From the NCBI RefSeq assembly GCF_007922615.2, contig NZ_CP042301.2, forward strand, positions 3,162,001-3,226,000: a DNA stretch of 64,000 bases, given 5' to 3'. Below the pieces are notes generated by a model that searched no databases, was not told where the DNA came from, and saw only the letters and a program-made list of their open reading frames with translations. How positions within the stretch are numbered: position 1 is the first letter of the stretch; the number at the start of each line of letters is the position of its first letter. The position numbers and the translations under genes are program-made. The stretch is from Nitratireductor mangrovi. GTDB taxonomy: Bacteria; Pseudomonadota; Alphaproteobacteria; Rhizobiales; Rhizobiaceae. Below are positions 1-64,000 of this stretch, piece by piece.

Positions 1-1066
1 GCACATTCTTCGGCGTGATGTAGACGCCTTCATAGACGGGTTCGGCGGTGTGGCACATGGAACAGCGGCCGAGCACGGTGTCGCGCACCGCGGGAAAATG
101 CGCCGAGGCGACATAGGGCTCGGCCGCCTGGGCCGTACGATCCTCGCCGGTCAGCACCGTCGGCACCGTCGACAGCCACATGATGACGACGAACAGGATC
201 GCGGCCAGCGCCCAGGTCCAGGTCGGGTTGCCCTTGCGGGCATGCACCGTGTTGAAATAGTGCCGGATCAGGACGCCGATCAGGAACACCAGGAGCGCGA
301 TCACCCAGTTGAACTTGGTGGCAAACGCCAGCGGGTAGTGGTTCGACAGCATCAGGAACAGGACCGGCAGCGTCAGATAGTTGTTGTGCAGCGAGCGGGT
401 CTTGGCGATGCGGCCGTATTTCGGGTCCGGCTTGCGCCCGGCGATCAGGTCGGCGACCACCACCTTCTGGTTCGGGATGATGATCATGAACACATTGGCC
501 GACATGATCGTGGCCGTGAAGGCGCCGAGATGCAGAAGGGCAGCGCGCCCGGTGAAGACCTGGGTATAGCCCCAGGCCATGAAGACCAGCACCGCGAACA
601 GGACCAGCATCAGCGTCGTATCGTTGTTGCCGAGCGGCGATTTGCAGAGCTGGTCGTAGACGATCCAGCCGACCGCCAGCGAGGCGAGCGAGATCAGGAT
701 CGCGGTCCCGGCCGAAACGTCGAGCACGTTGCGGTCGACCAGATAGAGGTCGGCGCCGACATAATAGACGATGGCGAGCATGGCGAAGCCGGTCAGCCAG
801 GTGGCGTAGGCCTCCCATTTGAACCAGGTCAGGTGCTCGGGCATCTCGGCTGGCGCCACCAGATATTTCTGGACATGGTAGAAGCCACCGCCATGCACCT
901 GCCATTCCTCGCCATAGGCCCCTTCGGGCAGGCCGGGACGCTGGCGCAGGCCGAGGTCGAGCGCGACGAAATAGAAGGACGAGCCGATCCAGGCGATGCC
1001 GGTGATGACGTGCAGCCAGCGCACCGCAAAGCTCAGCCAGTCCCAGAAAATCGCGAAATCGTACAT
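1..1066 (-). CDS. puuD: Urate hydroxylase PuuD, membrane-bound, 3' end cut by window edge
   Basis: Oxidises urate to 5-hydroxyisourate in the inner membrane and passes electrons to a C-terminal cytochrome c domain. The ATG at 1066 starts MYDFAIFWDWLSFAVRW, and several hydrophobic helices follow. The frame stays open to base 1, where a CSMCH heme-c motif is read at about bases 48-65, so only the last part of the cytochrome domain is missing. Helices plus C-terminal cytochrome c are the known PuuD architecture, unlike the soluble cofactor-free uricase. It is divergent from the LysR gene at 1207 with a 140-bp gap, and its product is the substrate of the UraH encoded at 7121-7483. The family assignment is by recognition of the sequence; the reaction is family knowledge. 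Confidence 0.93.
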   Translation of the reverse strand, partial: MYDFAIFWDWLSFAVRWLHVITGIAWIGSSFYFVALDLGLRQRPGLPEGAYGEEWQVHGGGFYHVQKYLVAPAEMPEHLTWFKWEAYATWLTGFAMLAIVYYVGADLYLVDRNVLDVSAGTAILISLASLAVGWIVYDQLCKSPLGNNDTTLMLVLFAVLVFMAWGYTQVFTGRAALLHLGAFTATIMSANVFMIIIPNQKVVVADLIAGRKPDPKYGRIAKTRSLHNNYLTLPVLFLMLSNHYPLAFATKFNWVIALLVFLIGVLIRHYFNTVHARKGNPTWTWALAAILFVVIMWLSTVPTVLTGEDRTAQAAEPYVASAHFPAVRDTVLGRCSMCHTAEPVYEGVYITPKNV

Positions 1067-1206
1067 CGGTGCCTGCCCTCTTCGATCCCGCGACTTTACG
1101 GGCTCGACGGCAAACGAAAAGGGGGCCGCTCACCGAGCACTTTCAAAAAAATCGCGAAAATAATAGGTTGCTGCCAGCCAGAAGCCAAAAACATCGGGAC
1201 GCCGGG

Positions 1207-2121
1207 ATGGCCTATCTCGACAACATCGCCGTTTTCGTCCGCGTCGTCGAACTCGGCAACCTCTCCGCCGCAGGGCGCGACATGCGCATTTCGCCGGCGG
1301 TGGCCTCCAACCGCATCAAGGAACTTGAAAAGCATCTAGGCGTGCGCCTGTTCAACCGCACGACGCGCCAGCTGACTCCCACCGAGCACGGCCGCGTCTT
1401 TTACGACGGCGCCAAGAAGGTGCTTGAAGCGGTCGGCGACGCCGAGGCAGCCGTCAGCGCGCTGTCGGGCCAGCCGCGCGGCACCATCCGCGTCACCGCG
1501 CCGCTCGGCCTTGGCCGCCGACTGATCGCCTCCGGCATTCCCGAATTCCGCGAACGCTATCCCGACATCGAGGTCAGGCTCAGGCTTTCCGACCACGATG
1601 TCGACATCATGCGCGAGGGCATCGACGTCGCCTTCCGGCTCGGACTTCTGGAGGATTCCAGCCTCAGGATGCGCGGCATCATGGAATGCGAGCGCGTCAT
1701 CGTCGCCGCGCCTGCCTATCTGGAGAAGCGCGGCGAGCCGCAAACCGCCGACGACCTCCTTTCGCACGACTGCCTGATGCTGCGTTATCCGGGCGCGCGC
1801 GAGCATTTCTGGACGCTGAAGACCGAGGCCGGGCCGCGCAAGCTCGACGTGCGCGGCCCCTACGATTCCGACGATGGCGACGTCCTGACCGGCTGGGCAC
1901 TCGCCGGTCACGGCATCATCATGAAGCCGCGCTTCGAGGTCGAACCCTTCCTGCGCGACTGGCGCCTGAAGGTCATCCTCACCGATACCCCGCCGATCCC
2001 GGTGCAGCTGGCCGCGGTGTTCCCGCACAAGAAGTTCCAGGACCCGAAGGTACGCCTGCTGCTCGATTTCATGGCCGAGCGCTGCCAGCGCATGATCCGC
2101 GATATTCTGGGCCGCAACTGA
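1207..2121 (+). CDS. LysR-family transcriptional regulator
   Basis: A DNA-binding regulator of 304 residues. Residues 1-60 hold the winged helix-turn-helix (AYLDNIAVFVRVVELGNLSA, then SPAVASNRIKELEKHLGVRL). Residues 90-300 form the periplasmic-binding-protein-like effector domain of the CrgA/DmlR branch. An upstream in-frame start exists, but the ATG at 1207 gives the canonical LysR N-terminus. LysR proteins usually control the divergent neighbour, here puuD, so a role in purine or urate catabolism is inferred. I found no unambiguous T-N11-A box in the 140-bp divergent gap, which is A-rich around 1140-1190. Confidence 0.88.
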   Translation: MAYLDNIAVFVRVVELGNLSAAGRDMRISPAVASNRIKELEKHLGVRLFNRTTRQLTPTEHGRVFYDGAKKVLEAVGDAEAAVSALSGQPRGTIRVTAPLGLGRRLIASGIPEFRERYPDIEVRLRLSDHDVDIMREGIDVAFRLGLLEDSSLRMRGIMECERVIVAAPAYLEKRGEPQTADDLLSHDCLMLRYPGAREHFWTLKTEAGPRKLDVRGPYDSDDGDVLTGWALAGHGIIMKPRFEVEPFLRDWRLKVILTDTPPIPVQLAAVFPHKKFQDPKVRLLLDFMAERCQRMIRDILGRN

Positions 2122-2138
2122 ACAAAGGAGCTGCCTTC

Positions 2139-2408
2139 ATGTTTCGCATCATCGCCAAGGCGGCGCTGCTCGGCGTGGCTGGCCTTGTCGCCGTACCCGT
2201 TGTTGTCTTCTTCGGCGTCCTGATCCTCGGCTACGCCTTCGACCCGCGCTGCGGCACGCCGGGCGATTCCGGCGGCTGCGAGATGGGCGCGGCGACCTCG
2301 GCGATCGCCTCGGTCATTCCGGGCTTCATGCTGTTCTTTTTCGTGTCGCTGCTCCTGAGCCTCAGGCGGAAGAAGCGCGAGGAACAGCCGCCGCAAGAGC
2401 CGTCATGA
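2139..2408 (+). CDS. Small two-helix membrane protein, unknown function
   Basis: A protein of 89 residues that I do not recognise. It has a hydrophobic helix at about residues 8-32, a short loop with two cysteines (RCGTPGDSGGC) at 37-47, a second helix at about 55-75, then a basic and polar tail (RRKKREE). The ATG at 2139 follows a good ribosome site (AAAGGAG, 2124-2130), 17 bases after the LysR stop, so it is probably co-transcribed with the regulator. Its last 47 bases overlap the convergent 3' end of xdhC. The paired loop cysteines would face the periplasm if both termini are cytoplasmic; that topology is inferred from the basic tail. Confidence 0.7.
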   Translation: MFRIIAKAALLGVAGLVAVPVVVFFGVLILGYAFDPRCGTPGDSGGCEMGAATSAIASVIPGFMLFFFVSLLLSLRRKKREEQPPQEPS

Positions 2409-3210
2409 TCTCGGCTGCCGCGAGTGCTGCGATCACCGCCGGCCGCTTGTCGCGCAGCGCCGCCCCGCCGATGGGGGTCACCAGGCGGGCAAAATCGGCC
2501 TCGTTGCCGCCGGCGGTCTTCAGGTACCAGCTCTTGAACGTCGCCTTCTTGGTGGCCGAGCCGATCATCCCGACATAGGCGGCATCGCCCCGCTTGAGCG
2601 CTTCGGCGACGATCAGGAAGTCGAGCGCATGGTCGTGGGTGAGAACGACGAAGGCCGCGCCGGGCGGCGCATCGCGCACGAACTCCTCCGGCACCGCCGT
2701 CAGATGCGTCTCGATCTCGGCCGGGAAGCCGGCGATGGCCTCGGCGCGGGTTTCCACGACCAATGGCCGCACCGGCAGCAGCGCCAACGCCTGCGCCAGC
2801 GCGTGGCCGACATGACCGCCGCCGAACAGCAGCACCTGCGGCAGCCTGTCATCGTCGCTTTTCGCCCGGCTTTCCAGTTCGGCTCGCAGTGCCTTGTCGA
2901 CGGGTTCGATCGCCAGTTCGACTCGGCCGCCGCAGCACTGGCCGATGTCGGGTCCGAGCGGGATGTCGAGCCGCGCGCCTGCATCACGACCCGTCTCCGA
3001 CCGCTTCGCGGCAAGCATCTCGCGCGCCTTGTCGATCGCCATGAATTCGAGCTGGCCGCCGCCGATGGTGCCGAAGATGGCCTCAGGCGCGACCAGCATC
3101 CAGGTGCCTTCCTCGCGCGGGGTCGAGCCTTTCGCCTCTCGCACCTCGACCCTGGCCAGGGCCGGGTGATCGGCGAGGAAAGCGCGCAGGGCAGAGAGCG
3201 TCGACGCCAT
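2362..3210 (-). CDS. xdhC: Xanthine dehydrogenase accessory protein XdhC
   Basis: Binds molybdenum cofactor, promotes its sulfuration and inserts it into xanthine dehydrogenase. The 282 residues show the N-terminal XdhC/CoxI domain (AKGSTPREEGTWMLV, GTIGGGQLEF, IGQCCGGRVEL) and a C-terminal Rossmann domain with a dinucleotide-type loop (VLLFGGGHVGHALAQAL). The ATG at 3210 gives the normal family start; an in-frame extension upstream is not conserved in character. It is the last gene of the uraH-xdhA-xdhB-xdhC transcription unit, 79 bases after xdhB. Its end overlaps the convergent small membrane gene by 47 bases. Confidence 0.92.
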   Translation of the reverse strand: MASTLSALRAFLADHPALARVEVREAKGSTPREEGTWMLVAPEAIFGTIGGGQLEFMAIDKAREMLAAKRSETGRDAGARLDIPLGPDIGQCCGGRVELAIEPVDKALRAELESRAKSDDDRLPQVLLFGGGHVGHALAQALALLPVRPLVVETRAEAIAGFPAEIETHLTAVPEEFVRDAPPGAAFVVLTHDHALDFLIVAEALKRGDAAYVGMIGSATKKATFKSWYLKTAGGNEADFARLVTPIGGAALRDKRPAVIAALAAAEIMTALAAAVPRASSA

Positions 3211-3289
3211 CAGGACAGCCAGAGGAGGGCGCGAGAAAACACCGGCATGGCCGAAATGTAGTTCATCCCGCCGCCCGACGCACGCCGCT

Positions 3290-5635
3290 CTAGTTGGCGG
3301 CCTCACGCCGGAGTCGCTCGACCGCCATCAGCACCCGCTCCGGCGTCGCCGGCGCGTCGAGGCGCGGGCAGACCCTGTGGTCGGCGACGCTCGCCACCGC
3401 ATCCGACAACGCGTGCAGCACAGACATCGCCAGCATGAAGGGCGGCTCGCCCACCGCCTTGGAGCGGTGGATGGTCGGCTCGTGGTTTTCCGGCCAGTCG
3501 GCGAGCGTCACGTTGAAGACCTTCGGCCGGTCCGAGGCGAGCGGGATCTTGTAGGTCGACGGCGCGTGGGTGCGGAGCCGGCCCTTGTCGTCCCAGACCA
3601 GCTCTTCGGTCGTCAGCCAGCCCATGCCCTGGATGAAACCGCCCTCGATCTGCCCGAGATCGATCGCCCGGTTCAGGGAACGCCCGGTCTCGTGCAGGAT
3701 GTCGACGCGCTCGACCATGTATTCGCCGGTCAGCGTGTCGATCGAGACCTCCGCGCAGGCAGCGCCATAGGCGAAATAATAGAAGGGGTGGCCCTCGCCC
3801 TTGTCGCGGTCCCAGCGCACCTTCGGCGTCTTGTAGAAGCCCGTCGCCGAGAGCTGCACGCGGGCCATGTAGGCCTGCTGAGTCAGTTCGCCGAACGGGA
3901 TTTCCTGGTTGCCGACGCGCACCCGGTTGGGCAGGAACTCGATCTGCTCGAGCGGCACGCCATATTTCTCGGCCGCGAAGTCACGCAGCCGGTCGCGGAT
4001 GGCGCGCGCCGCCGCCTGGGCGGCCATGCCGTTGAGGTCGGAGCCCGACGAGGCGGCGGTCGCCGAGGTGTTGGGCACCTTGCCGGTCGTCGTCGCGGTG
4101 ATCTTCACCTGATCGATGTCGATCTGGAATTCCTCCGCCACCACCTGCGCGACCTTGACGTAGAGCCCCTGTCCCATCTCGGTGCCGCCGTGGTTGAGGT
4201 GCACCGAGCCATCGGCATAGACATGCACCAGCGCGCCGGCCTGGTTGAAATGGGTGGCGGTGAAGGAAATGCCGAACTTCAGCGGCGTCAGCGCCAGACC
4301 GCGCTTGATCACCGGGGAACTGGCGTTGAAGGCGGCAATCTCGCGCCGTCGCCTGGCATATTCCGAACTCTCTTCCAGTTCGGCGACGATGCGGTGGACG
4401 ATGTTGTCCTCCACCTTCTGGTGGTAGGGCGTCACGTTGCGGTCCGTCGTGCCGTAGAAGTTCAGCTTGCGGATCTCGAGAGGATCCTTGCCGACCGCGA
4501 AGGCGACCTCGTCGATCACCCGCTCGCAGCCGACCATGCCTTGCGGGCCGCCGAAACCTCGGAAGGCCGTGTTCGACACCGTGTTGGTGTAGAGCGGCGC
4601 CGACTGCGCCTGGACCGCCGGATAATAATAGGTGTTGTCGCAGTGGAACAGCGCCCGGTCGGTGACCGGCCCCGAAAGGTCCGAGGAAAAGCCGCAGCGC
4701 GCGGCGTAGAGATAGTCGACGCCGAGGATGTTGCCGTCGTCGTCGAAGCCGACCTCGTAGTCGACGACGAAATCGTGACGCTTGCCGGTCGCGGTCATGT
4801 CGTCGTCGCGGTCGGGCCTGATCTTGACGGCGCGGCCTAGCTTCTTGGCCGCCACCGCCGCGATCGCGGCGAACTGGTTGCCCTGCGTCTCCTTGCCGCC
4901 GAAGCCGCCGCCCATGCGCCGCACCTCGACGGTGACCGCGTGCGAGGGCACGCCGAGCACATGCGCCACCATGTGCTGGACCTCGCTCGGATGCTGGGTT
5001 GAAGAGATGACGGTGACGTCCTTGTCCTCGCCGGGGATCGCCAGCGCGATGTGCCCTTCGAGGTAGAAATGGTCCTGGCCGCCCATGCGCATCGACCCCT
5101 TGAGGCGGCGCGGTGCGGCCGCGATTGCGGCCGCGGCATCGCCGCGCTTCAGGGTCAGCGGCGGGGTGACGACCTTGCCGGCGCGGCGGTCGATGTCCCA
5201 GACGTCGATGATGAAGGGTTCCTCATCATAAACGACCCTGGCCAGCCGGCAGGCGCGCCGCGCCTGCTCGCGGGTTTCGGCAATGACGGCGAAGATCGGC
5301 TGGCCGAAGAACTCGACCTTGCCTTCTGCCAGCACCGGCTCGTCGTGGCGTCCGGTCGGGCTGATGTCGTTGGAGGCCGGCATGTCCGCGCCGGTCAGAA
5401 CATCGACGACCCCAGGGGCGGCGCGCACGCCCGAAAGATCCATGTCGCGGATCGTCCCGTGCGCCACGGTCGACAGACCGAGACAGCCATGGAGCAAGCC
5501 GGCGGGCTCGGGCATGTCGTCGATATAGATCGCGGTGCCTGTGACGTGCTTGTGCGCCGAATCGTGGCGCTGGTCGGTCGCCACCCCGCCCTGGATGCGG
5601 GCGGCCTTGATTTCGGCGGAGGCGTGCTTGTTCAT
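3290..5635 (-). CDS. xdhB: Xanthine dehydrogenase, molybdopterin-binding subunit
   Basis: The large catalytic subunit, oxidising hypoxanthine and xanthine to urate at a molybdenum centre. It is 781 residues, the usual length for the bacterial split enzyme. Visible family signatures include the glycine-rich loop RRMGGGFGGKETQ, the substrate-side FRGFGGPQGM, and the near-C-terminal VGEPPFMLAM, which holds the catalytic glutamate (VGE). The ATG at 5635 is preceded by GAGGAGGA. It lies 10 bases after xdhA and 79 bases before xdhC, a classical xdhABC order. It partners with XdhA, which supplies the iron-sulfur and FAD centres. Confidence 0.95.
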   Translation of the reverse strand: MNKHASAEIKAARIQGGVATDQRHDSAHKHVTGTAIYIDDMPEPAGLLHGCLGLSTVAHGTIRDMDLSGVRAAPGVVDVLTGADMPASNDISPTGRHDEPVLAEGKVEFFGQPIFAVIAETREQARRACRLARVVYDEEPFIIDVWDIDRRAGKVVTPPLTLKRGDAAAAIAAAPRRLKGSMRMGGQDHFYLEGHIALAIPGEDKDVTVISSTQHPSEVQHMVAHVLGVPSHAVTVEVRRMGGGFGGKETQGNQFAAIAAVAAKKLGRAVKIRPDRDDDMTATGKRHDFVVDYEVGFDDDGNILGVDYLYAARCGFSSDLSGPVTDRALFHCDNTYYYPAVQAQSAPLYTNTVSNTAFRGFGGPQGMVGCERVIDEVAFAVGKDPLEIRKLNFYGTTDRNVTPYHQKVEDNIVHRIVAELEESSEYARRRREIAAFNASSPVIKRGLALTPLKFGISFTATHFNQAGALVHVYADGSVHLNHGGTEMGQGLYVKVAQVVAEEFQIDIDQVKITATTTGKVPNTSATAASSGSDLNGMAAQAAARAIRDRLRDFAAEKYGVPLEQIEFLPNRVRVGNQEIPFGELTQQAYMARVQLSATGFYKTPKVRWDRDKGEGHPFYYFAYGAACAEVSIDTLTGEYMVERVDILHETGRSLNRAIDLGQIEGGFIQGMGWLTTEELVWDDKGRLRTHAPSTYKIPLASDRPKVFNVTLADWPENHEPTIHRSKAVGEPPFMLAMSVLHALSDAVASVADHRVCPRLDAPATPERVLMAVERLRREAAN

Positions 5636-5645
5636 CTTGTCCTCC

Positions 5646-7118
5646 TCACGCGGCCTCGTGGCGCGCGACCTGGAACGGCCTTGTCGTGCCGCTCGTCTCG
5701 ATCAGGAAACGCCGGAGCAGGTTCTGCGCCGCCAGCATGCGGTAATCGGCCGAGGCGCGCATGTCGCTGATCGGGCTGAAATCCCGCTTATAGGCGGCGA
5801 TCGCCGCTTCCACCGTCTCGGTCTTCCATGGCTTGCCGCGCAGAGCAGCCTCGACATTGGCCGCCCGCTTCGGCGTCGCCGCCATGCCGCCATAGGCGAT
5901 GCGGATGTCGGCGACGTTGCCGTCGCCGTCGAGCGTCATGTGGAAAGCGCCGAGCGCGGCGGTGATGTCCTCGTCGCGGCGCTTGGAGATCTTGTAGGCC
6001 GCGAAATGCGCGCCGGCCGCCGGCACCGGCACCTCGACGCGTTCGACGAACTCGCCCGGCGCGCGGTCCTGCTTGCCGTAGTCGATGAAAAACTCCTCCA
6101 ACGCGATCGTGCGCCGTTCCGACCCCTTGCGCAGGGTGAGGCGAGCGCCGAGCGCGATCAGCGGCGGCGGCGTGTCGCCGATCGGCGAACCGTTGGCGAT
6201 GTTGCCGCCGATCGTTCCCATGTTGCGCACCTGCTCGCCGCCGATACGGTCGATCAGCGGCCCGAAGGCCGGGATGCGGCCGGCAAGCGCCTCGAAGGCC
6301 TCGGTGTAGGAAACGCAGGCGCCGATCGAGATGACGCCGTCGCGTTCCTCGATCTGGTGCAGCTCGTTCAGGTGCGAGATGAACACGACCGGCGCGATCT
6401 CGCGCATGAACTTGGTCACCCACAGGCCGACATCGGTGGCGCCGGCGACGATCGTCGCCTGCGGCTCGGCTTCCAGCACGGCGGCGAGGTCGTCGACGTC
6501 GGCGGGGATGACGAAGCGGTCCTTGCCCGAACCGATTTCCACGCGCCTGCCGTCGTTCATCGCCCTGAGATTGCCTTCGATCGCCGCACGCTCCGTTGCC
6601 AGCGCGTCACCCGCGACCGCGCCGTAGGTTGAGATGGCGCGCGCGGCCTTGACGATAGCCTCGTAGCCGGTGCAGCGGCAGAGATTGCCCTGCAGGGCCT
6701 TCTCGATCTCGGCGTCGCTCGGCTCGGCCCGGCGCATCCACAGCGCGTAGAGCGACATGACGAAGCCCGGCGTGCAGAAGCCGCATTGCGACCCGTGGAA
6801 ATCGACCATCGCCTGCTGTACCGGGTGCAGCCCGCCCTCCGCGCCCCTCAGATGCTCGATGGTGACGACGTGGCAGCCATGCAGCGACCCCAGGAAGCGG
6901 ATGCAGGCATTGACGCTCTCATAGACGAGGCCGTCGCCGGTCAGCCGTCCGACCAGCACCGTGCAGGCGCCGCAATCGCCTTCCGCACAGCCTTCCTTGG
7001 TGCCCCTGAGCGAGCGGCGCAGCCTCAGATAGTCGAGCAGCGTCTCGTCGGGACGCAGGTCCGAGAGCGCGACCTCGGCATCGTTGAGCAGAAAACGGAT
7101 CCGGTTGCTGGCGGCCAC
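5646..7118 (-). CDS. xdhA: Xanthine dehydrogenase, 2Fe-2S and FAD subunit
   Basis: The electron-transfer subunit of xanthine dehydrogenase, about 490 residues. Domains in order: a plant-type 2Fe-2S domain (GCAEGDCGACTV, about residues 42-53), a second 2Fe-2S helical domain (GFCTPGFVMS, GNLCRCTGYEAI), then an FAD domain (TIVAGATDVGLW, GTIGGNIANGSPIGDTPP). Two starts are possible at the junction with uraH: TTG at 7124 and GTG at 7118. The ribosome site AGGGGGAG ends directly against the TTG but is 6 bases from the GTG, so I chose the GTG. The uraH stop codon (7121-7123) lies inside this junction, so the genes are translationally coupled. Confidence 0.94.
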   Translation of the reverse strand: MAASNRIRFLLNDAEVALSDLRPDETLLDYLRLRRSLRGTKEGCAEGDCGACTVLVGRLTGDGLVYESVNACIRFLGSLHGCHVVTIEHLRGAEGGLHPVQQAMVDFHGSQCGFCTPGFVMSLYALWMRRAEPSDAEIEKALQGNLCRCTGYEAIVKAARAISTYGAVAGDALATERAAIEGNLRAMNDGRRVEIGSGKDRFVIPADVDDLAAVLEAEPQATIVAGATDVGLWVTKFMREIAPVVFISHLNELHQIEERDGVISIGACVSYTEAFEALAGRIPAFGPLIDRIGGEQVRNMGTIGGNIANGSPIGDTPPPLIALGARLTLRKGSERRTIALEEFFIDYGKQDRAPGEFVERVEVPVPAAGAHFAAYKISKRRDEDITAALGAFHMTLDGDGNVADIRIAYGGMAATPKRAANVEAALRGKPWKTETVEAAIAAYKRDFSPISDMRASADYRMLAAQNLLRRFLIETSGTTRPFQVARHEAA

Positions 7119-7120
7119 GA

Positions 7121-7483
7121 TCAACTCCCCCTGTAGGTCGAATAGCCGTAGGGCGACAGCAGCAACGGCACGTGATAATGCGCATCTTCGGCGATGCCGA
7201 AGCGGATCGGCACCTGGTCGAGGAAGGCCGGCTCCGGCAGCGTGGTGCCCGAGGCCCGCAGATAGTCGCCGGCAAAGAAGATCAGTTCATACTGGCCGGG
7301 CTTGAAGTCCGTGCCTTCCAGCAGCGGCGCGTCGCAGCGCCCGTCGGCATTGGTGGTCACGTCCTTGACCTTGGTGTGCGAATTGCCGCTCACCCGGTAG
7401 AGCGATATCTTCAGCCCCGCCGCCGGCTTGCCGGAAGCCGTGTCGAGCACGTGTGTGGTCAGTCGTCCTTCACCAGCCGCCAT
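7121..7483 (-). CDS. uraH: 5-hydroxyisourate hydrolase (transthyretin-like)
   Basis: Hydrolyses 5-hydroxyisourate, the PuuD product, to OHCU. The 120 residues match the family length. Catalytic residues seen: His11 in THVLD, Arg49 in NADGRC, His104 in HYHVP, and the family signature YRGS at the very C-terminus (117-120). The ATG at 7483 gives the standard start [14 protein letters not shown]. It is the first gene of the minus-strand unit with xdhABC and is divergent from puuE-uraD, with 189 bases between them that should hold both promoters. Confidence 0.95.
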
Positions 7484-7672
7484 TCGTCGCCGTCCTCTCC
7501 TTCGCCGCGAACTGCTTAAGCCCGCGGATAGTGCCGCAAATCGTTGAAATGCATAAGGCTTGTCGGCCGGAATGGGGACGAAAAGACTTTCAAATATTTT
7601 TAGGGGAGTACGCCTATTCGCCCTTGATAATCTTGATCCGCAAAAAGCCGGCGCGAACCGGCGGAGAGATCC

Positions 7673-9115
7673 ATGCAGGCGACACGATATCCACGCGACA
7701 TGCGCGGCTATGGCGCGAACCCGCCCGATCCGAAATGGCCGGGCGGCGCGCATGTCTGCGTGCAGTTCGTCGTCAACTACGAGGAAGGCGGCGAAAACAA
7801 TGTCCTGCATGGCGACGCGGCCTCCGAGGCGTTCCTGTCCGAGATCGTCGGCGCCGCACCCTGGCCCGGCAAGCGCCACTGGAACATGGAATCGATCTAC
7901 GAATACGGCGCCCGCGCCGGCTTCTGGCGTCTGCATCGAATGTTCACCGAGGCAGAGGTCCCGGTCACGGTCTATGGCGTCGCCTCCGCGCTTGCCCGTT
8001 CGCCGGACCAGGTCGCCGCCATGAAAAACGCCGGCTGGGAGATCGCCTCGCACGGCCTGCGCTGGATCGACTACCGCGACCACTCGATCGACGATGAACG
8101 CCGCGACCTCGCAGAAGCCGTGCGCCTGCACGAGGAAGTGGTCGGCGAACGCCCGGCCGGGCTCTATGTCGGCCGCACCTCGGTCAATTCGGTCAAGCTC
8201 GCCTGCGAGGAAGGCGGCTTCACCTGGATCTCCGACACCTATGACGACGACCTGCCCTACTGGCTCGACCATGACGGCCAGGGCAACGCGATCGCGCCGC
8301 AACTCGTCATCCCCTACACGCTCGACGCCAACGACATGCGTTTTGCCACCGCACAGGGTTTCAATTCGGGCGACCAGTTCTTCGCCTATCTGAAGGACGC
8401 CTTCGACACACTCTACGAGGAAGGCAAGAACGGCCGGCCGGCGATGATGAATGTCGGCCTGCATTGCCGCCTCGTCGGGCGCCCCGGCCGAGCGGCGGCG
8501 CTGAGGCGCTTCATCGACTACGTCAAGAGCCACGACAAGGTGTGGCTCGCCCGGCGCATCGACATCGCGCGGCACTGGATGGAACATCATCCTTACCAGG
8601 CGCCAAAGTTGCGGCCCTCGCGCATGGAAGGCGCCGAGTTCGTCGAGCGTTTTGGCTCGATCTTCGAGCATTCGCCCTGGATCGCCGAAGGCGCCTGGGA
8701 GATGGAACTCGGCCCGGCGCACGATTCCGCCGGCGGGCTGCACAACGCGCTTTGCCGCGCCTTCCGCTCGGCCAGCGAGGAGGAACGGCTCGGCGTCCTG
8801 ACCGCGCACCCGGATCTTGCCGGCAAGCTCGCGCAGGCAAAGAGGCTGACGGCGGAATCGAGCAAGGAGCAGGCCTCGGCCGGGCTCGACGCGCTGACCG
8901 ACGCCGAGCGGACGCGCTTCACCGAATTGAACACCGCCTATGTCGAAAAGTTCGGCTTCCCATTCATCATCGCCGTCAAGGGCCTGAACAAGGACCAGAT
9001 CCTTGCCGCCTTCGAACAACGCATCGACAACGACCGCCAAACCGAGTTCGACACCGCCTGCCGGCAGGTCGAACGCATCGCGCTTCTGAGGCTCAGGGAC
9101 CTGCTGCCGTCATGA
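7673..9115 (+). CDS. puuE: Allantoinase PuuE fused to OHCU decarboxylase UraD
   Basis: A 480-residue two-domain enzyme. Residues 1-305 are a metal-independent allantoinase of the polysaccharide-deacetylase fold (NYEEGGE at 35-41, SHGLRWIDY at 126-134). Residues 318-480 are OHCU decarboxylase, with EHSPWI at 332-337, HPDLAG at 379-384 and KFGFPFI at 426-432. Together they turn OHCU into (S)-allantoin and then allantoate, in reverse order along the chain. The short linker is around 305-318. The ATG at 7673 follows GGAGAG, and its stop overlaps the next gene's ATG (ATGA at 9112). The fused form is known from other rhizobia, so it is real rather than an assembly joint. Confidence 0.94.
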
Positions 9116-9963
9116 GGGATACCACGATCACCGGCCGCAGCTATTACGCGCCGCAGGGCGGGCTGCCGCCGCAGACGCAACTGCTCACCGACCGCGCCGT
9201 CTTCACCGACGCCTATGCCGTGATTCCCAAGGGGGTGATGAGCGACATCGTCACCAGCTGCCTGCCGTTCTGGGAAGAGACCCGCTGCTGGGTGCTGTCG
9301 CGGCCGCTTTCGGGTTTCGCCGAGACGTTCTCGCAATACATCATGGAGGTCGGCCCCGGCGGCGGCAGCGACCGGCCCGAACCGGACCCTGAGGCCGAGG
9401 GCGTGCTGTTCGTGGTCGAGGGCGAACTGACCGTGACGCTGGACGGCGAGGCACGCCGGCTGAAGCCGGGCTGGTACGGCTTCATTCCGCCGGCGAGCGA
9501 CTGGCAGGTGCGCAATCTCGGCGCCGTGCCGGCGCGTTTCCACTGGATCCGCAAGGCCTACGAGCGCGTCGACGGCATCGACGCGCCCGAGCCGATCTTC
9601 GTCGACGAGGCCGATGTTGCGCCGAACCCGATGCCCGGCACCGACGGCAAATGGGCGACCACCCGCTTCGTCGACCCGGCCGACATGCGCCACGACATGC
9701 ATGTCACCGTGGTGACCTTCGAGCCCGGCGCGGTGATCCCGTTCGCCGAGACCCATGTCATGGAGCACGGGCTTTACGTGCTCGAAGGCAAGGCCGTCTA
9801 CCGGCTCAACCAGGACTGGGTCGAGGTCGAGGCCGGCGACTATATGTGGCTGCGCGCCTTCTGCCCGCAGGCCTGCTATGCCGGCGGTCCGGGCCAGTTC
9901 CGCTATCTGCTCTACAAGGACGTGAACCGGCACATGAAGCTGGGTCGGGCGAAAGGCCTTTAG
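9112..9963 (+). CDS. allE: (S)-ureidoglycine aminohydrolase, two-cupin enzyme
   Basis: Releases ammonia from (S)-ureidoglycine to give (S)-ureidoglycolate. The 283 residues hold two cupin barrels (roughly 60-130 and 185-270). The second carries the metal-binding pattern ending MEHGLYVLEGKAVYRL. The start SYYAPQGGLPPQT and the ending DVNRHMKLGR are typical of YlbA/UGHY proteins. The start codon overlaps the puuE-uraD stop as ATGA, giving tight coupling. The enzyme needs ureidoglycine, which is made by allantoate amidohydrolase; no such gene is in this window. Confidence 0.93.
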   Translation: MRDTTITGRSYYAPQGGLPPQTQLLTDRAVFTDAYAVIPKGVMSDIVTSCLPFWEETRCWVLSRPLSGFAETFSQYIMEVGPGGGSDRPEPDPEAEGVLFVVEGELTVTLDGEARRLKPGWYGFIPPASDWQVRNLGAVPARFHWIRKAYERVDGIDAPEPIFVDEADVAPNPMPGTDGKWATTRFVDPADMRHDMHVTVVTFEPGAVIPFAETHVMEHGLYVLEGKAVYRLNQDWVEVEAGDYMWLRAFCPQACYAGGPGQFRYLLYKDVNRHMKLGRAKGL

Positions 9964-10014
9964 AGTGACGGAAATGCCGGTGCCTCCAGAATCCATTGCA
10001 GCGATGTCGGCCTC

Positions 10015-10518
10015 ATGACCCGGACGCTAACCGCCCGGCCCCTCACCCGCGAAGCCTTCGCGCCCTTCGGCGACGTACTCGATACGGACTGGCCAAATCA
10101 CTTTGCGATCAACAACGGCAAGTGCGAGCGTTACCACGACCTTGCCGCGGTCGAAGCCGAAGGCCCCGCGGCCCGGGTGCTGATCTCGATCTTCAAGGGC
10201 ACGCCTTACGAGATGCCGCTCAAGCTTGGCATGGTCGAACGCCACCCGCTCGGAAGCCAGGCCTTCATGCCGCTGTCGCCGGCGCCGTTCCTGGTCGTGG
10301 TCTGCCCGGATGGCAACGGCGAACCGGGCGAACCCCGGGCCTTCGTGACCGCGCCCGGTCAGGGCGTCAGCTACCGGCGCAAGACCTGGCACGCCGTCCT
10401 GACCCCGATCGGCGCGCCGCAGGATTTCCTGGTCGTCGACCGCGGCGGCGAGGGGTCGAACCTGGAAGAGTTCTTCTTCGAGAAGCCATGGCTGGTGCAA
10501 TTGCCGGAGGCCGCATGA
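10015..10518 (+). CDS. allA: Ureidoglycolate lyase
   Basis: Splits ureidoglycolate into glyoxylate and urea, the last step of the pathway. It is 167 residues, the normal AllA length. Recognisable stretches are LTREAFAPFGDVLD near the start, ISIFKGTPYEMPLKL, MVERHPLGSQAFMPL, and GVSYRRKTWHAVLTPI with the conserved histidine. The start lies 51 bases after allE in the same direction, and its stop overlaps the next start (ATGA at 10515), so it sits mid-operon. Confidence 0.93.
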   Translation: MTRTLTARPLTREAFAPFGDVLDTDWPNHFAINNGKCERYHDLAAVEAEGPAARVLISIFKGTPYEMPLKLGMVERHPLGSQAFMPLSPAPFLVVVCPDGNGEPGEPRAFVTAPGQGVSYRRKTWHAVLTPIGAPQDFLVVDRGGEGSNLEEFFFEKPWLVQLPEAA

Positions 10519-11108
10519 CCGACGCCAAGTTCATCGAACGCCTGCTCGACGTGATCGAGAACGACATCGTGCCGAAGACCGCAGCCGGCGTCGACGCCGG
10601 CAACAAGCTCTTCGGTGCAGCGATCCTGAAAAAGTCCGACCTCTCGGTCGTCATCGCCGAAACCAACAACGAGATGGAAAACCCGCTCTGGCACGGCGAG
10701 GTGCATGCGCTGAAACGCTTTTACGAACTGCCGGCGTCGTCCCGCCCCGACACCCGCGACTGCGTCTTCGTCGCCACCCACGAACCCTGCTCGCTGTGCC
10801 TGTCGGCGATCACCTGGACCGGCTTCGACAATTTCCATTTCCTGTTCAGCCACGAGGATTCGCGCGATTCCTTCGCCATTCCGCACGACCTGAAGATCCT
10901 CAAGGAGGTCTTCACGCTAGATCCCGGCGGCTACAACATGACAAACGCCTATTGGACCGGCCATTCGATCCGCCGGCTGGTCACGGCGTTGCCGGAGGCG
11001 GACCGTTCCCGGCTGGATGCTCGCATCGCAGCGATCGGCCGGCAATACGATGCGCTGTCGGCCGAATATCAGGACGGCAAGGCCGACAACGCCATCCCGC
11101 TGAACTGA
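10515..11108 (+). CDS. Zinc-dependent deaminase, guanine-deaminase-like
   Basis: A cytidine-deaminase-fold enzyme of 197 residues. Zinc ligands and catalytic residue are clear: His60 and Glu62 in WHGEVHAL, and Cys92 and Cys95 in EPCSLC. The start overlaps the allA stop by 4 bases. At the end of a purine-to-glyoxylate operon the likely role is to deaminate guanine to xanthine, feeding XdhAB. The family also contains tRNA-adenosine and other nucleoside deaminases, so substrate is inferred from context only. The C-terminal 60 residues (WTGHSIRRLV onward) extend past the usual guanine deaminase length. Confidence 0.82.
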   Translation: MTDAKFIERLLDVIENDIVPKTAAGVDAGNKLFGAAILKKSDLSVVIAETNNEMENPLWHGEVHALKRFYELPASSRPDTRDCVFVATHEPCSLCLSAITWTGFDNFHFLFSHEDSRDSFAIPHDLKILKEVFTLDPGGYNMTNAYWTGHSIRRLVTALPEADRSRLDARIAAIGRQYDALSAEYQDGKADNAIPLN

Positions 11109-11226
11109 TACGACGTTCACCGGCGGGACGGGCCTGCTTGTGGACCTGGCCTGAAATCGTCGGCGCAGGTCGCCGGCGGGGTTGCGTCGCCGACGGGGCT
11201 GTGCCTCCTTGGCGCTAGGCAATCCC

Positions 11227-13221
11227 ATGAAGACCATCACCGATTTCCCGCGCCAGGTCGTCGAACATCCTGATCTTGGCATCGTCATGCCGGACGGCTG
11301 CCGGCTGTCGGTGCGTGTCTGGATGCCCGAGGACGCCGAGGCCGATCCCGTCCCCGCGATTGTCGAGCACCTGCCCTACCGCAAGCGCGACGGCACGACG
11401 GCGCGCGACTGCCTCACCCATCCCTGGTTCGCCGGCCACGGCTATGCCTGCCTCAGGGTCGACATGCGCGGCAACGGCGATTCCGAAGGGCTGATGGAGG
11501 ACGAATACACCGAGCAGGAACTGCAGGACGCCTGCGACGTCATCGCCTGGGCCGCCGCCCAGCCCTGGTGCAACGGCAATGTCGGCATGATGGGCATTTC
11601 CTGGGGCGGCTTCAACGCGTTGCAGGTAGCGGCCAAGCAGCCGCCGGCGCTGAAGGCGATCATCACGCTGTGCTCGACCGACGACCGCTACGCCGACGAC
11701 ATCCACTACAAGGGTGGCCTGCTGCTCAACGAGAACATGGGCTGGGGCGCGACCATGCTGTCCTATTCCTCGCGGCCGCCGGACCCGGCGCTGGTCGGCG
11801 AGCGATGGCGCGAGATGTGGCTCGAGCGGCTCGACAACCAGCCGCTGCTCACCGCGACATGGCTGCGCCACCAGGCCCGCGATGGCTACTGGAAACGCGG
11901 CTCGGTCTGCGAGGACTTTTCGGCGATCAGGGCGGCGACCCTGGCGATCGGCGGCTGGGGCGACGCCTACAAGAACGCCGTCGGGCGGCTGGTCAGCGGC
12001 ATCACCCATGCGCCGGCAAAAGGCATCGTTGGCCCATGGATCCACAAATACCCGCATTTCGCCGTGCCGCAGCCGGCAATCGGTTTCCTGCAGGAAGCGC
12101 GACGCTGGTGGGACCGCTGGCTGAAGGATATCGACACCGGCGTCGAACATGACCCGGCGATGCGGCTCTACGTGATGGACTCCGCGCCGCCGAAGGAATG
12201 GTACGAAGTGCGTGACGGTCGCTGGATCGCCGAGCGCAAGTGGCCATCGCCGGCGATCCCGGAGCGCAGGCTGGCGCTCGGGTCCGAACTCACCTGCGCG
12301 CAGGCATTGCCCGCCGCGATCTGCTCGCCGCAGGACACCGGCATGGCGGGCGGCGAATATTGCGCGATCTGGCTCGGCCCGGAGCTGCCGGGCGACCAGC
12401 GTGAGGACGACCGGAAGTCTCTGTGTTTCGAGATGCCGGTGGCCGAGGACATGGAGATCGTCGGCGGTCCGGTCGCCACGCTGCGGCTCGTTGCCGACAG
12501 GCCGGCGGCAATGGTGGCCATCAGGTTGTGCGACGTCCATCCCGACGGCGCATCGACCCGCATCACCTATGGCGTGCTCAACCTCACGCACCGCAACGGG
12601 CACGAAACGCCAGTCGCCATCGAGCCGGGCGAGGAGATGGAAATCGCCCTCCGCCTCGACGACATCGCCTACCGGGTGCCGGCCGGGCACACCCTGCGGC
12701 TGGCCGTTTCGTCGGCATGCTGGCCGCTGGTGTGGCCCTCGCCGGAGAAGGTGACGCTGATGGTGCATGGCGGCGAGCTGGCCCTGCCGCTGCGGCCGCC
12801 GGCGAAGGAGCCCGAATGGGCTTTCGAGGAACCGGAAGGGGCAACGCCGTGGCGAACCGAGACGCTGCGCGCGGCCTCCAACAGCCGTAACGTCGAGCAT
12901 GATCCCGCGACCGGCGCGGTGACGCTTTCGATCCGCGACGATTTCGGCGAGAAGCGCGACCTCGACCATGGGCTCGCCCACGGCTCGCTGGCGCGCGAAA
13001 GCTGGACCATCCATCCCGACGACCCGCTTTCGGCGCGTGGCACCGCCGAGTGGACGCAGACCTTCGACCGCGACGACTGGTCGGCCCGCACCGAGACCTC
13101 GATCGTGATGTCGTCGGACGCCGGCCATTTCGAACTCACGGCCCGGATCGAGGCCTATGAGGACGACCGCCTGGTGTTCGAACGCCGGTTCCACGACAGG
13201 ATCCCGCGTCATGGCGTCTAG
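11227..13221 (+). CDS. CocE/NonD-family serine hydrolase (S15 peptidase fold)
   Basis: An alpha/beta hydrolase of 664 residues with the X-prolyl dipeptidyl-peptidase/cocaine-esterase layout. The nucleophile motif is GISWGG (about residue 122), the likely acid is in GGWGDAYKN and the histidine in GPWIHKYPH. A C-terminal jelly-roll domain follows, with RLRLAV-type strands and ACWPLVWPSPE. The ATG at 11227 matches family starts. It stands alone between the purine operon and a Dpp-like importer on the same strand, so peptide or amide/ester cleavage of an imported compound is plausible. No signal peptide is visible, so it should be cytoplasmic. Substrate unknown. Confidence 0.88.
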   Translation: MKTITDFPRQVVEHPDLGIVMPDGCRLSVRVWMPEDAEADPVPAIVEHLPYRKRDGTTARDCLTHPWFAGHGYACLRVDMRGNGDSEGLMEDEYTEQELQDACDVIAWAAAQPWCNGNVGMMGISWGGFNALQVAAKQPPALKAIITLCSTDDRYADDIHYKGGLLLNENMGWGATMLSYSSRPPDPALVGERWREMWLERLDNQPLLTATWLRHQARDGYWKRGSVCEDFSAIRAATLAIGGWGDAYKNAVGRLVSGITHAPAKGIVGPWIHKYPHFAVPQPAIGFLQEARRWWDRWLKDIDTGVEHDPAMRLYVMDSAPPKEWYEVRDGRWIAERKWPSPAIPERRLALGSELTCAQALPAAICSPQDTGMAGGEYCAIWLGPELPGDQREDDRKSLCFEMPVAEDMEIVGGPVATLRLVADRPAAMVAIRLCDVHPDGASTRITYGVLNLTHRNGHETPVAIEPGEEMEIALRLDDIAYRVPAGHTLRLAVSSACWPLVWPSPEKVTLMVHGGELALPLRPPAKEPEWAFEEPEGATPWRTETLRAASNSRNVEHDPATGAVTLSIRDDFGEKRDLDHGLAHGSLARESWTIHPDDPLSARGTAEWTQTFDRDDWSARTETSIVMSSDAGHFELTARIEAYEDDRLVFERRFHDRIPRHGV

Positions 13222-13486
13222 TCCGGAGCGCCCGCCGGAGACGACGGAATGTCAGGACCGGCTGCCAACCAGTCTTGCGCCGGCGACAGGCCGACCGCGT
13301 TTTAAGAGTGAAATCAACGGTCAATGAGAGGCGCGGGCAGGCCGTCCGCGCGCTGGTTGGAACCGTTTACGCCAGGGAATGTCGCTTTCCGTCTTGCGGT
13401 CCGGGCATCGTTGGCCCCAATATTCCTGACAAAGAGAGGCCGCATGATCGGCCCCAGGGGCAACCTAACAGAGTGAGGAGCTGTCA

Positions 13487-15073
13487 ATGTCGAAAGAACT
13501 CGAATATCTGAGCCGCAGGGTGGCTGCCGGCAAGCTGAGCCGGCGTGATTTCCTGGGGCGCGCGGCGGCGCTGGGCATCACCGCGCCGTTCGCCAACACG
13601 CTGCTTTCGACCGCGGCGAGCGCCCAGGAGCCGGTCAAGGGCGGTATCCTCAAGGCGGGCATCCAGGGCGGCGAAGCGACCAACAGCCTCGACCCCGCGA
13701 CGTTCCTGAGCCAGGTTCCGTTCAACTTCGGCAAATGCTGGGGCGAATATCTGGTGGCACTGGCCGAGGACGGCCTGGAAAACCGGCTTGCCGAAGAATA
13801 TGGCGCATCCGACGACGCCAAGGTCTGGACCTTCAAGATCCGGCAGGACGTCGAGTTCCACAACGGCAAGACCGTCACCGCCGAGGATGTGGTGGCGACG
13901 CTCGAGCGCCATTCCAACGAGGACTCCAAGTCCGGCGCCCTCGGCATCATGCGCGGCATCGAAGGCCTCAAGGCGGATGGGCGCGATGTCGTGATCACCC
14001 TCAAGGAGCCGAACGCCGACCTGCCCTACCTGCTGGCCGACTATCACCTGATCATCCAGCCCGATGGCGGCAAGGACAACCCGGCAGCTGGCATCAGCGC
14101 CGGCCCCTACAAGGTGGCTGTGGACGAGCCTGGCGTGCGCCATGTCGGCGAGCGGTTCGCGAACTTCTGGCAGGCAGACCAGATGGGGCATGCCGACCAG
14201 GTGGAGATCATCGTCATCAACGACGCCACGGCCCGCGTGTCGGCGCTCCAGGGCGGCCAGGTGCACATGATCAACCGCGTCGAGCCCAAGATCGTCGATC
14301 TGGTCAAGCGGGTTCCCAATGTCGAGATCAAGACGCTTTCCGGTCCCGGACACTACGTCTTCATCATGCATTGCAATACCGCTCCTTTCGACAACAACGA
14401 CCTGCGCATGGCGCTGAAGCTGGCGATGAACCGCCAGGAGATGGTCGACAAGATCCTCCGGGGCTACGGCACGGCCGGCAATGATTTTCCGATCAATGCC
14501 TCCTATCCGCTGTTTGCCGACGACATCGAGCAGAGGACCTTCGATCCCGACAAGGCCAAGTTCCACTTCCAGAAGTCCGGCCATGACGGGCCGGTGCTCC
14601 TGCGCACTTCCGACGTCGCCTTCCCGGGGGCGGTGGATGCCGCTCAGCTCTACCAGCAGAGCTGCGCGCAGGCCGGCATCACCATCGAGATCAAGCGCGA
14701 GCCGGGCGACGGATACTGGTCGGAGGTCTGGAACAAGCAGCCCTTCTCGACGTCCTACTGGGGCGGGCGGCCGACGCAGGACCAGATGTACTCCACGGCC
14801 TACCTCTCCACGGCCGACTGGAACGACACGCGCTTCTTCAACGAGCGTTTCGACAAGCTGCTCCTCGAAGCGCGTGCCGAGCTCGACCAGACCAAGCGCA
14901 AGGAACTCTACCGCGAGATGGCGCTGATCGTACGCGACGAGGGTGGTCTGATCTGCCCGATGTTCAACCAGTACATCGATGCCGTTTCCGACAAGGTCGC
15001 CGGTTACGGCGGCGGCGTGAACCACGAACTGATGGACGGATACGCGCTGGCCAAGTGCTGGCTCACCGCCTGA
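13487..15073 (+). CDS. Dipeptide/oligopeptide-type ABC substrate-binding protein, Tat-exported
   Basis: A periplasmic binding protein of family 5, 528 residues. The N-terminus carries a twin-arginine signal (SRRDFLG at about 18-24, then a hydrophobic stretch ending near ASAQE). The body has the SBP_bac_5 pattern with WTFKIRQDVEFHNGKTVTAEDV. Export by Tat suggests folding before export. The start follows GAGTGAGGAG. It is the first gene of a four-gene importer unit. The 265 bases upstream (13222-13486) hold no gene; a weak CTTGCG-like -35 lies near 13395. Confidence 0.92.
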   Translation: MSKELEYLSRRVAAGKLSRRDFLGRAAALGITAPFANTLLSTAASAQEPVKGGILKAGIQGGEATNSLDPATFLSQVPFNFGKCWGEYLVALAEDGLENRLAEEYGASDDAKVWTFKIRQDVEFHNGKTVTAEDVVATLERHSNEDSKSGALGIMRGIEGLKADGRDVVITLKEPNADLPYLLADYHLIIQPDGGKDNPAAGISAGPYKVAVDEPGVRHVGERFANFWQADQMGHADQVEIIVINDATARVSALQGGQVHMINRVEPKIVDLVKRVPNVEIKTLSGPGHYVFIMHCNTAPFDNNDLRMALKLAMNRQEMVDKILRGYGTAGNDFPINASYPLFADDIEQRTFDPDKAKFHFQKSGHDGPVLLRTSDVAFPGAVDAAQLYQQSCAQAGITIEIKREPGDGYWSEVWNKQPFSTSYWGGRPTQDQMYSTAYLSTADWNDTRFFNERFDKLLLEARAELDQTKRKELYREMALIVRDEGGLICPMFNQYIDAVSDKVAGYGGGVNHELMDGYALAKCWLTA

Positions 15074-15089
15074 CGCGGCCGTATCCTCG

Positions 15090-16049
15090 ATGAGTTCTCC
15101 GATCCTCAAGTTGATCGCCCAGCGCATTGCGCTGGGCGTTCTTCTCCTCTTCGCGGTTTCCGTGCTGATCTTCACCGGGACGCAGATCCTGCCTGGTGAC
15201 GTGGCCCAGTCGATCCTCGGGCAATCCGCGACCCCGGAGGCGCTCGCCAACCTGCGCAAGGAACTTGGCCTCAACGAGCCGGCCGTCGTCCGCTATTTCA
15301 GCTGGCTCGGCGGCGTCATGACGGGGGATCTCGGCACCGCGCTGACCAGCCGTCAGGAAATCACGACAACCCTCATGCCGCGCCTGTGGAACACCCTGTT
15401 CCTTGCCTTCTGGGCAGCCGTCGTTTCCGTGCCGCTCGCCATCCTGCTCGGCCTTCTTGCCGTGCGCTACCGCAACGGACCGATTGACAAGTCCATTTCA
15501 GGCTTCGCGCTGGCCTCGACCTCCTTGCCCGAGTTCTTCATCGGCTACCTGCTGATCTATTTCTTTGCGGTGAAGCTGCAGTGGTTCCCGTCGATCTCGA
15601 CCGTCTATGACGGCATGCCGTTCCTCGACAAGCTGCGCGCCATCGTTCTGCCGGCGACGGCGCTGGTGCTCGTCGTGCTGGCGCACATGATGCGCATGAC
15701 GCGCGCCGCGATCCTCAACGTCATGCAGTCGGCCTACATCGAAACCGCCGAGCTCAAGGGGCTTTCGGCACTCGACATCATCCGCCGGCATGCCTTTCCG
15801 AACGCCATCGCCCCGATCGTCAACGTGGTGATGCTCAATCTTGCCTTCCTCGTCGTGGGCGTCGTCGTCATCGAGGTGATCTTCGTCTATCCGGGCATGG
15901 GCCAGTATCTCGTCGATCACGTCTCCAAACGTGACGTTCCGGTGGTGCAGGCGGTGGGGTTGATCTTCGCGACGGTCTACATCAGCCTCAACATCGTTGC
16001 CGACATCGCTGCGATCGTCGCGAATCCGCGGCTCAGACATCCGAAATAG
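15090..16049 (+). CDS. Peptide-type ABC transporter permease (DppB-like)
   Basis: An inner-membrane permease of 319 residues with six predicted helices. The coupling (EAA) loop is visible as YIETAELKGLSALDIIRRHAFPNA-like sequence near residues 215-235. The N-terminal helix and the loop ILPGDVAQSILGQSATPE are typical of DppB/OppB. The start is 17 bases after the binding-protein stop. It pairs with the permease at 16062. Confidence 0.93.
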   Translation: MSSPILKLIAQRIALGVLLLFAVSVLIFTGTQILPGDVAQSILGQSATPEALANLRKELGLNEPAVVRYFSWLGGVMTGDLGTALTSRQEITTTLMPRLWNTLFLAFWAAVVSVPLAILLGLLAVRYRNGPIDKSISGFALASTSLPEFFIGYLLIYFFAVKLQWFPSISTVYDGMPFLDKLRAIVLPATALVLVVLAHMMRMTRAAILNVMQSAYIETAELKGLSALDIIRRHAFPNAIAPIVNVVMLNLAFLVVGVVVIEVIFVYPGMGQYLVDHVSKRDVPVVQAVGLIFATVYISLNIVADIAAIVANPRLRHPK

Positions 16050-16061
16050 GGGCGGCGGGAC

Positions 16062-16886
16062 ATGAATCTGCGACGCATCCCCCTTGGAGCCCTGCTGGGT
16101 CTCTTTTTCACAGCGCTGTTTCTGATCGCGGCAGTCTTCGCGCCTCTGATCGCACCGCACCCGATGAGTTCGATCGTCGGCGATGTCTGGGAACCCGCCT
16201 CTGCCGAGCATTGGCTGGGAACGGACAATCTCGGCCGCGACCTGCTCTCGCGCATGATCTACGGCGCCCGCACCACGATCTTCATCGCCGCCATGGCCAC
16301 GGCGCTGTCCTTCTCGCTCGGCGCCATCCTCGGCTTCACCGCGGCCGTGGTGGGCGGCTGGTTCGATACGATCATGTCCCGCTTCGTCGACCTCCTGATG
16401 TCGATCCCGACACTGATCTTCGGCCTCGTCGTCCTTTCGGTATTGCCTTCCACCATCCTCACCCTGATCCTCGTGATGGGCATCCTCGACTCGACCCGTG
16501 TCTACCGGCTGTCGCGCGCGGTCGCCGTCGACATCAACGTGATGGACTTCGTCGAAGCGGCCAAACTGCGCGGCGAGGGCATGGGCTGGATCATCTTCCG
16601 CGAGATCCTGCCCAACGCCCTTTCGCCGCTCGTCTCCGAACTCGGCCTCCGCTTCATCTTCGCGGTGCTGTTCCTGTCGGCGCTGTCCTTCCTGGGCCTC
16701 GGCGTGCAGCCGCCCGAGGCCGACTGGGGCGGGATGGTCAAGGAGAATAAGGACGGCATCGTGTTCGGCATCCCGGCCGCGCTGATCCCGGCGGCGGCGA
16801 TCGCCGCACTCGCCATCTCCGTGAACCTCGTCGCCGACTGGATTCTCAATCGCACGACAAGCCTGAAGGGAGGCCGCGGTGGCTGA
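16062..16886 (+). CDS. Peptide-type ABC transporter permease (DppC-like)
   Basis: The second permease of the importer, 274 residues. The N-terminal helix is followed by the DppC signature HWLGTDNLGRDLLSRMIYG, and the coupling loop reads FVEAAKLRGEGMGWIIFREI. It starts 13 bases after the first permease, and its last 8 bases overlap the GTG start of the fused ATPase gene. Confidence 0.93.
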   Translation: MNLRRIPLGALLGLFFTALFLIAAVFAPLIAPHPMSSIVGDVWEPASAEHWLGTDNLGRDLLSRMIYGARTTIFIAAMATALSFSLGAILGFTAAVVGGWFDTIMSRFVDLLMSIPTLIFGLVVLSVLPSTILTLILVMGILDSTRVYRLSRAVAVDINVMDFVEAAKLRGEGMGWIIFREILPNALSPLVSELGLRFIFAVLFLSALSFLGLGVQPPEADWGGMVKENKDGIVFGIPAALIPAAAIAALAISVNLVADWILNRTTSLKGGRGG

Positions 16887-18552
16887 CGCACCTACGCAGC
16901 CGGGCGGCAACGGCGCAGAGCCGCCGCTGCTCGACATCCGCAACCTCAGGATCGAGGCGACCGTCTATCCGCCCGGCGAAGATCCGCAAAACATCGTCAT
17001 CGTCGACGACGTGTCCCTGTCGCTACAGAAAGGCAAGGTGCTCGGCCTGATCGGCGAGTCCGGTGCCGGCAAGTCGACCATCGGCTTGTCCTCGATGGCC
17101 TATGGCCGCGGCGGCGTCCGCATCACCGGCGGCGAGATCTTTCTCAACGGCCGCGACATCCGCAAGGCCGGCATCGGCGGCCTGCGCCAGTTGCGTGGCC
17201 GCGAGGTCTGCTACGTCGCGCAGTCCGCGGCAGCGGCCTTCAATCCCGCCCACCAGCTCATGGACCAGGTGGTGGAGGCGGCGCTGGAACACGGCGTCGC
17301 CGGTCGCGCCGAAGCGGAAAAGCGCGCCGTGCGGCTGTTCCGCAAGCTCAGCCTGCCCGACCCGGACAATATCGGCCGCCGCTACCCGCACCAGGTTTCG
17401 GGCGGTCAGCTGCAGCGCGTCATGACGGCGATGGCACTGTGCCCGGAGCCCGACCTGATCGTCTTCGACGAGCCGACGACGGCGCTCGACGTCACCACTC
17501 AGATCGACGTGCTGGCTGCGATCAAGGACGCGATCCGGGACACCGGCGTCGCGGCCCTCTACATCACGCACGACCTGGCCGTGGTCGCCCAGGTGTCCGA
17601 CGAGATCATGGTGCTGCGCCATGGCAAGCTGGTCGAATGGGGCGATACCCAGCAGATCATTACCAAACCGCGCCGCGAATACACCAACCAGCTCGTTTCC
17701 GTGCACGAGATCGAGCACAAGGAGAAGGAGCCGGTCGGCGAACCGGTGCTGAAGGTGGAAGGCGTCACTGCCGCCTATGGCGGCACGGCGATCGACGTTC
17801 TGAAGAACGTGTCGGTCGAAATCAGGCCTGGCCAGACCCTCGCGGTGGTCGGCGAATCCGGCTCCGGCAAGTCGACGCTGGCGCGCGCCATCACCGGGCT
17901 CTTGCCGCCACGCGAAGGCGCAATCCATTTCGATGGCCGCACCCTGCCGGCAAGACTGGCGGACCGGACGCGGGACGATCTGCGTGAACTGCAGATGATC
18001 TACCAGATGGCCGACGTCGCCATGAACCCGCGCCAGACCGTCGGCACCATCATCGGCCGGCCGCTGGAATTCTATTTCGGCCTCAGGGGCCGCGAGCGCG
18101 ACCGGAAGGTCTCCGAACTGCTCGACAAGATCGAGATGGGCGACGGGTTTGTCGACCGCTACCCCGCCGAGCTCTCCGGCGGCCAGAAGCAGCGCGTCTG
18201 CATCGCCCGCGCGCTCGCCGCGAGCCCGAAGCTGATCATCTGCGACGAGGTGACCAGCGCGCTCGACCCGCTGGTTGCCAACGGCATCCTGCGGCTGCTG
18301 CTCGAACTGCAGGAAGAAGAACAGGTCGCCTATCTGTTCATCACCCACGACCTCGCCACGGTGAAGTCGATCGCCGACGCCATCGCCGTCATGTATCGCG
18401 GCGCCGTGGTGCGTTACGGCCCCAAGAGCGAGGTGCTGGCGCCGCCCTTCGACGACTATACCGACCTGCTGCTGTCGTCGGTGCCGGAGATGGAGATCGG
18501 CTGGCTGGAAAAGGCAATCGCCGGACGCAAGATGGAAAGCGCCGGGAACTGA
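16879..18552 (+). CDS. Dual-ATPase ABC subunit (DppD-DppF fusion)
   Basis: Two ATPase domains on one chain of 557 residues. Domain 1 (about 14-270) shows GESGAGKST, SGGQLQR and VFDEPTTALD. Domain 2 (about 288-545) shows GESGSGKST, SGGQKQR and ICDEVTSALD. Each carries the extra C-terminal segment of the Opp/Dpp type (YTNQLV and YTDLLL). In many bacteria these are separate DppD and DppF genes; here both sites of the heterodimer are fused. The GTG start at 16879 follows AAGGGAGG and overlaps the permease stop. Confidence 0.94.
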   Translation: MADAPTQPGGNGAEPPLLDIRNLRIEATVYPPGEDPQNIVIVDDVSLSLQKGKVLGLIGESGAGKSTIGLSSMAYGRGGVRITGGEIFLNGRDIRKAGIGGLRQLRGREVCYVAQSAAAAFNPAHQLMDQVVEAALEHGVAGRAEAEKRAVRLFRKLSLPDPDNIGRRYPHQVSGGQLQRVMTAMALCPEPDLIVFDEPTTALDVTTQIDVLAAIKDAIRDTGVAALYITHDLAVVAQVSDEIMVLRHGKLVEWGDTQQIITKPRREYTNQLVSVHEIEHKEKEPVGEPVLKVEGVTAAYGGTAIDVLKNVSVEIRPGQTLAVVGESGSGKSTLARAITGLLPPREGAIHFDGRTLPARLADRTRDDLRELQMIYQMADVAMNPRQTVGTIIGRPLEFYFGLRGRERDRKVSELLDKIEMGDGFVDRYPAELSGGQKQRVCIARALAASPKLIICDEVTSALDPLVANGILRLLLELQEEEQVAYLFITHDLATVKSIADAIAVMYRGAVVRYGPKSEVLAPPFDDYTDLLLSSVPEMEIGWLEKAIAGRKMESAGN

Positions 18553-18571
18553 GGCCTCACCGCGTCACGCC

Positions 18572-19411
18572 ATGCCCCTCTCCTCAAAACTCCTTCTGAT
18601 CGTCCTTGACGGCGTACCGTGGCGCAATTGGCGCCGGCTGTTCGGCAACCTCGAAGGCTGGGTGCAGTCGGGCGAGGCGCGGGTGTGGAAAATGCGGTCG
18701 GTGCTGCCGTCGACATCGGCCTGCTGCTACGCCTCGATCCATACCGGCGTGCCGCCGCAGATCCACGGCATCCTCTCCAACGAGGTGCGCTTCCGCGTCG
18801 CCCAGCCCGACATCTTCTCCGAGGTGACGAAGGCCGGCGGTCGGACAGGCGCGGTAACGCACTCCTACTGGTCGGAATTCTTCAACCGCCATCCCTTCGA
18901 TTTCGTGCGCGACATCGAATATGACGAACCGGGCGGGCCGATCAGCCATGGCCGCTTCCACACCATGACCGGCTACGGCCACGACAACCAGATGACGCCG
19001 TCGGATGTCGACCTGTTCGCCACGCTCACCATGCTTTGCGCCCGCCACGGCATCGACTACGGCATCCTGCACACCTGTACGCTGGATTCGATGGGGCACC
19101 GCTTCGGCCATGACAACACGCCGATGGACCACGCCTGCGCGGTGATGGACGGTATGCTGGCGGCTTTCCTGCCGAAATGGCGGGAGGCCGGCTACGAGGT
19201 CTTTGTGACCGCCGATCACGGCCAGACCGACCGCGGCCATCATGGCGGCCGCGAGGACCTGCAACAGGATTTCGCGCTTTATTATTTCGGGCCGGCGAAG
19301 GGGCCCAAGGACGATACGCTTCTCGACCAGCTCCAGCTGGCGCCGACCATCCTCAACCGCCTCGGCGTGCCGGTGCCTGATACGATGAAGGCGAAGCCCT
19401 TCCTGGCATAG
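18572..19411 (+). CDS. Alkaline-phosphatase-superfamily phosphodiesterase-like protein
   Basis: A protein of 279 residues in the nucleotide pyrophosphatase/phosphodiesterase group. The metal-site motifs are IVLDGV near residue 12, STSACCYASIHTG near 47-59 (holding the expected Thr/Ser nucleophile), HTGVPPQIHG, and the later TADHGQTDRGHHGG. No signal peptide is visible, so it appears cytoplasmic, which is less usual for this family. It starts 20 bases after the importer ATPase, so it is probably in the same unit and could act on the imported compound. The substrate cannot be read from sequence. Confidence 0.82.
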   Translation: MPLSSKLLLIVLDGVPWRNWRRLFGNLEGWVQSGEARVWKMRSVLPSTSACCYASIHTGVPPQIHGILSNEVRFRVAQPDIFSEVTKAGGRTGAVTHSYWSEFFNRHPFDFVRDIEYDEPGGPISHGRFHTMTGYGHDNQMTPSDVDLFATLTMLCARHGIDYGILHTCTLDSMGHRFGHDNTPMDHACAVMDGMLAAFLPKWREAGYEVFVTADHGQTDRGHHGGREDLQQDFALYYFGPAKGPKDDTLLDQLQLAPTILNRLGVPVPDTMKAKPFLA

Positions 19412-19434
19412 GCAGTTCGCTCACCCGGGAAACG

Positions 19435-19938
19435 CTACAGCCGTTTCGCGAAATAGCGCACCTTCTTTTCACCGCCATGAAGGGCGGCCGAGCCGACCTG
19501 CTCGAAGTCCATCGCGGCGTGGAAGGCGTCGGAGGCGGGATTGGGCGGCTCCGCATTGACCTCGCAGGTGACGACCGTGTGGCCCGCCTGCGCGGCCTTC
19601 TCGAACAGGTCGAGATAGAGCGCACGGGCATGGCCGCGGCCGCGCGCCGCCGGATCGACCACGACCCTGTCGACATAGACGAACCGCGGATAGCGCTCGC
19701 GGAACCAGGCGAAGTTGGGGCTGTCATAGTCGGCGTCCTGGTCGAAAGCCATCAGGAAGGCCTCCGCCTCTCCGACCCGGCGTGCATGGAAGGCCTCGCC
19801 GACCAGCGCCGCCAAGCGTTGCGGCTCCAGCCAGGAAAGCTCGACCGCATGGCGATTGTTGAGATCGAGGATGCCGGCTTGGGCATCAGGCGTGACGGGT
19901 TCGATCACGTGGTCATGGCCGAGGTCTAATACGGCCAC
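19435..19938 (-). CDS. GNAT-family acetyltransferase
   Basis: A protein of 167 residues, last in the long minus-strand unit. The acetyl-CoA loop reads VDPAARGRGHARALY, preceded by the strand VYVDRVVV. The GTG at 19938 is chosen because GGAAAGGG lies just upstream and no ATG is in frame. It overlaps the preceding hydrolase gene by 13 bases. Related rhizobial proteins are annotated only as GNAT; the acceptor is unknown. It faces the phosphodiesterase gene convergently across 23 bases. Confidence 0.82.
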   Translation of the reverse strand: MAVLDLGHDHVIEPVTPDAQAGILDLNNRHAVELSWLEPQRLAALVGEAFHARRVGEAEAFLMAFDQDADYDSPNFAWFRERYPRFVYVDRVVVDPAARGRGHARALYLDLFEKAAQAGHTVVTCEVNAEPPNPASDAFHAAMDFEQVGSAALHGGEKKVRYFAKRL

Positions 19939-20867
19939 TCGCCCTTTCCAAGCGCCTTCACCGCGTCGACGATGCGGGTGAAGCTGTCGCGCGCCCGGCC
20001 CACCGTGTGTCTGCCGCGCAGATAACCGTGCACCAGCCCCTCTTCCTCGCGCCAGTGGGCCTTGCCGCCGGCGGCGAGGATGGCATCGCGATACGCCTCT
20101 CCGTCCGAGGAAAGCGGATCGCATTCGGCGGTGATGACCACGGTCGGCGCCAGGCCGGAAAAGTCGGTGTCGGCCAGTGGCGCATAGGTCGGATCGGCCG
20201 CCAGATCGGCCCCGCCGGCGCGGCGGTTGCCGTAGAACTGCAGGTCGCGCATGGCCAGCATCGGCGCTTCGGCGTGGGTGACGTAGGAGCCCCTGGTGAC
20301 GTCGCCGCCGAGCCCCGGATAGATCAGCACCTGGCCTATCGGGGCGCGCGGATGTCCACGCGTCGCATGGGCGACCGCTGCGGCAAGGTTGCCGCCGGCC
20401 GAATCCCCGCACAAGAGGATCGGCCGGTCATCGGAACCCGCCGCCCATTCGAAGGCGCTCATGGCATCGTCGAAGGCGGCCGGATGCACATGCTCCGGCA
20501 CCAGCCGGTAGTCGACCGCGACCACCTCGTAGCCGGTGCGCCCGTTAAGCTCTGCGCAGACATCGTCATGGCTTTCCAGCCCGCCGAGGATGAAACCGCC
20601 GCCATGGTAATAAAGCACAAGCGCCGAGCGATCCGGGTCGGCACGGCGATAGGTGCGGATCGGGATCGCGTGATCTGCGGTCTCGATCGCGCCCGTCTTG
20701 GCGCTGACCGCGTCGGGATAGCCGGAGTGGAATTCGCGGCACATGCGGTCGTAGAGCGCGCGCTGCTGGTCGATCGTGTAGTCGATGGTGTCGGGCGGAT
20801 AGAACGAATTCGTCCGCTCGATGAAAGCCCAGGTCTCGGCGTCGATGAGTCTTGAATAGTCGGTCAT
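19926..20867 (-). CDS. Alpha/beta hydrolase of the hormone-sensitive-lipase family
   Basis: An esterase of 313 residues. The oxyanion loop is YYHGGGFILGG, the nucleophile elbow GDSAGGN, the acid DPLSSDG and the histidine LVHGYLRG. Start and stop overlap neighbours (ATGA with the hydratase gene at 20864-20867, 13 bases with the acetyltransferase). In a carnitine operon it could hydrolyse O-acylcarnitines to free carnitine, or betainyl-CoA; both are inference. No export signal is visible. Confidence 0.87.
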   Translation of the reverse strand: MTDYSRLIDAETWAFIERTNSFYPPDTIDYTIDQQRALYDRMCREFHSGYPDAVSAKTGAIETADHAIPIRTYRRADPDRSALVLYYHGGGFILGGLESHDDVCAELNGRTGYEVVAVDYRLVPEHVHPAAFDDAMSAFEWAAGSDDRPILLCGDSAGGNLAAAVAHATRGHPRAPIGQVLIYPGLGGDVTRGSYVTHAEAPMLAMRDLQFYGNRRAGGADLAADPTYAPLADTDFSGLAPTVVITAECDPLSSDGEAYRDAILAAGGKAHWREEEGLVHGYLRGRHTVGRARDSFTRIVDAVKALGKGEWPY

Positions 20868-21643
20868 TTGCCCTTCCAGACCGGATCGCGCTTTTCGGCG
20901 AAGGCGCGAAAACCTTCCATATTGTCGTCCGAAGCGTAGAGCGTGTCGACGGTCGGGAACTTGCGCTTGGTGATCCAGTTCATCGCGTCCTGGAACCCCA
21001 TCGCCTCCGCCTCGCGCGCCACCTCCTTGATCGCGGCGAAGACCAGCGGCGGGCCGGAGGCGAGCAGCCGGGCGACCTCCCAGACCCGCTCTTCCAGGCG
21101 ATCGGCGGGCAGCACCTCGTTGACGAGCCCCCAGCGATGCGCCTCGGCGACGTCCATCCAGCGGCCGGTGAGGAGCAGGTCCATCGCGACATGATAGGGC
21201 ATGCGCTTGGGCAGCTTGATCGTCGCGGCATCGGCGAGCGTGCCGGCCCTGATCTCGGGCAGCGCGAATGAGGAATGTTCGGAGGCGTAGATCAGGTCGC
21301 AGGAAAGCGCCAGCTCGAAGCCGCCGCCCACCGCCATGCCGTTGACGCAGGCAATGACCGGCTTGTTCATGCCGATCAGTTCCTGCAGACCGCCGAACCC
21401 GCCGACGCCGTAGTCGCCGTCGACCGCGTCGCCGGACGCGGCCGCCTTCAGGTCCCAGCCGGCCGAGAAAAACTTCTCGCCCGCCGTCCTGACGATCGCG
21501 ACGCGCAGGTCGGGATCGTCGCGAAAGTCTCGGAACGTCTCGCCCATCAGGCGCGAGGTCGCCAGATCGATGGCGTTGGCCTTCGGCCGGTCGAGCGTGA
21601 CTTCCAGGATCGCGCCTTCGCGGCGCGTGGTGATGACGGACAT
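20864..21643 (-). CDS. Enoyl-CoA hydratase/isomerase, CaiD-like
   Basis: A crotonase-fold protein of 259 residues. The oxyanion-hole segments are EKFFSAGWDLKA and NGMAVGGGFELALSCD, and the catalytic-type glutamate lies in FALPEI. The overall sequence resembles carnitinyl-CoA dehydratase (CaiD), which hydrates crotonobetainyl-CoA to L-carnitinyl-CoA. The presence of L-carnitine dehydrogenase and BKACE in the same unit supports that role, but generic enoyl-CoA hydration cannot be excluded. It starts 14 bases after the CoA ligase stop. Confidence 0.86.
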   Translation of the reverse strand: MSVITTRREGAILEVTLDRPKANAIDLATSRLMGETFRDFRDDPDLRVAIVRTAGEKFFSAGWDLKAAASGDAVDGDYGVGGFGGLQELIGMNKPVIACVNGMAVGGGFELALSCDLIYASEHSSFALPEIRAGTLADAATIKLPKRMPYHVAMDLLLTGRWMDVAEAHRWGLVNEVLPADRLEERVWEVARLLASGPPLVFAAIKEVAREAEAMGFQDAMNWITKRKFPTVDTLYASDDNMEGFRAFAEKRDPVWKGK

Positions 21644-21657
21644 GGCGTGCTCCTGCT

Positions 21658-23970
21658 CTATCCCCGCCCGTGAGGGGAAGGTCGACCGGCAACACCGGTC
21701 GGGGTGAGGGTTGGGGGCATACGCTCGGCCGTTGCGCGCTTGCCGCCGGGAACGATGGCGCCGACCGGCAGATCGGTTTCGCCTTCCCGCAGCGAGGCGA
21801 GTGGCCCAAACACGATCAGCGCGTCGGCGACCCATGCGCCGCGCTCGCAGACGATCAGCGGGTTGATGTCGAGTTCATCGAGGCTATCGGCGTGGGCGAT
21901 GGCGAAATCGCCAATGCCGAGAATGGCAACGATCGCCGCGGAAAGGTCGGCGCGGGGCCGGCCGCGAAACCCGTCGAGCAACGGGAAGAGTTTCAGCGAC
22001 CGCAAGGCGCGATCGACCTCGTCGCGCGTGGCAGGCAGGAGCAGCGTCGCGGTGTCCTGCAACAATTCGACCAGGACGCCTCCGGAGCCGACGGTCATGA
22101 CCGGCCCGAAAGCGGGATCGCGGGTGACGCCGACGATCAGTTCGGCAACGGCGCCCTCGATCATCGCTTCGACATAGATGCGGTTCGAGAGCTGGAGCAA
22201 TTCGCCGGCCGCCGCGTAGACCGCCGCACCGTCGGCAAGGCCGAGGCGCACCGCACCCGCCTCGGATTTGTGGGCGATGCCCAGCGCCTTGAGGGCGACC
22301 GGAAAGCCGATTTCCGTGGCGGCAAAGGTCGCCTCCTCAGCGGTCACGGCAACCTTGCCGTCCGGCACCGGCAGGCCGTGGGCGGCAAGCAGTGCCTTGG
22401 CCGCGGCCTCGTCGGGGTGCGTTCCCTCCCCCTTGACGGGAGGGAGGCCCGAAGGGCCGGGCGGGGTCGCCGGCGACGGGCTCGAGGCATATTGAAAAGA
22501 GGGCGTGCCAGGGGAGGGGTCCCCACCCGGCCGGCCTTCTGCCGACCACCCTCCCCTCAAGGGGGAGGCAGCCGCCGCGTTCCATGCCTCCGCCAGCTTC
22601 ACCGCCGCCTCAGCCGCATCGAGCGCTTCGGTGATGCCGCAAAGCGGGGCGATGCCGCGCGCCAGGAGCTGGGCGCAATAATCCTCCGGCAGGTTCTCCG
22701 GCATCGAGGCGACGACGGCGCCCCTCGCACCGTTGGCCTCAAGAGCGGCCGCGAACGCGTCCACGGTCGGCCGCCAGTCTGCATCCGAGCAGCGATCGTG
22801 GCGCGGGAAGTCGAGCACCAGCAGATTGAGGTCGAAGCCGCCGGAAACCATGGCCGAAAACGTCGCCATCATCGCCGGCTCGTCGTTCCAGATGAAGGTG
22901 TGGTAGTCGAGCGGGTTGGCGACCGCGACCAGCGGCCCCAGCGTCGCCTTCACACGCGCGCGGTGCTCGTCCATCAGCCTCGGAAAGTGCACGCGGCGAC
23001 CATCCGCACTGTCCGCCATCAGCGCCGCCTCGCCACCGGAACAGCTCATCGACGACAGCCGCGAGCCGCCGAGCGGGCCGACCGCATGCAGCAGCTTCAG
23101 CGTTTCAAGGAAGGACGGGATCGCATCGACGCGGGCGATGCCGAGCCGGCGAAGAAAAGCGTTGGACGCGGCGTCGGAACCGGCAAGCGAGGCGGTATGC
23201 GACACGGTTCCGGCACGGGCCTGCTCCGACCGGCCGACCTTCATGGCGACCACCGGCTTCCTCAGTTCGCGGGCGCGTGCGGCAAGGCGCTCGAAGCCGG
23301 CGACGGAATCGAAACCTTCGATATGCAGGCCGAGCACGGACACCCGCTCGTCCTCGATCAGCCCGAGCGCGATCTCCGACAGCCCGGTCTGGGCCTGGTT
23401 GCCCGCCGTCATGACATAGGCGAGCGGCAGGCCGCGCCGCTGCATGGTCAGATTGATGGCGATGTTCGATGACTGGGTGACGATCGCCGCGCCGCGTTCG
23501 CCCTCGGCCAGCCGCACACCGCCATGCTGGTCCGGCCACAGCAATGCGCCGTCGCAATAGTTGATCAGCCCGTAACAATTGGGTCCGATGACCGGCATGT
23601 CGCCGGCCGCCTCCAGCAGCGCTTGCTGAAGCCGCGCGCCGTCGGCATCGTCCTGGCCCGCCTCGAGGAAACCGGAGGCGAAACATACCGCGCCGCCGGC
23701 GCCGCGCAGCCGCAAGTCACGCACGATATCGACCGTGAGGTGCCGGTTGACGCCGACGAAGACCGCGTCGGGCGCCTCGGGCAGTTCGGCAATCGAGCGA
23801 AAGGCAGGCAAGCCCTCCACGGCATCCCGCGTCGGATGCACCGGCCAGATGTCGCCGGCGAAATCCATCTTGACGCACTGGCGCACGACATTGGTGCCGA
23901 AGAAACCGCCGCCAACCACGGCGATCGAGCGTGGCCGCAGCAGGCGCGAGAGGTCGCGGCGCGCGCTCAT
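21658..23970 (-). CDS. ADP-forming acyl-CoA ligase (acetyl-CoA synthetase type), carrying in-frame repeat
   Basis: A CoA ligase of 770 residues of the NDP-forming family. An N-terminal CoA-binding Rossmann domain (RSIAVVGGGFFGTNVVRQC) is followed by succinyl-CoA-ligase-like domains with the phospho-histidine region (GTVSHTASLAGSDAA), then a C-terminal ATP-grasp domain (about 520-745; GFPVALKALG, DINPLIV). Between them residues about 468-516 are low-complexity (rich in Pro, Ser, Gly) and are encoded by a palindromic repeat at 22425-22568. The last 19 residues are encoded by another repeat. The start overlaps the DUF2161 stop as ATGA. In this operon it could activate gamma-butyrobetaine or carnitine; the acid is inferred. 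Confidence 0.88.
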   Translation of the reverse strand: MSARRDLSRLLRPRSIAVVGGGFFGTNVVRQCVKMDFAGDIWPVHPTRDAVEGLPAFRSIAELPEAPDAVFVGVNRHLTVDIVRDLRLRGAGGAVCFASGFLEAGQDDADGARLQQALLEAAGDMPVIGPNCYGLINYCDGALLWPDQHGGVRLAEGERGAAIVTQSSNIAINLTMQRRGLPLAYVMTAGNQAQTGLSEIALGLIEDERVSVLGLHIEGFDSVAGFERLAARARELRKPVVAMKVGRSEQARAGTVSHTASLAGSDAASNAFLRRLGIARVDAIPSFLETLKLLHAVGPLGGSRLSSMSCSGGEAALMADSADGRRVHFPRLMDEHRARVKATLGPLVAVANPLDYHTFIWNDEPAMMATFSAMVSGGFDLNLLVLDFPRHDRCSDADWRPTVDAFAAALEANGARGAVVASMPENLPEDYCAQLLARGIAPLCGITEALDAAEAAVKLAEAWNAAAASPLRGGWSAEGRPGGDPSPGTPSFQYASSPSPATPPGPSGLPPVKGEGTHPDEAAAKALLAAHGLPVPDGKVAVTAEEATFAATEIGFPVALKALGIAHKSEAGAVRLGLADGAAVYAAAGELLQLSNRIYVEAMIEGAVAELIVGVTRDPAFGPVMTVGSGGVLVELLQDTATLLLPATRDEVDRALRSLKLFPLLDGFRGRPRADLSAAIVAILGIGDFAIAHADSLDELDINPLIVCERGAWVADALIVFGPLASLREGETDLPVGAIVPGGKRATAERMPPTLTPTGVAGRPSPHGRG
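21661..21717. repeat. Palindromic intergenic-type repeat, single hairpin, encodes the C-terminus of the CoA ligase
   Basis: Has GACCGG and CCGGTC arms around CAACA (about 21684-21700), flanked by CCCC-rich and GGGG-rich outer sequence. This is the style of short palindromic elements common between genes in Mesorhizobium and relatives. Here it is translated: it supplies the last 19 residues and the stop (TAG, 21658-21660) of the CoA ligase, so the gene's natural end was probably replaced. Confidence 0.75.
22425..22568. repeat. Paired inverted palindromic repeat inserted in frame within the CoA ligase
   Basis: A left arm (about 22425-22468) and right arm (about 22518-22568) are inverted, imperfect copies: both begin CCTCCCCCTTGA when read outward-in, and share CCGGGCGGGG/CCGGGTGGGG cores. 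Total length is 144 bases, exactly 48 codons, and the reading frame stays open. It falls at the boundary between the ligase and ATP-grasp domains, where a linker is tolerated. Confidence 0.8.
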
Positions 23971-24707
23971 GGGTGCGCATTCTCCCCGTCCGCCGTGTCG
24001 CCGGCGGTCGAAGCGGCGCGAATGCGCTCGATCTCGGCGGCGTAGGCGGCGACCGCCTCGACGCCCCTCGGGCTCGGCCCGTAGATGCCGGTCGCCACGC
24101 GCTCGAACCAGCCATAGTGGTCGTCCGCCATCAGCCGGCGCGCCTGCGCCACGCCGGTCAGCCTTGCGACCTCCGCCGCCTTGGTCGGGCCGTTCTCGTC
24201 GAGCAAGACCAGACAACGCAACGCATCCTGGCGGTAGGCGGTGACGAGATGCTGGCGGCGGGTCGCGCCGCCGCTGTTGGGGTCGCCGACGCGGCGGTGA
24301 TATTCGCGCAGCAGCCGGGCGCGTTTCGGCTTCGATTGCCGCGGCTTGTAGGGTGCCGGGTCGCAGTGGATTTCGACGAAACCGTCGTCGAGGCGGACCG
24401 TGATCAGACCCAGCCCGAGCCGGCGGCAAAGCCTGGTGTTGGCGACAAGCGCCTTCAGGAAGGCGCGACCCTTGCCACGCGGCACCGCGACGTAGACCGT
24501 GTCGGAAAAGGCCTGCCGGTCGATGGCCTGGTGGAACAGCGACAGCGAGAACGCAGTTTTCAGTTCGACGATCACCGGGTCCTCGTCGCCGCGCACCGCA
24601 ACCATGTCGGCCGCCCCGATCTCGCCCTTGACCGCATAGCCCTGCCCTTCGAGCAACCGCTTCACGGGCTGATAAAGATCCGTCTCCCTGATGGCTTGCC
24701 TAGGCAT
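23967..24707 (-). CDS. DUF2161 family PD-(D/E)XK-type protein
   Basis: A protein of 246 residues recognised as DUF2161. The putative nuclease core is near residues 25-55: GEIGAADMVAVRG, then VIVELKTAFS, which gives the D...E-x-K pattern of the PD-(D/E)XK fold. A winged-helix-like C-terminal part follows (GPTKAAEVARLTGVAQARRLM). Whether it cuts DNA is unproven for the family. It lies between the acyl-CoA dehydrogenase and the CoA ligase, overlapping the latter by 4 bases and 11 bases from the former's stop, so it is translated with metabolic genes. I see no metabolic role in its sequence. Confidence 0.85.
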   Translation of the reverse strand: MPRQAIRETDLYQPVKRLLEGQGYAVKGEIGAADMVAVRGDEDPVIVELKTAFSLSLFHQAIDRQAFSDTVYVAVPRGKGRAFLKALVANTRLCRRLGLGLITVRLDDGFVEIHCDPAPYKPRQSKPKRARLLREYHRRVGDPNSGGATRRQHLVTAYRQDALRCLVLLDENGPTKAAEVARLTGVAQARRLMADDHYGWFERVATGIYGPSPRGVEAVAAYAAEIERIRAASTAGDTADGENAHP

Positions 24708-24718
24708 AGCCGCCTTCC

Positions 24719-25882
24719 CTAGCCGCCCACCGCGCGCAGAAGCGCCCGCGAGATGATGTGGCGCTGGATCTCGCTGGTGCCTTCCCAGATGCGCTCGACG
24801 CGGGCGTCGCGCCAGATGCGCTCCAAGGGCAGGTCGTCCATCAGCCCCATGCCGCCATGGATCTGGATCGCCTCGTCGGCGACGAATGCCAACATCTCGC
24901 TCGCCTTGAGCTTGGCCATCGCCATGTCGTGGTCGGTGACGGTGCCCTCGTCATATTTCCAGCCGGCTTCCATGACCATCAGTTCCGCCGCCTTCAACTC
25001 CGTCGCCATGTCGGCGAGCTTGAACGAAACGCCCTGGAACTTTCCGATCTGCTGGCCGAACTGCTCGCGGCTGGCCGCATAGTCGATCGCATGGCCGAGC
25101 GCCCGCTCGGCGCGGCCGAGGCAGGTCGCCGCCACCTGCAGGCGGGTCGCGCCGAGCCAAGAATTGGCGACCTCGAAGCCGCGATGCACCTCGCCCAGCA
25201 CCTGTTCCTTCGGCAGCCGGCAATCGTCGAACTCCAGCACCGCATTGGTGTAGCCGCGATGCGAGACGTTGCGGTAGCCGTCGCGCACGGTGAAGCCGGG
25301 CGTACCCTTGTCGACGAAGAAGGCGGTGATCTTCTTGCGCCTGCCCCTGGAGGTTTCCTCCTCGCCGGTCGCCATGAACACGATGGCAAAGCCGGCAATG
25401 TCGGCATGGCTGATGAAATGCTTGGTGCCGTTCAGCACCCAGTCGTCGCCATCCTGCCGGGCGGTGGCCTTCATGCCGCGCAGATCGGAGCCGGCGCCGG
25501 GCTCGGTCATCGCCAGGCAATCCCAGGTCTCGCCGCGGATGCAGGGGTAGAGATATTTCTCTTTCTGCTCATCGGTGCCGGCGAGCAGGATGTTCGAAGG
25601 CCGCGCCACGCAGGTCCAGTGCAGCGCGTAGTTGGCGCGGCCGAGTTCCTTCTCGTAGAGCAGCCAGGTCAGCGTATCGAGCCCGGCGCCGCCGACATCC
25701 TCGGGCATGTTCGCGGCGTAGAGCCCTGCGGCGATCGCCTTTTGCTGCAACTCGCGGATCAGGTCCAGCTCCAGCCGGCCGGAACGCTCGACCACCTGCT
25801 CGTGCGGATAAAGCTCGTTCTCGACGAAGGCGCGCGTCGTCTCGACGATCAGCTTCTGCTCTTCGGTGAGGCCGAAATTCAT
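24719..25882 (-). CDS. Acyl-CoA dehydrogenase (possibly gamma-butyrobetainyl-CoA)
   Basis: An FAD enzyme of 387 residues with the full family layout: an all-alpha N-terminus, the FAD/substrate strand WDCLAMTEPGAGSDL, and the C-terminal helices with QIHGGMGLMDDLPLERIWRD. The C-terminus includes IWEGTSEIQRHIISRALL. In this operon it could make crotonobetainyl-CoA from gamma-butyrobetainyl-CoA, as CaiA/BcdC-like enzymes do; the general reaction is certain, the substrate is inferred. The start is followed upstream by a long inverted repeat block (25906-26058). Confidence 0.9.
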   Translation of the reverse strand: MNFGLTEEQKLIVETTRAFVENELYPHEQVVERSGRLELDLIRELQQKAIAAGLYAANMPEDVGGAGLDTLTWLLYEKELGRANYALHWTCVARPSNILLAGTDEQKEKYLYPCIRGETWDCLAMTEPGAGSDLRGMKATARQDGDDWVLNGTKHFISHADIAGFAIVFMATGEEETSRGRRKKITAFFVDKGTPGFTVRDGYRNVSHRGYTNAVLEFDDCRLPKEQVLGEVHRGFEVANSWLGATRLQVAATCLGRAERALGHAIDYAASREQFGQQIGKFQGVSFKLADMATELKAAELMVMEAGWKYDEGTVTDHDMAMAKLKASEMLAFVADEAIQIHGGMGLMDDLPLERIWRDARVERIWEGTSEIQRHIISRALLRAVGG

Positions 25883-25905
25883 GATGGCATCCCGCTACAC
25901 AAGAT

Positions 25906-26058
25906 ACCCCCCTCTGGCCTTCCGGCCATCTCCCCCTCAAGGGGGGAGATCACCTGCGGAGATGAAGGCACGTGGGCGTTGGCACCTGGCGAAGCCATCG
26001 ATGAAAGCCGATCTCCCCCCTTGAGGGGGAGATGTCGGCGAAGCCGACAGAGGGGGGT
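25906..26058. repeat. Inverted repeat pair of palindromic elements between acyl-CoA dehydrogenase and lcdH
   Basis: The left arm (25906-25951) and right arm (26010-26058) are inverted copies sharing their outer 11 bases (ACCCCCCTCTG) and inner 25 bases. Between these, each arm has its own small hairpin that differs (GGCC-TTCC-GGCC against TCGGC-TTC-GCCGA). The differing hairpins keep their pairing, so structure is retained while sequence changes. In the operon mRNA the arms could fold into one long stem in the 190-base gap. Confidence 0.88.
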
Positions 26059-26072
26059 GGACGGGACGACCA

Positions 26073-27143
26073 TCACCCCTTCCCGCTCTTCGGCTCGAGA
26101 GTGTTGGCCGGGCTTTCCGCCTTCCTCTTCCGCGCCGCCTTCGAACCCTTCGCCGCCTTGCCCAACTGCTTCACGTAATCCTTGTGCAACTCTCCGGCGC
26201 CCCAGCCCTTGCCGCCGTCGCCCCTGGCCAGCGCCTCCATCATCGCGACCAGATTGTCGTCGCGGATCTTTTCCAATTCGCGGATCGACCACTGGCCCGA
26301 CTGCGCGTCCGACTGGGTCGCGATCAGGTCGACCAGTTCGTCGTTGAATTCCGGCACATCCATCAGCTTGGTCCACGGCCATGACAGGCACGGTCCGAAC
26401 TGGGCCATGAAGTGGCGCATGCCGGCCTCGCCGCCGGCGATGCGGTAGACCTGGAACATGCCCATCTGCGCCCAGCGCAAGCCGAAGGAATAACGCATGA
26501 TGTCGTCGAGTTCCTCGACCGTGCAGATGCCGTCCTTGATCAGCCACAGCGCCTCGCGCCACATCGCCTCGAGCAGCCGGTCGCCGACGAAGGCCTCGAT
26601 CTCCTTGCGGATCACGACCGGTTTCATGCCGATCGAGGCGTAGAGTTCGCGCGCCCGCTCGACATGTTTTTTCTTTGTCTTCTCGCCGCCGACGATCTCG
26701 ACCAGCGGCAACAGGTAGACCGGATTGAACGGATGCGCGACGACCAGCCGCTGCGGCCGCTTCATGGCGCTTTGCATGTCGGTCGGCTTGATGCCGGAGG
26801 TCGAGGAGCCGATGATGGCGTCCCTCTGCGCATGGGCGTCGATCTCGGCCAGCACCTTGTGCTTCAGGTCGAGCCGCTCCGGCACGCTCTCCTGGATCAG
26901 GTCTGCTCCTTCGACCGCCTCTGCAATGGATTTTGCATAGGTGATCCTGCCTTCCCTGGGCAGGCCGTTCGTGGCCATGCGCCTGTAAGCGCGGCGCGCG
27001 CCCTTCATCACCTCGCCGACCTTGCGTTTTGCCTCCGGATCGGGGTCGAAAATCGAAACGTCGATGCCGTTGAGCGCCAGCCGCGCCACCCAGCCGGCGC
27101 CGATCACGCCGCCGCCGACGCAGGCTGCCCTGGTGATGGTCAT
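26073..27143 (-). CDS. lcdH: L-carnitine 3-dehydrogenase
   Basis: Oxidises L-carnitine to 3-dehydrocarnitine with NAD. The 356 residues start with the NAD loop GGGVIGAGW, then show the characteristic QESVPERLDLK, IGSSTSG, HPFNPVYLLPLVEIVGGE, DRLLEAMWREAL and GMRHFMAQFGP, which match carnitine dehydrogenases such as Pseudomonas CdhA as I recall that sequence. In several rhizobia this enzyme is fused to a thioesterase; here the C-terminus is instead a lysine-rich tail (about 325-356), so that domain is absent. It is followed by the dehydrogenase gene across the 190-base repeat block. Confidence 0.92.
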   Translation of the reverse strand: MTITRAACVGGGVIGAGWVARLALNGIDVSIFDPDPEAKRKVGEVMKGARRAYRRMATNGLPREGRITYAKSIAEAVEGADLIQESVPERLDLKHKVLAEIDAHAQRDAIIGSSTSGIKPTDMQSAMKRPQRLVVAHPFNPVYLLPLVEIVGGEKTKKKHVERARELYASIGMKPVVIRKEIEAFVGDRLLEAMWREALWLIKDGICTVEELDDIMRYSFGLRWAQMGMFQVYRIAGGEAGMRHFMAQFGPCLSWPWTKLMDVPEFNDELVDLIATQSDAQSGQWSIRELEKIRDDNLVAMMEALARGDGGKGWGAGELHKDYVKQLGKAAKGSKAARKRKAESPANTLEPKSGKG

Positions 27144-27181
27144 GCGAATGCCTCCGTGTCGTGGAGGCTACGCTCTACGTT

Positions 27182-27355
27182 GCCCCCCTCTGGCCTGCCG
27201 GCCATCTCCCCCACAAGGGGGGAGATTAGCCTTCCATTGAGCTTTCGCCAGTCGTCACCGTTGCAGCGCCCGCCGGCATCTCCGAAATCGCAGGAGGATC
27301 GCATCCGTCGATCTCCCCCCTTGTGGGGGAGATGGCCGGCAGGCCAGAGGGGGGC
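27182..27355. repeat. Perfect 45-bp inverted repeat between lcdH and BKACE
   Basis: The arms at 27182-27226 and 27311-27355 are exact reverse complements over 45 bases, with 84 bases between. Each arm is itself two hairpins (TGGCC-TGCC-GGCCA type and CTCCCCC-ACAA-GGGGGGAG). The block shares its outer CCCCCCTCTGGCC and inner GGGGGGAGAT with the repeat at 25906-26058, so both belong to one family. Confidence 0.92.
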
Positions 27356-27384
27356 GTGAGGCGAACTCATCTTCTCGAGTCTCT

Positions 27385-28320
27385 CTACGGTGCCGCCACC
27401 GGCGCTCGCTTCACCAATCCCAGCTTCTTGCGCACTTCCTCCGGGCCGATCACGCGCGCGCCCATGTTCTGCACGATCGTCACCGCGCGCTCGACCAGCT
27501 GCGCGTTGGTGGCGAGTTCGCCCTTGCCGAGCCACAGATTGTCCTCCAGCCCGACCCGCACATTGCCGCCGGCGAGCACCGTGGCCGCGACATAGGCCAT
27601 CTGGTTGCGGCCGAGCGCGAAGGCCGAGAAAGTCCAGTCGTCCGGCACGTTGTTGACCATCGCCATGAAGGTGTTCAGATCGTCGGGCGCGCCCCAGGGC
27701 ACTCCCATGCAGAGCTGCACCAGCGCGCCGCCCACTTCGGGCTTCGCCTGCAGGACACCTTCCTTCACCAGTTCCTTCGCGAACCAGAGATGGCCGGTGT
27801 CGAAAGCCTCGATCTCCGGCCTCACGCCCATCTCCGTCATCATGCCGCCCATGGCGCGCAGCATGCCGGGCGTGTTGGTCATGACGTAGTCGGCCTCGGC
27901 GAAGTTCATTGTGCCGCAATCGAGGGTGCAGATTTCCGGCAGGCACTGGCGCACATGCTCGACGCGTTCGGCGGCACCCGCCATGTCGGTGCCCTTGTCG
28001 TTGAGCGGCAGCGGCTTTTCGGCCGAACCGAACACCATGTCGCCGCCCATGCCGGCGGTGAGGTTCAGCACCACGTCGACCTCGGCATCGCGGATGCGCT
28101 CGGTCACCTCACGGTAGAGCGCGATGTCGCGGCGCGGGGCGCCGGTCTCGGGGTCGCGGACATGGCAATGGACGATCGCAGCGCCCGCCTTCGCCGCTTC
28201 GATGGCCGCATCGGCGATCGCCTTCGGCGAACGGGGCACATGGGGAGAGCGGTCCTGGGTGCCGCCCGAGCCGGTGACGGCGCAGGTGATGAAGACCTCG
28301 CGGTTCATGGCAAGCGGCAT
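27385..28320 (-). CDS. BKACE (DUF849) 3-dehydrocarnitine cleavage enzyme
   Basis: A beta-keto acid cleavage enzyme of 311 residues. It condenses 3-dehydrocarnitine with acetyl-CoA to give betainyl-CoA and acetoacetate. Seen: REVFITCAVTGSGG, IVHCHVRDPETG, LNLTAGMGGDMVFG, EICTLDCGTMNF, FDTGHLWFAKE and GLEDNLWL, all family signatures, including the acid and histidine that hold the metal. The ATG at 28320 is chosen because AAGGGAGG lies 6 bases upstream; earlier ATGs touch that site. It heads the operon and is divergent from the CdhR-like regulator. Confidence 0.92.
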   Translation of the reverse strand: MPLAMNREVFITCAVTGSGGTQDRSPHVPRSPKAIADAAIEAAKAGAAIVHCHVRDPETGAPRRDIALYREVTERIRDAEVDVVLNLTAGMGGDMVFGSAEKPLPLNDKGTDMAGAAERVEHVRQCLPEICTLDCGTMNFAEADYVMTNTPGMLRAMGGMMTEMGVRPEIEAFDTGHLWFAKELVKEGVLQAKPEVGGALVQLCMGVPWGAPDDLNTFMAMVNNVPDDWTFSAFALGRNQMAYVAATVLAGGNVRVGLEDNLWLGKGELATNAQLVERAVTIVQNMGARVIGPEEVRKKLGLVKRAPVAAP

Positions 28321-28397
28321 CGGCATCCTCCCTTGGCTCGGAGGGAATGATGTCGCGTCTTGCACTGCCATGATTTGCACTTTACCAAACAGAATTG

Positions 28398-29375
28398 ATG
28401 AAAAGCGAAAGCCGAACGATCTTCCGGCCCGAGCGGGACCTGCTTTCCGTCACCTTTCTCGTCTTTTCCGGCACGTCCATCATGTGCGTCGCCTCGGCGA
28501 TCGACCCGCTGCGCGCAGCCAACCGCATCGCCGGCCACAAGGTCTTCGAATGGACCATCGTCTCGCCCGACGGCCAACCGGCGATGACCACGTCCGGCCT
28601 GCCGGTCGCGGTGGCCGGCGCGTTCGACGCCCGGCGGCCGAGCGAGGTGCTGGTTGCGGTCGGCGGCTTCGGCACGCGGCTGCAATCGGCGCCGCCGCTT
28701 GTCGCGGCCTTCCGCCGCGCCAGCCGGCAGGCCCGCGCCGTCGGCGGCATCGAGGCCGGCACCTGGCTGCTGGGTCAGGCGGGACTGCTCGACGGACGCG
28801 CCGCGACCACGCACTGGGAGGATCTGGAGGATTTCGCCGCCGCCTTCCCGGGCTGCGACGTCAGGCCCGACCGCTATGTGATCGACGGCCCGGTGTTCAC
28901 CACGGGCGGCGCATCGCCGACCTTCGACCTGATGCTGCATCTGGTGCGCGAGCGCCTCGGCATGGCGGTGGCGCTCGATGTCGCCTCGGTGTTCATCTAC
29001 GACCAGACGCGCGCGGCGACCGACGCCCAGCCGCTGGTGTCGCTGGGCCGGCTCGACGGCTACGATCCGCGATTGGCGCAGGCGATCCGGCTGATGGAGA
29101 GCCATGTCGACCGGCCCTTGCCGGTCTCGGCGATCGCCCGCCGCTGCGGCGTTACGGCCAGAACGCTGGAGACGATTTTCGCCGCCGCGATCGGCGAGAC
29201 GCCCGGCGCCTACTATCTGCGCCTGCGCCTGAATGCGGCGCGCCGCCTGGTGCTCGACACGGCCGAGCCGATGGCCGACATCGCCGCGCGCACCGGTTTT
29301 TCAAGCGCCGCTGCCTTCAGCCGCGCTTTCTCCCGAACCTTCGGCCAGCCGCCGGCACGGATGCGGAAGAGCTGA
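28398..29375 (+). CDS. GlxA-family AraC-type regulator (CdhR-like)
   Basis: An activator of 325 residues: an N-terminal DJ-1/PfpI-like sensory domain (about 15-190, with GGIEAGTWLLGQAGLL) and a C-terminal AraC helix-turn-helix pair (about 225-325; AFSRAFSRTFGQPPARMR). This is the architecture of CdhR, which controls carnitine dehydrogenase in Pseudomonas. It is divergent from the BKACE gene with a 77-base gap, fitting control of the 19.4-28.3 kb operon by carnitine; that is inference. The ATG at 28398 is chosen over an in-frame TTG three bases earlier. Confidence 0.88.
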   Translation: MKSESRTIFRPERDLLSVTFLVFSGTSIMCVASAIDPLRAANRIAGHKVFEWTIVSPDGQPAMTTSGLPVAVAGAFDARRPSEVLVAVGGFGTRLQSAPPLVAAFRRASRQARAVGGIEAGTWLLGQAGLLDGRAATTHWEDLEDFAAAFPGCDVRPDRYVIDGPVFTTGGASPTFDLMLHLVRERLGMAVALDVASVFIYDQTRAATDAQPLVSLGRLDGYDPRLAQAIRLMESHVDRPLPVSAIARRCGVTARTLETIFAAAIGETPGAYYLRLRLNAARRLVLDTAEPMADIAARTGFSSAAAFSRAFSRTFGQPPARMRKS

Positions 29376-29486
29376 GCGTTGAACCACGTGCCGGTCTCGT
29401 CCGACCGACCTTCAGGCACGTGCCGGGGCCTGACTTTCGAGGACTGGACACGTGAGTAGCCACCAGCAAGAGCGGCCCGGTTCGGG

Positions 29487-30428
29487 TTAACCGGCGTTCG
29501 AGACATGGGACCGACGGCCTGCATTGCCGTCGGCCGCTCCCGGTGCGGCAGGCGCCGCCACGGTTTCGATGAGATCCCTCAGGATGTCGCCGGACCGGGT
29601 CCACAGGATCGAACCGCCGGCATCGTCATCGACCGTCAGCTTAGCATTCGGCAGGCGCCGCGCCAGCGTGACGCCGAAATCCGGCGAATGGACAGGGCTC
29701 GCATCCAGGCGGCCATACCAAAGGCGGACCGGCACCGCGATCTCCTCGAGGGCGAACGGCCATTCGTTCACGGCATTGACGAGGTCGCGCGCATAGCCGC
29801 CCGCGCCCTGCGAAAAACCTTCCGCCAGGCAGGTGCGGTAGAGCCGGCCAAAGGCTCCGTCCTCATAGACCTGCCGGTCCTGCGGCGCGCTCATCGAAAC
29901 GACCATCTGCCATAGCCATTCCGCGGACGCCGTGGCGGCAATCTGCTGCTCGAACGCCGTCGGATCCGCCCTTGCGGCCGCGATCATGGCGGCCACAATC
30001 GGATCGAGCCGGTCTTGCAGGTCCGCGCAACCGAGATCGTCCTGTCCGGCGACAATGGCGACGGCGCTCACGAGACCGCCAGCCGCCAGCGCCAGGGCGA
30101 AGGGGCCACCCTGCGAGAAGCCGACGGCGCACGGTCTCGTCAGGTTCCTGGCGCCGATCAGTTCGCCGACATCCCGGGTCCAGCTCTCGAACGATTTCGC
30201 CGCGTCGACACCCGATGCGCCGAGCCCCGGCCGGTCGATGCCGATCAGACGGACATGCTCACGCTCCAGGCATTCGGCGCCGAAACCGAGCGAGCCGCTC
30301 ATGCCGGCGCCGGTGCAGAACAGGACTGGAAGGCCCTCGCGCGGCCCCCACTCGCTCCAGGCCAGGCGACGGTCATCGGCAAGCCGCAGGGAGTCCGTGC
30401 GCGCCGCCGGTTCGACCAACAGGCTCAA
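29487..30428 (-). CDS. Alpha/beta hydrolase, last gene of the pca unit
   Basis: A protein of 313 residues with the nucleophile elbow GFSQGG and upstream CTGAGMSGSLGFG and GIDRPGLGASG. It starts with TTG at 30428, with GGAG 8 bases upstream, 21 bases after the pcaF stop. The sequence does not look like PcaD (enol-lactonase), whose opening motifs are missing, so I leave the function open: an ester or lactone hydrolase. Confidence 0.75.
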   Translation of the reverse strand: MSLLVEPAARTDSLRLADDRRLAWSEWGPREGLPVLFCTGAGMSGSLGFGAECLEREHVRLIGIDRPGLGASGVDAAKSFESWTRDVGELIGARNLTRPCAVGFSQGGPFALALAAGGLVSAVAIVAGQDDLGCADLQDRLDPIVAAMIAAARADPTAFEQQIAATASAEWLWQMVVSMSAPQDRQVYEDGAFGRLYRTCLAEGFSQGAGGYARDLVNAVNEWPFALEEIAVPVRLWYGRLDASPVHSPDFGVTLARRLPNAKLTVDDDAGGSILWTRSGDILRDLIETVAAPAAPGAADGNAGRRSHVSNAG

Positions 30429-30449
30429 ACTCGTTGCTCCGCTTGGTCG

Positions 30450-31658
<1,209 letters not shown>

Positions 31659-31663
31659 GGGAC

Positions 31664-32338
31664 TCAGAGCTCCGGTACGTTGAGTTCGCCGATCGTGTCG
31701 CCGGTCACGAGCCGCGCGCCGGTGACGGCCTGCAATTCGTCGAGGCTGATCGACGGCAGCTTTTCGCGCAGGACGAAGCGTTTGTCGACAATGTCGATCA
31801 CGGCAAGGCTGGTATAGACGGTGGTGATGCAGCCGACGCCGGTGAGCGGCAGGGTGCAGGTCTCCAGAAGCTTCGGCTCGCCCTTCTTGGTCACGTGGTC
31901 GGTGACCACCCAGACCTGCCTGGCGCCGTGAACCAGGTCCATCGCGCCGCCGACCGCCGGCACCGAACCGGCGCCGGTGCTCCAGTTGGCCAGGTCGCCA
32001 TTCTCGGCCACCTGGTAGGCGCCGAGCACGGCCACGTCGAGATGGCCGCCGCGCACCATGGCGAAGGAATCGGCATGGTGGAAAAAGGCCGCGCCCGGAT
32101 TGAGCGTCACCGCCTTCTTGCCGGCATTGATCAGGTCCCAGTCCTCCTCGCCCGCCGGCGGCGCCTCGCCGAAATCGAGGATGCCATTCTCGGTGTGGTA
32201 AGTGACCTCGCGGCCCTTCGGCTTGAATTTGGCAATCATCTCCGGAAAGCCGATTCCGAGATTGACATAGGCGCCGTCGGGCAGGTCCTGCGCCGCGCGC
32301 CAGGCGATCTGTGCGTTGGTGAGCTTCGTTGCCATCAT
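31664..32338 (-). CDS. pcaJ: 3-oxoacid CoA-transferase subunit B
   Basis: The beta subunit, 224 residues, carrying the catalytic glutamate in the TENGIL motif (VTYHTENGILDFG). It forms the enzyme with the product of 32335-33051. The start overlaps that gene's stop as ATGA. Next to pcaF and an IclR-type PcaR, the likely substrate is 3-oxoadipate with succinyl-CoA; acetoacetate, from carnitine breakdown next door, is the alternative. Confidence 0.9.
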   Translation of the reverse strand: MMATKLTNAQIAWRAAQDLPDGAYVNLGIGFPEMIAKFKPKGREVTYHTENGILDFGEAPPAGEEDWDLINAGKKAVTLNPGAAFFHHADSFAMVRGGHLDVAVLGAYQVAENGDLANWSTGAGSVPAVGGAMDLVHGARQVWVVTDHVTKKGEPKLLETCTLPLTGVGCITTVYTSLAVIDIVDKRFVLREKLPSISLDELQAVTGARLVTGDTIGELNVPEL

Positions 32339-33051
32339 GCGGCTCCCTCGCGCAGCAGGGCCTCTTCCTGTTTCGGGTCGGCGACCTCGACGATCCTGTC
32401 GACGAAGATGCCGGGCGTCACCACATGTTCCGGGTCGATCTCGCCCGGTTCGACGACCCGGCTCGCCTGGACGATGGTGGTGGTCGCCGCCATCGCCATC
32501 AGCGGCGAGAAATTGCGCGCCGCCTTGCGGTAGGTGAGGTTGCCCTTGCGGTCGGCGAGTTCCGCCTTGATCAGCGCCACGTCGGCCTTGAGCCAGCGCT
32601 CCTGGACATATTGCCGACCGTCGAACTCGGCCAACGGCTTGCCCTCGGCGAGCTGGGTGCCGTAGCTTGTCGGCGTATAGAAGGCGGGAATGCCCGCGCC
32701 GCCGGCGCGGATGCGCTCGGCAAGCGTGCCCTGCGGCACCAGTTCCAGCCCGATCTCGCCGGCAAGATATTTGTCGGTGAAGGCCTTTGGGTCGGAGGAG
32801 CGCGGGAACGAGCACACCATCTTCGCCACCATGCCGGCGTAAATCATCGCCGCGATGCCGACCGCGCCGTTACCCGCATTGTTGTTGATGACGGTGAGAT
32901 TGCCCGGCGAGCCGGTGCGCTTGTAGCGCTCGACCAGCGCATGGATCAGCTCGATCGGCGCGCCGGCACCGCCGAAGCCGCCGATCATCACCGCCATGCC
33001 GTCCTCGACCGCGTCGAGCGCCTCTTCGAGGCCTGGATAGATCTTGTTCAT
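32335..33051 (-). CDS. pcaI: 3-oxoacid CoA-transferase subunit A
   Basis: The alpha subunit, 238 residues, with the CoA-binding loop IGGFGGAGAP near residue 23, NNNAGNG, and PAFYTPTSYGTQLAEGK. The ATG at 33051 gives the standard start MNKIYPGLEEALDAV. The gene is the first of pcaI-pcaJ-pcaF and lies 86 bases from the divergent pcaR, with the operator candidate between them. Confidence 0.9.
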   Translation of the reverse strand: MNKIYPGLEEALDAVEDGMAVMIGGFGGAGAPIELIHALVERYKRTGSPGNLTVINNNAGNGAVGIAAMIYAGMVAKMVCSFPRSSDPKAFTDKYLAGEIGLELVPQGTLAERIRAGGAGIPAFYTPTSYGTQLAEGKPLAEFDGRQYVQERWLKADVALIKAELADRKGNLTYRKAARNFSPLMAMAATTTIVQASRVVEPGEIDPEHVVTPGIFVDRIVEVADPKQEEALLREGAA

Positions 33052-33095
33052 CGTCGCTCGATCCCGCCACCACCATTCCCGCAGCACATTACGAA

Positions 33096-33110
33096 GTTCG
33101 TATTGCGAAC
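33096..33110. promoter_or_regulatory. PcaR-like operator, perfect inverted repeat
   Basis: Reads GTTCG-TATTG-CGAAC, a perfect 15-bp palindrome in the gap between pcaI and pcaR. The PcaR box of Pseudomonas putida is, as I recall, GTTCGATAATCGCAC, of the same length and arm sequence. Control of pcaIJF and autoregulation of pcaR is the natural reading. Confidence 0.78.
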
Positions 33111-33137
33111 AATTGTTTTCTATGCGAAACTCGATAC

Positions 33138-33932
33138 ATGGAACCGACGCCAGAGTCAACGCGTGCCGACGCCGTCGCGCGCGATCTTGTCGGCTCGCTG
33201 GAGCGCGGGCTGGCCGTCATGGAAATCCTCGCCGCGCATCCTGCCGGTCTCACGCTGACCGAAATGGCAGCCGAGGCGGGGCTGACCCGTGCCGGTGCCC
33301 GGCGCTTCCTGCTGACCCTGGTCGCGTCGGGTTACGCCGTCCAGGATGGCCGCACCTTCCGGCTGTCGTCGCGGCTCCTTGCCGTGGCGCGCACCTGGCT
33401 CGGGGGCGCCTCGCTGTGGACCTTCGCCGAACCGTTCATGCGCGCGGTCTCGGAGCGTTTCGGCGAGGCGTGCTCGGCGGCCGAACTCTCCGGCGAGGAC
33501 GTCGTCTACGTCGCCCGCGTGCCAGGCCGCCACATCGTCAGCATCGGTCTCAATGTCGGTACCCGCCTGCCGGCCTTCTGCACCTCGATGGGGCGGGTGC
33601 TGCTGTCGGGGCTCTCCGCGCCGGAACTGGACCGCTTTCTGGCCAAAGCCGACATCCGCAGTCTGACGCCGAAAACCCTCACCAGCCGCGCCGCTCTGAG
33701 GAGCGCCATCCTTGCCGCCGCGCGCGACGGCCATGCGCTGGTCGACGAGGAGCTGGAGCCCGGCCTGCGCTCGATCGCCGTTCCGGTACGCGACCGTTCC
33801 GGCGCGATCGTCGCCGCGATCAACGTCTCCACACAATCGGCACGGCTTTCGGCCAGGCAGATGACCGGCGACGTGCTGCCGGTGCTGCGCGAGACGGCGA
33901 CACGGATCGAGCACTTTTTCGTCGCGCAGTGA
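33138..33932 (+). CDS. pcaR: IclR-family regulator PcaR
   Basis: A 264-residue regulator: N-terminal winged helix (LVGSLERGLAVMEILAAH through GARRFLLTLVASGY, residues about 15-75) and a C-terminal effector domain (GTRLPAFCTSMGRVLLSGL). The N-terminal sequence and the neighbourhood of pcaIJF place it in the PcaR/PobR branch. The ATG at 33138 lies 28 bases beyond the palindrome. It would respond to beta-ketoadipate and related acids. Confidence 0.9.
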   Translation: MEPTPESTRADAVARDLVGSLERGLAVMEILAAHPAGLTLTEMAAEAGLTRAGARRFLLTLVASGYAVQDGRTFRLSSRLLAVARTWLGGASLWTFAEPFMRAVSERFGEACSAAELSGEDVVYVARVPGRHIVSIGLNVGTRLPAFCTSMGRVLLSGLSAPELDRFLAKADIRSLTPKTLTSRAALRSAILAAARDGHALVDEELEPGLRSIAVPVRDRSGAIVAAINVSTQSARLSARQMTGDVLPVLRETATRIEHFFVAQ

Positions 33933-34051
33933 GCCGGCGGCGAAAGCCACTTGCCATAAGGTGTCAGGAGACCGGGCCGTCGGCGGCTTTCGGGTGGCCG
34001 ACAATGGTTCACGATGCTTCCTGCACGGTCGCCGCAGCAAGGAGCATTTCC

Positions 34052-34495
34052 ATGACCGACCAGGAAGCCGAAACCTTCGTCCGCAGCTTCGAGGCGGCGT
34101 GGGCGAACCATGATGGCCACGCCATGCAGGCCCTGTGGCAACCCGACGGCAGGCTGTTCACGCCGATCGTCGACCGTCCGGTGTCGCCGCACGAACTGCC
34201 CGCGCTCCTCGCTGCCCAGACCCGCATGATTCCCGATCTTGCCTGGCACCTCGTCGACTGGGCGGTGCGCGGCGAAACTGTCTATGTCGAGTGGCGCGTG
34301 ACGCAGACCCTGGCCGGCATTCCCGTGGAGTGGACCGGCATGGACCGCTTCCTGATGCGCGACGGCAAGATTTTCGAGGAACGCGTGTACGCCGACACCA
34401 CGCCGATGCGACTGATCGCCGACGCAGGCATGCGCGAGCGCGCGGCCGCGGCAAGCCGAGACGATTTTTCGCCGACGGCCATGATCCGCATTTGA
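34052..34495 (+). CDS. SnoaL/NTF2-like small protein
   Basis: A protein of 147 residues with the NTF2-like pattern: a helix-rich start (EAETFVRSFEAAWANHDGHAMQAL), a tryptophan-containing strand (MDRFLMRDGKIFEERVY). Members are isomerases, hydrolases or binding proteins with no shared reaction, so I give no function. The start is fixed by AAGGAG at 34039-34044, 7 bases away. It is convergent with the GH31 gene, whose stop is 5 bases away. Confidence 0.72.
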   Translation: MTDQEAETFVRSFEAAWANHDGHAMQALWQPDGRLFTPIVDRPVSPHELPALLAAQTRMIPDLAWHLVDWAVRGETVYVEWRVTQTLAGIPVEWTGMDRFLMRDGKIFEERVYADTTPMRLIADAGMRERAAAASRDDFSPTAMIRI

Positions 34496-34499
34496 CGGC

Positions 34500-36857
34500 C
34501 TACCAGCGGGTGTCCGCCTCGAAGTTCCGCCCTGCCAGCCCGCGGCAGGCGAGCGTCAGTTGCGGCCGGCCGCGGCCGCTCCATCTCTCGCACGCTTCAA
34601 GCCGGACCGACTTTTCATCCCAATCAGCCTCGCAGGCGACCAGCGACGCCTCCCCGTCGCGATAACCCCAGCCCAGACCATCGTCGAAAAACGCCTCGCG
34701 CCGTGTCTCTCCCGACCCTTCACCGGCAAAAAGCGTCAGCTCGACCTCGGCAAAATCGTGCGGCGTTGTGTCCGGCCATCGGGTGGCGAGCGGCAGGATC
34801 GCCCCCGACCGCACCAACACCGGCAATCGCCCGAGCGGCGCGTCGACCGTAACGGCCTGCCCGCCTTCGTGGATGGCGCCGGAATGGAAATCGTGCCAGC
34901 CGCCCTCGACCCGCGGCAGGAAGACCTCGACGCGCGTCGCCCCCGCCTCGACCGCCGGCGCCACCAGCACGTCCGGGCCGAGCATGAAGGCGTCCATGTC
35001 CGCCCGGCATTCGGGATCGTCGAAATGATAGAAAAGCGGCGCGATCAGCGGCGACCCGTCGCGATGCGCCAAATAGGCCAGATGATAGAGATGGGGCAGG
35101 AACCGGTAACGCAGGGCGAGTGCCGCGCGCACGTTATCGGTCGCCTCGGAATGCATCCATGGCAGGTTGGTCGGGTCGTCGAGCTGCGGTTTCCATGAAT
35201 TCATCACCGCGCGCGGGTGCAGCGACATCATCTCGACCCAGCGCACGAAGAGTTCCGGCTCCGCCTTCGGCCCGTCGAAGCCGCCGATGTCGTGGCCGGT
35301 GAACTGCATGCCGGAAAGGCTCATCGACAGCCCCTGGCGCAAATTCCATTTCAGCGTGTGCCAGCTGGTGCGGTTGTCGCCCGACCAGGTCTCGCCGTAG
35401 CGTGAAATGCCGATCGGCCCGGCGCGGCTGATCGTGTAGGGCCGTTCGTCGGGCCGGCGCGCGAGTGTCGCCTCGTAGGTGGCGCGGGTCATCAGCAGCG
35501 CGTGCACCGGCCGCATGTCGATCGCTGGCAGCGGCTTGCCGAAACCGTCGATGGTCGCGGTCTCGTCCCAGAGCTCGCATTCGTTGTTGTCGTTCCACGC
35601 CGCGGTGAAGCCGGCTTCCAGCACCTGCGCGGAAATGCCTTGTTTCCACCAGTCGACGGTGGCGGCATTGGTGAAGTCGAGGCTGGAGCCGTTGCCGCCC
35701 CAGAACATCTCCACCGCCGGCTTGCCGTCCTGCCGGCGCACGAACCAGCCTTCGGCCGCGGCTTGCGGGTAGTCGGGATGTTCGGTCAGAAGCACCGGCT
35801 TGACGTTGGCGGCGGTGCGGAAGCCGAGTTCGGCGAGGTGCCGGAAGAAGCCGGCGCGGTCGGGGAACTTCTTGTCGTTCCAGGTGAAGACATAGCGCCG
35901 CCCGTCATCCCTGGTGGTGTAGCCGGAGCCGGAATGGATGGCGCTGATCGGGATCCTTTCGGTCCGGCAGCGTTCGGCGAAGCCGGTCATGACCCGCTGC
36001 GCGTCGGGCGCGTCGGCATGGTGCATGGTGGTGAAGGCGAAACCCATCGACCAGCGCGGCGGAAAATGCGGCCTGCCGGTCAGTTGCATCAGCCGCGGAA
36101 CGATGTCGCGCAGCTTCGGCCCGGCGACCACGTAAAGCACCATGCCCGCTTCCTGGATATCCACGTGCCGGTAGTGCGGGTGATAGTTGGAATGTTCCGC
36201 GCCCAGATCGAAGGTGGTTTCCGAAAGCGTATCGTAGAAAAGGCCGGTGGCCCAGCCGTCCGCCATCTCCGCGATCACCCAGGGCGCGTGCTTGTAGAGC
36301 GGATCGGCAGTCTGGGCATTGTAGCCGAGCGAGTCGGTCTGCAGGCAGCGCAGCCGGCGCCCGGTGCGGTCGAGCGGACCGGTCTTGTCGCCAAGCCCGT
36401 AGTGCCGGTCGTCGAGGCCGCGCATCTGGAAGTGGCGGAAGATGCCGCGACCGGCGAACCACTGATAGGCGCCGGTGGTGCGGTCGGCCACCACCGTGCG
36501 CCAACTGCCCGCGTCGCGGCGCTGAATGGTCAGCGCGAGCGGCACCGACTGCACATGGACACACCAATCGTCGCCCAGCGTGACGATCGTTCCCGCGCCG
36601 CCGGTCTGGTTGACTGACGCGGGCAGAGGCGACTGGAAACCTTCCGTCGACAGCCTGTCGCGCCCGGGCCAGGGCACATCATCCCCGGGCGCGATCATCC
36701 AGGTGCGATCCACCGTGAAGCCGCCATCGGGAACGACGGCGATGCGCAGCAGCCAGTCGGCAAGCGCTTCCACCCGCAGCGAGAATCCACCCGACAGCGG
36801 CGCGGTCGCGCCGGTCGCCGTCTCCTCAAGGGAACCGGAGATCGTGAGAAAGGACAT
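34500..36857 (-). CDS. GH31 family alpha-glycosidase
   Basis: A cytoplasmic glycoside hydrolase of 785 residues with no signal peptide. The N-terminal beta domain runs to about 240 and the catalytic barrel to about 620. The nucleophile is Asp423 in WNDNNE (421-426) and the acid/base Asp494 in WSGDNRTS (491-498). These are the alpha-glucosidase-type GH31 positions; alpha-xylosidase is possible. It is the last gene of an ABC-importer unit, 29 bases after the ATPase gene, so its substrate is what the transporter brings in. The ATG at 36857 follows AGGTCAGATA. Confidence 0.9.
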   Translation of the reverse strand: MSFLTISGSLEETATGATAPLSGGFSLRVEALADWLLRIAVVPDGGFTVDRTWMIAPGDDVPWPGRDRLSTEGFQSPLPASVNQTGGAGTIVTLGDDWCVHVQSVPLALTIQRRDAGSWRTVVADRTTGAYQWFAGRGIFRHFQMRGLDDRHYGLGDKTGPLDRTGRRLRCLQTDSLGYNAQTADPLYKHAPWVIAEMADGWATGLFYDTLSETTFDLGAEHSNYHPHYRHVDIQEAGMVLYVVAGPKLRDIVPRLMQLTGRPHFPPRWSMGFAFTTMHHADAPDAQRVMTGFAERCRTERIPISAIHSGSGYTTRDDGRRYVFTWNDKKFPDRAGFFRHLAELGFRTAANVKPVLLTEHPDYPQAAAEGWFVRRQDGKPAVEMFWGGNGSSLDFTNAATVDWWKQGISAQVLEAGFTAAWNDNNECELWDETATIDGFGKPLPAIDMRPVHALLMTRATYEATLARRPDERPYTISRAGPIGISRYGETWSGDNRTSWHTLKWNLRQGLSMSLSGMQFTGHDIGGFDGPKAEPELFVRWVEMMSLHPRAVMNSWKPQLDDPTNLPWMHSEATDNVRAALALRYRFLPHLYHLAYLAHRDGSPLIAPLFYHFDDPECRADMDAFMLGPDVLVAPAVEAGATRVEVFLPRVEGGWHDFHSGAIHEGGQAVTVDAPLGRLPVLVRSGAILPLATRWPDTTPHDFAEVELTLFAGEGSGETRREAFFDDGLGWGYRDGEASLVACEADWDEKSVRLEACERWSGRGRPQLTLACRGLAGRNFEADTRW

Positions 36858-36886
36858 TATCTGACCTGCATTGCGCGTGCGAGAGG

Positions 36887-37990
36887 CTACACCGCCTCCC
36901 CGATCACCAGGCGCCTTTGCGCCCTGCCATCCGACTTGCGGAAGAGGTGGGTGAATTCCGGCCGGAACAGGACATGTGCCGTCTCGCCGCGGCCGATCGC
37001 GGTCTGGCCGGCCAGATGCACGGTCAGCGCCGTCTTGTCGGCGGTTTCGCAATAGAGATAGGACTCGCCGCCCAGTTGCTCCACCGAATGCACGGTCACG
37101 GCATGGCCGCTGCCCTCCCCGACCTGGAGATGGTCGGGCCTGATGCCGAGTTCCGCCGCCTCGCCCGCTGTCAGCCCTTCACCCGTGACCGCCGCCCTGA
37201 AATCGTTGCCGGCCGCGTCTGTCACCGTGACGCCGTCGGCGCCGATCTCCTTCACCGTCACCTCGATGAAGTTCATGCGCGGCGAGCCGATGAAGCCGGC
37301 AACGAAGCGGTTCTGCGGCTGGTTGTAGAGGTCGAGCGGCGAACCCGACTGCTCGATCCGCCCGTCGCGCAGCACCACGATCTTGTCGGCCATGGTCATC
37401 GCCTCGATCTGGTCGTGGGTGACGTAGATCATGGTGTTGCCGAGCCGGCGGTGGAGCGAGGCGATCTCGCCGCGCATGGTCACACGCAACTCAGCGTCGA
37501 GGTTGGACAGGGGTTCGTCGAACAGGAAGACGCGCGGCTCGCGCACCACCGCGCGGCCGATGGCGACGCGCTGGCGCTGGCCGCCGGAAAGCTGCTTCGG
37601 CCGCCGCTCCAGATAGGCCTCGATCTGCAGCATGCGTGCAGCCTCGCCGACGCGGCGCGCGATCTCGTCCTTCGGCGTGCGGATGTTTTCGAGCCCAAAG
37701 GCGAGGTTCTGGCGCACGGTCATGTGCGGGTAGAGCGCGTAGGTCTGGAACACCATTGCCAGTCCGCGTTCGGACGCGCGCTGCTCGTTGACGCGTTCGC
37801 CGTCGATCCTCAGTTCGCCGCCGGTGATGTCCTCCAGTCCCGCAATCATGCGCAGCAGGGTCGACTTCCCGCAGCCCGAGGGCCCGACGAAGACGCAAAA
37901 CTCGCCATTGTCGATGGTGAGGTCGATGCCGTGGATGGCGCGCACCTCGCCATAGTCCTTGACCAGCCCGTCGAGTTCGAGAACCGCCAT
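36887..37990 (-). CDS. UgpC-type ABC transporter ATPase
   Basis: A sugar-importer ATPase of 367 residues: Walker [10 protein letters not shown], signature LSGGQRQR, Walker [13 protein letters not shown], switch histidine in YVTHDQ. The C-terminal 120 residues form the TOBE/MalK-type regulatory domain ([13 protein letters not shown]). It serves the two permeases that follow in the order binding protein, permeases, ATPase, glycosidase. Confidence 0.94.
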
Positions 37991-38020
37991 CGCCTCAGAC
38001 CCTCCTCGCCAACGCCGTCA

Positions 38021-39067
38021 TCACTTGACCCCGGTCTGGGCGATGCCGGTGGTGATGTATTTCTGCAGGAACGCAAACACGATGGTGATCGGCAGCAGCG
38101 TCAGAACCGTCATCGCCAGAAGGTTGGACCAGCTCGTCTGCAGGTCGCCCTGGAAGGAGTTCAGCGCCAGCTGCAGCGTGAACTGTTCCGAACGGGTCAG
38201 CACGATCAGCGGCCACAGGAAATCGTTCCAGCGCCACATCACCGAGAAGATCACCAGCACCGCCAGCGCCGGTGCAGCCAGCGGCAGCACGATGCGCCAG
38301 TAGACCCGCCATTCCGAGGCGTGGTCCATGCGCGCCGCGTCAAGAAGGTCGTCGGGAATGGTCAGCATGTATTGCCTGAGCAGGAAGACGCCGGTCGGCG
38401 TCGCCACCGCCGGCCAGATCACGCCCCAGGGCGAATTGACCAGGTTGAGCTCGGAGACGACAAGATAGATCGGCACGAGGTTAATGGTCGGCGGCACCAT
38501 CAGCGTGGCGATGATCAGCAGGAACACCACGGTTCGCCCCCGGAACCGGTATTTGGAAAGCGCGAACGCCGCCATCGAGTTGAACAGCACGGTGATGATG
38601 GTCGCGATCACGGTAATGAAGACCGAGTTCCAGAAATAGAGCGCGAAATTGAAACGCTGGAACAGCTCGCTGTAATTGCCCAGTGCCAGCGCAAACTCAC
38701 GCACCGGCTCGCGGTCGTTGATGTTGACGCTCAGCCTTTCGCCCGGGTTGTCGGGATCGACCATCTGGCTGACCAGCCCGATGCGGCGGATCTGGGCCAG
38801 CGTCTTGCCCTCGTGCTCACCGCCGGTGATGCGGAAGAGCTGCAACGGTTGCTCGTAACCCTCGACGCTGACCGTGACCGGCGCCAGCGGCAGCATCGAC
38901 GGCGGATATTCCTGCAGCGCCGATTCGGTCTTGAAGGATGAGAGCGCCATCCATGCCACCGGGCCGAACATCAGCACCACGGCCAACGCGAGATAGCCGA
39001 AGGTCAGCCAGTCGGTGAGGTCGAGCCGGCCACGGCCGCGGGTACGCGTCAAAAACCTCCAGACCAT
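38021..39067 (-). CDS. Sugar ABC transporter permease (MalG-like) with large periplasmic insertion
   Basis: A permease of 348 residues. The coupling loop near residues 240-260 reads LLDAARMDHASEWRVYWRI. Between the first and second helices lies a periplasmic domain of about 80-90 residues (about 45-125, TVSVEGYEQPLQLFRITG and beyond, mostly polar), which most MalG proteins lack in this length. It overlaps nothing and is 3 bases from the first permease. Confidence 0.92.
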   Translation of the reverse strand: MVWRFLTRTRGRGRLDLTDWLTFGYLALAVVLMFGPVAWMALSSFKTESALQEYPPSMLPLAPVTVSVEGYEQPLQLFRITGGEHEGKTLAQIRRIGLVSQMVDPDNPGERLSVNINDREPVREFALALGNYSELFQRFNFALYFWNSVFITVIATIITVLFNSMAAFALSKYRFRGRTVVFLLIIATLMVPPTINLVPIYLVVSELNLVNSPWGVIWPAVATPTGVFLLRQYMLTIPDDLLDAARMDHASEWRVYWRIVLPLAAPALAVLVIFSVMWRWNDFLWPLIVLTRSEQFTLQLALNSFQGDLQTSWSNLLAMTVLTLLPITIVFAFLQKYITTGIAQTGVK

Positions 39068-39070
39068 GGC

Positions 39071-40063
39071 TCAGTCCTCCCCGCGCCCGCGCGCCACCCG
39101 CAATTGCAGGAGCGTCAGCACCATCAGCACCGCGGCCATCAGCAGCGAGGCGGCAGAGGCCAGCCCGTAGAGCTGCGGACGGAAGGCGAAGCCGGTCTCG
39201 TAGATGAACTGCAGGATGAGCAGCGTGGCCGAGCCGGGCCCGCCGCCGGTCAAAACGAAGATCTCGTCGAAGGCCTGGACGGCGCGGATCAGCGACAGCA
39301 CCAGCACCACGGCCATGGTCGGCATCAGAAGCGGCATGGTGATCTTCGAAAACACCCGCCATTTCGAGGCGCCATCCATCTCGGCCGCCTCGTAGACGTC
39401 GGACGGGATCGCCTGCAGCCCGGCGAGCAGGATCAGCGTGTAGAAGCCCATATGGGCCCAGATCGACACGAAGACGATCCAGAAGAAGGCCCAGTCCGCC
39501 TCGACCAGCCAGTTGGTGATCGGCAGCCCCTGCCCTTCGAGCACGGCGTTGAGCACGCCATAGCGTTGCAGCACCCACTTCCAGATCAGGGCCACGACCA
39601 CGGGCGACAGCAGCACCGGATAGAAGAACACGCTACGGAAGAAGCCGCGCAGCGGAATGTTGCGGTTGAGAACCAGCGCCGTGACCAGCGAGAACAGGAT
39701 CATGAAGCCAACCTGCAGCACCACGAACCAGCCGGTGTTGTGGACCGCGCGCCAGAAGATGTCGCGCTGGCAGGAATTGGGATCGAGATAGTTCTGGCAG
39801 GCGAGCAGCGAGGAGAAATTCTCCATGCCGACATAGGGCCGCTGCGAAAGCAGGATGCGGTCGCTGCCGCTGGTCGCGTAGAAGAAGTTGAGGAAGATCG
39901 GCAGGAAGGTGAAGAGCCCGAAGATGACGAGGTTGGGCAGCAAGAAAACCCAGGCGATCTTCTGCGCGCCAGTCATCTTCTGGATGGCGAGCATCGGCCG
40001 TTCGAAGATCTCGAACGCGCCGCGATAGGCCAGCGATGCGACACCCGTGAGCGTTGACAGCAT
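39071..40063 (-). CDS. Sugar ABC transporter permease (MalF-like)
   Basis: A permease of 330 residues from the ATG at 40063; a GTG at 40090 would add 9 residues. Six helices, with the coupling loop VYEAAEMDGASKWRVFSKI. A periplasmic segment with two cysteines (LACQNYLDPNSCQRD) is unusual and could form a disulfide. It follows the binding-protein gene after a 172-base gap that holds a strong hairpin. Confidence 0.91.
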   Translation of the reverse strand: MLSTLTGVASLAYRGAFEIFERPMLAIQKMTGAQKIAWVFLLPNLVIFGLFTFLPIFLNFFYATSGSDRILLSQRPYVGMENFSSLLACQNYLDPNSCQRDIFWRAVHNTGWFVVLQVGFMILFSLVTALVLNRNIPLRGFFRSVFFYPVLLSPVVVALIWKWVLQRYGVLNAVLEGQGLPITNWLVEADWAFFWIVFVSIWAHMGFYTLILLAGLQAIPSDVYEAAEMDGASKWRVFSKITMPLLMPTMAVVLVLSLIRAVQAFDEIFVLTGGGPGSATLLILQFIYETGFAFRPQLYGLASAASLLMAAVLMVLTLLQLRVARGRGED

Positions 40064-40164
40064 GGCTCGTTCCGCCGCTATCGCCTTCACCGCGCCTTGC
40101 AGGCTCGGGCGACGCCTGAAATGCCCGGTGGGACGCCCGAGGGCACCGACGCGGGCGCTGGTCG

Positions 40165-40193
40165 GCAGGCGGGCCCCCGGGGCCCACCTGCCT
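40165..40193. promoter_or_regulatory. Strong GC hairpin between binding-protein gene and permease genes
   Basis: Reads GGCAGG-C-GGGCCC, loop CCG, GGGCCC-A-CCTGCC: 12 paired positions and one mismatch. It sits in the transcript after the binding protein (40236-41507) and before the permeases. A stem here is known in maltose-type operons to protect the upstream message and lower downstream expression. No T-run follows, so a full terminator is unlikely. Confidence 0.7.
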
Positions 40194-40235
40194 TTCAGTG
40201 GAGGATCGGCTTCACGCCGACCGTTGCGCCGGCTG

Positions 40236-41507
40236 CTACTGCGCCGCCGCGACCGCTTCCTTGACGTCGGCGTCGATGCGCTCGAGTGCCTCGTCGAGCG
40301 AGGATTCGCCGACGATCGCCTGGGTGATGCGGGTCACCGTGGCGTTCATGATGGCGCGGTTGTTCTTGTAGCCCTGGAACTGGAAGGCGACGGGCGAGAA
40401 GCCGGCAAGCGCGTTGCCGAACGCGGTCAGCGCGGCCTTTTCCGCGTCGGACGCGTTCTCGTACTCGATGCCCTTCACCTGCAGCGCCTGGTTGGCGGGG
40501 ATGTTCTTGGTCTTGGCCAGCACCTTCGCCTGCACGTCCTCACGCGAGATGAACTCGATCAGCTTGCCGAGTTCCTCCGGCGCCGCGGTGTGCTTGAAGG
40601 CCGCGATCGCGGCACCACCCGGAATGCCGGTGCAGCCGCCCGGCCCGCAAGGGGCAGGAACCGCGACCCAGTCGAACGCGTCGCCGATGTCGCGACCGAA
40701 ACGGCCGATCTGCCACGACCCGGAGAGATACATCACCAGCGTGCCGTTGGTGAATTCCGCCGCCGCGTCCTGGTAGGTGGCGCCGCCGGCGCCGGCCCAC
40801 ACTTCCTTGGCCATCGTGCCGTCATTGTTCCATTCGACGAACTGCTCGGCAAAGGCCCGGAAACCGTCATCGACCGTGATCGGATTGCCGTCCGCGTCGA
40901 ACAGCGCCGCGCCATAGGAGATCGCCGGGCCGGCGAAGCGGTGGCCGGAACGGTCGAGCGCCATCGGATAGGGCGTCTGGGTCTTCTCGGCCACTTCCTT
41001 CGCGGCCGCCGCCCACTCCTCATAGGTCGCGCCTTTGCCCGGCATTTCCACGCCGGCCTGGTCGAACAGGGTCTTGTTGACGAAGGGACCCGTCGCCGTC
41101 TGCTGGTCCATGATGGCATAGATGCCCTTGTCGTCGGGACCGTTGACGCGGGTCCAGGCGAGCGTCTTGCCGTACTGTTCCTCGATCTTGGCCGGGTCAG
41201 AGACATGCGGGGTAACGTCGAGCATGTATTGCGCGAGCCCACCCAGGTCGGTCACGCGGGCAAGGTCGGGCCCTTCGCCGGAGGCGAGCTGCAGCGGCAG
41301 GCTCTCGACGATCGACTTGTAGGGCACCACGTCGACGGCGACGGTGGTGCCGGGATTTTCGGCCTCGAACGCCTTGAACTGCTCCGCCCAGGCGTCGCAT
41401 TCGACGCCGTCCTGATAGCAGGCGAAACGCAGCTCTGCGGCGGAGACGGGCGTTGCCGCCACGATGGCCGCAAACGCGATGCCGGAAAGAAGCTGTCTCG
41501 ATGTCAT
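40236..41507 (-). CDS. Sugar ABC transporter substrate-binding protein
   Basis: A periplasmic protein of 423 residues with a signal peptide (MTSRQLLSGIAFAAIVAATP, cleaved around VSAAE) and the MalE-like family-1 pattern. It has LASGEGPDLARVTDLGGL early and the disulfide-prone APCGPGGCTGIPGGAA late. The ATG at 41507 follows AGGGAGGA. It is first in the importer operon, upstream of the stem at 40165. Confidence 0.94.
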   Translation of the reverse strand: MTSRQLLSGIAFAAIVAATPVSAAELRFACYQDGVECDAWAEQFKAFEAENPGTTVAVDVVPYKSIVESLPLQLASGEGPDLARVTDLGGLAQYMLDVTPHVSDPAKIEEQYGKTLAWTRVNGPDDKGIYAIMDQQTATGPFVNKTLFDQAGVEMPGKGATYEEWAAAAKEVAEKTQTPYPMALDRSGHRFAGPAISYGAALFDADGNPITVDDGFRAFAEQFVEWNNDGTMAKEVWAGAGGATYQDAAAEFTNGTLVMYLSGSWQIGRFGRDIGDAFDWVAVPAPCGPGGCTGIPGGAAIAAFKHTAAPEELGKLIEFISREDVQAKVLAKTKNIPANQALQVKGIEYENASDAEKAALTAFGNALAGFSPVAFQFQGYKNNRAIMNATVTRITQAIVGESSLDEALERIDADVKEAVAAAQ

Positions 41508-41585
41508 GAATTCCTCCCTGTTCGATGCATGCCCGGTTGAACGGACGAAGCCGCATGCCGTGGTGCGCGAAATTGCTATCTTATA

Positions 41586-41597
41586 TCTTATATAAGA
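41586..41597. promoter_or_regulatory. Candidate GntR operator upstream of the importer operon
   Basis: TCTTATATAAGA is a perfect 12-bp palindrome in an AT-rich patch, an exception in this GC-rich DNA. A second copy of TTATAT lies directly to its left (41581-41586). It is between the binding-protein start (41507) and the GntR stop (41629), 79 bases upstream of the former, where an FCD-type GntR regulator would act. Confidence 0.55.
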
Positions 41598-41628
41598 GTC
41601 AATTTCGAGCACCTTCTTCGCCCCGCTG

Positions 41629-42321
41629 TCAAGGTTCCGAAACATTCAGAACCGTCTCGATATGTGCCACCATCTCGGATGCCGCGCGGTCCGGGTTTCC
41701 GGCCCTGATGGCGTCCAGGATGCGCAGATGATCGCGATAGGCGCGTTCCGATCGACCATGGATCGATGACATCAGGATGAACCGCTCGCGGTCGACATGC
41801 GCCTTGACCGACTGGGCGAGCTGCCAGGCGCCCGGGACGCCCGCCATCTCGGCCAGAAATTCGTGAAAAGCCTCATCGTCTTCAAAAAACGCCGCGTAAT
41901 CGTCGATTTTTGCCGACCTTTCCTGCCGCATCATGATCGGCGCCAGCGCCTTTTCGTCGATGCCCGTGACGGCCAGGCGGCGCACGACCTGGCTCTCGAT
42001 CGCCGAGCGGATGAACAGCGCCTCCAGAAAACGCGCGTGGTCGCGCTCGGCGACGATCGATCCGACCTGCGGGCGGGTAACGACCAGCCCTTCATTGACC
42101 ATTTGTTGCAGCGCCGCCCTGAGCGGCGTGCGCGACACCTGGCAAAGCGCGGCGATGTCGCTTTCGTGGATCGGCGTGCCGGCCGGCAAACGGCAATCGA
42201 TGATCCGCTGACGCAGGGCTTGGTAAAGCTGCGGCGCGATCGCCCGGCTGCGGTCGATCCTGACACCCGCGAGCGCCGCGGCGAGGTCGAACCCCTCCGG
42301 GATACGCTTCACGCGCGGCAC
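41629..42321 (-). CDS. GntR-family regulator, FCD type
   Basis: A regulator of 230 residues with an N-terminal winged helix (about 30-95; ESDIAALCQVSRTPLRAALQQ) and an all-helical FCD effector domain (FIRSAIESQVVRRLA, FHEFLAEMAG). Start is GTG at 42321, with GAGG 7 bases upstream, overlapping the uxuB stop by 13 bases; a GTG at 42312 is an alternative. It sits between the importer and uxuBA, fitting a uronate-responsive repressor. Confidence 0.88.
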   Translation of the reverse strand: MPRVKRIPEGFDLAAALAGVRIDRSRAIAPQLYQALRQRIIDCRLPAGTPIHESDIAALCQVSRTPLRAALQQMVNEGLVVTRPQVGSIVAERDHARFLEALFIRSAIESQVVRRLAVTGIDEKALAPIMMRQERSAKIDDYAAFFEDDEAFHEFLAEMAGVPGAWQLAQSVKAHVDRERFILMSSIHGRSERAYRDHLRILDAIRAGNPDRAASEMVAHIETVLNVSEP

Positions 42322-43790
42322 AGGCTTACCTCACGCTCGATGGCTGCCCGCATCCCTTGCTCCAGCATGCAGGCCAGCTTCGAACTGACCTTGTCGCGCC
42401 AGGGCTGCGACAGGCGCAAGCCTTGCGGAAACAGGCCGGGCAGATTGAGGAGGCCATCGGCAAGCAAGGCCGGCTCATCGCCGGACCTTTCCACAACGGC
42501 CGCGATCTCGGCTTCGCGCGGATCGCGCAACGCATAGCTCTTGCCGCGTTCGTCGCGGCCCGTGGCGTAGCGCATCCAGGCCGCGACTGCGAAAGCGTAG
42601 GCATCGAGCGGCCAGCCGCGCTCGAGCGCCGACGCCGCCGGTTCGAGCAGGCGCTGCGGCAGCTTCTGGGTGCCGTCCATGGCAATCTGGTAGGTGCGAT
42701 GCGCGATCGCCGGATTGGTGAAACGGTCGCGCAATTCACTGGCGTAGCGGGCAAGATCGATCCCCGGCACAGGGTCGAGCGTCCTCGCCGCGTCTTGCAT
42801 GTGGCGCTCGACAAGCAGCGCAAGATCGGTGTCACCCATGACGTCGCGCACGAAGGCATGGCCGGCGAGATGGCCGGCATAGGCGAGCATGGAATGGGCG
42901 CCGTTGAGCATGCGCAGCTTCATTTTCTCGTATGCCGCGACGTCGCGCACGAAGAGCGCACCGCCCGCCTCCCAGGCCGGCCGGCCGGCGACGAAATCGT
43001 CCTCGATGATCCATTGCGAGAAGGATTCCGTCTCGACGGCGGCCTCGTCCGCATGGCCGGTCAGGCGGCGCACTTCGTCCAGGGTCTCGGCCGTGCTTGC
43101 CGGCGTAATGCGGTCGACCATGGTCGCCGGAAAACGCACCTTCTCAGCGATCCAGTCTGCAAGCCGCTGATCTTTGGCCGCAGCGAATTCGCCCACCAGC
43201 CGCCGAACGATGCGGCCGTTGCCCGGCAGGTTGTCGCAGCAAAGCACGGTGACGCCGGCAAGCCCAGCCGTCATGCGCCGGCGCATTGCTTCCACCAGCA
43301 GGCCGACTGCGCTGCGCGGCGGGGCGGAGCCTTCGAGGTCGGCGGCAATGGCCGGGTTGCCGCGATCGAGACCGCCGGTTGCCGGATCGAGCCCATAGCC
43401 CTTTTCGGTGATCGTGAGGCTGACGATGCGGGCCTCCGGCGCGGCGATTGCGCCCAGCACCGCTTCCGGCTCGCGCGGCGCGACGAGGACCCGGCGGACC
43501 GAGCCGATCACCCGCGCCGACGTGCCCCCGGCGCCTCGGACGAGCAGCGTGTAGAGCCCGTCCTGAGGGTTCAGCGCGTCGGCGACGTCCGGCGAACGCA
43601 GGCTGACGCCGACCGTCATCCAGTCGCCGCCGGCTTCGGCGATGGCATCGTCGGTGTAGACCGCCTGATGGGCCTTGTGAAAGGCGCCGAGGCCGAGATG
43701 CACGATGCCGCATCCGAGGCCGTCGCGGGCATAGACCGGCCGCTGCACCGACGGCGGCAGGCTGTCGAGACTGACGAGCCGCGCCGTCAT
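42309..43790 (-). CDS. uxuB: Mannitol dehydrogenase family, D-mannonate oxidoreductase (fructuronate reductase)
   Basis: An NAD enzyme of 493 residues: nucleotide loop IVHLGLGAFHKAHQAVY and the C-terminal catalytic pattern KLRMLNGAHSMLAYAG with the conserved lysine and histidine. The start overlaps the uxuA stop as ATGA. With UxuA it forms the fructuronate branch: fructuronate to mannonate to 2-keto-3-deoxygluconate. The uronate isomerase UxaC is not in the window. Confidence 0.9.
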   Translation of the reverse strand: MTARLVSLDSLPPSVQRPVYARDGLGCGIVHLGLGAFHKAHQAVYTDDAIAEAGGDWMTVGVSLRSPDVADALNPQDGLYTLLVRGAGGTSARVIGSVRRVLVAPREPEAVLGAIAAPEARIVSLTITEKGYGLDPATGGLDRGNPAIAADLEGSAPPRSAVGLLVEAMRRRMTAGLAGVTVLCCDNLPGNGRIVRRLVGEFAAAKDQRLADWIAEKVRFPATMVDRITPASTAETLDEVRRLTGHADEAAVETESFSQWIIEDDFVAGRPAWEAGGALFVRDVAAYEKMKLRMLNGAHSMLAYAGHLAGHAFVRDVMGDTDLALLVERHMQDAARTLDPVPGIDLARYASELRDRFTNPAIAHRTYQIAMDGTQKLPQRLLEPAASALERGWPLDAYAFAVAAWMRYATGRDERGKSYALRDPREAEIAAVVERSGDEPALLADGLLNLPGLFPQGLRLSQPWRDKVSSKLACMLEQGMRAAIEREVSLCRA

Positions 43791-44998
43791 GAAGAGGAGC
43801 CGGCATGGTTCAGCGCCGCCATGACACCACGCAGCTCGGCCAGGCCCTTCAGCCGGCCGATCGCGGGATAGCCCGGCTGGGCGCCGCGTTTCAGATCGTC
43901 GAGAATGTCCTGGCCATGGTCCGGCCGCATGACGATTTCGGCATCGGCGCGGCCCTCGGACCGGCGCCGGCGTTCCTCGCCCAGAAGCGCCGCCACCACC
44001 GCGACCATGTCGGTCTGTCCGGCCAGATGCTCGTCCTCGAAAAACGAACACGGCACCGCCTCGTCGTCCCGGCGAACATTGCGCAGATGGACGAAATGGA
44101 CCTGCGGCGCCAACCGCGCCGCCATGCCCGGCAGATCGTTGTCGGGACGCGCGCCGAGCGAGCCGGTGCACAGTGTGACGCCGTTGGCAGGGCTTGCGAC
44201 GGCGTCGAGGACGGCGCGGTAATCCGCCTCGGTCGACATCACGCGCGGCAGCCCGAGCAGCGGGAACGGCGGATCGTCGGGATGGCAGGCCAGACGCATG
44301 CCCAGCCGCTGCGCGTCCGGCACGATATCGGAGAGGAAGTCGATGAGGTTGCGGCGCAGGCGGTCGGGGCCGATGCCGCGATAGGTCTCGAGTTGCGCAG
44401 CGAGCGATTCCAGGGTCCAGCTCTCGACCGCACCCGGCAACCCGGCGACCACGTTGGCGGCGAGCCGCCTTTGCGCGTCGTCGTCCATGCGGGCGAAACG
44501 CTTGTCAGCCTCGGCAAGGACCGTCTCGGGATAGCCCTCGGCCGCGCCCTTGCGTTTCAGGATGTGGATATCGAAGGCGGCAAAATCGGCGAGGTCGAAA
44601 CGCATCGCGGTGCCGCCGTGCGGTACCCGCCAGGCGAGGTCGGTACGTGTCCAGTCGAGAACCGGCATGAAATTGTAGCAGATGGTGGAGATGCCGGCCC
44701 GCGCAAGATTTTCCAGGCTCCGCCGATAGTGGACGATGTGGGCGCGCCAGTCACCGGACTGGGTCTTGATCGCCTCCGAGACCGGCAGGCTCTCCACCAC
44801 GTCCCACGCGAGATGCGTCATCGCGCCGTCGGGATGAAAGGCCACCTCGCGCTGGCGCTTCTCGATCTCCTCCGGTCGCCAGATCTCGCCTGTGGGGACG
44901 TGATGGAGTGCCGTGACGACGCATTCGACGCCCGCCTGCCGCGCGTCGGCCAGCGTTACCTTGTCCTGAGGCCCAAACCACCGCCAGCCTTGACGCAT
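43787..44998 (-). CDS. uxuA: D-mannonate dehydratase
   Basis: Dehydrates D-mannonate to 2-keto-3-deoxygluconate. The 403 residues match the UxuA barrel enzymes, starting MRQGWRWFGPQDKVTLADAR; metal-binding His and Asp residues recur in HPDDPPFPLLGLPR and ending parts. The ATG at 44998 follows GGGAGGAAGA. It overlaps uxuB by 4 bases. A near-palindrome lies 20 bases upstream (45018-45031). Confidence 0.94.
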   Translation of the reverse strand: MRQGWRWFGPQDKVTLADARQAGVECVVTALHHVPTGEIWRPEEIEKRQREVAFHPDGAMTHLAWDVVESLPVSEAIKTQSGDWRAHIVHYRRSLENLARAGISTICYNFMPVLDWTRTDLAWRVPHGGTAMRFDLADFAAFDIHILKRKGAAEGYPETVLAEADKRFARMDDDAQRRLAANVVAGLPGAVESWTLESLAAQLETYRGIGPDRLRRNLIDFLSDIVPDAQRLGMRLACHPDDPPFPLLGLPRVMSTEADYRAVLDAVASPANGVTLCTGSLGARPDNDLPGMAARLAPQVHFVHLRNVRRDDEAVPCSFFEDEHLAGQTDMVAVVAALLGEERRRRSEGRADAEIVMRPDHGQDILDDLKRGAQPGYPAIGRLKGLAELRGVMAALNHAGSSS

Positions 44999-45017
44999 TC
45001 TTCCTCCCGAAGAATTT

Positions 45018-45031
45018 GGATTCTAGTATCC
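45018..45031. promoter_or_regulatory. Near-palindrome upstream of uxuA
   Basis: GGATTCTAGTATCC: six of seven pairs match. It lies about 20 bases upstream of the uxuA start, where a repressor could block transcription. It differs from the palindrome at 41586, so if both are real, two proteins or a relaxed motif would be needed. Confidence 0.4.
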
Positions 45032-45149
45032 CAGTTAAACGACGCTTTCAAGCGGAAAGTCAGCGCCATCGCGGCGTGAACTCACCATCCTGACAGCTCG
45101 CTGGCATGAGGCCGTGCTATGGCGGACATTGCAACGAGGAATTTCGCCA

Positions 45150-46253
45150 ATGGCCGACGCGACTTCACCGCTTCTGAAGGAAATCTTCAACGATGAGCGC
45201 CTCCGGCACATTGCCCGCGAGGCAGCGGCCGTCTGTCCCGGCTTCGACAGCGAAGCGTTCCTTCGACATGCGGGCAAGGACCTCGACGGGCTTGGCATCA
45301 TGCAGCGCATGCGGCAGGTGGCGACCAGCCTGCACGCCACCTTGCCCGGCGGCTTCGCGGCCAATATCGACATCCTGCGCGAGCTGGCGCCGCGGCTCGA
45401 CCATTCCTTCGCGGCGATCGCTCTGTCGGAATATGTCGCACTTTATGGCCAAGAGCATTTTGAGCTTTCCATGCAGGCGCTGGCCGACCTGACTCGCCAC
45501 GGCTCGTCGGAGTTCGCCGTCAGGCCGTTTATCGCCCGCAACACGGCGCGCTCGCTCGCCATCATGCGGACATGGGCCGAGGACGACAACGAACATGTGC
45601 GCCGGCTGGCGAGTGAAGGCTGCCGCCCGCGCCTGCCCTGGTCGTTTCAACTCAAGGACCTCGTCGCCAACCCGGAGCCGGTGGCGCCGATCCTCGACGC
45701 ACTGAAGCGCGACCCGAGCCTCTATGTCCGCAAGTCTGTCGCCAATCATCTGAACGACATCACCAAGGACCATCCCGGCTGGGTGATCGGCAAGCTGCGC
45801 AACTGGCCGCTCGACGACCCCCGCACGGCGTGGGTCGCAAAGCGCGCCCTGCGGACGCTGATCAAGAACGGCGACCCGCAAGCGCTGGAGTTGATCGGCG
45901 CCGGCGAGGCGGCCAGGGTGACGATCGACGGTTTTGCAGTCACCCCTGCCAGTGTCGCGCTCGGCGAGCGCATCACGATCGCAGCGCGCGTGACCTCGGC
46001 CGCAAAAGACGCGCAGCGCCTGGTGGCCGACTACGCGATCCACTACGTCAAGAAGAAGGGCGATACCTCGCGCAAGGTCTTCAAGCTCAAGGAATTCGAT
46101 CTCGGGCCGGGCGCGGCCTGCGAGCTTGCCATCTCGCAGACCATTCGTGATTTCACCACGCGCACGCACCATCCCGGCCGCCACCGCGTCGAATTGATGG
46201 TCAATGGCAAGGTGCTTGCCGAAGCCGCCTTCGAGCTTGACTGCCCGGCCTGA
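45150..46253 (+). CDS. alkC: AlkC-type DNA alkylation repair glycosylase with Ig-like domain
   Basis: Removes alkylated bases such as 3-methyladenine/3-methylcytosine without flipping them. Residues 1-255 are HEAT-like repeats (LARLTRHGSSEFAVRPFI, DDNEHVRRLASEGCRPRLPW, DPSLYVRKSVANHLND), matching AlkC. Residues about 262-367 form an Ig-like domain (TPASVALGERITIAARV, GRHRVELMVNGKVL), which AlkC proteins have and AlkD proteins lack. The ATG at 45150 is the family start. Convergent with the CHAT gene 3 bases away. Confidence 0.88.
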   Translation: MADATSPLLKEIFNDERLRHIAREAAAVCPGFDSEAFLRHAGKDLDGLGIMQRMRQVATSLHATLPGGFAANIDILRELAPRLDHSFAAIALSEYVALYGQEHFELSMQALADLTRHGSSEFAVRPFIARNTARSLAIMRTWAEDDNEHVRRLASEGCRPRLPWSFQLKDLVANPEPVAPILDALKRDPSLYVRKSVANHLNDITKDHPGWVIGKLRNWPLDDPRTAWVAKRALRTLIKNGDPQALELIGAGEAARVTIDGFAVTPASVALGERITIAARVTSAAKDAQRLVADYAIHYVKKKGDTSRKVFKLKEFDLGPGAACELAISQTIRDFTTRTHHPGRHRVELMVNGKVLAEAAFELDCPA

Positions 46254-46256
46254 GGG

Positions 46257-48785
46257 TCACCGCCGGCGCGGCGCGCCCTCCCCCATGACGACGAATGGCG
46301 CCCAATAACGCGGCTCGAGCTGCGCCGGCTGGCCGCTCTCGATGAGCGCCAGCATCGAACGGCGCAGCGCCTCGGCTCGGCCGATGCCCGGATCGTCAGC
46401 AAGCGCGTCGAAGGCGCCCGTGGTCAGTGTCACCGCAGCGCGCGAATAGACCGGCCAATAGGAGACCAGGAGCGACCGCGCGCCGGCGTGGAAGAAGGCA
46501 CGGGCGAGGCCCGAAAACGCTTCCGCCCCGGCAGCGCTCGCGGCGGCCGTATTGCAGGCCGAAAGCACCACCCAGTCGGCATTGAGCGCCAGAGCGGCGA
46601 TCTCGCCCGCAGTCAGCAACCCGTCATCCTCGACCGTTGGCCGGTCTGGCGGCGACAGCACAATCGCCGGCTCGGCCAGGCCGCGCAGTTCGCCGGCAAC
46701 CAGCCCGTGGGTGGCGAAATGCACGACGCGGTAGTTGCCTACCGCCATGTTCTTCACCGACGCCTCCGTCGCGCGCTCGCCGAGGAGCACGGCCTCGGCG
46801 CCGGCCCCGACCGCTTGCGCGACCGCATGCAACTCCTCCGCGGTGTCGGGCAGCGGCGCCAGCCTCCGCAACTGGGCGAGGTCCGCGCGCGCTCCGTCGA
46901 AGAATTGCGAAAGGCCCCGCCTGCCGTCGTCACCGTCGCCGTCGAGCAGGGGGTCGCCGAAGCCGACGAACGGGTCGGGAGCGCGCCTCTTTTCGGCAAA
47001 GGCACCGACAGCGCGCAGGCTGACGACGGAAGGCAGCACGGTGACGGCATGGCGGCGTGCGAGCCACGCCGCGCCGTGCAGCGCTTCGGCGCCCTTGAGC
47101 GCCGGATCGGGCGGCTCGGTGACGAGCGCATGGAAGGGAAGCGCCGTGAGCGGACCCGTCGGCACCAGATAGACATGGCCCTTGCCGGCGAGCGCTTTGT
47201 CGACGGGACCGACCAGCAGCCGGAAAAGCGCGTGCGCCTCGTCAAGATCGAAGCCGGCTTCCGGTGTCGTCAGCGCTCGCGCGCCGCGCACCGAGCCGTT
47301 TGGATCGGCGCCATGGACCAGCAGCGAAACGCGCGACAGCAATTCGTGCGCGGCCACCGGCACCGGCGCCCACGAAATGCTTTCCGCCGAGATCGCCCAG
47401 ACGAACGACATCTCGTCCGCCACGAGGTAGGCGAGCAATGCGTCGTCCGGCCCCAGCAGCGCCTGCGCTTCGGCAATGCCGATCGGATCGGGTTCGGCCA
47501 GAAAGGCCGCCGACCGGTCAGGGCCGTCCCCGACCTTGACGTAGCGCTCGTCGAACGCGCGTTGCAGTTTTTCGAACGCGGCCTGCTTGCGTCGCATTTC
47601 AGCGCCGAGGCGGTTCCACTCCTCATGAAAGGCGGCATCCTCCGCGGGGTCGGTCGCCTGCTCGAGCTGGCGCTGGAGCTCGGCGATCTCCGTGCCGGCG
47701 TCCTGGTCCGGGTTTGCCGCTTGCGCGATGTCGGCTTGCAGTCTTGCCATCTCGGCCTCACAGCCGGTCGGGCACGCCTGCATCAACTGGACCAGCTTCT
47801 GGGTCAGCTCCAGGCTGCGCTGCATGGCCCGCACCTGCGCGCCGGTGTCCTGCCGCGCCAGCGCCTGTTCGAGTTCCTGTTCCAGCGCGAGCTGCTCCGG
47901 CGTCTTCGCCCTCGTCTGCGGAAAATTGGCATGCCGCTCGACGAGGTCGTCGAGCTCGGCCCTCTTGGCCTCCAGTTCGCGCTGCGCTTCGGTGCGTGCT
48001 TCGTCCTCGGCATAGGGCCGCGCCGCAGCGCGCAGCAGGGCCGAAGCGGCCGAGGTGCGCCATTTCCACTGCATGGCGCGAAAGGCCTCATCGGCCGGGC
48101 CGGCACCATCGCCCTCAGCGCCGCCGGTCAGCCCCCAGGCCGCCCGCACCAAGCCGAGAAAGGTCCAGCTGTCGGTCTCGAAGACAAAGCCGCGCATGTC
48201 GCGCTGCGGGACCGCACCGGCCGCCGCGATCCGATCGACCACCTGCGTGAAGCCGTCATAGGCGTTGGCCCAGTCGCCGCGTTCAAGCGCGATCCTGGCC
48301 CGGATGGCGAGGTGCACCGTCTCGAAGGGATCGTTGCCGTCGATGATGAACGGCTCGCGCAAGGCGACGACCTCGGCAAGCATCGCCTCCGCGGCGTCGG
48401 GGCGCCCGGCGCGCGCGTGAAGATAGGAGAGCGCCTCCATCGCGAAGGCGGAATTGATGTTGCCGGGGCCGCCGAAATTGGCCTTCATCACCGCAAGAAT
48501 GGCGTGCAGATGCCCTTCCTCGGCGTCGAGATCGCCGAACCATTGCGCGGTTCCCGCCAGGACGCCCAGCGCATCGAGCCGCCTTGGATCGGTGTCGGCA
48601 AGACCCTCGGCGTCGGCAGCGGCAAGCGCCTGCGCGGCAAGGCGCCCGGCTTCGGCGAAGCGGCGCAGTTCGAACGCTTCGGTCGCCGCGCTGTCCAGTT
48701 CGACGAAATCCTGCGTGGCAGCCCCAAGGACAAGGCTGCACAGGAGCGCGGCGACAATCGTGACGCAGGCGGCAAAGCGGATCAC
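46257..48785 (-). CDS. Exported TPR-CHAT protease-like protein
   Basis: A protein of about 842 residues. The N-terminus is a signal peptide (VIRFAACVTIVAALLCSLVLGAA). TPR-like helices follow (about 30-250), then a long coiled-coil region (about 270-440, KRAELDDLVERHANFPQ and more), then a C-terminal CHAT domain. The caspase-like pair is visible: His near 693 in VVHFATHG and Cys near 744 in VVLSACNT. A GTG at 48785 with GGAGG 5 bases upstream gives the signal peptide; an ATG at 48797 would add 4 residues. The role in the periplasm is unknown. Confidence 0.85.
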   Translation of the reverse strand: MIRFAACVTIVAALLCSLVLGAATQDFVELDSAATEAFELRRFAEAGRLAAQALAAADAEGLADTDPRRLDALGVLAGTAQWFGDLDAEEGHLHAILAVMKANFGGPGNINSAFAMEALSYLHARAGRPDAAEAMLAEVVALREPFIIDGNDPFETVHLAIRARIALERGDWANAYDGFTQVVDRIAAAGAVPQRDMRGFVFETDSWTFLGLVRAAWGLTGGAEGDGAGPADEAFRAMQWKWRTSAASALLRAAARPYAEDEARTEAQRELEAKRAELDDLVERHANFPQTRAKTPEQLALEQELEQALARQDTGAQVRAMQRSLELTQKLVQLMQACPTGCEAEMARLQADIAQAANPDQDAGTEIAELQRQLEQATDPAEDAAFHEEWNRLGAEMRRKQAAFEKLQRAFDERYVKVGDGPDRSAAFLAEPDPIGIAEAQALLGPDDALLAYLVADEMSFVWAISAESISWAPVPVAAHELLSRVSLLVHGADPNGSVRGARALTTPEAGFDLDEAHALFRLLVGPVDKALAGKGHVYLVPTGPLTALPFHALVTEPPDPALKGAEALHGAAWLARRHAVTVLPSVVSLRAVGAFAEKRRAPDPFVGFGDPLLDGDGDDGRRGLSQFFDGARADLAQLRRLAPLPDTAEELHAVAQAVGAGAEAVLLGERATEASVKNMAVGNYRVVHFATHGLVAGELRGLAEPAIVLSPPDRPTVEDDGLLTAGEIAALALNADWVVLSACNTAAASAAGAEAFSGLARAFFHAGARSLLVSYWPVYSRAAVTLTTGAFDALADDPGIGRAEALRRSMLALIESGQPAQLEPRYWAPFVVMGEGAPRRR

Positions 48786-48968
48786 GACACCCTCCATCGG
48801 GGATCCGCGGAAAGTGTAGTCCGGTTCCGACGCCGATGGGAAGCAAACGGAGGCGGCGATGCGCTGGCGAGGCAGTACCACCCCAGGCAGGACGGCCTTC
48901 ACGCCCGGTGTTTCTCGCAACGCTGTGCCGGATAGCCGAACGGCCTGTGGCGGCCGGCCGGGCGCCCG

Positions 48969-50282
48969 TCAGACGTAGCGGTTGACGATGTTCTCCAGAT
49001 ATTCCTGCCGGCCGGAACGCGGTCGAGGCTCGACGTCGTCCTTCAGCATCCGCTCCGAGATTTGCTCCAAGCCCCGTTCGCCGGCGAGCATGGCCTTGGC
49101 TTCGGCGCCGTTCCAGCCGGCGTAACGCTCCTTGAGCGGCCCGCTCAGCGCCTTGTCCTCGATCATCTTCGCCGCCGCCTTCAAGCCGCGCGCGCAGCAA
49201 TCCATGCCGCCGATATGGGCATGAAGCAGGTCTTCCGGATCGAGCGACTGGCGCCGCAGCTTGGCATCGAAATTGGTGCCGCCCGTGGTGAAGCCGCCGC
49301 CCGACAGGATCTGGTAGTAGGCGAGCGCCATCTCCGGCACGTTGTTGGGGAACTGGTCGGTGTCCCAGCCCGACTGGTAGTCGTTGCGGTTCATGTCGAT
49401 GGAACCGAAAATGCCGAGCGCGTTGGCAAGCGCCAGTTCGTGCTCGAAGGAGTGGCCGGCGAGGATCGCATGGCCCTGCTCGATGTTGACCCTGACCTCG
49501 TTTTCGAGCCCGTAGCGCTTGAGGAAGCCGTAGACGGTGGCGACGTCGGAATCATACTGGTGCTTGGTCGGCTCCTGCGGCTTGGGCTCGATCAGGATGG
49601 TGCCGGAAAAACCGATCTTGTGCTTGTAGTCGACCACCATCGACAGGAAGCGCCCGAGCTGGTCGAGCTCGCGTTTCATGTCGGTGTTGAGCAGCGTCTC
49701 GTAACCCTCGCGGCCTCCCCACAGCACATAGTTCTCGCCGCCGAGCTTCTTCGTCGCATCGATGCAGGCCTTCACGGTCGCCGCCGCGTAGGCAAACACA
49801 TCCGGGTCGGGATTTGTCGCCGCACCGCCCATGTAGCGGCGGTTGGAAAACAGGTTGGCCGTACCCCAGAGCAGCTTGACGCCGGTCTCGTTCATTTTGC
49901 CGGCGAAATAGTCGGTGATCTCGTCGAGGCGCGACACGCTTTCGGCGAGCGTCGCACCTTCCGGCCGCACATCGTGATCGTGGAAGCAGAAATAGGGCGC
50001 GCCGAGGATCGAGAACATCTCGAAGGCCACATCCGCCTTCTTCCGCGCAAGGTCCATCGTGTCGGCGGGGAACCACGGCCGCTCGAAGGTTTCGCCGCCG
50101 AAAGGATCGTTCCCCGGCCATACGAAATTGTGCCAGTAGCAGACCGCGAAGCGCAGATGATCCTCGAGCCTCTTGCCCATGACCTTCTCGTCGGGATCGT
50201 AGAAACGGAAGGCGAGCGGGTTGGCGCTGTCCGGCCCCTCGAACCTGACCTTGCCGATATCGCCGAAGAATCCGGTGCTCAT
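48969..50282 (-). CDS. xylA: Xylose isomerase
   Basis: Converts D-xylose to D-xylulose. The 437 residues match class II enzymes: catalytic/metal motifs [10 protein letters not shown] and the later [14 protein letters not shown] and [17 protein letters not shown]. The ATG at 50282 follows AGAGGAGC. It shares direction with xylB but is separated from it by a gene on the opposite strand. Confidence 0.96.
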
Positions 50283-50422
50283 GTCGTTGCTCCTCTGGAA
50301 ACCGCGGCGGCAGGGTGATGCGGCCGCGGCGCCGGGCCACCATGACCCGCCGGGTAATTGGTTTCATTCGCCGGCCGTTCCACACCGTTGCGCATCGATA
50401 TCGCAACGGAAGGACCCGACCG

Positions 50423-50791
50423 ATGGCCGAACTGAGAAATATCGCGAACGCCTATATCGCCGCGTGGAACGCGGTCGACCCTGCCGAACGGGCGACGCGC
50501 ATTGCTGCCGCCTTCACCGAGACGGCCAGCTATCGCGACCCGCTGATGGCGGGCGACGGCCATGACGGCATCGCCGCGCTGATCGCCGGCGTGCAGGAGC
50601 GCTTCCCCGGCTTCCGCTTCACGCTCAAGGGGGAGCCGGACGGCTTTGCCGAAATGATCCGCTTCTCCTGGAGCCTCGGCCCCGACGGTGAGGAAGCGCC
50701 GGTCGAGGGAACCGACATCTGCGTCATCGAGGACGGACGCCTGGCGCGCGTGACCGGCTTCCTCGACAAGGTACCGGCGCAACAGGCCTGA
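50423..50791 (+). CDS. NTF2-like (SnoaL-type) protein between xylA and xylB
   Basis: A protein of 122 residues with a helix start (ELRNIANAYIAAWNAVDPAER) and sheet (GFRFTLKGEPDGFAEMIRFSW). The ATG at 50423 follows GGAAGGA; longer upstream starts lack a site. Its position between xylA and xylB on the other strand is unusual. No function can be read. Confidence 0.78.
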   Translation: MAELRNIANAYIAAWNAVDPAERATRIAAAFTETASYRDPLMAGDGHDGIAALIAGVQERFPGFRFTLKGEPDGFAEMIRFSWSLGPDGEEAPVEGTDICVIEDGRLARVTGFLDKVPAQQA

Positions 50792-50814
50792 CGCATCGGC
50801 CGGGCGGGTCACCG

Positions 50815-52266
50815 TCACATCGTCCCCCTGATCGCCGGATAGAGCGCCCGGTAGCGTTGATAGGCCTCTTCAAAGGCTCCGGCGAGCGCGGTGTCGGGTT
50901 TGACCGTCGCCGCTGTCGCCGGCGCAGTACAGACAGAAAGCGGGTCAGCGCCCTCGGCAGCGATCAGGCCGAGCCGCGCCGCGCCGAAGGCGGCGCCGAA
51001 ATCGCCGTCGGCCGGTATGTCGACGGCGATGCCGAGCGCCGTCGCGATCGCCTTCTGCCAGTAGCGCGAGCGTGAGCCGCCGCCGATCGCCGTCACCCGT
51101 TCGAGGCGTGTTCCGGCTGCCTTCAGCGCCTCCAGATTGTCGCGCAACGCGAAGGCGACGCCTTCGAGCACGGCCCTGGTGAGGCTCGTCCTGTCGCTCT
51201 CGTGCCCGAGGCCGGCATAGGCACCGCGGATGGCGGCATCGTTGTGCGGCGTGCGCTCGCCGGAGAGGTAGGGCAGGAAGGTGACGCTGCCCGGCGCCTT
51301 GAGATCGTCGCCGAGTTCGGCGGTGAGTTCGCCGGCGGAGCGGCCGGTGACGCCGGAGAGCCAGTTGAGCGAATCCGTCGCCGACAGGATCACGCCCATC
51401 TGGTGCCAGGCCCCGGGCAGGGCGTGGCAGAAGGTATGGACCGCGCTTTCCGGGTTGGGCAGATAGCTGTCATTGGCGGCGAACAGGACGCCGGACGTGC
51501 CGAGCGACACGAAGGCCTGGCCGGGCCTCACCGCGCCCATGCCGCAGGCCGAGGCCGCGTTGTCGCCGGCCCCGCCGGCGATGACAACACCTTCGGCCAT
51601 GCCCCATTGCCGGGCGAGGTCCGGGCGAAGCGCACCGGCTGGCTGGGTTCCCTCGACCAGCGCCGGCATGTTCTCTTCCGACAGACTGGTCGCGGCCAGC
51701 AAATCGCCTGACCATGATCTGTTCTCGACATCCAACCACGAGGTGCCGGCCGCGTCCGACATTTCCGAAAAATGCCCGCCGCTCAGCCACAGCCTTAGAT
51801 AGTCCTTTGGCAAGAGCACCTTGCGCAGGCGGGCGAAAAGGTCGGGTTCGTTGTCGCGCATCCAGGCGATCTTTGGCGCCGTGAAGCCCGGAAAGACGAT
51901 GTTGCCGGTGATCCGGCGGAAGCGTGGGTCGGCGTCGAGTTGAGCCGCCTGTTCGTGGCTGCGGGTGTCGTTCCACAGGATGCAGGGCCTGAGCGGCCGG
52001 TCATCCTCGCCCAGCACCGTCGCGCCATGCATCTGTCCGGAAAGCCCGATGCCGCGCACGGCGGCGAGTTCACGCCCGTGCGAACGCTGCAATTTCCCGA
52101 TGGCGGTCTCTGTCGCCGCAATCCAGTCGGCCGGCGCCTGCTCCGACCAGCCCGGCCTGGGCCGCGACACGTCGAGGTCGCCCGTCGCCGAAGCGACGAC
52201 CCGCTGATCCGGGTCGATCAACAGCGCCTTGACCCCCGACGTGCCGAGGTCGAGCCCGAGATACAT
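50815..52266 (-). CDS. xylB: Xylulokinase
   Basis: Phosphorylates D-xylulose. The 483 residues of the FGGY family start MYLGLDLGTSGVKALLID, with the ATP loop GLSGQMHGATVL, the C-terminal signature GVAFALRDNLEALKAAG and IGGGSRSRYW. The ATG at 52266 follows CCGGGAGGAA. A 23-bp palindrome lies 47 bases upstream. Confidence 0.96.
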   Translation of the reverse strand: MYLGLDLGTSGVKALLIDPDQRVVASATGDLDVSRPRPGWSEQAPADWIAATETAIGKLQRSHGRELAAVRGIGLSGQMHGATVLGEDDRPLRPCILWNDTRSHEQAAQLDADPRFRRITGNIVFPGFTAPKIAWMRDNEPDLFARLRKVLLPKDYLRLWLSGGHFSEMSDAAGTSWLDVENRSWSGDLLAATSLSEENMPALVEGTQPAGALRPDLARQWGMAEGVVIAGGAGDNAASACGMGAVRPGQAFVSLGTSGVLFAANDSYLPNPESAVHTFCHALPGAWHQMGVILSATDSLNWLSGVTGRSAGELTAELGDDLKAPGSVTFLPYLSGERTPHNDAAIRGAYAGLGHESDRTSLTRAVLEGVAFALRDNLEALKAAGTRLERVTAIGGGSRSRYWQKAIATALGIAVDIPADGDFGAAFGAARLGLIAAEGADPLSVCTAPATAATVKPDTALAGAFEEAYQRYRALYPAIRGTM

Positions 52267-52312
52267 GACGGTTCCTCCCGGACGCGCCTTGACCGGCGCG
52301 CCAATCCTTGTA

Positions 52313-52335
52313 GCCATCTGGTCGGACCAGATGGC
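52313..52335. promoter_or_regulatory. Perfect 11-bp inverted repeat upstream of xylB
   Basis: Reads GCCATCTGGTC, G, GACCAGATGGC: 22 of 23 bases pair exactly. The TGGTC-G-GACCA core resembles the sites of FadR-type GntR regulators. It is 47 bases upstream of the xylB start, in a 275-base gap (52267-52541) with no other feature. A xylose-responsive or GntR repressor would fit. Confidence 0.72.
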
Positions 52336-52541
52336 AGAAGCAGTCTTATCCGAAGCGGATCACGATGGAAACCGCTGCGGCAGCCGATCCTGCTATTTTT
52401 TTCGTGTCTCGGAAAAAATCAAGTGTTTTCGGAAGGGAGGACATTCACGGGCCAAGCAATCAGGCGCAAGGATGACCGGCCGGACACCGCGTCCAACGGT
52501 AGCGCGAACGGTGGCGAACCCGCCCGCGTCCCGGCCCTTGA

Positions 52542-53240
52542 TCAGCGGCCGCCGGCGACTTCCGCCAGGAGGTCGGCGAAATCGTCCGGGCGTGATAGGA
52601 ACGGCGAATGCGAACTGGCGAAGTCGCGCGTTTCGCTTGCCTGGGCGGCGAACATGCGCTGGAAATCGGCCGGCAGCGCGCGGTCATCAGTGGTCACGAT
52701 ATAGGTCGACGGGAGGCTGCGCCACGCCGCGCGGGTCGAATCCGGGCCGAGCACCGCCTGCGACTGGAGGCAGAGTTGCGCCTCGGCCGCCGCCGCCACC
52801 TCAGGCGTGCAGTCGTGGTAGAAGGACGGCACCGCCTGACCTGCAGGCACTTCCATCGTGCCGTCGTCGCGCAGCCCGATATAGGGCGCCATCGGCCCTG
52901 GCGGCAGGTAGGAGACGCTGGAACGGCCGGCATCCGGCATGAACGCGGCGACATAGACCAGGCGTTTCACGTTGGGGCCGTATTCGGCCTCGCTGATCGC
53001 CGCGCCACCATAGGAATGGCCGACCACGACGACGTCGCCAGCGATGGCGGCTGCTGCCGCGCCGACGGCGGCAGCGTCTTCGGCAAGGCCGCCGAGAGCC
53101 GCGGGGTCGTGGCCGCAGCTGGGCAAAGCGACCGCAGCCGACGCCAGCCCGCGCCGCGACAGGGCGGCCCGCAAATCGTCCCAGCACCAGGGTCCGTGCC
53201 AGGATCCGTGTACGAGAAGGAAGGTTGGCGCGTCCGTCAT
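52542..53240 (-). CDS. Alpha/beta hydrolase, divergent from padR gene
   Basis: A hydrolase of 232 residues like plant esterase/hydroxynitrile-lyase types: HGSWHGPWCWDD, nucleophile GHSYGG, acid in IVTTDDRALP, and histidine in SSHSPFLSRPDDF. The ATG at 53240 replaces an earlier in-frame start. Its promoter would be covered by the tandem palindromes at 53268-53310, so the PadR regulator likely represses it. Substrate unknown. Confidence 0.86.
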   Translation of the reverse strand: MTDAPTFLLVHGSWHGPWCWDDLRAALSRRGLASAAVALPSCGHDPAALGGLAEDAAAVGAAAAAIAGDVVVVGHSYGGAAISEAEYGPNVKRLVYVAAFMPDAGRSSVSYLPPGPMAPYIGLRDDGTMEVPAGQAVPSFYHDCTPEVAAAAEAQLCLQSQAVLGPDSTRAAWRSLPSTYIVTTDDRALPADFQRMFAAQASETRDFASSHSPFLSRPDDFADLLAEVAGGR

Positions 53241-53267
53241 TCCGGGTTCCTCCACAGTGATCGAATT

Positions 53268-53310
53268 TACTCCGATCCGGAGTATATGTTTACTCTGATC
53301 TGGAGTAAAC
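53268..53310. promoter_or_regulatory. Tandem operators for the PadR regulator
   Basis: Two palindromes: TACTCCG-ATC-CGGAGTA (53268-53284) and GTTTACTC-TGATCTG-GAGTAAAC (53288-53310), with centres 23 bases apart. Both arms carry ACTC/GAGT. They fill the gap between the divergent hydrolase and padR genes. PadR proteins bind such palindromes, so autoregulation and repression of the hydrolase are inferred. Confidence 0.8.
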
Positions 53311-53320
53311 AGGATTCGCC

Positions 53321-53956
53321 ATGACCCTCACGACGACATCCTACGCCATTCTCGGCCACCTCGCGCTGCAACCATGGACGATGTACGACCTCGCCCAGCA
53401 GATGCGCAGCAACGTCCACTATTTCTTCCCGCGCGCCGAAAGCCAGGTCTACGCCGAACCAAAGCGCCTCGTGGCGCTGGGGCTGGCCAGCGCCGAGAAG
53501 GAGATGACGGGCAAGCGTGCCCGCACCGTCTATTCGATCACCGAGGCCGGCCGCGCCGAACTCTCGCGATGGCTTGCAGAGCCGGCCGCCGCCAAGGGAC
53601 CGCTGCTTGAATTCGAGGCGCTGCTGCGCGTCTTCCTGTCGCCTCTGGGGAAGGACGCCGATCTCGCCGAGGCGCTGCTGCAGGTGCGGGCGAACATTAC
53701 CGACATGTTCGATGCCGCCGAACGGGTCGGCGGCGAATATCTGACGGGCAGCGCGCCCTTCCAGAAGCACGTCCTGACCCGCTCGATGGTCTACGACTTC
53801 CTGGTCTCGTTCGCCGAACTGACCGACGAGTGGGCCGAGCGCTCGGCCGAGCGACTGGCCGCCTGGCCGGAACAGAGCGAGGAGGCGCGGCTGGAGGACG
53901 CGATGCGCATCTTTCGCGCCAAGGCGGATGTGCGCAAGCGGCGCCGGGGCGACTGA
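53321..53956 (+). CDS. PadR-family transcriptional regulator
   Basis: A protein of 211 residues with a winged-helix N-terminus (TTSYAILGHLALQPWTMYDLAQQM, then ESQVYAEPKRLVALGLA) and helical C-terminal dimer domain, as in AphA/Vir-type PadR proteins. Start at 53321 lies 10 bases after the second palindrome. It responds to an unknown ligand, perhaps a phenolic acid or antimicrobial. Confidence 0.92.
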   Translation: MTLTTTSYAILGHLALQPWTMYDLAQQMRSNVHYFFPRAESQVYAEPKRLVALGLASAEKEMTGKRARTVYSITEAGRAELSRWLAEPAAAKGPLLEFEALLRVFLSPLGKDADLAEALLQVRANITDMFDAAERVGGEYLTGSAPFQKHVLTRSMVYDFLVSFAELTDEWAERSAERLAAWPEQSEEARLEDAMRIFRAKADVRKRRRGD

Positions 53957-53969
53957 GCTCGCCCTCCGT

Positions 53970-55301
53970 TCAGGACAGGTCGACGTCCATCTGCTTCGCA
54001 CGCCGCACGAACAGTTCCGAAAGCGGACTGGCCGGCCGCAGGGCATGGCGTTCGGCAGCGAGCGCGCCCGCAAGCGCGCGGTTGCCGGAACGCAGCGCCG
54101 CCTCGATCAGGGTCAGGTCGAGCACATCGCGCTGCGCGTGGCTGCCGCCGAAACGATGCGCGATGGCCCGCAGCGGCTTCAGGAGCCGGACCGCCTCGGC
54201 GTAATCGCCGTCGCCGAAGGCGCGGATCGCCAGCGTTGCCGGATGGCCGACATCGCGGGTGAAGGCGGCATTGTCGCCATCGCCCTCGATCGCCGCGCGC
54301 TGCGCCTCGACTAGCATCTCGGCAAGTTGTGTGCGACCCGCTCCGACGAAGGCCATCATCGCATGGGCATCGTTGAAGGCGTAGTTGGCGGCGTTGACGA
54401 ACGGCGCCCACAATTCGGCAAGCGGCGCCCAGCGGCCACCGGCGTCGATGCCGCGCAGATGCAGTCGCCAGAGGATGGCGGAAGCATCGACCATGTTCAG
54501 CGCAATCGCCGACTGCCCGCCCTGGATCGGGCCGTCATACAGCGCGAAGATCTCGTCGATTTCGCCGAGATCGTAGTGGAACAGCGCCAGGTGCCACCAA
54601 TTGTGGACCTGCAGAAAGCTTTCACGCGTCCAGTTTTCGGGGCTCGCACGCATCCAGGCGATGCCGTCGGCCTGCCGGCTCTGCATCTCCATGACATGCG
54701 CCACCGCGTGCTGGCCCCAGCCGTCGCGCGGCTCCAGTTCGACCGCCCGCCGCCCGGTCGCCTCGGCGGCTGCGTAGTCGGCGGTTTCTTCGAGCCCGAA
54801 GGCGTGGGCGCTCAGGATCGCGTGGTAACCCGGCATGGCGTCGTCCCAGGCCGGCAGCGCGCGGGCGATGCGGTCGCGCAACATGCGCGCATTGCCGGTG
54901 AAGAAATCGATCTGGTGGCCCGCCTGCAGCGCCAGGGCATCGCGCGGCTCTTCGATGGTCAGCTCCTCCAGAATCGCGCCGGCCTCGTGCCAGCGGCCTG
55001 CTGTCAGGGCGCCAAGCGCAGCGACATGGCCGGCTTCGCGCGCCGCCTTCGGCAGCGCGTCGGCGGCCTCGAAGCATTCCCGCGCAACCCTGGTGGCCGC
55101 CGGCTCTGTGGCGAGGCCGTAGAGCCAGCCCTTGAGCACATGCCCCATCACGAAATCGGGCCGCAACGCGATGGCGCGATGGACGGCACCAATCGGATCG
55201 CCGGCGAAACGTTGCAGCGCGACGAGGCCCTCCTCATAGGCCTCGGCACTGTCGGCGCTGGCGCCCGAAAGGGTAAATCCGAGCCGGTCGTGGACCGTCA
55301 T
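53970..55301 (-). CDS. TTC38-like tetratricopeptide repeat protein
   Basis: A protein of 443 residues of helical TPR-like repeats, without signal peptide. It resembles the bacterial counterpart of eukaryotic TTC38 (QRFAGDPIGAVHRAIALRPDFVMGHVLKGWL, GWGQHAVAHVMEMQ). No enzyme motif is seen. It is convergent with padR and precedes the LysE gene by 13 bases. Confidence 0.85.
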   Translation of the reverse strand: MTVHDRLGFTLSGASADSAEAYEEGLVALQRFAGDPIGAVHRAIALRPDFVMGHVLKGWLYGLATEPAATRVARECFEAADALPKAAREAGHVAALGALTAGRWHEAGAILEELTIEEPRDALALQAGHQIDFFTGNARMLRDRIARALPAWDDAMPGYHAILSAHAFGLEETADYAAAEATGRRAVELEPRDGWGQHAVAHVMEMQSRQADGIAWMRASPENWTRESFLQVHNWWHLALFHYDLGEIDEIFALYDGPIQGGQSAIALNMVDASAILWRLHLRGIDAGGRWAPLAELWAPFVNAANYAFNDAHAMMAFVGAGRTQLAEMLVEAQRAAIEGDGDNAAFTRDVGHPATLAIRAFGDGDYAEAVRLLKPLRAIAHRFGGSHAQRDVLDLTLIEAALRSGNRALAGALAAERHALRPASPLSELFVRRAKQMDVDLS

Positions 55302-55314
55302 TGGTCCGCTCTCG

Positions 55315-55938
55315 TCAATTGCCGGACCTGACCGCGGCTGTCGCCAGCCCGGCCCCGACCAGCAGCGTGCCGCCCGCCCGGTTGAAGACCGAGACGACGC
55401 GAGGGTTCTTTACCGCTGCTCGCGCCCGCGAAGCGACCAGCGCGTAACCGAACGCATTGGCAAAGGCGAGCGCCAGGAAGGTGGCCTCGAACACTGCCAT
55501 CTGTGTCAAGAAATCACCATGCCGGTCGAGGAACTGCGGCAGGAAGGCAACGAAGAAGGTGATGCTTTTAGGATTGAGCGCCGTCACCAGCCAGGCGTGG
55601 CCCATCATCCGGCCCGCGGCCACCGCGTCGGTGCGCGGCGCCGCGTCGAGCGAACCGCCGGCTCGGAAAAGCTTGATGCCGAGATAGACCAGATAGGCCG
55701 CGCCGATCCATTTCAGCGCAGTGAACACCGTGGCCGATGTCGCCAGCAGCGCGCCGATGCCGAGCATCGAAAGCGTCATCGCGGTGAAATCGCCGAGCGC
55801 CACGCCGATCGACATCGGCAGCGCGGCGCGCCAGCCCTGGCCAAGGGCATATGAAACCACGAGAAGGATCGTTGGCCCGGGGATGATCAGGAGCACCGCC
55901 GAAGCGGCGGCAAAGGCGAGCCAGGTCTCGATGGCCAT
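55315..55938 (-). CDS. LysE-family amino acid exporter
   Basis: A membrane exporter of 207 residues with about six helices. The family signature PGPTILLVVSYALGQGWRAA appears early, with conserved NPKSITFFVAFLPQF. Substrate is probably an amino acid such as homoserine, threonine or lysine, unknown here. The ATG at 55938 is the RhtB/LysE-type start. Confidence 0.9.
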   Translation of the reverse strand: MAIETWLAFAAASAVLLIIPGPTILLVVSYALGQGWRAALPMSIGVALGDFTAMTLSMLGIGALLATSATVFTALKWIGAAYLVYLGIKLFRAGGSLDAAPRTDAVAAGRMMGHAWLVTALNPKSITFFVAFLPQFLDRHGDFLTQMAVFEATFLALAFANAFGYALVASRARAAVKNPRVVSVFNRAGGTLLVGAGLATAAVRSGN

Positions 55939-56039
55939 GCGCGTTCTCCAATGGTCGATCGGCCGAGCAATCCACAGCGCTGCGCGGCTGTAAAGGGGGA
56001 TTGCCCGAAACCGGTCGCGCCTCGCCGAATGGCGGTGGT

Positions 56040-56942
56040 TTAAACCGCGTGCCTCGCCAGAAACGGCATCAGCGCGGCAAGCGTCGCGGCCGGGTTCTCC
56101 TCGGCGATGAAATGACCGGCATCGATGCCCTGCCCTTCGACATTGTCGGCCCACTGCCGCCAGGTGTCGAGCGGGCCGGAGGTCGCGGACGGAATACCGG
56201 CGTCGCCCCACAGCGCCAGAAGCGGCGCCGCGATTCTGCGGCCGGCGGCAATATCCGCTTCGTCGATTTCGCGGTCGATGGTGGCGCCTGCGCGGTAGTC
56301 GTTGCAGGCGGCATGGAAATAGTCCGGCCGGGCGAAGCTTTCCCGGTAGACCGCCATGGCGCGCGGATCGAAGGCGGAAAGGTCCCTCGCCCTGGTCCAG
56401 GAGGCGATGGTGTAGTCGAGATATTTTTCCGGCGATCCCCCGAGCAGCATCTCCGGCAGCGGCTCGGGCTGGGCGAGCATGAACCAGTGGTAGGTCTTCA
56501 TGCCGAGCGCGGTATCCATCTGCCGCCACATCGCGGCGGTCGGCACGATGTCGAACACGGCGATGGCGATCACGGCGTCGGGATGATCGAACGCCATCCG
56601 GTAGGCGACGCGGCCGCCGCGGTCGTGACCGGCAACGACGAAGCGGTGATGCCCGAGCGAGGTCATGAGCCCGACCATGTCGGCCGCCATCGTCCGTTTC
56701 GAATAGGCCATGTTGCCGGCATCATTGGCCGGACAGGACGAGCGCCCGTAACCCCTGAGATCGGGCATGACGCAGGTGTAGCGCCGGGAAAGCTCGGGAT
56801 AGACCGCGTGCCACATGGCATGCGTCTGCGGGAAGCCGTGCAAAAGCAGGAGCGGCGGACCGTTGCCACCGATACGGGCGAAAATCGTCGCGCCATCGGC
56901 CTCGAAGGCATGATCGCGCGTGTCCTCAAAGAGGTTACTCAT
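56040..56942 (-). CDS. Fluoroacetate/haloacetate dehalogenase-like hydrolase
   Basis: An alpha/beta hydrolase of 300 residues. It keeps every catalytic and fluoride-pocket residue known for Rhodopseudomonas fluoroacetate dehalogenase, at a constant offset of 3: nucleophile Asp107, carboxylate-binding Arg108 and Arg111 (GHDRGGR), Asp131, His152-Trp153, Tyr216 and His277. Haloacetate release of halide in the cytoplasm is thus predicted. An epoxide hydrolase is less likely, since those use a tyrosine pair instead. The start at 56942 is chosen from the start MSNLFEDTRDHAFEAD. Confidence 0.88.
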   Translation of the reverse strand: MSNLFEDTRDHAFEADGATIFARIGGNGPPLLLLHGFPQTHAMWHAVYPELSRRYTCVMPDLRGYGRSSCPANDAGNMAYSKRTMAADMVGLMTSLGHHRFVVAGHDRGGRVAYRMAFDHPDAVIAIAVFDIVPTAAMWRQMDTALGMKTYHWFMLAQPEPLPEMLLGGSPEKYLDYTIASWTRARDLSAFDPRAMAVYRESFARPDYFHAACNDYRAGATIDREIDEADIAAGRRIAAPLLALWGDAGIPSATSGPLDTWRQWADNVEGQGIDAGHFIAEENPAATLAALMPFLARHAV

Positions 56943-57149
56943 CCGACCAGACTGCGCCGGTCGCCGCTCATGGTCAATCATGCCAAGGTGTCCGCACGCC
57001 TTCACCACGACGGTTGGCGGCCCTGCGAAGGATCGCGCGCTCGGCACTGCAGTACGTCGATCAGTTCCTGTTGGTGAACGGCTGTTAGCTTCTGGACCAG
57101 TCGATCTTGCGGTTGCAGCCCTTGTCCTTCGCCGCGAATAGCTCAAAGA

Positions 57150-57268
57150 TGAACCACCTTTCCGGGCATTCTCCTCCCATTTCTGCCCGGAAAGTGTTCC
57201 CCTCTGGAGGTTTGGCCCTGACGGGCACTTCCAATTTCTGGCCGGATCGAAAGATCCGGCCATTTTTT
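57150..57268 (+). ncRNA. Predicted small RNA with anti-Shine-Dalgarno loop, alpha-r14-like
   Basis: In the 431-base gap between two minus-strand genes, the plus strand can fold a perfect 10-bp stem (TTTCCGGGCA/TGCCCGGAAA, 57159-57168 and 57184-57193) around a 15-base loop that contains CTCCTCCC (57171-57178), the complement of a ribosome-binding site. A shorter imperfect hairpin and pyrimidine-rich stretch follow, then a canonical terminator (57239-57268). This is the layout of the Rhizobiales alpha-r14 (MmgR) and related CCUCCUCCC-motif RNAs. The 5' end is estimated. The rest of the gap (56943-57149) shows nothing. Confidence 0.72.
57239..57268 (+). terminator. Rho-independent terminator with GAAA loop
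   Basis: TGGCCGGATC, loop GAAA, GATCCGGCCA: a perfect 10-bp stem followed by six T. The T-run is on the plus strand, and no plus-strand gene lies within 3 kb upstream, so it must end a noncoding transcript. Confidence 0.9.
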
Positions 57269-57373
57269 CCCCTGGTACGATCCGTCAAGCCGTCAGCGGG
57301 TCGCTTGCATCGCAAGCCTCGCCGCCGGCACGGCACGCCCCCCAGTCTCCTCGAATGGGGCCAGCCGAGGCAA

Positions 57374-57769
57374 TTAGGGCTTCGGATCAGCCTTGAGATA
57401 GGCGATCACATTGGCGAGATCGGCATCGTCCTTGAGCCCCGGAAACGCCATCCTGCCTTTCGGGATAACCGACTTGGGATCGCGCAGATATTCCGTCAGC
57501 GTCTCGTCGTTCCAGACAAGGCCATCCGCGCCGGCTTCCTTGATGTTGGGCGAATAGCGTGGCTGGAAATCCTCCAGCGACCCCGCCACACGGCCAAAGA
57601 CGCCGACCAGGTGCGGCCCGACCTTGTTCTTCTCGGCCTCGGCGTCGTGGCAGGCGCGGCACTTGTTGAACACCTTCTTGCCTTCGACAGCGTCACCTTC
57701 GGCCAACGCGGGCGGCGCGGCGACCGCGAGGGCGAGGCAGGTCCAGGCAGAAAGGCTGATCGATTTCAT
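57374..57769 (-). CDS. Class I cytochrome c, periplasmic
   Basis: A protein of 131 residues with a signal peptide (SISLSAWTCLALAVAAPPAL, cut near ALAEG), a heme site CRACH (Cys37, Cys40, His41) and a methionine ligand near PKGRMAFPG (about Met107). This is a mitochondrial-type or c550-type electron carrier. The start at 57769 follows AGGAGGACTTCTGTC. A cytochrome oxidase operon is 1.3 kb away, so it could be an electron donor; both genes are on the minus strand. Confidence 0.94.
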   Translation of the reverse strand: MKSISLSAWTCLALAVAAPPALAEGDAVEGKKVFNKCRACHDAEAEKNKVGPHLVGVFGRVAGSLEDFQPRYSPNIKEAGADGLVWNDETLTEYLRDPKSVIPKGRMAFPGLKDDADLANVIAYLKADPKP

Positions 57770-57896
57770 GACAGAAGTCCTCCTAACGATTGTCGTCTGA
57801 CCGCCTTCCTGGCGGCCACGTACCCGGCCGGCCACAAGCCGGCTACCGGTTCGGCATCGTGTCGCGTCCCGACCGACGGATCGGCCGGGGCACCGG

Positions 57897-57977
57897 TCAC
57901 ATCTGGGCCGCGCCAAACCCGATCAGGAGCAGGACCAACAGGCCTACACCCACCAGCAGCAGCATTCTCTGGTCCAT
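57897..57977 (-). CDS. 26-residue single-helix membrane peptide
   Basis: A short frame (ATG 57977, TGA 57897) coding MDQRMLLLVGVGLLVLLLIG then FGAAQM. Its ribosome site GGGAGG is 7 bases upstream, strong enough to call it real despite its length. It is one hydrophobic helix with charged residues only at the N-terminus. It lies in the 427-base gap between the cytochrome c and DUF2189 genes and is on the cytochrome c strand. I know of no match. Members of respiratory complexes sometimes have such accessory peptides. Confidence 0.65.
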   Translation of the reverse strand: MDQRMLLLVGVGLLVLLLIGFGAAQM

Positions 57978-58112
57978 TTCCAGACCTCCCGAGCGCGCGC
58001 CGCCATGGGCACGCTAACCAAGAACATGAGACCGCGCCAGCGCGTAGCGCCCGCCGCGGCCTTCGAAAAGGAGCGACAAATTGCCCACTTGAATGTATGG
58101 TGGTTTGTGCAA

Positions 58113-58167
58113 GGTCGCGGTTTGCGTGGCCTCAACCGCCGCCAGGGCGACACCGTGAACCGCGACC
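58113..58167. promoter_or_regulatory. Long-range stem in the leader of the DUF2189 gene
   Basis: GGTCGCGGTT (58113-58122) and AACCGCGACC (58158-58167) are perfect 10-bp inverted arms with 35 bases between. They lie 30 bases upstream of the DUF2189 start and its ribosome site (AGGAGGA, 58184-58190). An mRNA leader stem or protein site is possible. Confidence 0.5.
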
Positions 58168-58196
58168 ATACCGGACTTGATCCAGGAGGAGTGGTC

Positions 58197-59033
58197 ATGG
58201 CGAGCTTTCACGTATTTGCAGGAGCCCAGAAGACGATCGCGCATCCCAAGGTGCGGCAGATCGGAATCCAGGACGTCATCGACGCCCTTCGGCTCGGTTT
58301 CGAGGATTTCTGGGAAAAACCCTCGCACTACGTGTTCCTGTGCCTGATCTATCCGATCGTCGGCATCGTGCTTCTGACCTGGGCTTCCGGCGGCAACGCG
58401 CTGCAATTGCTGTTCCCGCTGATGTCCGGCTTCGCGCTGCTCGGCCCCTTCGCCGCTATCGGGCTTTACGAGATGAGCCGCAGGCGCGAACTCGACCTCG
58501 ACACCTCGTGGACGCATGCGCTCGAGGTGCGCAAGTCGCCGGCGATCCCGTCGATCGTCGCGGTGGGAGCGCTGCTGGTGGTGCTGTTCCTGGTCTGGCT
58601 CTATTCCGCACAGGCCCTCTACGCATGGCTCTTCGGCACCGGCCAGCCGCAATCGATCGGTGCCTTCCTGAGCAATTTGTTCACCACGCAGCAAGGCTGG
58701 ACCCTGATCATCGTCGGCAACGTGGTCGGCTTCCTGTTCGCGCTGGTGGTGCTTGCTACGACCGTGATCGCCTTCCCGCTGCTGCTCGACCGCGACGTCG
58801 GCGCCTATGCGGCGATCGAGACCTCGGCCCGCGCCGTGCTCGCCAACCCGGTGCCAATGCTGTTCTGGGGGCTGATCGTGGCCGTGGCGCTGGTGGTCGG
58901 TTCGCTGCCGCTTCTTGCCGGCCTCGCCGTCGTCATCCCGGTCCTCGGCCACTCGACCTGGCATCTCTATCGCAAAGCGATCGTTTCGACCGGCAAGCCG
59001 GCGCGCAAGAGCAAGGCCGCCGCCAGGAAATAG
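58197..59033 (+). CDS. DUF2189 integral membrane protein
   Basis: A protein of 278 residues with about six helices (YVFLCLIYPIVGIVLLTW and others), recognised as DUF2189. The N-terminus carries IGIQDVIDALRLGFEDFWEKP, typical of the family. The ATG at 58197 follows AGGAGGA by 6 bases. Family members are often found near cytochrome oxidase genes; here it faces the oxidase operon convergently. Function unknown. Confidence 0.88.
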   Translation: MASFHVFAGAQKTIAHPKVRQIGIQDVIDALRLGFEDFWEKPSHYVFLCLIYPIVGIVLLTWASGGNALQLLFPLMSGFALLGPFAAIGLYEMSRRRELDLDTSWTHALEVRKSPAIPSIVAVGALLVVLFLVWLYSAQALYAWLFGTGQPQSIGAFLSNLFTTQQGWTLIIVGNVVGFLFALVVLATTVIAFPLLLDRDVGAYAAIETSARAVLANPVPMLFWGLIVAVALVVGSLPLLAGLAVVIPVLGHSTWHLYRKAIVSTGKPARKSKAAARK

Positions 59034-59094
59034 CGGCGCTTCGCCAACGGAGCGGCGCCGGCAAGGAGCCGCTCCTTCACCGAAAGATCGAAGC

Positions 59095-59472
59095 TTACCC
59101 GCCACCGGAGAAGAACACGGTTCTGGTCAGTGCGGTGTAGTCGGATTCGATCACCATGATCGCGACGAACACCAGCACGGCCACCGGCGGCAGCAGGATT
59201 GCCCAGGAAAGGGCCGGACGCTCCCATACCATGTGCATGAAGACGGCGACGATCAGCCCGGCCTTCAGCACCATGAAGATCAGGATCAGGCTCCAGCGCA
59301 GCAGCCCTTCGAGATGGATGTAATCCACGAAGTAGGAGCAGGCGCTGAGCACGAACAGCCAGAACCAGACCACCAGATAGATGCGGATAGGGTGCTGCTG
59401 GCCTTCGGCGTGCGAGCCGGCGGTGGCGGCCTTCGCCGCATGTTCATGGCCGTGACCGGATGATGCCGTCAT
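59095..59472 (-). CDS. Cytochrome c oxidase subunit IV-type protein
   Basis: A small membrane subunit of 125 residues: a histidine-rich cytoplasmic start (SGHGHEHAAKAATAGSHAEG) then three helices (LVVWFWLFVLSACSYFVDYI and others). It belongs to the prokaryotic subunit IV (CtaF/CyoD-like) group. Its start at 59472 is 8 bases from the stop of the subunit III gene. It is the last gene of the oxidase unit. Confidence 0.86.
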   Translation of the reverse strand: MTASSGHGHEHAAKAATAGSHAEGQQHPIRIYLVVWFWLFVLSACSYFVDYIHLEGLLRWSLILIFMVLKAGLIVAVFMHMVWERPALSWAILLPPVAVLVFVAIMVIESDYTALTRTVFFSGGG

Positions 59473-59479
59473 GTGTGCC

Positions 59480-60190
59480 TCACCACAGGTAGAAGAACGC
59501 GAAGATGAAGACCCAGACCAGGTCGACGAAGTGCCAGTAGAGACCCATGATCTCGACATGCTCATAGTCGCCGGGCCTGCTGGTGAAGAAGCCCTTGTCG
59601 CCGCGGTCATATTCGCCGCGCCATACCTTTCGCGCCACGATCAAAAGGAAGATGACCCCGATGGTGACATGGGTGCCGTGAAAGCCGGTGATCATGAAGA
59701 AAGTCGAACCGAACTGCGCCGCACCCCATGGATTGCCCCAGGGCCTGACGCCTTCCGAGATCAGCTTCGACCACTCGAAGGCCTGCATGCCGACGAAGGT
59801 CGCGCCCATCAGTGCGGTGAACAGGATCAGGATCACGGTCCATTTCTTGTCGCGCCGGTAGGCCGCGTTGACGGCCATGGCCATGGTGCCGCTCGACGAG
59901 ATCAGGACGAAGGTCATGATCGCGATCAGGAGCAGCGGCACGCTGACGCCGCCGACATGCAGCCCGAACACCTCGCTGGCATTCGGCCACGGCACCGTCG
60001 TCGACATGCGCGCCGTCATGTAGGAGAGCAGGAAACAGCCGAAGATGAAGGTATCCGACAACAGGAAGATCCACATCATCGACTTGCCCCAGCTCGCGCT
60101 CTTGAACGCGCGCTGGTCGGCCGACCAATCGGCGGCGATGCCCTTCAATCCGCTGGGGCGGTTCGATGCGGTATGTGCGGTATCGGCCAT
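59480..60190 (-). CDS. Cytochrome c oxidase subunit III, second copy
   Basis: A subunit III-like membrane protein of 236 residues. Conserved pieces: GFHGTHVTIGVIFLLI and the ending YWHFVDLVWVFIFAFFYLW, the subunit III signature. An N-terminal soluble start precedes the first helix. With the gene at 60202 this gives two subunit III-type proteins in one operon, as in coxMNOP of Bradyrhizobium, where coxO and coxP are both subunit III-like. Confidence 0.88.
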   Translation of the reverse strand: MADTAHTASNRPSGLKGIAADWSADQRAFKSASWGKSMMWIFLLSDTFIFGCFLLSYMTARMSTTVPWPNASEVFGLHVGGVSVPLLLIAIMTFVLISSSGTMAMAVNAAYRRDKKWTVILILFTALMGATFVGMQAFEWSKLISEGVRPWGNPWGAAQFGSTFFMITGFHGTHVTIGVIFLLIVARKVWRGEYDRGDKGFFTSRPGDYEHVEIMGLYWHFVDLVWVFIFAFFYLW

Positions 60191-60201
60191 TCCCCTTCCC
60201 C

Positions 60202-60906
60202 TCAGATCAGGAATTGACGGCAGACGGCGATGAAATCGCTCGCCCAGCCGGCCAGCACCACGAACATGGCCAGCCAGACGATGAACAGGAAATGCCAGTA
60301 CATGGCGCAAAGTTCGACGCCGAGTGTCAGCTTCTCGTCATGGGCGCCGCGAAAGGCGCTTGTCGTGGTACGCGACAGCGCCACGATGCCACCGACGATG
60401 TGTAGCCCGTGGAGTCCGGTGATCAGGTAGAAGAAGCTGTTGGCCGGGTTGCCGTCGAGCAGATAGCCCTCCAGCGACAGCTCGCGCCACGCCATCAACT
60501 GGCCGACGAGGAAGGCGAGCGTGGTAAGCGCCGCCGTCACCAGCGCCAGCCGCAGAGTGTCCTGATGACCCTTGCGCGCGGCCATGACCGCCAGATGCAG
60601 GGCGATGCTTGCCAGAAGCAGGATGCCGGTATTGAGCCACAGCACCCGCGGGAATGGCGGCGCCTGCCAGTCGACATACTCCATGCGCATGAAATAGGCG
60701 CTGGCGAACAGCGCGAAGAGTGCGCCGACCACCGCGAGGAAAACCACCAGCGCGATCTTGGCCGTCGGCTGATGGGTGACGTCACCGTCGGGATACGCCG
60801 CCGGAATGCCCTGCTCCAGCCACGGCTTCGAAGTGATGCGCTGCTGTAGCAGCCACCAGCCGGCCACGCCAAGCACGACCATCAAAAAGACGAGGATGAC
60901 GCTCAT
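60202..60906 (-). CDS. Cytochrome c oxidase subunit III, first copy
   Basis: A membrane protein of 234 residues with LITGLHGLHIVGGIVALSRT and MYWHFLFIVWLAMFVVLAGW, both subunit III motifs. Its start overlaps the ctaD stop by 4 bases (60903-60906), and it is followed 11 bases later by the second copy. The N-terminus is a single helix with a long polar part, distinct from the other copy. Confidence 0.88.
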   Translation of the reverse strand: MSVILVFLMVVLGVAGWWLLQQRITSKPWLEQGIPAAYPDGDVTHQPTAKIALVVFLAVVGALFALFASAYFMRMEYVDWQAPPFPRVLWLNTGILLLASIALHLAVMAARKGHQDTLRLALVTAALTTLAFLVGQLMAWRELSLEGYLLDGNPANSFFYLITGLHGLHIVGGIVALSRTTTSAFRGAHDEKLTLGVELCAMYWHFLFIVWLAMFVVLAGWASDFIAVCRQFLI

Positions 60907-62678
60907 GCCGGCGCCTCTCTGCCACCCGGACCGGGATCGTTCTGGGCGATGAAGTCCTCCGGCGCGCCGGGCACGCTGTAGTCATAGGCCCAGCGATAGA
61001 CGATCGGCAGCTTGTCGCCCCAGTTGCCGTGTGGCGGCGGCGTGGTCGGCGTCTGCCACTCGAGCGTCGTCGCCCGCCACGGATTGCCGCCCGCCTCGCG
61101 GCCGAAGCGCAGGCTCCAGACCAGATTGAAAAGGAACACGATCTGCGCGAAGCCGACGATCAGGGCCGCGACCGAGATGAAGGCGTTGAGCGTATTGACG
61201 GACTCGGGAATGAACGATGTGCCGCTGATGTCGGGATAGCGCCGCGGCACGCCCACCAGCCCGACATAATGCATCGGGAAGAAGATCGCGTAGGCGCCGA
61301 TGAAGGTGACCCAGAAGTGGAACTGGCCCATCCACTCGTTGAGCATCCGGCCCGACATCTTGGGATACCAGTGATAGATGGCGCCGAAGATGACCAGAAT
61401 CGGCGCCACGCCCATCACCATGTGGAAGTGCGCGACCACGAACATGGTGTCCGACAGCGGCACGTCGACCACGACATTGCCGAGGAACAGCCCGGTGAGC
61501 CCGCCATTGACGAAGGTGACGATGAAGGCGAGCGCAAACAGCATCGGGATGGTGAGGTGGATATCGCCTCGCCAGAGGGTCAGCACCCAGTTGTAGACCT
61601 TGATGGCGGTCGGCACCGCGATGATCAGCGTCGTGGTGGCGAAGAAGAAGCCGAACCAGGGATGCATGCCCGAGACATACATGTGGTGTGCCCACACGAT
61701 GAAGGACAGCGCGCCGATGATGACGATTGCCCACACCATCATGCGGTAACCGAAGATGTTCTTGCGCGCATGCGTCGAGATCAGGTCGGAGACGATGCCG
61801 AAGGCGGGCAGAGCGACGATGTAGACCTCTGGATGGCCGAAGAACCAGAACAGGTGCTGGAAAAGGATCGGGCTGCCGCCACCATATTCGAGCTGCTGGC
61901 CGAGTTCGACCAGCGCCGGCATGAAGAAGGAGGTGCCAAGCAGGCGGTCGAACAGCATCATCACCGCGGCCACGAACAGCGCCGGGAAGGCGAGCAGCGC
62001 CATGACGGTGGCGGTGAAGATGCCCCAGACGGTGAGCGGCATGCGCATCAGCGTCATGCCGCGCGCGCGGCCCTGCAGCACGGTGACGGCGTAGTTGAGG
62101 CCGCCCATGGTGAAGCCGATGATGAACAGGATCAGCGACACCAGCATCAGGATGATGCCCCAGTCCTGGCCGCCTGGCGTCCCGCCAAGGATCGCCTGCG
62201 GCGGATAGAGCGTCCATCCGGCGCCGGTCGGCCCGCCGGGCGCGAAGAAGCTGACCACCAGCACCAGAACGGCGACCAGATAGATCCAGAAGCTCAGCAT
62301 GTTGACATAGGGAAAGACCATGTCGCGCGCGCCGACCATCAGCGGGATCAGGTAGTTGCCGAAACCGCCGAGGAAGAGCGCCGTGAGCAGGTAGATCACC
62401 ATGATCATGCCGTGCATGGTGATGAACTGGTAATAGGCTTCCGGCGTAATGAAATCGAACGTGCCCGGAAAACCGAGCTGCAGGCGCATCAGCCAGGACA
62501 GCGCAAGCGCCACGAGGCCGATCGCCGTCGCCGTGGCGGAATACTGGATGGCGATGATCTTGGCGTCCTGGGAGAAGACGTAGGTCGTCCACCAGCTCTT
62601 GGGGTGATAGAGCTCGACGTCGGGAACTTCGGCAGGCGAAATGACATCGTCTGCTTGATGAGGTGTGACATCGGCCAT
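60903..62678 (-). CDS. ctaD: Heme-copper oxidase subunit I, type A1
   Basis: The catalytic subunit, 591 residues with twelve helices. Heme a ligand His89 (MHGM), CuB ligands His282, His331 and His332 (WAHHMY), cross-link Tyr286 in HPEVY, heme a3 ligand His417 and His419 region (VVAHFHM). Proton channels: Asp119 and Asn126 (D-channel), Glu284, and Lys360 in PTAIK (K-channel). The residue after Asn126 is Met127 where classical aa3 enzymes carry a second Asn. The start follows GGGAGGTGAAGGA. Confidence 0.96.
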   Translation of the reverse strand: MADVTPHQADDVISPAEVPDVELYHPKSWWTTYVFSQDAKIIAIQYSATATAIGLVALALSWLMRLQLGFPGTFDFITPEAYYQFITMHGMIMVIYLLTALFLGGFGNYLIPLMVGARDMVFPYVNMLSFWIYLVAVLVLVVSFFAPGGPTGAGWTLYPPQAILGGTPGGQDWGIILMLVSLILFIIGFTMGGLNYAVTVLQGRARGMTLMRMPLTVWGIFTATVMALLAFPALFVAAVMMLFDRLLGTSFFMPALVELGQQLEYGGGSPILFQHLFWFFGHPEVYIVALPAFGIVSDLISTHARKNIFGYRMMVWAIVIIGALSFIVWAHHMYVSGMHPWFGFFFATTTLIIAVPTAIKVYNWVLTLWRGDIHLTIPMLFALAFIVTFVNGGLTGLFLGNVVVDVPLSDTMFVVAHFHMVMGVAPILVIFGAIYHWYPKMSGRMLNEWMGQFHFWVTFIGAYAIFFPMHYVGLVGVPRRYPDISGTSFIPESVNTLNAFISVAALIVGFAQIVFLFNLVWSLRFGREAGGNPWRATTLEWQTPTTPPPHGNWGDKLPIVYRWAYDYSVPGAPEDFIAQNDPGPGGREAPA

Positions 62679-62755
62679 TCCTTCACCTCCCGTTCCTCCG
62701 GCGCAGCCCCCGATGCGGGCTCCGCCGGTATCCGCTTACGCGGTCGCCTCCCCGC

Positions 62756-63583
62756 TCACGGACGGACATCCTCCGCAGCGCTCACCTTTTCTGGCGACGA
62801 CAATTGCGCAAAGGTCGACTGCTCCGCGAGCCAGGCCTGATAGTCCTCTTCCGTGTCGACGACGACAATGCCGCGCATGTAACCGTGGCCGGTCCCGCAC
62901 AGCTCGGCACACAGAACGTCGAAGGTGCCGGTGCGCGTCGGCGTGAACCAGAAATAGGTCACCATGCCCGGCACCATGTCCATCTTGGCGCGGAATTCGG
63001 GCACGTAGAAATCGTGCAGTACGTCGATCGAGCGCAGCAGCACCTTGACCGGCTTGTCGATCGGAAGGTGCAGGTCGCCCGCCTCGATGATGACGTCATC
63101 CTGACCGTTGGCGTCCTCAGGGTCGACGCCGAGCGGGTTTTCGAAGTTGATCAGCCTGGCATTCGACGTGCCGAGCTTGCCGTCGGCGCCGGGCAGCCGG
63201 TAGCTCCACTGCCATTGCTGGGCGACCACCTCGATCTCGGTCGCGTCCTCCGGCACTGTAACGAACTGGTACCAGACGATCAGCCCCGGCGCGAGCATCG
63301 CCGCCACGCCGAGCGCGGTCAGACCGGTCAGCCAGGATTCGAGCTTGCGGCTTTCCGGCTCGTAATCGGCCTTGTGGCCCTCACGGTGCCGGAACTTGTA
63401 GACGCAGTAGGCCATGAACAGCACGACCGCCGCGAAGACAACACCTGTGATCCAGAAGGTGATGACGAGCGTGGTGTCGATATAGCCCCAGTTCGAGGCA
63501 ATGGGCGTCCACCACCAAGGGCTCAGCATGTGAAAAAGTACCGAGCCGGCGACAACGAGAACGAGTACGAGCGCTACGGCCAT
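62756..63583 (-). CDS. ctaC: Cytochrome c oxidase subunit II, CuA-bearing
   Basis: A protein of 275 residues with a signal or first helix (ALVLVLVVAGSVLFHML), two transmembrane helices and a periplasmic CuA domain. The copper ligands are in CAELCGTGHGYM (about 232-243). Upstream helper HDFYVPEFR is also typical. No fused heme c is seen, so a separate cytochrome c must deliver electrons. It opens the operon, 77 bases before ctaD. Confidence 0.95.
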   Translation of the reverse strand: MAVALVLVLVVAGSVLFHMLSPWWWTPIASNWGYIDTTLVITFWITGVVFAAVVLFMAYCVYKFRHREGHKADYEPESRKLESWLTGLTALGVAAMLAPGLIVWYQFVTVPEDATEIEVVAQQWQWSYRLPGADGKLGTSNARLINFENPLGVDPEDANGQDDVIIEAGDLHLPIDKPVKVLLRSIDVLHDFYVPEFRAKMDMVPGMVTYFWFTPTRTGTFDVLCAELCGTGHGYMRGIVVVDTEEDYQAWLAEQSTFAQLSSPEKVSAAEDVRP

Positions 63584-63741
63584 CCTCCGGTCCTCCCGAC
63601 ATCCTTATCAGCGACTCACGCGCCTGTTTTCAGATGTCACATCACAATTACCTGATATTGCGGGCCGTTTCCACGGGATCGCCGCGCCCCGACCGACATG
63701 GGAACGCTCCGGCTGTGCATATCGAGGTCACTGGGCGGCGC

Positions 63742-63754
63742 TGACGTAGCGTCA
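63742..63754. promoter_or_regulatory. Inverted repeat upstream of the oxidase operon
   Basis: TGACG-TAG-CGTCA is a perfect 13-bp palindrome in the 262-base gap between the P-type ATPase and ctaC (63584-63845). The bound protein is not known. The rest of the gap is less organised. Confidence 0.4.
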
Positions 63755-63845
63755 AGCCATTGATCGGCAAGGCGAACCTGCCACATGTGACAAGGCGGCA
63801 GATTGCCCTGCGTCAAAATGTCCACCCTGTGTCAGATGGCTGCGC

Positions 63846-64000
63846 TCAGGCTTTGCGTGGTCCGCGGCGGGCGCCGCCGAAACGCAGCAGGCGCAGGGCG
63901 TTGGCAGTGACGAGCACGGTGGCGCCGGTATCGGCCAGGATCGCCATCCAAAGCGTCGTCACGCCGCTCAGCGTCGTGATCAGGAAGATGCCCTTGAGCC
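63846..64000 (-). CDS. Heavy-metal P-type ATPase, C-terminal fragment cut by window edge
   Basis: The last 50 or so residues of a metal-pumping P-type ATPase: the ending ILADTGATVLVTANALRLLR with LKGIFLITTLSGVTTLW before it is the P1B signature. The start lies beyond base 64000. The stop TGA is at 63846-63848. The metal (Zn, Cd or Cu) cannot be told from this end. Confidence 0.9.
   Translation of the reverse strand, partial: LKGIFLITTLSGVTTLWMAILADTGATVLVTANALRLLRFGGARRGPRKA

What the first reader, a model, noticed from the sequence alone, without database searches (positions are those of the whole stretch)
57150..57268. Unannotated small RNA with anti-Shine-Dalgarno loop and textbook terminator
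The plus strand of a gap between two minus-strand genes carries a perfect 10-bp stem (57159-57193) whose 15-base loop holds CTCCTCCC, then a 10-bp stem with GAAA loop and six T. No plus-strand gene needs this terminator. The layout matches the alpha-r14/cuckoo type of Rhizobiales RNAs, with one base different from the CCUCCUCCC motif as I remember it. It may be a distinct member regulating translation by base-pairing.
Basis: partly seen in the sequence, partly recalled or inferred. Interest (0 to 1): 0.82.

Follow-up and report, generated by a model that had tools for sequence, protein, structure and literature searches.

The report
Second AbcR-type regulatory small RNA
The gap holds a gene for a small regulatory RNA of a known bacterial family (AbcR, Rfam ar15) that most likely turns down nutrient-uptake genes by covering their ribosome-binding sites; it is an ordinary family member, but a diverged extra copy with an unusual promoter.

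Summary
Plus strand 57156-57267 is a full-length match to Rfam RF02345 (ar15, the AbcR sRNAs), 47.1 bits against a gathering score of 40. It carries a 5' hairpin with CUCCUCCC in the loop, an exposed UUCCCCUC, a second hairpin, and a terminator with six U. These are the two anti-Shine-Dalgarno motifs published for AbcR1/2 (passages of PMC8844928).

The host is close to Nitratireductor. It has a second copy (37.9 bits, below the gathering score) in the canonical place beside a trxB-like and a vtlR-like LysR gene. The window copy is the dispersed paralogue, kept at the same place in two of three congeners although flanking genes changed.

It lacks the VtlR box that 23 of 45 ar15 copies examined carry 60-63 bases upstream, and also the RpoH-like TTGAA found in 13 of the other 22. 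It shares a CTGGACCA element with the second copies of its genus (4 of 4; none of 41 others).

New member of a known kind. Transcription itself is untested here.

The parts
57156..57268 (+). ar15/AbcR-type small RNA (proposed transcript about 113 nt)
   Evidence: Rfam RF02345, 47.1 bits, model 1-112 of 112, E 1.8e-6; fold z -6.3. The 5' end is inferred from the model start and the spacing to the proposed -10.
57158..57194 (+). 5' hairpin SL1, 11 perfect pairs, 15-base loop
   Evidence: the 5' hairpin forms in all 21 relatives folded although stem sequences differ
57171..57178 (+). aSD1, CUCCUCCC, in the SL1 loop
   Evidence: identical to aSD1 of S. meliloti AbcR1/2 (passages of PMC8844928)
57197..57204 (+). 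aSD2, UUCCCCUC, between SL1 and SL2
   Evidence: GUUC-CCCUCUGGAG columns invariant or nearly so in 21 aligned copies
57205..57233 (+). second hairpin SL2 (7 outer pairs, inner 4-pair extension)
57239..57268 (+). intrinsic terminator: 10-pair stem, GAAA loop, six U
57121..57150 (+). proposed core promoter: CTTGTC, 17 bases, CAAAGAT (weak -10)
   Evidence: aligned with CTTGT[GT]-N17-[AG]CATATT in the syntenic copies of two congeners; inference, and the consensus scan does not find it
57092..57099 (+). CTGGACCA element, 64 bases before the sRNA; possible regulator site
   Evidence: in 4 of 4 second copies of the genus and 0 of 41 other ar15 copies; but the 8-mer occurs 4 times in the 64 kb window, 1.47 expected

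Best explanation
It is a gene for an AbcR-type (ar15) trans-acting small RNA, the dispersed second copy of this genome. The RNA of about 113 nt most likely exposes two anti-Shine-Dalgarno seeds (CUCCUCCC in the first loop, UUCCCCUC between the first two hairpins), pairs with ribosome-binding sites of many mRNAs, above all those for solute-binding proteins and other uptake components, and so blocks their translation, probably with Hfq bound at the U-rich 3' end. The vtlR-linked copy would answer to VtlR; this copy lacks the VtlR box and so would answer to another signal. Shown here by computation: family match, structure, motifs, conservation and place, the missing VtlR box. Inferred: transcription, Hfq, targets, repression, the other signal.
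For: Rfam ar15 above the gathering score over the full model; E 1.7e-8 when 601 bases are searched. Both published seeds present and predicted unpaired but for the first base of aSD2. In 21 aligned copies from 11 genomes the GUUC-CCCUCUGGAG block and CUCCC are invariant or nearly so while stems vary. ar15 copies in 4 of 4 genomes of the genus, two each, in 23 of 41 relatives and in 151 of 199 genomes of the family at E 0.001; with the same search none of 14 control genomes rings. Same place in G001 and G002: between a LysE gene and the cytochrome c / DUF2189 / COX4 / COX3 genes. Possible targets: of 39 ORFs of 80 aa or more that follow GGGAGGAG-N2-14-ATG in the own genome, 12 are uptake components (10 solute-binding proteins of ABC, TRAP or TTT type, 2 ABC ATPases), against 3 of 21 behind AAGGAGGA and 0 of 18 behind GAAAGGAG; 12 of 39 against 3 of 39 gives p 0.0097.
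Against: No expression evidence. The score (47.1) is far below canonical copies (74 to 127 bits in the tandem loci listed). The proposed -10 is weak and the sigma-70 scan finds nothing. Target enrichment over the equally strong Shine-Dalgarno AAGGAGGA alone is not significant (12 of 39 against 3 of 21, p 0.14), so part of it may only reflect that solute-binding protein genes have strong ribosome-binding sites; for aSD2 only 2 of 13 ORFs are uptake components. The vtlR-linked copy has the same seeds, so target sites do not speak for this copy in particular. In the congeners G001 and G002 the orthologous copy has a shortened aSD1 (ACCUCCC) and G002 a changed aSD2 (UUCUCCUC). RNAalifold on the 21-copy alignment did not recover the three hairpins, only the terminator and a different pairing; I read this as misalignment of the variable stems.
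Confidence: 0.88

Rival explanations
1. An ar14 (NfeR1/cuckoo) type sRNA.
For: Same kind of anti-Shine-Dalgarno loop; the sibling copy on the vtlR side even has CCUCCUCCC and gives a sub-threshold ar14 match (22.4 bits against 58.8).
Against: ar15 matches over its full length above threshold, ar14 not at all up to E 1; one motif-bearing hairpin instead of three; invariant aSD2 block of ar15 present.
Confidence: 0.03
2. A decaying duplicate of the vtlR-linked AbcR gene, little or not transcribed.
For: Weak -10 (CAAAGAT where congeners have CATATT), lower family score than canonical copies, absent from this site in the third congener, loop shortened in two congeners.
Against: In the window copy all functional parts are intact: 11-pair stem, full aSD1 and aSD2, strong terminator; the site is kept in two congeners through rearrangement of flanking genes; it scores higher than the vtlR-linked copy of its own genome (47.1 against 37.9).
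Confidence: 0.12
3. A cis element: leader, attenuator or antisense RNA for the neighbouring hydrolase or cytochrome c gene rather than a trans-acting sRNA.
For: It lies in the gap upstream of the hydrolase start and opposite to a possible read-through message from the cytochrome c gene.
Against: The hydrolase gene is not at the syntenic places in G001 and G002, where the sRNA remains, and in G001 a heme-o-synthase-like gene and others separate it from cytochrome c; the conserved bases are the trans-acting seeds.
Confidence: 0.04

Closest known systems
AbcR1/AbcR2 of Sinorhizobium meliloti and Agrobacterium (ar15, RF02345)
   Same: Three-hairpin layout, aSD1 CUCCUCCC, aSD2 UUCCCCUC, U-rich terminator; two copies in the genome.
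   Different: Those two are in tandem beside lsrB/vtlR (passages of PMC8844928 and PMC3712013); the window copy lies elsewhere, without a VtlR/LsrB box and without the TTGAA of the RpoH1 type promoter.
Dispersed AbcR1/AbcR2 pair of Brucella abortus
   Same: Two unlinked copies, one under VtlR and the other not (passages of PMC5461406); motifs CUCCCA and GUUCCC are both present in the window RNA.
   Different: Whether the window copy is the orthologue of the VtlR-independent Brucella copy was not tested; no Brucella sequence was fetched as such.
NfeR1 (ar14, cuckoo RNA)
   Same: Anti-Shine-Dalgarno seed in a hairpin loop, same sort of targets (passages of PMC10746234).
   Different: Three identical CCUCCUCCC motifs in three hairpins there; here one CUCCUCCC plus a different second seed; no ar14 match.

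Membership tests
ar15 / AbcR (RF02345) | Covariance-model score at or above Rfam's gathering score, full length | tested here: met
   47.1 bits against 40, model 1-112 of 112
[quoted passage not shown]
   definition from passages
ar15 / AbcR (RF02345) | aSD2 (UUCCCCUC) single-stranded between first and second hairpin | tested here: met
   first U predicted paired
ar15 / AbcR (RF02345) | Rho-independent terminator with U tail, A/U-rich stretch before it | tested here: met
   the stretch before the stem is short (AUUUC)
ar15 / AbcR (RF02345) | More than one copy per genome | tested here: met
   second copy at G000:C1:2337556-2337670, 37.9 bits, itself below the gathering score
ar15 / AbcR (RF02345) | Place beside vtlR/lsrB (usual, not required: Brucella differs) | tested here: not met
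   window copy is elsewhere; the sibling copy meets it
ar15 / AbcR (RF02345) | Transcribed, Hfq-bound, represses uptake mRNAs | not testable with these tools
   only candidate sites counted
ar14 / NfeR1 / cuckoo | Covariance-model match | tested here: not met
   no ar14 row up to E 1 for 56900-57500
ar14 / NfeR1 / cuckoo | Three hairpins each with CCUCCUCCC | tested here: not met
   one hairpin with CUCCUCCC

The most novel reading that the evidence does not exclude
In this genus the second AbcR gene has been rewired to a new input. Across the copies examined, ar15 genes fall into a VtlR-box class and a class without it, most of which have an RpoH-like TTGAA -35; the window copy and its two syntenic orthologues have neither, and instead share CTGGACCA at the distance where VtlR binds in the other class. 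An unidentified regulator would use that element, so that one seed pair serves two or three different signals.
Probability: 0.25. Interest if true: 0.42.

Novelty: new member of a known kind. Interest (0 to 1): 0.27.

Why it matters
It adds a well-supported, diverged AbcR gene in a marine/soil genus for which my one search that named the genus listed no AbcR paper (8 of 73 papers listed, none of the 8 holding the word Nitratireductor). It shows that reading loops by eye can find true sRNAs but can miss the family by one base. The more general point is the promoter split: the LsrB against RpoH1 division described for S. meliloti AbcR1 and AbcR2 (passages of PMC8844928) seems to hold for scattered ar15 copies in many genera, with the window copy as an exception.

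Tried and rejected
ar14/cuckoo membership: rejected. Consensus folding of the 21-copy alignment with RNAalifold: did not give the expected hairpins because the stems vary and misalign; single-sequence folds used instead. I built no covariance model of my own and made no tree of the copies. Sigma-70 consensus scan: no promoter found. Site conservation outside the genus: no ar15 match up to E 0.05 in six DUF2189 loci of Mesorhizobium, Chelativorans and a Phyllobacteriaceae MAG, nor up to E 0.1 in the DUF2189 loci L290 (congener G003), L291 and L292. A first synteny run had the LysE query out of frame through my slip; repeated in frame with 84-85% identity for LysE. In one search my script's flag 'in hairpin loop' reads False for own_B, G001_B and G002_B because it found an earlier CTCCC; their printed structures have CTCCTCCC in the loop. 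Target counts: ORFs are mechanical, those under 80 aa were dropped (8 of 47 distinct GGGAGGAG sites, 7 of 20 GAGGGGAA, 12 of 30 GAAAGGAG, 9 of 30 AAGGAGGA), and for AAGGAGGA 30 of 34 places had loci. AbcR-vtlR feedback: see Noticed in passing; the control does not make it firm. The 45 upstream regions are not a random draw: 25 of the 38 matches, and 20 chosen from the capped list, mostly lower-scoring or unlinked copies.

Full report
What is there. The plus strand at 57156-57268 has three hairpins: an 11-pair 5' hairpin (57158-57194) with CUCCUCCC at 57171-57178 in its 15-base loop, a middle hairpin (57205-57233), and a 10-pair terminator with GAAA loop and six U (57239-57268); UUCCCCUC (57197-57204) lies between the first two. 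The fold is far better than shuffles (z -6.3, 0 of 200). The terminator alone would not be remarkable (one found, 0.7 expected).

Family. Rfam gives one match in the whole window at gathering thresholds: RF02345, ar15, 57156-57267, 47.1 bits (cut-off 40), full model length, E 1.8e-6. With lax thresholds on 601 bases the other rows are far below their cut-offs (NmsRb 23.4 of 52, Betaproteobacteria_toxic_sRNA 22.1 of 50, SorX 15.8 of 46.6), and ar14 is not among them. ar15 is the AbcR family. In passages I saw of PMC8844928, the two AbcR seeds are given as aSD1 CUCCUCCC in the 5' loop and aSD2 UUCCCCUC between the first two stem-loops: both are here letter for letter. PMC5461406 (passages) gives CUCCCA and GUUCCC for Brucella, also present. 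ar14 RNAs carry CCUCCUCCC in each of three hairpins (passages of PMC10746234; PMC3927594), which this RNA does not.

Host and copies. The DUF2189 protein next door is 79% identical to one of Nitratireductor arenosus and 78% to one of N. alexandrii; the same-genus genomes G001 and G002 have contigs of exactly the lengths of those two records. The own genome (4,855,325 bases, one contig) has two ar15 matches: the window's and one at 2337556-2337670 minus, 37.9 bits, below the cut-off but full length. The latter follows a LysR gene of 298 aa, itself following a pyridine-nucleotide-disulphide oxidoreductase gene (Pfam; read by me as trxB), the order trxB-vtlR-abcR given for Agrobacterium (passage of PMC7486931). 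That the LysR gene is vtlR is inferred from this order and was not tested against an experimentally studied VtlR. Each of the 4 genomes of the genus held has two matches; 23 of 41 relatives and 151 of 199 genomes of the family have at least one, and no control genome rings in those searches. (In the own-genome search at E up to 1, 8 of 14 control genomes rang, none over the cut-off.)

Conservation of the window copy. In G001 and G002 an ar15 copy lies at the same place, beside a LysE gene and near the cytochrome c, DUF2189, COX4 and COX3 genes. The hydrolase gene of the window is not there, and in G001 other genes lie between the sRNA and cytochrome c, so the RNA is kept while neighbours change. 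In G003 the DUF2189 locus has no ar15 match; its second copy lies elsewhere. Among 21 aligned copies from 11 genomes, CUCCC and most of GUUCCCCUCUGGAGG are invariant, the 5' hairpin forms in every fold, and stem sequences differ. In G001 and G002 the loop seed is shortened to ACCUCCC. I did not count compensatory changes formally: RNAalifold on the alignment did not recover the hairpins.

Promoters. The VtlR/LsrB box published as GCAT-N3-TG-N3-T (passages) was sought 57-66 bases before 45 ar15 copies. It is there with at most one mismatch in 23 (18 exact, 5 with one mismatch), at -60 to -63; shuffled upstreams reach this in 1.5%. The vtlR-side copy of the own genome has it with one mismatch; the window copy is 4 mismatches away. 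Of the 22 copies without the box, 13 have TTGAA at the -35 place, like the RpoH1 promoter of S. meliloti abcR2; of the 23 with the box, none (p 7e-6; copies are not independent). The window copy and its two syntenic orthologues are among the 9 with neither. They and the second copy of G003 share CTGGACCA 58-74 bases upstream; none of the other 41 has it. A single 8-mer is weak evidence: it occurs 4 times in the 64 kb window against 1.47 expected.

Targets. In the own genome GGGAGGAG-N2-14-ATG occurs 51 times as places, 47 distinct sites, 39 of them with an ORF of 80 aa or more. Of the 39, 12 are uptake components: TctC, two Peripla_BP_4, SBP_bac_1, three DctP, NMT1, two Bmp, two ABC ATPases. 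Control Shine-Dalgarno words give 3 of 21 (AAGGAGGA) and 0 of 18 (GAAAGGAG). Against both controls together p is 0.0097, against AAGGAGGA alone 0.14. For aSD2 (GAGGGGAA) 2 of 13 are uptake components. This fits AbcR function but does not prove it, and cannot tell the two copies apart.

Verdict. A real sRNA gene of the known ar15/AbcR family, the dispersed second copy of its genome; a new member of a known kind. Its lack of both known AbcR promoter types is the only part a specialist might find new.

Noticed in passing
L112:8223-8240 (own genome, before the vtlR-like start); L115, L113, L117 at the same gene: The ribosome-binding site of the vtlR-like gene is complementary over 8 bases to an AbcR seed in 4 of 4 genomes of the genus (three to aSD1, one to aSD2). 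Over 36 vtlR starts 14 have 7 or more bases and 9 have 8 or more, against 19 and 6 of 69 control starts with a Shine-Dalgarno-like word (controls include some vtlR genes): a possible AbcR-to-vtlR feedback loop, not firm. A search for vtlR, AbcR and autoregulation and passages of PMC7486931 showed no report of it.
   Followed up: partly
window 60188-60203, minus strand: GAGGGGAA, fully complementary to aSD2, lies five bases before the start codon of the cytochrome oxidase subunit III gene about 3 kb from the sRNA: a possible local target.
   Followed up: no
45 ar15 upstream regions: ar15 copies across the family split into a VtlR-box class (23) and a class without it (22, of which 13 have TTGAA at -35), also where the copies are unlinked.
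   Followed up: partly
L125 (G017:C20:50330-50435 and 52220-52325, minus): Two further weak ar15-like RNAs (31 bits) near a strong copy, with changed seeds (UCUCCUCUGGAG instead of UUCCCCUCUGGAG): G017 has six ar15 matches in all.
   Followed up: no
L118:7125-7180: The second ar15 copy of G003 also gives a sub-threshold SorX match (31.5 bits of 46.6), as the window copy does more weakly: the ar15 3' half resembles SorX of Rhodobacter.
   Followed up: no
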